Source: Saccoglossus kowalevskii (taxonomy: Eukaryota > Hemichordata > Enteropneusta > Harrimaniidae). From it: a stretch of DNA of 32,886 bases. Location of the stretch: contig NW_003121418.1 of the NCBI RefSeq assembly GCF_000003605.2, positions 250,011 to 282,896 of the forward strand, in the 5' to 3' direction. The notes below the pieces were generated by a model. That model saw only the letters and a list, made by a program, of their open reading frames with translations, was not told where the DNA came from and ran no database searches. Positions 1-32,886 of this stretch are shown in pieces (position 1 is the first letter of the stretch; the number at the start of each line of letters is the position of its first letter). The position numbers were made by a program, and so were the translations under genes.

Positions 1-3000
1 CACCCTGTACATACGCACCCGCAGGTAAATCTATATGGGTGTACAGACTCAATGAACACCCGTGTGTCATAAATGTTTGAAATTTAAATATTAAAAACGT
101 AATTAAGTTCTGTGTAGTAGTACATTAGTTTCTCAGTGGAAATTTCTCTCAGCGAGACATCACAGACAATTGTTTTTGTTTTTGATGATATATAAATGTA
201 TGTGTCGTTGATGAAAGAAAAAAAAGGCAGTAATTCGTCGAGTCTACAACGTCGAAAAGGTTTGTTTCAATGATCGCAATCCTTCCCGATGCACAGGTGG
301 ATCATCTGTTTACGTAATAATAAGGCTACGCTGAAAGCAATGCAATAGTTTTAGCGTATGTCGCGTCGTGTTGTATACAGTATTCAGGCGACGTACAGCT
401 GTTGGCTTTAAGCGCGTCAAGTCAAAGTATACGTTTTGCAAAATATTTTCTATATATCGAGTTACTGTGTATTAGAATAGGACGTTCATGGTGAATATTA
501 ATATTATTTACCAAAAATGCAGTAAACGTACAGATCTTCTCGAAATTGAATTTCAGTTTTTATTATCAAGTTATGGGAACAATCATTTAAATGCCACTAC
601 GTGCCTACACCACAGATAAACGGCATTCTAATGAGCAAATATCTAGTTAATTTTATTTCTGGCATTTCCATATAGATTAGCGACGTATTAATTTCCCTTT
701 TTTGTGCGCCATCTTTTAACTATCATTAACAGTTGCGGTATGCACGAAGAAATGGCGTGAATTCCAGGTGAAAGTTACATCTCAACTGCCAATCACTTTG
801 TCTGTACGTATGTGTGTTTAAGTGAGTCATGGATTGGTGGGTGTGAGGTGAAAAGTGCATCATTACTAGGAAGATAATCAATCAGTCTTCTGTGTTTAAC
901 GTGTAGTATAATATGTGCTTTATTCACAAAACTCTTCTTTCAAATTGCTTTTCAGTGAACATCCTCCGAATATTTCAGTTGAGTACACTACACTAATTCC
1001 AACGTTCAAATGATAACAACTAGTAAATATATCCCAATTTGTTCCACCTTCGTCGATATTAATATTAATTAGATAGTGCATTGTATTATAATATATGTTC
1101 ACAATCTTGGCGTAACGTGACGCGCTATAGTCGTCACGCAACGCGCGTTCAAACGCGACGCGATGCGAATACTGCGGCGTTTTAAACATGCCATCTGTAA
1201 AAAAAATTATCACAAAATTCAAGGCATGTTTCTTTTCGGATTTGGATTACATATTTATGACCGAAAAGTGTGACACAGCATAATTGAGTTGAAGTTTCTG
1301 TTATTATGCTCGATGCATTTTTTTTTTTCAAATATGCTTCCACCATTTTAAGTTTGTACTTATACTAACATGAATATTCAATTATTTATCACGGTCTCCA
1401 GGACTTTAGTCATCCTTCATATTGCACATATGATTACATTATTTATTTATAAGATATTCGGTGGTCAGTCACCAATCTATGTACGTGTATTTACTTTGTG
1501 TATATTGAAAATGTTTGACAAGTTTTCTATATATTTTAGAACAGTAACTTTGAGTACTACTATCCGAGGCATGCGCACATTGATATTAAAATCGTTCATA
1601 TATCTACATAAAAAATATGAACATTATATTACATTATAGAGAAAATAGGAACCGAACCGAAGCGAACGGGCAAGCAGGGGATAATTTTGAAATACTTTAG
1701 TAAATACTGTAATTGTTAGACATAGTGACAAAATACATTGATTACAACCCAAAATAATATCCATTATTTATTTGCATTCAGATTTTTTTATTTCGCTACA
1801 CCAAGACTCTCACTAATACACGTACCCTCGAGTGGCACTAGAATCCGTAATTAAAGTTGTATTTTTTCATTAAATCTAAAACACAATTACAAGTGATTGA
1901 ATTATTTAGTTTTTTTTTCAGTAAGGTACCAGGCACGTATTAGACGGTTTCAGTCACGCCATCGTCATGTCAACGGGGAAGTTAATTATTAGATATTTTG
2001 ACATTTAACACATTTCATAAAGTACGAGCCTATCTTTTGAGTGCAGATATTGAAATTGTTTTTCGAATCACAGCTAAATTATTCGTTCACAAATTGCCGC
2101 AAAGTCACTTGAAACATTTTGTTGTTGTGACTTTATATTTAAATTTTCGTTTCTGCTTGCCAGCAGGCTGTATCATTTAGAACCACACTGTTCACGTACT
2201 CCCGTTATTAGGAAATTCCGTTTCTACATTGTTAAACCTATGTAATTTATGAACCAACACTTTCTCTGAGGTTACACTCGCCAAACGACATATGTGAAAA
2301 CAACTTTTAATGTGCCAGAATCATTTGCGTATTACGCAGCCGCAACATTACTACAGCAGAACGCGATTACAGAGAAATTAACAACACACGCTTATAATTC
2401 TTGTTTACAGATATAAACAAATAAAACAATATTAAAAACAGCCCATAAAGCATATCCCGTTTCGAAATAATCGGGAAGAACAGACGAAACACATGAAACC
2501 ATATTTGCATAATGCAATAATATTTCACCACGCGGAAATATTATATGAACCTTATTAATTTCCGTAAATTATCATATTAAAAGCAAGGCACTTATCATGT
2601 ATAATCATAGTATTGAATCGATATTCCTATTAATAACACAATAGATATCAGTTTCTATTGACCAAGACTTCGCTTTTTCTAATATGCATTTATATCGTAT
2701 ATTACTAACTGACATAACCTCGGACGGAAAGATGATCTCATTTGTTTTACTTCATGACATATTTTATCTCTTAGCGCAATTCCTTGGTATGGTTAACCAA
2801 TTAAAACACACGATGGGTTAAATTGAGCCAAGCTTTCTTCAGTCACCCAGTGGCAGTAATATAACGCTTTATCGCGGTGTGTTAACCTGGCAAGCTTTCA
2901 CAAACAGCGCGGACACACCTGTTTTTAAACGCATGCACTGTCATGGCACACAACACCTACACAATCCCTCAGGCCGGTTTTCGCATGTTCCGTGATACTG

Positions 3001-6000
3001 CATGAATGCCGCCGCAAGTGCTTCTCTGTAAAGTTCATTCATGTCGTCAGCCTAGCTACAACCCACTTTTAAAAATCAAATCAACGTATATAGACTACAT
3101 TGATAGAACCAAACAGATGAACCACACATTTGTATAGAAGATATCAGGATTCTATATCACATAGTGCAACATTGAATGGTAGTTATCAATATCAGAAGCA
3201 CCAGCATCAATGCATTAACACATACAAGTCTTTTGAATATACACATTTATATACTACACTAATCTCGTAACGTTATCGAGACACTTTGTCCCAGAATAAA
3301 TAAAGTATGTATTGGCATACTAATCCGATATAACAACTGACATTTTTAGCGCCAAATCCGATAACCTGCCCAGCAGCAAGGCATTGTTTCCAAGTCATCG
3401 TTGATATGTATTCTGATTGGTTGGTTGGTTGTGGGAAAGGTATGTTGTACGTTGCGCGTGTAAGGAAGATTTATCTATAAATGATTCGTATTATTCTTAC
3501 ACCGAACTAGTTAACTGTCACAACTGAATGAGCCCAACAAATGTGAAAAGTGTTACATTCACAGCTAATTCTGTCCACCACAGTGTGATAGTAACTCTGC
3601 ACTTTAAATTCTGTCGATGTAACACAATGCTATTTTTTTTAAAACACGAAGTAGATATTCTGTCACTAATAAAACATTCATGCACTTACGCTCCTAACAT
3701 CACAATGCTTTTCTTAGAGATTTCATTTGGCACCTCAATTATTTCACCTTTTGATCCTTTTTCCTTTTATTCCCACATCAGCGGCATGTGCGACTGCTTG
3801 TGACATACTCACCCAGTGAATGGAGTGCACAGTCATTTGCATAAATCCGTTTTTGATATTACCTTCTCGGCTATATAGTTATTTTTGTTCATATATGTCT
3901 AAGTAGATTTATCTTCACAAACCGACTGCAACCTGGCATCTCCTTAATGCAATTGGCAATTGTACATATGCATTAGGAAGGTATCGGTTTAATTCGCTGT
4001 CGCTCAGAGTGAAGACATATATAAACAAGTCATTGTCACTGTATTACAGACGCAAGATATGTGAAAAATAAATGGAGTGCAACAAAGGCCCATTATGTTT
4101 AAATTATGCACCAAGACTGAACAGAATCAGTCAATGCACGACTGAGATCAGGTTCCGGCCCAAACATGTGTGAGATGCGACTGGATACGGACGTACAGAC
4201 ACACGCACATACGCACGCAGTGGTGGGGGTCAATTCATAAGTCCCCATTTGTCGGACGCGCTATTTTCGTATATATTCAGCGCTGTCGGTGTATACAAAC
4301 TTCTCTGTAAGGCATATTTTGCTCCATGCATTGTCGTTTGAACACTAAATCTGTACAATCGGCATGGTGTGTGTAGATAAAATGTAATTAAGGGCGAGAC
4401 TGAAAACTCATAATTATCTTTTATACAGCACGATACCAATATATGGTGTATGTATTTCTCATAGTATAAATATAATGTATATATATTACAGTATATAAGC
4501 AGTGTCAGGGTATACTTATGTTGGCAACACTGCTTTACTTAACAAGATCTACTTAATGATCTGTATTACAATACGTGATCTGTGAAAATAACATGTACAG
4601 TGTAATGACGTTTAAGTTCGCTTTATGCATAACTATGTGCAAACTGTTTGTGCATTAAATGGAATTGATGAAATGAATGAATATTTGTAAAAATAATTTG
4701 TGTATTTCGTGTTGTATTCCCCAAACTTGGAAAGGTGTTATACGACTGCATAATATTTCCGGAGAAAATACTCGCACTGCACTGTTCGCACTGTTCGATT
4801 TCCGATCCAAATACAATTCTTAGGCTAATTGCATAGGAGCTGATATGCCCCGATGTTCTAGAACTGAACATATTGTTAATCATCTCAGAGTTTGATAACA
4901 CAGATATGTGGATGAATTGAATTAACTACCGAATATACTGTCTAGTAACCAGCTAGAACCAGTTTTATTTTGAAGAGCACGCTGTAAACCAACAATTGAA
5001 TACGTTTATCCAACGGATAAGCTGTGACAAAATATTATTGAACGGCTTGTGTTTTACATAACAAATAAATGTTTTACCAGACAAATAAATTTCGGACCAA
5101 GTTGCCATAATGTACATGTACCTGTGATCTTAGACGTAAATATCGTGCATTCCTTTGTTTTTGTCAGCGTATATAGCCTACGGAACTGGATCATGACAGA
5201 GAGCAAACACACTACTGAATCATATGTCTTTTGTCCAGTACTCGACAATTATATAGCTCCGCCATAATGTCGGAAATCCATTATCGTTCAGTGCTGCAAT
5301 GGAGTGACAATTTAAAAAAATACGTTATTGATTCAAGTAGACCTTTAACCTTATACGTATTGAAACCTCGCGCGGTGGAAACGTGTCCCTCCCCAAACAT
5401 ATTTATCTTACTTTAAAAAGGGTAGTGATTTCTGTAAACACGCTCTCTAAAATATATTTAACACAGTAGCTGCAGAAGGTTTAAACACTGACTTGATAAC
5501 CGAACCAAACATAAATGAAATGTCACTTCGAGATGTTCAAATGTATGGGTAATAATATGAAATGAAACTCTCCGTAATAGTTCATTTCACAAGACATCCC
5601 TTCTAGGCTCAGTGCACTACCGCGCGTTATTTCTTTCAATTACGTGAGAACCAAGCCTTTTTACAGTACGATATGTTAAAGCACAGTCTCGCTATCATAG
5701 GGACTGTGGTTAAACGATATCCCCAAAGGAACTTATTTGTCTTGTGTGAAAAAGTCGAGGACCAAGTTCATACGTCTAACTACGCAAATATAAGTACACA
5801 GCTCTCATTTTAAACAAAATAAAATAGTCAGGAGTCCCAAGAAAGTAAAATGAAATCAGGCATACAAGTGTGCGGCACATGTCAAAACAAAGACTCATAT
5901 TAAATATTAGTTTCAAGTGTGACGTGTTCCACGAACCAGCGTGCGTTGTTGATTCCCCCTTTAAGGGTTCTTCAATATCCCCGCATTTTGATGGGTACAT

Positions 6001-6403
6001 GTATTTACGTTGTACACGACATTATACTGAATGCACGTCGGAATACTTTTAACGTATTTTGTTAAGTCGAGAAAATAAGGTATTATTGATAGAACTCATT
6101 TCTCATTATATGTCTAATATCAGGCAATTAGGGTTTAAAGGTCATTATTATTGGCGTCTTCTGAAAGATTTGCGTATATGTTTGCAAACACGATCACAGA
6201 CGTCCCGATTTATTATACTTCCATCATGAATTATTAAAAACCACATGGCACTAGCTAAAATTACTAAATGTCTGCCCAGTGTCGTTTCAGTGTACTATCA
6301 ATATAATTAAAGAAGAAAATTGGCGTTATTTACCCCAGTGTTCCCTTCTATAATTACCCGCTACGACAGTAATCGACTATGATGACAGGATATTTCCTTC
6401 GCT
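1..6403. other. Non-coding stretch, no gene recognised
   Basis: AT-rich DNA with only short scattered open frames (all under about 100 codons), none resembling a known protein and none with a convincing acceptor-donor pair around it. Acceptor-like T-rich tracts occur, for example at 1908-1921, but no coding frame follows them. No tRNA, rRNA or transposase remnant was recognised. It could be intergenic DNA or an intron of a gene outside the window; distal enhancers cannot be judged from one sequence. Confidence 0.6.
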
Positions 6404-6499
6404 TTTCCGGAAATGACGTCATTCGAGTAGCTCCACCAGTCTGCCCTCTAAGACATCGTTTCCTAGTTCACTTCCGATTGCAGTAATCCGCCACTTCCG
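6404..6499. promoter_or_regulatory. CRE plus ETS-type motif cluster (candidate promoter or enhancer)
   Basis: Within 96 bases there are a palindromic TTTCCGGAAA (6404-6413), directly abutting a perfect cAMP-response element TGACGTCA (6414-6421), and two CACTTCCG ETS-type sites (6469-6476 and 6492-6499) in the same orientation. CREB/ATF and ETS proteins bind such sites, and the pairing is common in compact CpG-containing promoters of animal genes. The block is locally richer in GC than its flanks. No exon with a good donor was identified next to it, so the gene it might serve, and whether it works at all, are unknown. Confidence 0.4.
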
Positions 6500-6915
6500 A
6501 CCCGATATCGTGACTTAGAGTGAATATAAAAATACCTGACTATTTCAAAGTGATCTATTATTGATAATCGTATGTGTATTCAAAAATGTTGTACATACAC
6601 ATTATCTCGAAACTTTTGAAAATAGATTTCCGCTGATATATCAATAACACACTTGTACTTTAATACGACACATTGTCTAGATGTGATACATTGAATAATA
6701 AGTAATTCAGAGGATGAAATATATGTTCAAATGTTTCAAGACGAATCCGCACGCAAAATTCTCGTTAATCGACCCGGTTGTATTTTTCAAGAATAATATT
6801 GATTTCAGTGGTAGCGTTAGTATTACTTGTCCATAGTATGACAAACGCGACATTTCAATTTTCTGGGAAGTATATATAAGATTTAATTCGCAGGTGTCGA
6901 CTTTTCACTAAAAAA

Positions 6916-7476
6916 TAAAGTAGAAGCCTAGTCATAATTTTTGACAAAATTGGTCATAAATCGCATGACAATGTCCATTAGTTTATTTCGTACAATCATG
7001 AAGCTAATGTCCTATGGCACAATGAAATAGCATTATTTTGTGTGTTACCGTTAAGTTTTTTGAGAAACGTGTCCAAATTTTTCTTGAAAATTGCTACTTC
7101 TAGAACAATTCCATAGAACACAATGTTAAAGAAAAATTGCATTTTTTTACACTTTTTGAAACCCAGATTTTTTTAATAATTCAGAACAAGAAAAAGTACT
7201 CCATCATTAACAATATATGATTTTTTCAGCCTAAGTCACCATGCTATATTTTGTGATATTGCATAATATTTTTACCATAGGAACCTATGAAAAAATTGTT
7301 ACAATAGTGTCAAAATGGCGACTTCCCACTAAAGTACAATCATCATTTTCTCAAAAAAAGGCTGGTGACCCCCAACTTTTTGTAGGTCAATATCCTTGTA
7401 TTGCCTTGGAATACACTTTATTGCAAATTTTAATAAATTCTGGGTATTTTAATTTATGAGTAGGCTTCAACCTTAA
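6916..7476. mobile_element. TTAA-type MITE, longer copy (piggyBac-like non-autonomous element?)
   Basis: The left end reads AGTAGAAGCCTAGTCATAA (6919-6937) and the right end is its near inverse, TTATGAGTAGGCTTCAACC (7454-7472). The right end abuts TTAA (7473-7476) and the left end abuts the near-match TAAA (6916-6919). The interior has no coding capacity and is AT-rich. A shorter relative at 10249-10500 shares both ends and most of its interior, which shows this is a dispersed repeat and not a chance inverted repeat. A TTAA target duplication is the hallmark of the piggyBac superfamily, but the termini do not start with CCC/GGG, so the family assignment is inference. Confidence 0.7.
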
Positions 7477-9359
7477 GGGATAGTGATTGACGCACAAGGC
7501 GTGTTCGAATTTGGTCAAACAGTGTATTATACACTCGTTGTACGCTATGGCGTTCCATAAGTAATGGTGTCTAACGTGAATATTGTGACGCCTACCATTA
7601 CGGCGACAGCCCAGTAATTTGGGAGCTCCAGAAGCAGCGCGTTCTAGTCGAAGTTGGTCTCCGAATATTTAGAATAATATTATGACGTCACCTTTATATC
7701 CAGTTATACATCTACATACAGCGTTGAATGTTTTCGAATTCCTTCCCGAACATGATCCTATCAACAAATCTATTTAACTGGTAACGTCACTCATAATTTT
7801 CAAGTACAAAATCTTTTCAAAAAGTACTAAAAATATCAGTAAAAAAAATTACACCCCTGTAAACTCAGCATTAAAATCATGTGCAATTCATTGAGATTTA
7901 TTGTACATTGCTGGAAAGTTTGAAAGTCGGTGATATGAGTGATATGATGAATTCATGCCGTTCTTGAAACATGATACTTATTTTGGAAAAACACATACAA
8001 CAACAAAAAATCATCGAAAATCACAGAGTGCACGAAATGAAATTATTTTGTGGCTACTTATTAGGGTTAATGGAATGCAACCAAACGTTATCACTGACGT
8101 CTTGTCGGAATATATGTTGATCTGTGCCCGAGGAAAAGTTTAAATTTACGTTCATAATATATACACAATGGTTGGAATTTGCGATACAAATGAACCATAG
8201 TCAAATTAGATTAACCGTTGAGGTAATTTCAGGCAAAGTTTGTACTCGCAGATATCAGTGAAGATCGAGTCGAATCCAATAGAAAGACAGACTTATAGTA
8301 TGTGTAGGGAAGTGTATTTGGGAGTCTTCAATGAATATTTATATTTTTGGCATTTTCTGGGTTCAATGGAGGATATATTTTAAGAAATAACTATTGAACT
8401 CATGTCATTTATATTACCTGAAAATGTTTACTTATGTGGGTGAAAACTGTGTAGAACATTAAAGCACCACAGTTATCACGCGAACAAGTTTGAATTTCGT
8501 ATGTGTTTTTTTACCACATTACCTCAGAAGCACCAGCATCAGTAAGTACTTTCGCTACTGTATGTGTCAAGGGACAACTCGGCGCAGGGTTAACACGGTT
8601 AACGCGAGTTTTCTTACAAACCTGGCACCGACATGCCCGTTACAACACCATTATCACTGACTGCCTCACATTCTCGAATAACCTGACACGTATACGGTAA
8701 TACATATAACGCGAGTTGCGGTAACTATGGAAGTGCCGCCATAAGGTTTGTTTCCGTGCAACGTAGTATGACCTTCATTTGAACTACAAATAGTGGTACA
8801 TAGAGGAATAAAGGCACTGATACAGGAAGTAGAAACTGATTACATCTGTCTATTCAATTACAATCTATTAAGACAAGTACATCTGAGCTACATGTACTCT
8901 TTTTTTAATATTTAAAATATCAAATTTCCAGAGTTATTTATGTGCGTTATAGATTCCAAACCCGTTGTGATTGGATCGGTCTGACGATCCCAAGTATATC
9001 TGAAAAAACAAACATTTTAGATTGATAGAATCGGTGCGTGTCGTTATACGGCGATGTGATACAATCCCTGTTTCTTACTGTCATATTTTGTAAATATATC
9101 AAATGATTTTTTGGGTCATTTTCCGGCAATTTGCAAGCTAATATCATAGCTACATGCCATGTCACATTACATATGACCATGTGTTCGCCAATTTGGTAAC
9201 ATCAAAGTAAGTGTTGACTGGATTAACAAATATGAAATTATTGGTAAAAGACGCAGCGTGACCGGTATTTTTAAACTCCATAAAGCTAGGGAGTTAAGGT
9301 TAAAATCTGATTATTGGATTCACGGTCGTATTATCGTAAATGTACACGTGTATGTAGAA

Positions 9360-9530
9360 TACTACAGTATGATCAATTGCAAAATGGAATCCTTCCAAAT
9401 ATCTGTCCTGCATTCCAATTACAAAGTATACAGTGTTCCACCGTTGGAGATAATAAAGCATGTTCTTTATTTGATTGATGATGAGTGGTGTTATTATACT
9501 GCAGACATATCACATGATGGTAGATAAAGG
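9360..9530. repeat. Possible diverged duplication, first copy
   Basis: Positions 9386-9404 share an identical 19-base block (GGAATCCTTCCAAATATCT) with 10086-10104. Beyond the block both copies carry, in the same order, an AATAAA-G/T-CATGTT stretch and a GATTGATGA stretch, so this looks like an old duplication about 700 bases apart and not an isolated word match. No protein or transposon family is recognised. The edges are approximate. Confidence 0.4.
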
Positions 9531-10059
9531 ATTTGGGCGATTACCAGTGTGTTTCAATCGGAATTTGAATAACATAATGAAAGATAACAGGAAAAACCCA
9601 TATACAACGGCTACATATCTTATTCCTGTCAAGCGCTCATCTTCAAAGCGTCCGTTTGTTCATGCATATAGCGTCCGCTAAGTAACACATGGGCTGAGTT
9701 GCTGTTTTTTGGTGTTTAGAATAAAACAAATGCGCTTAAGATACAAAAATATTTTTTTCTCAGGTAGCGTTTTAGAAGGTTCGACCTGATTGTATCTGTT
9801 TAACAAAACGCTGCATACGACCACACAGCAAAAATACTAGTACACATCGGTACAAAGCAATGCAACGCAGTGTGTACAAAATGCGCATATAATTGCAATT
9901 ATTAGGGGGTTCTAAACATTGAACATGCATGTGTGCTTACAAAATTCGTACATTAACAGACTTTATGTCGCAGGTGTTTTGTGTGCCAAAGCCACGGGAG
10001 AACATTCAAAGACGGGGGCTGACAGCCTTCTCTGAATACGTTGTCACGAGATGCATGAT

Positions 10060-10240
10060 TTGTTTATGATTACATGGATTATATCGGAATCCTTCCAAAT
10101 ATCTTCGTCAAGTCACAATAAATCATGTTGGTGATTCATCATCTGGAACATCATAAGGTATTTCCCCAGTCGATTGATGAATACTTGATGAATGTTTGAA
10201 TTCACACTGTGACAGTAGATGATATTGAACGAGTAATGAT
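10060..10240. repeat. Possible diverged duplication, second copy
   Basis: Counterpart of the copy at 9360-9530, sharing the 19-base block at 10086-10104 and weaker downstream matches in the same order and orientation. It ends just before a MITE copy that starts at 10249. Confidence 0.4.
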
Positions 10241-10248
10241 GTTTCTTA

Positions 10249-10500
10249 TTAAGGTAGAAGCCTACTCATAATTTTTAGAACAGTTCCATAGAACACGCAA
10301 AATTGCATTTTTTGACACTTTTTAAAACCCAGATTTGGCGACTTTCCACTAAAATACAACCATCAATTTCACGAAAATAAGGTTGGTGACCCCAACTTTT
10401 TTTTTAAGTCAATAGCCTTATATTGCCTTAGAGTACAGTTTATTGGAAAATGATTAAATTCTAGGTATTTGGATTTAAATAACTCGCCTAGGACTTTTAA
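10249..10500. mobile_element. TTAA-type MITE, internally deleted copy
   Basis: It begins TTAA (10249-10252) followed by GGTAGAAGCCTACTCATAA, nearly identical to the left end of the element at 6916-7476. It ends at TTAA (10497-10500). The interior aligns with that longer copy in order (a CCATAGAACAC block, a CATTTTTTGACACTTTTT block, a GGCGACTTTCCACTAAA block, a GGTTGGTGACCCC block). About 300 bases are missing in two internal stretches, typical of MITE decay. Its clean TTAA on both sides is the better evidence for the target-site duplication. The right inverted repeat is more degraded than the left. Confidence 0.7.
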
Positions 10501-13500
10501 AGAGTACGGTATTATTCTGTGTACACCCTCAAATACAGAACGAAAATACTTCTTTTATCAAAGAATTGTAACTTTATTTACATATTTTACATTATTAATA
10601 ATTAATACAGTTTATCAATTTCAATGAATTTGAAAATAGACATTTAAATGATTTTCACCGAGTATTAGGAAGGTTTGAAAATACCATATGACAATTATGG
10701 CTCAACGATTTTGATTATGCAAATTGGCAAATATATTTCTGATCACTCAACATGAAATGTAATTTGAAAGAATTTGAAAATTTGAAACACTTTGTCCGAT
10801 TTTTTGAAATTGTCAAATACCAATTACATCGCCATTCATCCAGAACGGTGTTTGTATTTTTAACTTTAAACAGAACAATTGCAATAAAGTTAAAACTTAA
10901 CAGTGAAGTTTATACAAGACATCCGACAATCCGATTTGAATATCAAAAAAACAAAAAACTACAAGCAATACAAAATTATCTCGTCCCCACTTTGATAATA
11001 ATTAGAATATCATGTTAGCTGAAAATCAGATACAAAGTGTTTATGCTAATTTATTTTGAATGGCTTGGATCAAAGTGTTTTTTTGGGGGGGGGGCTAAAA
11101 CTTAGCCCGATTATTTTGTTGTCATTTTGTGATGTGAGTGGTAAATTTGTGTTCACGAGGGGTTGGGGATTTACACATAAACACGTTTTTTAAATGCTGC
11201 CGAAATAACGTCACTCTGCAAAACATGTCATCAAAGAAATAAGAATATTCACACTTAATTGCGCATGCGTAACTAGATTGTATACGAAATGTCTGCGTAT
11301 GATTTTGATAACATCATCGAAGAAGGCAATACACAAGCATTGCCTTTCCCTGAAGAAAACATTTTACGATTTCAGGATAAACTATAAATATAATCATGAA
11401 TGCTATGCAGTATGTTTTATTAATAGTTGTTCTGCAAAACGGGCTAAATTCTTGCACATTTATAAAGACACGTTATCCACCAAAATGTGCCAGTTCTTGA
11501 ATGTGGCCTGGAAAAATAGTTGTTTTGGATGTCCTGACCCCGGGAAACAAACGTTCCCTGCTGCCACCATGACCAGTCTATAATTGTGCAATTACATAGT
11601 GTGTTCACACGTTCGTGAGCGCTACGCCCCGTTTATCGTATACAGTGACGCGCTTTCTTGTAAGCCAGTCGCAATCCGAACGTATCAATGATTGGTCGTC
11701 GCACTGGCAATGTATAACTCGAAAGACATATTAACTTTCCAATAATCTATGCTGCTTGATTTCAGACTAGTCTCTGTATTAATGGAGATATTTCAAAATG
11801 AATTTCCTAGAGCACATCCACAGTAGACGTCGGGAATTTCTGATCACGCGCGTCGATATTCACGCCGAGTATATCGAACAACAACTAACACGCGACAGCG
11901 GCGGCTTGCAGTTGATTGATTCCATCTGTGATTCTCATTAAACGGAGATAGCTTAGAACTCAAATATTTGCCAGCGTAAATTGGAACCCTGGGAACCGTG
12001 CAACAACCGTAGCATCAGCTTCATTATTAGTATCAACTTGAAATCATAAAAAAGAAATGCCTCACCACCGGCCTCGGGGAATATAACTTACAAAGGCAAA
12101 TATCTCTCATATAAGCTTCCCTGCTTTGCACGTTATTAAAATAAAAATAAAATTGCTCTTCAAATTTGAAATCCTTATTTGCCCAAAGATACCGCAAATT
12201 CTCTGAATCATAATAATTGTGATTATATGCTTAGAACGCTCTCCGTGGCTCTCTGTGGTAATTAAACATCATACGTGATATACAAGCAATGCTGGCGACT
12301 AATCGAGGGCATTGTACTCATAAATACCAGAAGGAGTGTTTAATAAACTTGACTTATATCCTCTCAAGTGAAATCTAATTAGTTTTCACCACGATGTGAA
12401 ATATATCTGTATATCCCACGTTGTCTTGCATTTCTCTTGGAGCTAATCACGATCTTAGAAGCGAGGACATTTAATTTGCACGTATAATCCACTGGGGATA
12501 AGTTGTACGGGTATGTTTAAAGGTCGCGTAGGTACAGCTATACAGCTGATATACAGCTATGTACAGAGTGTTAAATGTACATTTGATATACTATATATAT
12601 ATATCTCATATATCCTCGTACAGTTTAATACAAATCCCTGCAATCTGATTGGTCCATGGAATCAGATTGAACTCTGACATCATGTCTAAGCATCACGAAA
12701 TACGCCAAAATGTTTCGATGTTTTACACAGTATGTCTTGAATTATTGTTAATGATTATATTAATTCGAATAACTCTGATATTGTCAGATATTATGTACGT
12801 GACGTAACTATTGTGATTTTAATACTGATATTGCGTCAGTGGACTATGTTATTTTACATTTATTGTAATAATCCGATGCCAAATCGTGTGTGCATTCTGA
12901 GTTACAATCGCCTGGGTAGAATAGGCTAGACGACGCCATACAAACTGTCTTACAGATGTGTAGGTTTACTTATTACCTATGTATATATGTGTTTGTTTGT
13001 TTTTACCAACAATTTGCATCTAAAACGCCGTAATTTCTTTTATCAATTTAACGGTACTTGAATGTCCATGCATATCTTTCGAATACAACAATCGCCGTAC
13101 TTAACGCTACAGTCGCCGCGTAGCGCGTTGGAGTAACATGTAAACAAACAAACAAACATACATACGCATCGAACACGACACTTACTTCGCGGCTACTATG
13201 GTGCTTTAAACTTGGCGTGCGTGAACGTTTTTAAATACTATATTATCGCTGTTAATTTAGTAAAGGATGTTTAACAATTTGACGACAACGTCAATGGCAG
13301 TTGAAGCGCAATCGTGTTAGCTGTGGACATTTTACGACGACTCCCGACGGAGCACCGCCGACGGATACAAACCGAAAATTATGAAAATTACATATCCACA
13401 CATATATGTTTGCCATCTACTGCGTCTGAAAAAACACGTATGAATCGGACAATTATTTATAGGGTGGGTGATTACAATAAAATATGCCCAATAAATACGC

Positions 13501-13740
13501 ATCTCATTCTGTCAATATAATGGTTTACTTCTTTGCAGAAGAACCAGTGTCCGGATATATGTCATAGACAAAGATTGTCACTTCTCACAAAATAAAGTTT
13601 TTCAATATTTTTCCAAAATGTGAATCGAGATCTGCATCCGATAACAACTTGTTCCTATTTGAATCAAAACTTAACAATGAAATTAAAAAATATTCCAACA
13701 TTTTGACGGTTCGAAATAATGGGTTCAATATTCAATGGAT
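10501..13740. other. Non-coding stretch
   Basis: No gene recognised. A run of 10 G at 11085-11094 leads into a small hairpin GGGCTAA-AAC-TTAGCCC (11092-11108). At 12532-12560 there are three imperfect repeats of TACAGCTAT followed by an (AT)n run near 12590-12605. These look like simple-sequence features. The open frames of 88 and 101 codons at 10752-11018 and 11278-11583 show no family signature and no splice context. Confidence 0.55.
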
Positions 13741-14043
13741 NNNNNNNNNNNNNNNNNNNNNNNNNNNNNNNNNNNNNNNNNNNNNNNNNNNNNNNNNNNN
13801 NNNNNNNNNNNNNNNNNNNNNNNNNNNNNNNNNNNNNNNNNNNNNNNNNNNNNNNNNNNNNNNNNNNNNNNNNNNNNNNNNNNNNNNNNNNNNNNNNNNN
13901 NNNNNNNNNNNNNNNNNNNNNNNNNNNNNNNNNNNNNNNNNNNNNNNNNNNNNNNNNNNNNNNNNNNNNNNNNNNNNNNNNNNNNNNNNNNNNNNNNNNN
14001 NNNNNNNNNNNNNNNNNNNNNNNNNNNNNNNNNNNNNNNNNNN
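13741..14043. other. Assembly gap (303 N)
   Basis: An unbroken run of N from 13741 to 14043. Any open frame spanning it is an artefact of translating N. The true gap length may differ from 303. No feature can be called across it. Confidence 0.99.
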
Positions 14044-17000
14044 AATCACAATCCAGAGGGTCTTTACATTTTTAAAACCTAGATTCTGTGGGTTTCAGTG
14101 GAACAGCCGGAGGGTTGGATGTCACACACAACGTATGTAGTAAGCTAGAAACTAAGTAGGGCAGACTAACATTCCAGATAAATCCTTAAATGGACACGAT
14201 GGAACGCCAGTGGCTTGTGACTAAAATGTTGTAACGGGGTCGATCTGAACTATAGTGAGATGCTTTCAGACTAGTCTATTATTATTGGTCATCCGAGGTT
14301 TGCTCCGTGCCTCGCGACAAACGTTGATCACTAACTCGATAACTCACATCTTTACATACGGCTTTAGATCTACGTATTTTACATGGGAGAACAGTCGAGA
14401 GAAACGAAGCGACTGACCGATACACGCGAATATGTAAACGCACGTTTATATACGTACCATTACCTATACCATTACACGAAACCCGCTTGCGTGAGTATAC
14501 GTACGCATGTTTGCTCACCAGCGATACATTAATGATAAACACGCGTACATTCTACTTCGACCAACGTTTTTTTTTATTGAATATTTAATGTAAACACCGG
14601 AGGATACGTGATAAAATCCACCTTCTAAATAATAAATGTTAAGCGAGATAGTAAGATTGTATTACTTCAGTTCGTCATGTAAAATTAGCTTTAATTCTAA
14701 AATAATAAAAACAATAATAATAATCAATACCCGCCAGTAGTTGCTGACAGGAGTGCACAGCGTAACAACAAAATCGCCATGACGTCATAAGCGAACCTAA
14801 TCGTATCCTGTCACGTAATTGTCAAATTTAATTCCAATTATTTCTTGGATCACGAAATCGGTTATAATGATACAAAATTGAAATGTTTAAACCTCGTGAA
14901 ATTCACAAATATTATGTATGTGAGCAGAAACAAATGAATGGCATATATGTGACGTATTTTAACCGAATACCTTAATCCCAAACGAACATGTCGAGCTACT
15001 TGATTGTAATTTATACACATCGGAACGTTGGTATAGATCGCTGTACCCCCCTATTACTAATAGCAAACATTATATTAGTACGCGGTGCATGGGAAGGTAA
15101 ACAAATATATTTCATACGCGTTGTAGGCGTCGTATGGGACCCACGCGTCGAACACGATGCTGTACAACATGTACTTTAAACGATAAAATTACTGTGTACA
15201 AAATATTTCGTATACACGGCATATTTTTAGATGCCTACATTTTTGTTATAACGTCGCGAGGAATTAAAAACACGTTTTACGGTATACTATAATGATTATG
15301 CAGCTCTATTACGCTTACTTAGGTAAGGCAATAATTCTTTTATACTCCTCGTTTACCCAACTTTTATTGCGGCATTATTATTGTTACTTCACACGGATGC
15401 TGCAAACACCAAGCCGTTTCGCGATGACTTATAGCGCAGTGTACTGTTGTTTACAATGGAAGTGCGTATGTCACACACAGATACCAACAGAATGGATTGA
15501 CTTCTACTTACAAATATGATTTCTCACTATCAACACATAGCATACGTCATCAATGGCGCAGCATTCACTGTCCATTAGTGATATGTGAAAAAAAATATTC
15601 TTATTGTTTACCAAAAAAAAAATCAATCGCGAATGCGATATACTTCGCTCAGTACACGGCCAAGGTCAATATATGTAAGGTGATTGTGGGAATATTAGAT
15701 AGCTACATTGACGACAGAATTGGTTGCTGATATTATGTTAATAATAATATTAGTTTGTATGTGTCGTCCTTGTCCTTGCTTAATGACCATACATTGCTCT
15801 AAATATCACACCTCTAGAAACGACTTTCTATCCAATATACTGAGAGACGGGTTGGTGGTATCCAGTACTGTGAAAGACATATGGCATGTTATCAAAACGT
15901 TTCATAAATATTATTTTCTATAAATAAAAATGACTGGTAATCTAGAAACTATTTGAAAACAGCATTGCGAGTTCCAATTGATTATTAATGAGTTAGTTCA
16001 ATGATCTCCATTCAGCGAGCCCTTCACTTTGAATAAGTGGGCGGTCGCAGTTGTTATGTCACTTGAAGTCTTGCGTGCGCATTATGGGCGTAGATAACGT
16101 GGAGCTCTCCGTCCAATCATTTTAAAGTATTTGAATTTGAATGAAAGGTGATGGTAATTACAAATTGTTATTAATATGTTCATAAACTAAGGTACAGTTT
16201 TCTGACCCTCACTGTATAACTATATACTCTTTATCAAAGAACGTTGGTTGATACTGTAAGAGTACTAGTAGCATGGTTTGTATACGCTGCAATGCTGCCT
16301 CTCTCTAGAGAACGGGGATTCCATGCCACCAAAATGATAAGGTATGTTTTACTTACGTGTAGCGAATACAAGTAATCAAGTTGGTGTAGGGGGGCTAATT
16401 TCCCAAAATGTGCAATATACTACCATCACGTCAACCCTTATTGTGACAGAGTTGTAGCCAGGCAGCACTTTGCGGCATTTTCGCAATGTTTTACAAGTAA
16501 TGGTCGCAGTACTTTATACATAAACGCACGTTTAGCCGGCGCCTGACACATGCCCGGTAAATGGTTTGCGATTCAACTCTATAGAATTTGCAAGTCATGC
16601 TTTATGCTGTTCAGAAACAAAGAACGTTTGCTACCTAATATGCGGACAAATATAATCATGGTTAGTCGACAAATTACAGTTCGGCGACTATAGCGAATCA
16701 CTTTACTTTCCGGTACGGGAAATAAAAATGTCTTCTAAGGCAACATGGTGACTGATCCACCTGATTTTGAACAATTAGCCGTTAGCCGACCGGCAGTTGA
16801 ACAAGACATACATGTGCCTAAAAGGTGAAGGAACGTCACTAAAATCGAACTGAGAACTCACCATGAAATAGTCTCACTGTTTGGAATGTGGCCAAGAGAA
16901 ACGAGCTATGCATTGTAATAGCTGTCTTGAAACTGGAAAAACATGAACATGAATACTAACTAGTTATATAACGTTATATTTCTGAAATTATTTGTTGAAA

Positions 17001-17478
17001 TTAATTCATTGATTCGTGTGTTACTTATGTTTGTTAATTAAATGTCTGCCTAATCTTCCAGCATCTCATTAGTTGCCTAATATACATGCTAAACATATAC
17101 CTATTCACTGGTCAACTCTAGCGGGGGTGAACTCATCCTTCACTTATAACGCTAGCATTTTTGGTTCTTTATGTTCACATTGCTGATTAGAACGTTGATA
17201 ATCCGGCTAATGTATGCAGCGCACTTCAACATTCACATACATAAATCCATTCTGTAAATGAGGAACACGACAGATAGAAAGTCCATTTACAATTACTGCA
17301 CGAGTTTATCCTGCTAAATTACTTTGTATCTAATTTACGTGAAAAAAAATGTTGTTTTTTTTGTTGTTGTTTTTTTCAATAACTGCTGAAATAAGGTCAT
17401 GACATCGCAGCAAATATGCTATGGATACATACTTCCCACTCCAGCAGTATTCGCATAAAGAGAGAGGCGGATTTTGCA
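14044..17478. other. Non-coding stretch
   Basis: No gene recognised. A perfect CRE TGACGTCA lies at 14780-14787. Several open frames of 60-80 codons occur, but none has splice borders or a recognisable domain. A GGGCGG GC-box-like word occurs near 16041 without a recognisable promoter around it. Confidence 0.55.
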
Positions 17479-17543
17479 ATTGGTTGCCAGCGGCAACAAT
17501 CTGCCACGTGATTAGCTTCTTTTATATTTGTACCGTATAAATA
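17479..17543 (+). promoter_or_regulatory. Compact promoter: CCAAT, RFX X-box, E-box, TATA
   Basis: In order: ATTGG (inverted CCAAT box, 17479-17483); GTTGCCAGCGGCAAC, two perfect X-box half-sites separated by 3 bases (17483-17497); CACGTG (17505-17510); and TATAAATA, which fits the TATAWAWR consensus (17536-17543). RFX transcription factors bind X-boxes of the form GTTGCC-N(0-3)-GGCAAC, classically in promoters of ciliary genes in nematodes, flies and vertebrates. The spacing, with upstream sites within 60 bases of the TATA box and a strong 5' splice donor about 100 bases downstream, is what a real focused promoter looks like. The likely start of transcription is near 17566-17573. I infer that it drives the GPCR at 25015, because that is the next coding exon on the same strand. 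Confidence 0.6.
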
Positions 17544-17565
17544 TAAAGCAGTTGGGGAACTGTTT

Positions 17566-17645
17566 TACTCCAATGACAATCAGATCTGTACTGTTCTATG
17601 TGGATTAACGGAACTCCCTGTACAATTTGACTTTCTGCGAAGACA
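17566..17645 (+). other. Candidate 5' untranslated first exon
   Basis: The exon would start about 30 bases after the TATA box at 17536-17543 and end at ACA|GTAAGT (donor beginning 17646), a near-perfect 5' splice site. It contains two short upstream frames of 11 and 10 codons (ATG at 17573 and at 17599), so it is probably untranslated. Joining to the acceptor ending at 24974 would place it upstream of the GPCR coding exon across an intron of about 7.3 kb. The exon and its partner are inferred from signals alone. It could instead belong to another transcript or a long non-coding RNA. Confidence 0.45.
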
Positions 17646-20600
17646 GTAAGTAACTTCTTAGCCGAAGTCATTCCGGTTATCTCGTGTCACTAATTTCAAC
17701 GGTGATTTTGTAACACTTGCGGTAAATTTGTCTTTTGGTTTACGTCTAACGCAGCATTCGCGTAATACTTACATAAAGGAGACGTATATTTGTTACGTAT
17801 GCATTGCTTCGGCAATTACCTTTTCATTATTTGCATGTTAAGTAAGAACCGACTCAATTACGGAGACACAGAGATTCGCCCTGAATTGCATCATAACTTC
17901 GTAGTGTACTCACTGTGTAGCAACCAATGTACGTACTGCTTTATATTGTGCCTGTCACAGCTTGTTTCCACCTTGGCATTCTCTTATAATACAGTGTGAC
18001 GTGCTAGAGATCCAGGGGGATACTGCTGTAAAACTAAGGGAAGTGCACAAAGCGTTGGCAAACAGGATTGACGCCGAATTTAATTACTCGTGATTTGCGG
18101 ATAACGCAATAGAAACACGCATACATGTTTAGTACGTTACGTATTTATCTCTGCTCACTGTAGTGCACAATCTACATCATGTATGACACACACTGCAAAT
18201 GTTTGTTCAGTATTCTAAAAAACAAACTCATCACACGAGACGATTCTTTGTTTAGCCGGAATTACTTCCTTTCACTTGCGGGTAATGTAAAAAAATGAGA
18301 TTGTTACACAAACGTTAACGTCTAGGACTTTTTCTGGACTGATACTGCGGCGACCCACTGTTCAGTAGTATGAGTTAGTACACATCTTGCTATAAGCCAT
18401 ACGCCGATGCGAAATATTGATCCTTCTGGCGACGTATCTGTTGGGATTACCCGTTTGTTTTTACTTCTGTAGTTAATTACCCCTTCTGTAATGACGGGCA
18501 ATGATGACCTGGAGTGTTGACTACATGCCATTAAACTGTTTGTGTAGTTTACCATGCACGACGTTTATTTGTTTGGCAGTAATACTTCCAATTAAAGCGC
18601 CACAACCGCCGTATAGCGCGTTCCAAATTCGCCTCAACAAGCAATGTATGTGTTTCCTCGTCGCATGGGACTTATATCGAACACCAACTTAATATGTCAA
18701 TGTTTGCTAATCACAAACAACCAGGAAGCATCTATACTTTGTTAAGTTTCTAATTCATTGTTAAATTGTTTGTTAACGCGAAGCATCAATAAGTTTAAAA
18801 TTCTAATACATGTATAATTTACAACTGTTACATCTGTAGTTGTTTTAAGAACAAACTAGTTTTGTTTTACATGTACTTATTGTTGTTTACCGGTGTTCAA
18901 CTTAAAATACCTCAATTCTACTGAAATTCATCAATCTGTCTACAATTAATGGGATGCGGAAATTGTTCTCCTATGTGTGATCTCTGGAAAAGGCTACCTA
19001 TTACAATTAGTTTAAACTCGGTTTTGGATGAGAAAATAACCTAATAAACTTTTACAAAATTCAAAGAGTGTATAACCATTTAAAATGTTCAAATCATTTA
19101 TGATAAAAGTGCAGACACGAGAGCGTTGTTAGGCAATTAAGAATATGTACGCTTTGTAAGCCAGAAGTGAACAATTAATTCTATTTTCTATTAAATGCAC
19201 CGTTTTGGATCATCTGAAAAACAAATTCCTTCCACGATATTTACAAGACCATACAGGAAACACGCGTAAGGATATGTCATTCACATTAAGCCATCACCCA
19301 CAAATTAAAGCTGTAGCATTATTCAGTAAATCATGCCTTTAAACTCAGAGAGCAACTTTATCATAATTGTTGTTTATTGTCAGTCTTGTGACTATAATTA
19401 TTTTTATTGTGCATATGTATTACTTATTTGCGAACATAATATAATATTACTAACGTAAACAGCAGCAGCAGTTCGAAGAAAAGATGAATAATCACGATCT
19501 TATTTTAGCATTTACAATTTCTTCATCTGGTGTTGAATATTTGACACGCAAGCTACATAAAAATACCCATCACATTTATTCAGTTTTCCAGAATTGTAAT
19601 CGGCTGTTAATCGACTGCTCAGTCATTATCACTAGGCACGCATTGTTGCGATATGTGTATTTTTCATGAATTCCGTGTATACGGTGAACAATTTCCTAAC
19701 CTTAATTAATGTTCATTTCTCCAAGCGTTACTGAGTATAAACGATAGCAAACGGTTTATTTTTAAACGTTCAGTTCGTTGTGTCGCAGAACTTAAGTTAC
19801 GTCTTAATCAATGTCGCTACACTGTATGGTGTGTTTCTCTATAACATTCGAGTCCTGCTAACAATAAATTTAAATGTGGATGACCATTGTACTGCGAATA
19901 GCATCAATCTACAACCAGACGTGCGTGTTACGTCATAAACCTGAATCAATTAGTTGACGCATCGACCTACAAATCGACATGAATTACCGTATCTGGAATA
20001 TATCAAGAAAAGATCAAAGTTATTTTCAATGCCGAGATACACAATCACATGTTTATGTTTTATACAACACTGTAATTTGTCAGATATCATTTATTTTACT
20101 TTTCAACTAACATGGTGATCATATCGGCAATATTGAGCTCTGTGACAAAGGTTGAGAAAAGATGTATTTATCAGTACAGTAAAATCGCCCGATAAAATCA
20201 AATCAAAACAGCCATATCGCATGATTTTGTAAACATTACATTTCAAATATACAAGCATGCTGATTAGTTCTCAGCTCTTTAATAATTTAACCAATCAAAT
20301 AGCCATGTTGGTGTCATGAACGCTGTCTAATATGTGAAACACACTAGAGTATAGTTTGGTGACGGGGAATAACTCATAAAAGAAGATATTACTTTCGCGG
20401 TGAATACGGGCCTTTATTTGTCACTTTTAAACATCCCGGGCACCTATTTAAACGGATTATTCGCAGATTTTATTATCACGTGTTATTCTTGTTTGAGTAC
20501 CTCAAACATTCTGCAGATTCGTTCGTAGCGAGTCGTGCAATAATCACTAAAATCTTCATCCAAATATATTTATATTACTCACTTTTTGCAGTCAAATGCT

Positions 20601-20692
20601 TGATTTAGCGAAATCAAAAACTTACAGTCGTTTTGAACAGTAGTTGAAATGCAGCTGGTGAAGCTGATGGTCAGGCGTAATCAGACAGAATA

Positions 20693-20822
<130 letters not shown>

Positions 20823-21861
20823 TACAAACCTGTATATGTTCTATTGTGCAATTAGTGTCCGTTCGATGCCGCAATACGTCATTTGCGGTGTCCCGGTGCG
20901 CGCTATTCACTGTGCGATTACGTCAGCAAATACTCGGCTCATTGGTTCTTGACGCGCACTGCCACTGTCACGTGCTTAGATGTTGATAACGCTAATGAAT
21001 GCAACTTTTTCAGAATTTCACTGTGTTTGAAATAAAACATTTTCCTGCTATTCCGTGGTGTAATAGATATATGTTCAATTATAGGTGATTTTAGTGATTA
21101 GTGTTCGACTGACAGACTGTGAACGAGTCAGTAGGCGTTACCAAGCAGCTTGGGACTTCAGAATTACGTTAGTGGAATATATCAAGATTAGAAGCATTAA
21201 CATTAAATCAGCCACGCACTAAATATATCACAACGACAACGAAAGTTACACGATAGCATGCACATTTTAACACTGCACAGCATGAATTCCCGCAATAAAT
21301 ACCATAACGTAAAATAACATATCTTTCATAGTAGCTATCGTGGCTGCATATTGATTTCGACCGTGTAAATGTCATTTTCAATCAGGTGTGTTATTCGTAC
21401 ACATGTGACGTCGGTTTAAGAATAACTTCTTCTTCTTGTTAATTTCCAGAATATACAAGCTAAATAATTATGCAAATTCTATATACATATAATTGAATGT
21501 ATATGACGTACATTTTTTATGATATCATTTCTACTTGAAATCTGTATTTCCTGAGATGTAAATTCATGGTGTCGTTTGAGGCCTTGTTTTTTTATAATAA
21601 AAATGTTATATAATTTATAGTGTAGTTGGTATATTGCTAGTGGTCAAAATATGATATTTCAATAAGACTAGTATCATTACGGAATGCAGGCATAACAAGG
21701 CGGGTGGATGGATACACATCAAAAACATGAAATGCGAGAAATGTATGTTCAGCTATAATGTTATGATGTATAACTAGATGTCGTCTAATCACCTCGCTGA
21801 TGAATATGTGATGCACGGGTAGCAGTTATATAATATGAGGCATCATTGAAAGACCTTTGAC

Positions 21862-22239
21862 ACAAATGGCCAGCCACCGAGATTTTGTTAAAAGCAAGAA
21901 AGTCACGCGATACATTGTTTGTTCCATTCTCTTTCCAATCTCCCACGCAAAGTTCTCCCACTCTGCCACCACGCGATTATATGCTTGTCGTTGATTGGCC
22001 TTCTAATAATAAAAACACGTCAAGAATATGCGTAGTAATTCTTGCAGAATCTCACCACAGAACGGCGGTGTGTGGGTGCAGAGATACTTTCGGTGTTCAA
22101 GTCGGAAGGAGAATGGTCTCTTCCATCATTTACAGTGGAATATTAGACGCGATGAAGGGAGAAAGTAGAATACTGTTTGAGATTCAAATCCAAGTCCCGC
22201 TGTTCTCTCGCTCCAAACGGGACCTCGGTGGCCATCTGT
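21862..22239. mobile_element. Candidate short element with terminal inverted repeats
   Basis: The left end, ACAAATGGCCA then ACCGAG after a 4-base GCCA duplication (21862-21880), mirrors the right end CTCGGTGGCCATCTGT (22224-22239). The segment of about 378 bases is noticeably richer in GC than its flanks. It carries a 118-codon open frame on the plus strand (21885-22241) with no family signature. A GATTCAAATCC word near 22181 resembles an RNA polymerase III box B, but no box A or tRNA fold accompanies it. No target-site duplication is obvious and no second copy was found in the window, so a MITE is the best guess but not established. Confidence 0.35.
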
Positions 22240-22830
22240 AATTAAGGCCTATTGCATCTTTGCGGGTTACAGTGTCACGTGATATTTTATCAGAGTACAT
22301 TTCAGGGCCTTTATATTTGAACCACGCTATGACTCAGCAGAAAAATGTGTGATATGCAGTATTAAAAAATATTGACTAATTCGTGCGAATTAGTGTCTAC
22401 GCACGAGTATTGTAAATGAAATCCGATAGAGAGTTGTTCATAAAATACACAAAATTAGAACGGCGCGTAACAAAATGCCCTTTGGTGGTCCTTACTTACG
22501 ATTAAAATCAAGGTTGACACTGCTAAGTTGTTAAATTGTGCCACTGTTACTAGCTAAGTATTGAAATTGATGCGATCTCGTTCCCGATCAATTCCTCATA
22601 ACTCGCCAAATTGCCTATACAGAGACAAGTAATGCACGAGTTATAATAGTTTGTACGTTGAACGAAAGTTGGTTAATAAAATATGAATATATTGAACTGT
22701 AAAACTCCGCCTACTTAGTAGCGAGCTCATCACAGAACACCAACTTTTATACGAGCAAGTTTTGAAACGAATTAAAATGTCAGTTATAATAATTTGTTTT
22801 TGTTACTAAATGACAGGAACTAATACATAT

Positions 22831-22860
22831 TTATTCATTATTATTCATTATTATTCATTA
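22831..22860. repeat. Three tandem copies of a 10-bp unit
   Basis: TTATTCATTA is repeated three times without mismatch. It is a small simple repeat within the presumed GPCR intron. Confidence 0.9.
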
Positions 22861-24751
22861 CCGTCACCAGTTCACTGACTCAACCATTGCTTTCTATTTC
22901 CACTTGTACGACAAAATTAAACAAATATTGCATATTTTCCACTTTTTATTATTCACGTTCTAATACTGTCCGTTCTAAGCCAGATATGCGCCTTAAATTG
23001 CCAATACACGCATTCAATATCCCTACCATACGCCCACGAGAAACATTTAATCAAATGTCGTATGATTTCAATCCATGTGAGAACATTAATTACACTCACA
23101 CACGTCGTGTGATACGATTTACTGTTGTAACATACAAATCAGGTAAAGAAAATGAAGACAATGTATAATTTGAAACAACAGTGCAAACTTAGTGCTCATT
23201 AACAAAACAATTTGTAAATATGTGCCTTATTTTATTGCTAAGTAACTAACTAAACAGTGTATGTTGCTTTAAATGACTTCAATGTGATCACACACCTGGG
23301 TTCCTGCGGATGTCGTCAATGTTAGCTGCCAATTAGTCAAGCTTATTGAAAATAATTGGAATTGTTTTTAAAATCGTGAGTTTCTCAGTTTAATAGCATC
23401 ACGTCTCTCCCCAACCTGTTGTGCTTTCCTTGATCGCGATATGATCTTTCAACTGTGTGTATTACATGTTCACCGCATGTCATATCAGACAGTATTTTCT
23501 GATGTCAAGTGCGCTTTGTATATTTTGGAAGGCATAAACATCTACTACTTGAAGTTCTCTATTTGTTGAATATTTATGAACTTATTATTAAAACTGGTCT
23601 TAAATTGATTTTCTAAACAAACACATCGAACTGTTTCAATTATGTATGCTTTGAAGTTAAGGATGGAGCGGATATTGTATTGAGTATAACATAAATCAAT
23701 ATTCATTGCACATATATACGTATAACTTGAGTCGCGTTTTACTGTGTACGAGTAGAGTGGATAAAAGATGCAACTGTTTTCTGACTCAGTTTGCAGAATT
23801 TAAAGCGTAACATGCGCTGAATGAAACTGAGTTGTACACTAATTAACGCTGCACGATCGGGGGTCTATGTCGCAATTATGCTGCACTGCGCGGTGAATTA
23901 GTTCAGACATGTGAGGCCTCCCAGGTGAGAATTAAACGCGTAATGTCGTGACGTAAAGTCAGATAAAACTGCGTGTAGTTACGGACTTTACTTACGCGAT
24001 AAGTACACAGACATGTTGTAAATGCGTATGTATCAGCAAAACCCTCTTGTGTAAATGACACTTATTGTACACGTGAAATAAGAGCGGTTTCCATAGGCTG
24101 GCGGCTCGTTTAAATGTGATTGCAGAAAAGCCGAATAGATAAACCCTAGCTTTCAAAAAACAAACACTTTCTCTGTGTCACGACTTTCTTATGTCATGAA
24201 TATCGGATTGCATCGTGATAAACCCTGGGAAACGACCCGCAGAATGATTACAAAGCTGTTAATGAACGCGAAACCAGATACGGCGGACTTTACATCTTTT
24301 TTTTGGCATTTTCCGATTGATTGATTGGTTGGTTATCACTTATGTAAATACTCCAAGCCACAGTTCTATACAATACTAGTACACTCACACTTATCAAATG
24401 TTAAAAATCAACCAGATATTAACACGCACTCTAAGATCAGTAAGTTATTTCCCATGTGCTTAAAATAATAATATTGACCCCACTTGCCGCGGTTTTTTTT
24501 TATTATTTCGACTCGAGAGCTCGCAGTATCCTATTCTCAGTTTTATCAGAGCTACAATGAGAAATTAAATTGGCGAAATGATCAACACAACTTGACAATC
24601 ACATATTGTAGTTTATCAATGAAGGTAATGTTATAAATTACAGTTCATCAGACTGATCTATTGATCATTGAATCAATATCAATTTTTCGAGATTTAAGAA
24701 GCTTAGACAGCAGACATGGATATATTGATTGGTATTAGTAAACCAAGAATG

Positions 24752-24780
24752 TATAAATTCCACACAGCGGGTGGCCTGAC
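24752..24780 (+). promoter_or_regulatory. Possible proximal TATA box and start region for the GPCR
   Basis: TATAAATT at 24752-24759 is followed about 25-30 bases later by CTGACAGTG, an initiator-like stretch. It lies about 260 bases upstream of the GPCR start codon. In such AT-rich DNA a lone TATAAA is weak evidence. It is listed as an alternative to the distal promoter at 17479-17543. Confidence 0.25.
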
Positions 24781-24960
24781 AGTGTCGAGTGTATCTATAA
24801 TGACAAGATGCTTCGTCCTTGTCGACTCAACTGTTGTATGTTTCATGGCGGTAATGTGACGCCACAACACCACTTTACGTATATTAAATCAGCGTCGTTC
24901 AGGGAATGTGTCGTGTGGTGTCGTATGTATCATCGTAATCTAAAATACTTTGTTTCATTT

Positions 24961-24974
24961 ACTATCAATTTCAG
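24961..24974 (+). other. 3' splice acceptor before the GPCR coding exon
   Basis: The sequence runs from a T-rich stretch (TTTCATTTACTATCAATTTCAG) to an AG ending at 24974, with the exon continuing ATAGAG. It leaves 40 bases of 5' UTR in the coding exon before the ATG at 25015. This supports a spliced upstream untranslated exon, most simply the one ending at 17645. Confidence 0.55.
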
Positions 24975-25007
24975 ATAGAGTACTAGTAGACCTGACACCC
25001 AAAAGGT

Positions 25008-25064
25008 ATGCACGATGAAAAACTTTTCGCAAATCAACACAACGACGGAAGTCCCTTATCTTAA
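25008..25064 (+). promoter_or_regulatory. Overlapping upstream ORF at the GPCR start
   Basis: An ATG at 25008 lies 7 bases before the GPCR ATG, in a different frame, and reads 18 codons before TAA at 25062-25064. Its context is weak (no purine at -3 and no G at +4), so many ribosomes should pass it. Because it overlaps the main start, every ribosome that does use it skips the receptor. Such overlapping upstream frames dampen translation of many receptors. The effect here is inferred, not shown. Confidence 0.5.
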
Positions 25065-26502
25065 CGTGTCGGGTGTTTCGGATTTCACGTCAGATGAACC
25101 TAGTTACGCCGAGGAAACTGCGACTGAAACATCAACTGAGGTCGATGACAGTTATTCCTACGACTATAGCTGGGATATCGATGTACCCGATAGTGTATAC
25201 ATTGTCGTGTTGGGCATTGCGTCTGTGCTCATCGTGGTGGGCAACCTTTTGGTCATTATTGCTGTATTCAAACAACCAAAACTACGACGTTCCGCTACAA
25301 ACCTGTTCATCGTATCACTGGCCTTTTCAGATCTTCTTATCGGACTCTGCGTCGGTCCGATGGAGCTCATTCGGATAATGGGTTCCAGGCTGTTGGTCAC
25401 AGTTGAAGCTTTGTGCGATATCCCGGGCGTCCTTCAATATACCAGTATCTGCACCACCATATTTACACTTGTGGCGATAGGCGCGGACCGCTACCGCGCC
25501 ATTGTTCAACCCATGAAGCCACGCGTCTCAGTGCATAAAGCTCGAGTGTGCATAGTTGGCATTTGGGTGTTGGGGTTTGTGTACGCTGCGTATCGATTTC
25601 CGGTGCATGGAGTGACATTCTGGTATGGCAAGACGGAAAATGACAGTCGTTTGTACTTCTGTGAGGTGCTTCCTCAGATGCATTTTATAGAGATCCCGAT
25701 GACTGTTGTACACCTCGTGGTTCTATACATTGTTCCGCTGATTACGTTGACGTATCTTTACGGTAGAATGATCGTCACGCTATACGGCGGCACGTCGATC
25801 AACGACGAGTCCAAACGTAGAAAGAAACGAGCAGTCAAGATGTTGTTACTAGTTGTCGTGATGTTCGCTCTCAGCTGGTTACCGTATAGAGTCCATGCTG
25901 TGCTGTATTTCTACGACGAAAGCTGGTTCACCGACTCCTGGTTCATATACAGTATATTTTACTTTGCATATCTCTCGAACAGTTTCGTCAACCCGATAAT
26001 CTACGCTGCTTTCAGCGCGAGTTTCCGCCGGGAATTCGTTACAATCTTGACTTGTGGCTTACACGAAGCGCTCGTGAAGAGGAGGCGACGGGGTGTGGAG
26101 CTGCTTCAAACACCTAAGTCGCAAAGCGGCAGTACCGTCACTGGCATGACCCAGGTCACTGGAACTGGTAGTAGCGTTTATCGGAGCGAAAATAGCATGG
26201 CTATGGAGAGCATTAAAAGAGAGGATGCTGTGAAAAACAAACACGTAGTCATGGAAATGGAAGGTAGCTCAGTTTGCGAGAGGCAGGACGAGTCCTCCAA
26301 TTTCGAGTCACAGCTACACCAAACTATCAAACCTGAAAATATTTCTTACGACAACACATGCTTCACACAAACTGAAGATCAACATGTTTTGGGAACGATC
26401 ACTGAAGAAACTGGGAACTCAGAGCAACATGTGGACTATACACATCAAACGATATCGTCTAAAACCATGACGAACTGTTCAACACAGACATCACTTGAAT
26501 AA
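25015..26502 (+). CDS. Class A (rhodopsin-like) neuropeptide-type GPCR, TRH-receptor-like
   Basis: A 495-residue seven-helix receptor, complete in one exon. The extracellular N-terminus (1-58) is acidic with three N-glycosylation sites (N3, N8, N17) and no signal peptide. Helix 1 has GN at 76-77, helix 2 the LAFSD aspartate D106, helix 3 starts after C134 and ends in DRY (158-160), and helix 4 has W184. C216 in loop 2 is the disulfide partner of C134. Helix 5 has P241, helix 6 SWLPY (W288, P290; the usual Cys of CWxP is Ser), and helix 7 NPIIY (326-330). C347 is a possible palmitoylation site. Helices 5-7 (VPLIT..LYG, KML..VV..FALSWLPYR) remind me of TRH receptors, but the helix-7 TRH-binding arginine is not conserved, so the ligand is probably another peptide. 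Loop 3 is short and basic, suited to G-protein coupling at the plasma membrane. The tail of about 145 residues is Ser/Thr-rich and holds two TQT motifs (451-453, 490-492). ATG 25015 follows an acceptor at 24974 and is the first ATG in this frame. The gene family is certain; the subfamily is tentative. Confidence 0.93.
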   Translation: MKNFSQINTTTEVPYLNVSGVSDFTSDEPSYAEETATETSTEVDDSYSYDYSWDIDVPDSVYIVVLGIASVLIVVGNLLVIIAVFKQPKLRRSATNLFIVSLAFSDLLIGLCVGPMELIRIMGSRLLVTVEALCDIPGVLQYTSICTTIFTLVAIGADRYRAIVQPMKPRVSVHKARVCIVGIWVLGFVYAAYRFPVHGVTFWYGKTENDSRLYFCEVLPQMHFIEIPMTVVHLVVLYIVPLITLTYLYGRMIVTLYGGTSINDESKRRKKRAVKMLLLVVVMFALSWLPYRVHAVLYFYDESWFTDSWFIYSIFYFAYLSNSFVNPIIYAAFSASFRREFVTILTCGLHEALVKRRRRGVELLQTPKSQSGSTVTGMTQVTGTGSSVYRSENSMAMESIKREDAVKNKHVVMEMEGSSVCERQDESSNFESQLHQTIKPENISYDNTCFTQTEDQHVLGTITEETGNSEQHVDYTHQTISSKTMTNCSTQTSLE

Positions 26503-26785
26503 GTGAAACAATTGACAATTCTAGTTTTCGATGCATGCATCGAATTGTCGTGAAAGTTAGAACATAAACTGGATTTGTATATTACTAAATGGCAATTATA
26601 TGTTTTTTCTTCTAACAAGACATATCATAATATGATAGCTAATGTTTTTTTTTAAACTTATTTGTAGTGAATACAGAGTTGTCACTGTATGAGAGAGATT
26701 CACTGCTGATTTTGCTTGGAATCCGTAAATGCATTCTGCTTGTTAAGAACTGAGCACACAACCATAATTTATAAATTAAAAAAAA
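26503..26785 (+). other. GPCR 3' UTR with perfect palindrome and ATTAAA signal
   Basis: After the TAA at 26500-26502 comes the 18-base perfect palindrome TTCGATGCATGCATCGAA (26527-26544). Its stem can extend through ACAATT/AATTGT if a bulge of about 7 bases is allowed, giving an RNA hairpin about 30 bases into the 3' UTR. An ATTAAA poly(A) signal variant lies at about 26773-26778 in an A-rich run, so the 3' UTR may be about 280 bases. The next recognisable coding sequence, an ECHDC3-like exon on the same strand, starts only about 80 bases later. Confidence 0.5.
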
Positions 26786-26858
26786 AAACATTTCTTCATT
26801 TCCACTACATGCCATTTATTTAGCCTGAATACAGTTAACAATTCCATCTGTATTGCAG

Positions 26859-26943
26859 GTATGGCCACTGCTGCTGGTTGTCAGCTGGTAGCTAGCTGTG
26901 ATATCGCTATTGATGCTGAAAACTCCACATTTGCAACTCCTGG
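26859..26943 (+). CDS. ECHDC3: ECHDC3-like enoyl-CoA hydratase domain protein, internal exon A
   Basis: The acceptor TATTGCAG ends at 26858 and the exon ends CCT GG before GTATTA (donor at 26944). The 28 encoded residues, [20 protein letters not shown] then NSTFATPG, match the crotonase-fold core of ECHDC3 (enoyl-CoA hydratase domain-containing 3, mitochondrial), including the glycine-rich [13 protein letters not shown] loop of the oxyanion hole region. By eye about three quarters of residues equal the human protein as I remember it. The phases fit the family: it enters after one base of a Gly codon and leaves after two bases of a Gly codon. The preceding N-terminal exons should lie upstream, but only about 350 bases separate this exon from the GPCR stop. 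They must therefore be upstream of the GPCR (nesting it in an intron), missing, or misassembled. Confidence 0.8.
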
Positions 26944-27309
26944 GTATTACAAAGTGGACACACAAGGATTATTAAAAACAATATGACATGTATTACACCT
27001 TCAGCTTTATCTGCTGTATCATATTTTTTTTTCTTTTGTAATATTCACGCAAGGTGACAGTTTCGGCTATTGAACGTTTCTGTTGTCTGAACTTCCTCTT
27101 TTTTTGCAAATTGTAAGAGCAGGTGTTGATACAGCATTATGCTACATAAACTTCATTCCATGTTTAGGAATATATGTCCATCATATCATAATGACATTAT
27201 TACAATTTCATTCACTATCCTGGTGTCAAACAAACCCAGAGACATACTCATTGGTGAATCTTAGTCAGTGGGTGTCGTGTAACAGATTTAGTGTATAATA
27301 TAATGTAAG

Positions 27310-27820
27310 TTTAGCTGTAGAATACCCTGCTTCAGTTACAGTGTATTCAGCTTCAGTTGTAGTATATTCAGCTTCAATTGTAGTGTATTCAGTTTCAGTT
27401 GTAGTGCATTCAGCTTCAGTTGTAGTGTATTCAGCTTTAGTTGTAGTATATTCAGCTTCAGTTGTAGTATATTCAGCTTCAGTTGTAGTGCATTCTGCTT
27501 CAGTTGTAGTATATTCAGCTTCAGTTGTAGTATATTCAGCTTCAGTTGTAGTGCATTCTGCTTCAGTTGTAGTATATTCAGCTTCAGCTGTGGTGTATTC
27601 ATCTTCAGTTGTAGTATATTCATCGTTAATTGTATGTACAGTTTCAGTTGTAGTATATTCTGTTTCAGTGGTAGTATATCCTGTTTCAGTTATAGTATAT
27701 CTGCCTCAGTTGTAGTATATTTAGCTTCAGTTAGAGTATATGCTGTTTCAGTTGAAGTATATCTAGCTTCTGCTGTCAGTAGTATATGTGCTCCAGCTTC
27801 TGCTGAGTTATATGCTTCTG
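27310..27820. repeat. 21-bp minisatellite in the intron between the ECHDC3-like exons
   Basis: About 22-24 copies of a 21-base unit, consensus TTCAGTTGTAGTATATTCAG plus C, starting with a degenerate copy at 27310-27330. The units are near-exact from 27352 to 27624, one unit is shortened to 18 bases (27625-27642), and the right edge decays. A three-unit (63-base) higher-order pattern repeats at 27478-27540 and 27541-27603, where a TGCATTCTGC variant unit leads two standard units. Because 21 is a multiple of three, both strands stay open (YSASVVV on plus, LQLKLNI on minus). These are not genes. Confidence 0.95.
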
Positions 27821-27873
27821 TTACAATGTGTTTTAAAATTATAGCATTGAATGTTATTCTGTGTTTACCATGG

Positions 27874-27983
27874 AGTGAACATTGGCCTGTTCTGTTCTAC
27901 ACCGGCCGTTGCTATCGGCAGAGCTATACCTCGGAAAGTTGCCATGGAGATGTTATTTACAGGGAAAACAATATATGCCCAAG
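27874..27983 (+). CDS. ECHDC3: ECHDC3-like enoyl-CoA hydratase domain protein, internal exon B
   Basis: It encodes [20 protein letters not shown] then [16 protein letters not shown], the segment that follows ATPG in ECHDC3 (human: VNVGLFCSTPGVALARAVPR). It ends CAA G before a good donor GTAATT at 27984, in the phase expected for the next codon (Glu). The oddity is the 5' border. Continuing the reading frame from exon A needs the exon to start at 27874 after an AG, but the bases there are GG (CCATGG|A). The nearest true AG (27874-27875) would shift the frame by one. A single A-to-G change in the acceptor explains this. Downstream exons (HGLVSKVV... to the C-terminus) were not recognised. It is either a decayed fragment, a rare GG acceptor, or a base error in the draft. 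Confidence 0.75.
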
Positions 27984-28133
27984 GTAATTCCATGTTAAGA
28001 GCTGCAAGTTCACGTCAAGTTCCATTTTTCACTGTTGAAGGCTATGCCTGAATTCGAATAAAGGGACTACATGTACATACAACATAAACTCACACACAAC
28101 CATCAAACACTGACACTGGTCAATGGTATGCTA

Positions 28134-28320
28134 TGTTTACACAACAGCATTTTATCGGAGCCCTACGGCTTGAGCCAGCAAAAATGGCAGTGTATACACG
28201 CTCGGCTCAAGCCAAGTTTGACTCCAATAAACGCTCAGGGTTGAACTCTGACAGGGTTGCGCCCCGAAATGGCTCCGACCATGTATACACATTGGGGCCC
28301 AGCAATCGGAGCCCAAATCA
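28134..28320. repeat. Cluster of related short repeats with a 10-bp inverted pair
   Basis: GGCTTGAGCC (28167-28176) and its exact inverse GGCTCAAGCC (28204-28213) flank a 27-base spacer. TGTATACAC occurs at about 28191-28199 and about 28280-28288, and a looser TGTTTACAC at 28134-28142. ATCGGAGCCC occurs twice, 28154-28163 and about 28306-28315. The pattern A (TGTTTACAC...ATCGGAGCCC), B (TGTATACAC...GGCTCAAGCC), A' (TGTATACAC...ATCGGAGCCC) suggests an internally repetitive non-autonomous element. It is locally GC-rich against AT-rich flanks. The family is not recognised. Confidence 0.45.
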
Positions 28321-29918
28321 CGTCCTCAACAATCTTCTCCATGTAATTGCAGTTGAATCAAAGCAAATATACAAGATCGAATTTGATTCGTCGAAAAAAA
28401 AATCAATTAAAAAACTGCTTTCTGATTGGTGTTTAATATTTTAAAAATGCAAGAATGGGTGAAATGAGGTTGTGAGTGATTTCTTCACTCATTCTTTTCC
28501 GTCGTCACGTCTCCATGGTTACATAGGTGCATGGTACACTACTTTAGAAGCAACAACAAATCTCGTGGTTCTCTCACTTTCTGAGAGATTTCAGTGGTCC
28601 ATTTGCATCCGAGTACTATTGGTAATATACTTTCAAAGAATTTGTGGACATAGGCTGTTTTCAAGTGGAATTACGTTGTGGAAATACGTTTTATAGACTT
28701 GCCTGAAAGAATGTACGATGTGCCTTCAGATCCTCATCGCTTTCAAAATAATTTTATGAAAGATATAGTTCTTCATTGACATGGGTTATGAATTACATAA
28801 GTAGTTTTTTGTAAGAATTAATGATTTCTGAGGTTTGAACGATGCTTCGGTCCAACGTTTTAACTTTCTATTTTTAATTTCTCCTTTGCTGAATTAGGAA
28901 CCAAAAATTTAAATTTGAACATTATTTAGATAAAATTAAAACAAAAAAATCGTAGAATAGCTTATAATAAATTTATAACTTTCGAACATTCTCTTCCCAT
29001 TGAATTATTTTGTAGGCTACATTACATTTTATATTGTAATAATTGTCATAGACCTAGATTTCTTGCAGCCATGTAAGAGTACTACATCTATGTCCCAAAG
29101 TTGGAAGATTTTAGCATGGATTAAATAATATTGTTTCAATTGATGATTCCTTAATTTTTATTATTTAAAAAAAATATTTTTCATATTCTTGATATGTTTT
29201 AGTTCTGTAAATTTTTGTTGTTCTGAATGTTGCTGTTATTATTCGACATTACTCAAGGTTTCTTTGGTACGTTCCAAATAAATTATATACGGGGGGTGAC
29301 ACTGGTCTCATACGTTAATAGCAGATTAATACGTATTGGAGGCGTTGATCAGTGTATTGTTTTACTTATCGAAATGTCACATTATGTTTAGTAAATAACC
29401 TAAAATATATGCGACGTCCCACTCGTTTCCCGCGACTCGCGGCATCATAGTGACGTATCACTGTCATGAACCATCAAACATATAATCTGAACGTGCGCCC
29501 TCTACAGTCGGAAAACTTCTGTCAATTCACCTCAGGTTGTACCATCAATTGCGTTAACCTCACAGATTCCATAACTTCAGTGTGCCAAGACAACATTATG
29601 TCACACAGATCATGATGTAAGTCACAACGTAAGCCAATAACGCTCACCGAACACATAACTCCACCCTATAGGTTTTTTCACGATATTTGAGGAGAAACCG
29701 TGTCTGGAATGATTATAATTTTAATAAGGGGTAGCAAAATTTGCCCCTCGAAATACAGGAGATAGCGTTCCAGAGGGTCTCCCCCCAAAAGGATGATGAG
29801 CAGACCCCCCCCTCCCAATGCAAAATTCATGCCGCCGCCTCTGCAGGAGCTTGTCAACTGACGGCAAATCCCGTAACGCGAGCACGAAGTGCGAGATGAT
29901 GACACTACTCAACTCCGA
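28321..29918. other. Non-coding stretch between the ECHDC3-like exons and the DED gene
   Basis: No coding exon recognised. It includes an AATAAA at 29277-29282 without a clear gene end, one arm of a dispersed repeat (28764-28830), and a C-rich tract near 29780-29815. Upstream of it, AATAAA at 28057-28062 lies shortly after ECHDC3-like exon B but would end a transcript inside its next intron. Confidence 0.5.
28764..28830. repeat. Dispersed repeat, copy 1 of 2
   Basis: Shares TTGACATGGGTTA exactly, and GAAT-ACATAAG and a following T-run plus AATTAA in order, with 31284-31350. About 66 bases are recognisably related. No terminal inverted repeats were seen. Confidence 0.5.
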
Positions 29919-29926
29919 TGACGTCA
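29919..29926. promoter_or_regulatory. Perfect CRE upstream of the DED gene
   Basis: TGACGTCA lies about 500 bases upstream of the DED exon, in a locally GC-richer segment (29790-29935). CREB/ATF-type factors bind this palindrome. It is one of four perfect copies in the window; whether it belongs to the DED gene promoter is inference from position alone. Confidence 0.35.
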
Positions 29927-30262
29927 CAGCTAAAGATTATCATTTCCTGGACTGGAACACGTTTGAAAGGTTTCTTGCATTGTGGGATTTTATGTAAAAC
30001 ACGAATATTTCCGTCTTCGGACCTTCAGATATAAGCTAGGTTGGAAGCGTCAAATCGGCAGTCACCTTTATCTACAGGTCACTAGTCCATGTTAATAATT
30101 AAACAATCTAACACACCTCCAGTCTCATACAGCTGACGTATTTGAATTCGCCCTCACATGTCGTGTTTCTGAAAGAAATAATCCAAACACTGATACGTTG
30201 ATATATACTAGTATACTGGTCATCTTGATAAGAGCATGCGCCGAGCTATATTTTAGTTAAAA

Positions 30263-30325
30263 ATGGCGGTGTGTGACCGCGGTACACACGACAATGATAC
30301 GACCTATACAACGATCAGTCGGTGA
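30263..30325 (+). other. Short upstream ORF with strong start context
   Basis: ATG at 30263 in context AAAATGG opens 20 codons (MAVCDRGTHDNDTTYTTISR) ending at TGA 30323-30325. The start region overlaps a near-palindrome, GTGTGTGACCGCGGTACACAC less its ends, centred on ACCGCGGT (about 30275-30282). If the DED transcript begins upstream, this would be a leading upstream ORF. Alternatively its first part could be an initial coding exon spliced at a weak donor near 30281 into the exon that starts at 30421, which keeps frame. Neither reading can be decided from sequence alone. Confidence 0.3.
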
Positions 30326-30420
30326 ACGAAGACATCAAACTGTGCCTGGGATCCTTGTACGACTGAAGTAAACGTCTGCGACGACAATCAGCGGTACTTG
30401 GTGCAAGGTTTGAATCTCAG

Positions 30421-30825
30421 TGGAGAAGCACTGGTTCATTTATGCTTTGGTTTTAACTGTTGTTACGTTCACTAATACTATGACTACTGTTACCTCTGTC
30501 CCCGGGCCTTTCAGGGCACCCGTTACATCGAAAGATTCATGGAGAACCCTGTTTGTGGACTTAAGCAGTAACCTGTCATCGGAGGAATTTGTTCGAATCA
30601 CGCAGTATCTCCGTAGACGGCAGATACCACTACCAGGCGAGGAGAATTTAAAATCGTCTTTAGATATATTTATATACTTGGAAAACATTGGCTGCATTTC
30701 CGGGAGTGACATCTCCCTTCTGATGGATATTTTAGATCATATTGAGCGGAAATCGTTGAAAAAGATGGTCGCAGCGCACCAGGAGAACACAGTGGATAAG
30801 CACGATGATCAGCCACGTCATACAG
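30421..30825 (+). CDS. Death effector domain (DED) protein with hydrophobic N-terminus, 5' coding exon
   Basis: Following CTCAG at 30416-30420, the frame TG GAG AAG CAC... runs to CAT ACA G before a perfect donor (GTGAG, 30826). DEDs are six-helix death-fold modules that pair with each other in FADD/caspase-8-type assemblies. Counting the first residue as that completed by the split codon (Met if the upstream base is A), residues 40-118 fit a DED: helix 1 SWRTLFVDLSSN, helix 2 LSSEEFVRITQYLRR, then IPLPGEENLKSSLDIFIYLE, GCISGSDISLLMDILDHIE, and the terminal RxDL position as RKSL (110-113, Asp replaced by Ser). Residues 5-17 are hydrophobic, followed by TNTMTTVTS, a credible signal peptide or anchor. 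There is no ATG in frame upstream before a stop at 30411-30413; the next in-frame ATG is 30480 and would remove the hydrophobic part. So either the start codon is completed by an upstream exon, or a cytosolic form starts at 30480. Confidence 0.75.
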
Positions 30826-31146
30826 GTGAGTGGTTGGTTGAAATAATCACATATATGCGGTATGCTTAACTTTAGTGCATGTACATTATCAGTGGAGGTA
30901 CTCGCCTCTGACCTTCTATTTTGTTGCCTATATTACGGTGTAACTAAGAGGCCAAAGATTATAGCACATAAATGAGGCTCAGAGGGCTGGTATCAATATT
31001 AACCCAAATATTGTAGGTTCATGTTTGATATACAAGTATGTTTCCCAATGTAAAATACTGTGCTGGATGGGTGGTGATTCTGTCCCGTGCCCCGTGCATA
31101 TATATCCCTAGGTGGGTACTTTCCAGAAAAGAACGACAAAAATGTG

Positions 31147-31190
31147 CCGCCAGCACCCCGCCAGCACCCCACCAGCACCCCGCCAGCACC
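31147..31190. repeat. 11-bp tandem repeat, four copies
   Basis: CCGCCAGCACC is repeated four times with one mismatch (CCACCAGCACC in the third unit). It is strongly GC-rich against its surroundings. Open frames across it on both strands (proline/histidine-rich or glycine-rich) are repeat artefacts. Confidence 0.95.
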
Positions 31191-31283
31191 CGCAAGATTC
31201 ATACCCCTTTCAAGTCAACAAATGCGTAAAAGCGTAAAAAGTTCCGGCCTTTTATCTATTTTTGCGAAGAATGCATACTCATA

Positions 31284-31350
31284 CTATGGTTCTTTTTTGA
31301 CATGGGTTACGAATAACATAAGCCTTTTTTCTGTCACAATTAACAATATT
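31284..31350. repeat. Dispersed repeat, copy 2 of 2
   Basis: Related to 28764-28830 in the same orientation, sharing TTGACATGGGTTA and the order of the following words. It lies inside the presumed DED-gene intron. Confidence 0.5.
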
Positions 31351-32731
31351 TATGGAACCCAATATTTATAACCCTCGACGGCTTGCACTCAAAACCGTGT
31401 GGATTATGCAAATTGTGCGCCCGCGTCCTCCTCTAGAAAGTGAATGTGTCATGTGTCATAGTAACGGATGGTCTCCTAGAAACAAAGTTTGCTTTGCTCA
31501 TGCGATAAAAGCAATGTAGAACGGTGAGCAACGTAATAAATTACCAGTTCACCTCACAGTCGGTCTTCTTGTATGTAACATAACATAAATCAAGACCATT
31601 TAATCTGAAGTGGTTTACTTAGTGTCTGCTGCATATTTGAGTCATGAAGGTCAAATAAATTAAAATTTGTATAAAATGTACAGTGCAGTTGGTAACTTGA
31701 AGTTGCCTTGAACTTTATCCCGTAAAATGTTAAAGTTAAATACATGTATTACCATTGTCCGCTGTCTATTTTAACGGGATTTATAATACGTAGATTTAGT
31801 GACTTTTGACAATCTGGGTCATTTTTTTACGAGCACAATATAAGTGGGATATAAGAAACACTGCCACGATTGTCGTGCCACCGCTCTGTGCTGCATGATA
31901 CTAACAATACTCGTATTTGACTGAAGTGTCTCTGCAATAAATTCTCTCAAATACGTTACAAAACCATAGCAAATTTTGCTCATAACTACAATAAAACATG
32001 TTATTATTGCACAGTAGAAAACGTACGCACATGCAGGTGAGTTACCCCCCCCCCCCACCCTCATTAAAACAACTAAATTGTAACGGGTCAAAAGCAGGCA
32101 GGGCCAGGTGTGCCCTCTTGTAAAAAAATGAAAATATTCGTAATTTAACAACAATTTGCTTGGTCGATATACACAATTTTGGGTGCCGGAGTGCCAGTTT
32201 TAGTAAAATTGACAGTTGCTCAAATCCACAGGTTGGTACTTGTCCTAAATACAAACTAGCGTACTCCCCGCTAACATATTTGACACGATCCAGAAGTGCG
32301 ATTCCCGGACATCGACCTCTATCACCAAAACAACAAGCCGGATAAGTCTGCCGACGAACTGGCGTTTACCAACTTCAACAAATGACGAGCTTTCAATTTA
32401 TGTACAGTGCTATAAACCCTACATCAATACAAATGTATAATAATTTAACAAGCCGGGTGACACAACACTGTAAGCAAAGACACCCAAATGCATTTTTTTT
32501 TTAGGTTTTTGCCGTAAAGAGGCCATGGTGTATGGCGATGCATACGCACGGCTCGACGTGTCACGGCAACAACAGTAAAATTAAGGGAATTACATTCGTG
32601 GATGCCAATATGATTATAATAATTGTGCGGCAACCACATAATACTCATACGCACGTGAACGTGATGATATTGATTCAAAGCAGACGACAATGACATAAAA
32701 AACAAACTAACGAAATACACTATACTTTCAG

Positions 32732-32866
32732 GGATGGTCAGTAAACTGCTGATAACAACCGGAGTCATTGTTTACCTGGCAGCCTCGGCCTGGTTTGTAG
32801 GAATCGAATCTTTCATATTCTTCGGAGTATTGATCCTGTTGCTTGGAGTAGTCCCGGCTATTCGAG
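32732..32866 (+). CDS. Exon with two adjacent membrane segments, probably of the DED gene
   Basis: Acceptor TATACTTTCAG ends at 32731 and the donor GTAAGG starts at 32867. The 135-base exon reads GG ATG GTC AGT ... ATT CGA G in one open frame with no stop. It needs one base from the previous exon, exactly what the DED exon (ending ACA G) supplies, giving HTG|GMVSK. It then encodes LLITTGVIVYLAASAWFVGI, ES, and FIFFGVLILLLGVVPAI: two hydrophobic stretches of about 20 and 17 residues with almost no loop, a membrane hairpin or re-entrant pair. It leaves in phase 1, so another exon follows beyond the window. The alternative is that ATG 32734 (G at +4) starts a separate membrane protein. No family is recognised for this part. 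Confidence 0.6.
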
Positions 32867-32886
32867 GTAAGGCTGAATGCGGCTGT

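Follow-up and report, generated by a model that had tools for sequence, protein, structure and literature searches.

The window, by which is meant the whole stretch of 32,886 nucleotides of Saccoglossus kowalevskii DNA that was analysed, carries at its 3' end a candidate gene for a protein with a death effector domain (DED), of which an exon encoding the domain and a probable next exon encoding a predicted membrane hairpin could be read (Table 1). The contig ends at window base 32886, 20 bases past the exon 32732-32866, and the gene is cut there. Upstream, an intact frame on the forward strand (24979-26502, Met 25015) encodes a GPCR of the rhodopsin family, 495 residues long (168 bits for Pfam 7tm_1), with the neuropeptide FF receptors 2 and 1 as the nearest solved structures. 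A 21-bp minisatellite of about 21 copies lies at 27329-27770; it is open in several frames and therefore produces spurious long low-complexity ORFs. A run of N occupies approximately 13.73-14.04 kb of the window. No second copy or allele of the surrounding DNA or of the contig end was found in the genome.

Table 1. Features of the candidate DED gene, in window coordinates.
Feature	Position	Strand	Basis
Hydrophobic extension of the frame, taken for a signal peptide in the first-pass annotation; probably untranslated	30414..30479	+	no in-frame ATG; 2.7-9.5% of background as hydrophobic; ordinary AG at 30419-30420
First coding exon of the favoured model: Met 30480, N-terminal DED, phase-1 donor	30480..30825	+	open frame; sole in-frame ATG past the upstream stop; perfect donor CAG/GTGAGT
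Death effector domain (PF01335)	30543..30776	+	Pfam 42.2 bits; whole-genome scan; low-confidence fold matches
Predicted intron	30826..32731	+	perfect donor; acceptor 3.09; CTAAC 22 nt upstream; no other phase-1 candidate exon inside, given the thresholds used
Probable exon for two membrane helices (135 nt, phase 1-1), GTAAGG immediately after it	32732..32866	+	pair hydropathy 2.02; 0/3877 background stretches, 0/405 candidate exons; one genome match
Predicted membrane helix 1, LLITTGVIVYLAASAWFV, limits by hand	32746..32799	+	Kyte-Doolittle hydropathy, 19-residue windows, maximum 1.93
Predicted membrane helix 2, FIFFGVLILLLGVVPAI, after the loop GIES, limits by hand	32812..32862	+	Kyte-Doolittle hydropathy, 19-residue windows, maximum 2.55

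The DED lies in an open frame spanning 30414-30869 on the forward strand, with a stop just 5' of 30414. It was identified by a profile search with a score above the curated Pfam cut-off of 35.9 bits (E 9.4e-11), the match covering residues 22-99 of the protein counted from Met 30480 and positions 2-78 of the 82 positions of the profile. The whole-genome PF01335 scan recovered it at the same place (E 3.3e-8), and no other Pfam family matched the exon at E up to 10. A low-confidence structure model matched DED-type folds, including the DEDs of FADD, caspase-8 and cFLIP; PEA-15, whose chain in 1n3k has 130 residues, was also among the DED matches. The domain is certain, and the DED call made in the first-pass annotation for an exon at 30421-30825 is confirmed. 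The RxDL position reads RKSL, as had been remarked there, and the E/D-RxDL charge-triad motif is absent. The reading is correct, yet the change is ordinary for this genome: the D of RxDL is absent from 12 of the 23 rows of the DED alignment, the window included (rows taken from the 67 places of the genome scan), so the motif does not decide DED membership. According to a passage in PMC4558505, the role of RxDL may vary among DED proteins, and the choice of partner is therefore not readable from RKSL.

The donor CAG/GTGAGT at 30825/30826, in phase 1, is one of only two perfect MAG/GTRAGT sites on both strands of the window. A survey of 13 other DED regions, of which the 11 with an anchor peptide were counted, revealed a phase-1 donor 82-100 residues past this peptide in seven; one of the seven also has a phase-2 donor further on, and no donor at threshold was present in L042, L041, L037 and L044. 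A phase-1 exon end past the DED is thus common in the genome. From 30826 onwards, the thresholds used left 32732-32866 and two shorter versions sharing its donor as the sole phase-1 candidates up to the end of the contig. The score of the acceptor of 32732 was reached by 7.0% of 1493 AG sites. A CTAAC 18-40 nt ahead was found for 23 of 1490 AG sites, this one included, while YTNAY was found for 594 of 1490 and a stricter pattern for 115 of 1029. The splice scores are ad hoc consensus sums, not the output of a trained model, and the acceptor threshold of 2.6 was chosen after the score of 2.41 for 30421 had been seen. The joined reading from 30825 to 32732 is in frame without a stop, and the next exon is in the matching phase 1, as had been proposed. 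Since agreement in phase alone is expected by chance in one case out of three, the join is put forward as a prediction from the sequence signals, and a likely one.

The exon 32732-32866 has an open frame that starts and finishes in phase 1 and reads MVSKLLITTGVIVYLAASAWFVGIESFIFFGVLILLLGVVPAIR. With limits set by hand, its hydrophobic segments measure 18 and 17 residues and are separated by the four-residue loop GIES. The weaker of the two best non-overlapping 18-residue windows averages 2.02, a value reached by none of 3877 open 44-codon background stretches; these stretches overlap one another, as do those of the codon and signal-run controls. Among the 134 candidate exons of the window, a pair of at least 1.7 occurs only in 32732-32866 and in an exon overlapping the minisatellite at 27329-27770, and none of the 405 candidate exons around other DED genes has one (13 stretches on 12 contigs, leaving out L041, which overlaps L035, and the short L046). 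Single hydrophobic segments above 1.5 are present in open frames near other DED genes (L033, L036, L039 and L042), so one segment means little and the pair stands out. The tight pair of segments described earlier is upheld by these controls.

A genome search with the membrane exon returned one match, the exon itself, and no second copy. There was no match to PDB sequences at E up to 10, and against Pfam only sub-threshold matches were obtained (SdpI, E 0.41; DUF2116, E 5.3). A tblastn search of the fetched DED regions gave nothing convincing, the best match (E 0.56, in L033) being a hydrophobic stretch with stops. Synonymous-codon scores did not separate either exon from non-coding DNA, with 22% (DED exon) and 9% (membrane exon) of 3094 background stretches scoring as high. 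The exon is probably real. It has a K before helix 1 and an R after helix 2, and an E is the only charge of the loop. The positive-inside rule is a basis for membrane topology, and by this rule the pattern suggests a hairpin that most likely has both ends in the cytosol.

Three rival readings were weighed: two separate genes, a protein consisting of the DED only and, last in rank, a protein of the secretory pathway. The exon 32732-32866 begins with GG-ATG, the ATG at 32734 standing two bases in, and could therefore begin another gene. The DED exon would then splice elsewhere and 32732-32866 would be the first coding exon of a separate multi-pass membrane protein, the continuation of which would be hidden by the contig end 20 bases later. 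This explanation has to contend with the phase compatibility of the acceptor at 32732 with the DED donor, and with the fact that the thresholds used yielded no other phase-1 candidate for that donor on the remainder of the contig. It is considered unlikely.

Read without splicing, the frame from Met 30480 remains open up to the stop at 30867-30869 and would give a DED-only protein of 129 residues (30480-30869), with the size and layout of PEA-15, itself one of the DED matches. The perfect donor breaks this frame at 30825, however, and a phase-1 donor does likewise in the seven of 11 other DED regions mentioned above. An unspliced product of this kind appears quite improbable.

The start of the protein bears on the third rival. 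Met 30480 stands 21 residues ahead of the DED, with an A at -3, and no in-frame ATG was found between it and the stop before 30414. The hydrophobic run HWFIYALVLTVVTFTNT lies 5' of this sole in-frame Met, and a Met-initiated signal is thus absent within the DED exon, where the run precedes any in-frame ATG. HWFIYALVLTVVTFTNT could be translated only if an exon lying further upstream were joined at 30421. There, the acceptor (30420/30421) has a score of 2.41, with 42% of 1493 forward-strand AG sites scoring as high, and no match to the branch-point pattern was found upstream of it. ATGs upstream of the DED were listed at 30236, 30263, 30294 and 30442, of which only 30294 is in the frame of 30480; a coding start at this ATG was rejected, as its frame hits a stop before 30421 on inspection by eye.

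The mean hydropathy of the 17-residue run is 1.2, which is reached by 7.4% of the open 17-codon stretches elsewhere in the window. Within the 22 upstream codons, the best cores of 8, 12, 15 and 17 residues have a hydropathy that 7.2, 2.7, 8.3 and 9.5% of 15268 open background stretches also attain, respectively. The figure kindest to a signal peptide is that of the 12-residue core, with a mean of 2.45; the other lengths are ordinary. An in-frame Met at most 26 residues before the DED match, in the same open frame, was present in 14 of 19 comparable loci of the genome, compared with a Met in 42% of open background stretches of 26 codons. Of the 30 loci surveyed, these 19 have a profile match from position 8 or earlier; in the remaining 11 it starts no earlier than position 10. 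Five of the 19 lack an upstream Met: L008, L018, L023, L029 and L030.

Judged from these several modest lines, the protein most likely starts at Met 30480 and is not secreted, and the run before this Met is probably untranslated sequence that is open in frame by chance. A signal peptide ahead of the DED was rejected as the probable reading on the lack of an in-frame ATG, the average acceptor, the ordinary hydropathy and the Met near the DED in 14 of 19 loci; the signal-peptide-like segment of the first-pass annotation is accordingly not supported as part of the protein. The architecture proposed with it, in which hydrophobic segments would flank the DED on either side, is likewise unsupported before the domain, whereas a cytosolic DED with a membrane hairpin after it is supported. 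The secretory reading, in which a signal-peptide-like N-terminus would leave the DED luminal or within a secretory-pathway membrane protein, can point to the moderately hydrophobic frame open 5' of Met 30480, at its best in the 12-residue core, and to the AG at 30419-30420; an upstream coding exon is conceivable. A DED in the lumen would, however, be out of reach of partners in the cytosol. With the findings on start, acceptor and hydropathy also against it, the secretory reading is the least probable of the three rivals.

The genome contains at least 67 DED matches at E ≤0.001, of which 52 were marked above the cut-off, and some are clustered. Six lie within about 19 kb at C129:186677-205867, forming a local cluster; five matches on C3952 and four on C359 are more widely spaced. 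Among 30 loci, the DED closest in sequence to that of the window is on C3434 (L032), with 34% identity over 107 residues. It was also the best of five other places in a whole-genome search, and the two DEDs group in the tree of 23 rows with a local support of 0.845. No membrane exon comes next at C3434: the open phase-1 exon following the DED there is related to the one after the DED of C4670 (L039), with 31% identity over 87 residues. The C4670 exon matched TRADD-like_N with an E of 0.00082 and 19.6 bits, under the cut-off of 23.7, while the match of the C3434 exon (E 0.059) is at chance level and not its best. With E up to 0.1, exons of this type were found at five places of the genome, one of which is C3434. 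A genome scan with TRADD-like_N at E up to 0.01 gave one match, C3686:460449-460646, above the cut-off and in an open frame of 1134 residues; as the C3434 and C4670 exons were missed by it, the Pfam model is insensitive here.

Two further loci could be assigned by the domains that follow the DED. At C4134:31700-41600 (L038), the DED exon precedes a Death domain exon (68.7 bits), as in a FADD-like gene. At C3184:105200-115100 (L035), a NACHT exon (60.9 bits) follows about 4 kb after the DED exon in a DED-NACHT sensor-like gene, and DED-NACHT genes are described in amphioxus, sea urchin and Nematostella in a passage of PMC2575513. Because only exons in phase 1 were enumerated near other DED genes, the phase found for those of C3434, C4670, C4134 and C3184 is not independent evidence.

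The favoured model, with a probability of roughly 0.55, is a DED adaptor starting at Met 30480, in which a cytosolic N-terminal DED is tethered to a membrane by the two-helix hairpin of the next exon. It is based on the Pfam DED, the perfect phase-1 donor, the sole phase-1 candidate group, a hydrophobic pair far from background, an acceptor in the top 7.0% with CTAAC upstream and the Met near the DED in 14 of 19 loci. A hairpin with both ends in the cytosol would suit an N-terminal cytosolic DED. The model is weakened by the closest DED, that of C3434, the next exon of which lacks a membrane pair. From the earlier proposal of a membrane-anchored, possibly secretory-pathway DED protein, the DED with a two-helix module is retained as the best-supported gene model, and the secretory part is unsupported.

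DED assemblies are best known in the cytosol, where they are nucleated by receptors through FADD. The hairpin would fix the cytosolic DED to the membrane surface, and the anchored domain could gather DED partners on the membrane, whether by seeding, docking or sequestering them. Such gathering may promote or restrain DED assembly there. Candidate partners are present in the genome in the form of the FADD-like and DED-NACHT genes. If true, this would allow DED assemblies to be placed, seeded or held back on a chosen membrane with no need of a receptor and its adaptor, and a DED on a two-pass hairpin would be an added architecture in the shuffled death-domain repertoires of marine invertebrates. 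As this concerns one incomplete gene, its value is that of a testable candidate.

Small two-helix membrane effectors exist in bacterial defence. By analogy, clustering of the DEDs might pack the hairpins together so that a death-fold filament would directly deform or permeabilise the membrane, a self-contained mode of action that is regarded as improbable. Equally improbable is that the protein would be the animal counterpart of those bacterial effectors.

The window gene shares its domain with PEA-15, FADD, caspase-8 and cFLIP, as judged from sequence and, with a model of low confidence, from the fold. To our knowledge these proteins have no membrane helices, whereas the window gene probably has two. 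A likeness to the DED-TRADD-N genes (DEDD2-like and NCOA6-like clades) exists through the DED of C3434 and its next exon, related to that of C4670; in those genes TRADD-N takes the position after the DED, where the window has the membrane exon as sole phase-1 candidate up to the contig end. As described in part of PMC8195603, TRADD-N genes, which often carry a DED, have undergone lineage-specific expansion in cephalochordates, hemichordates, echinoderms, bivalves, brachiopods, cnidarians and a sponge.

The first-pass annotation named BFAR as the main familiar DED-like protein with membrane helices. BFAR (BAR, RNF47), an E3 ligase of the ER membrane, does fit, combining a DED-like domain and membrane segments in one protein as in the favoured model. 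Its DED-like domain binds caspase-8 and -10, and its anti-apoptotic effect requires the transmembrane, SAM and DED-like parts, as stated in a passage of PMC4021871. BFAR has a RING and a SAM domain, neither of which was matched in the two window exons read, and its layout is unlike that of the window gene, where the DED is N-terminal and the hairpin would follow directly. Left out of that earlier comparison was an expansion in Crassostrea virginica, presented in part of PMC8195603 as proteins with a Cys-rich ectodomain, a TM helix and an intracellular DED with TRADD-N. This is likewise a membrane-tied DED, in an invertebrate with expanded DED-TRADD-N genes; there, however, the TM helix precedes the DED, while in the window two helices would come after it, and no ectodomain would precede it with translation from the favoured start. 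Among the matches listed in a search of the open-licence literature, supplements aside, no N-terminal DED directly preceding a two-helix membrane exon stood out. Membrane DED proteins having already been described in BFAR and C. virginica, the window gene would represent a new arrangement of known parts.
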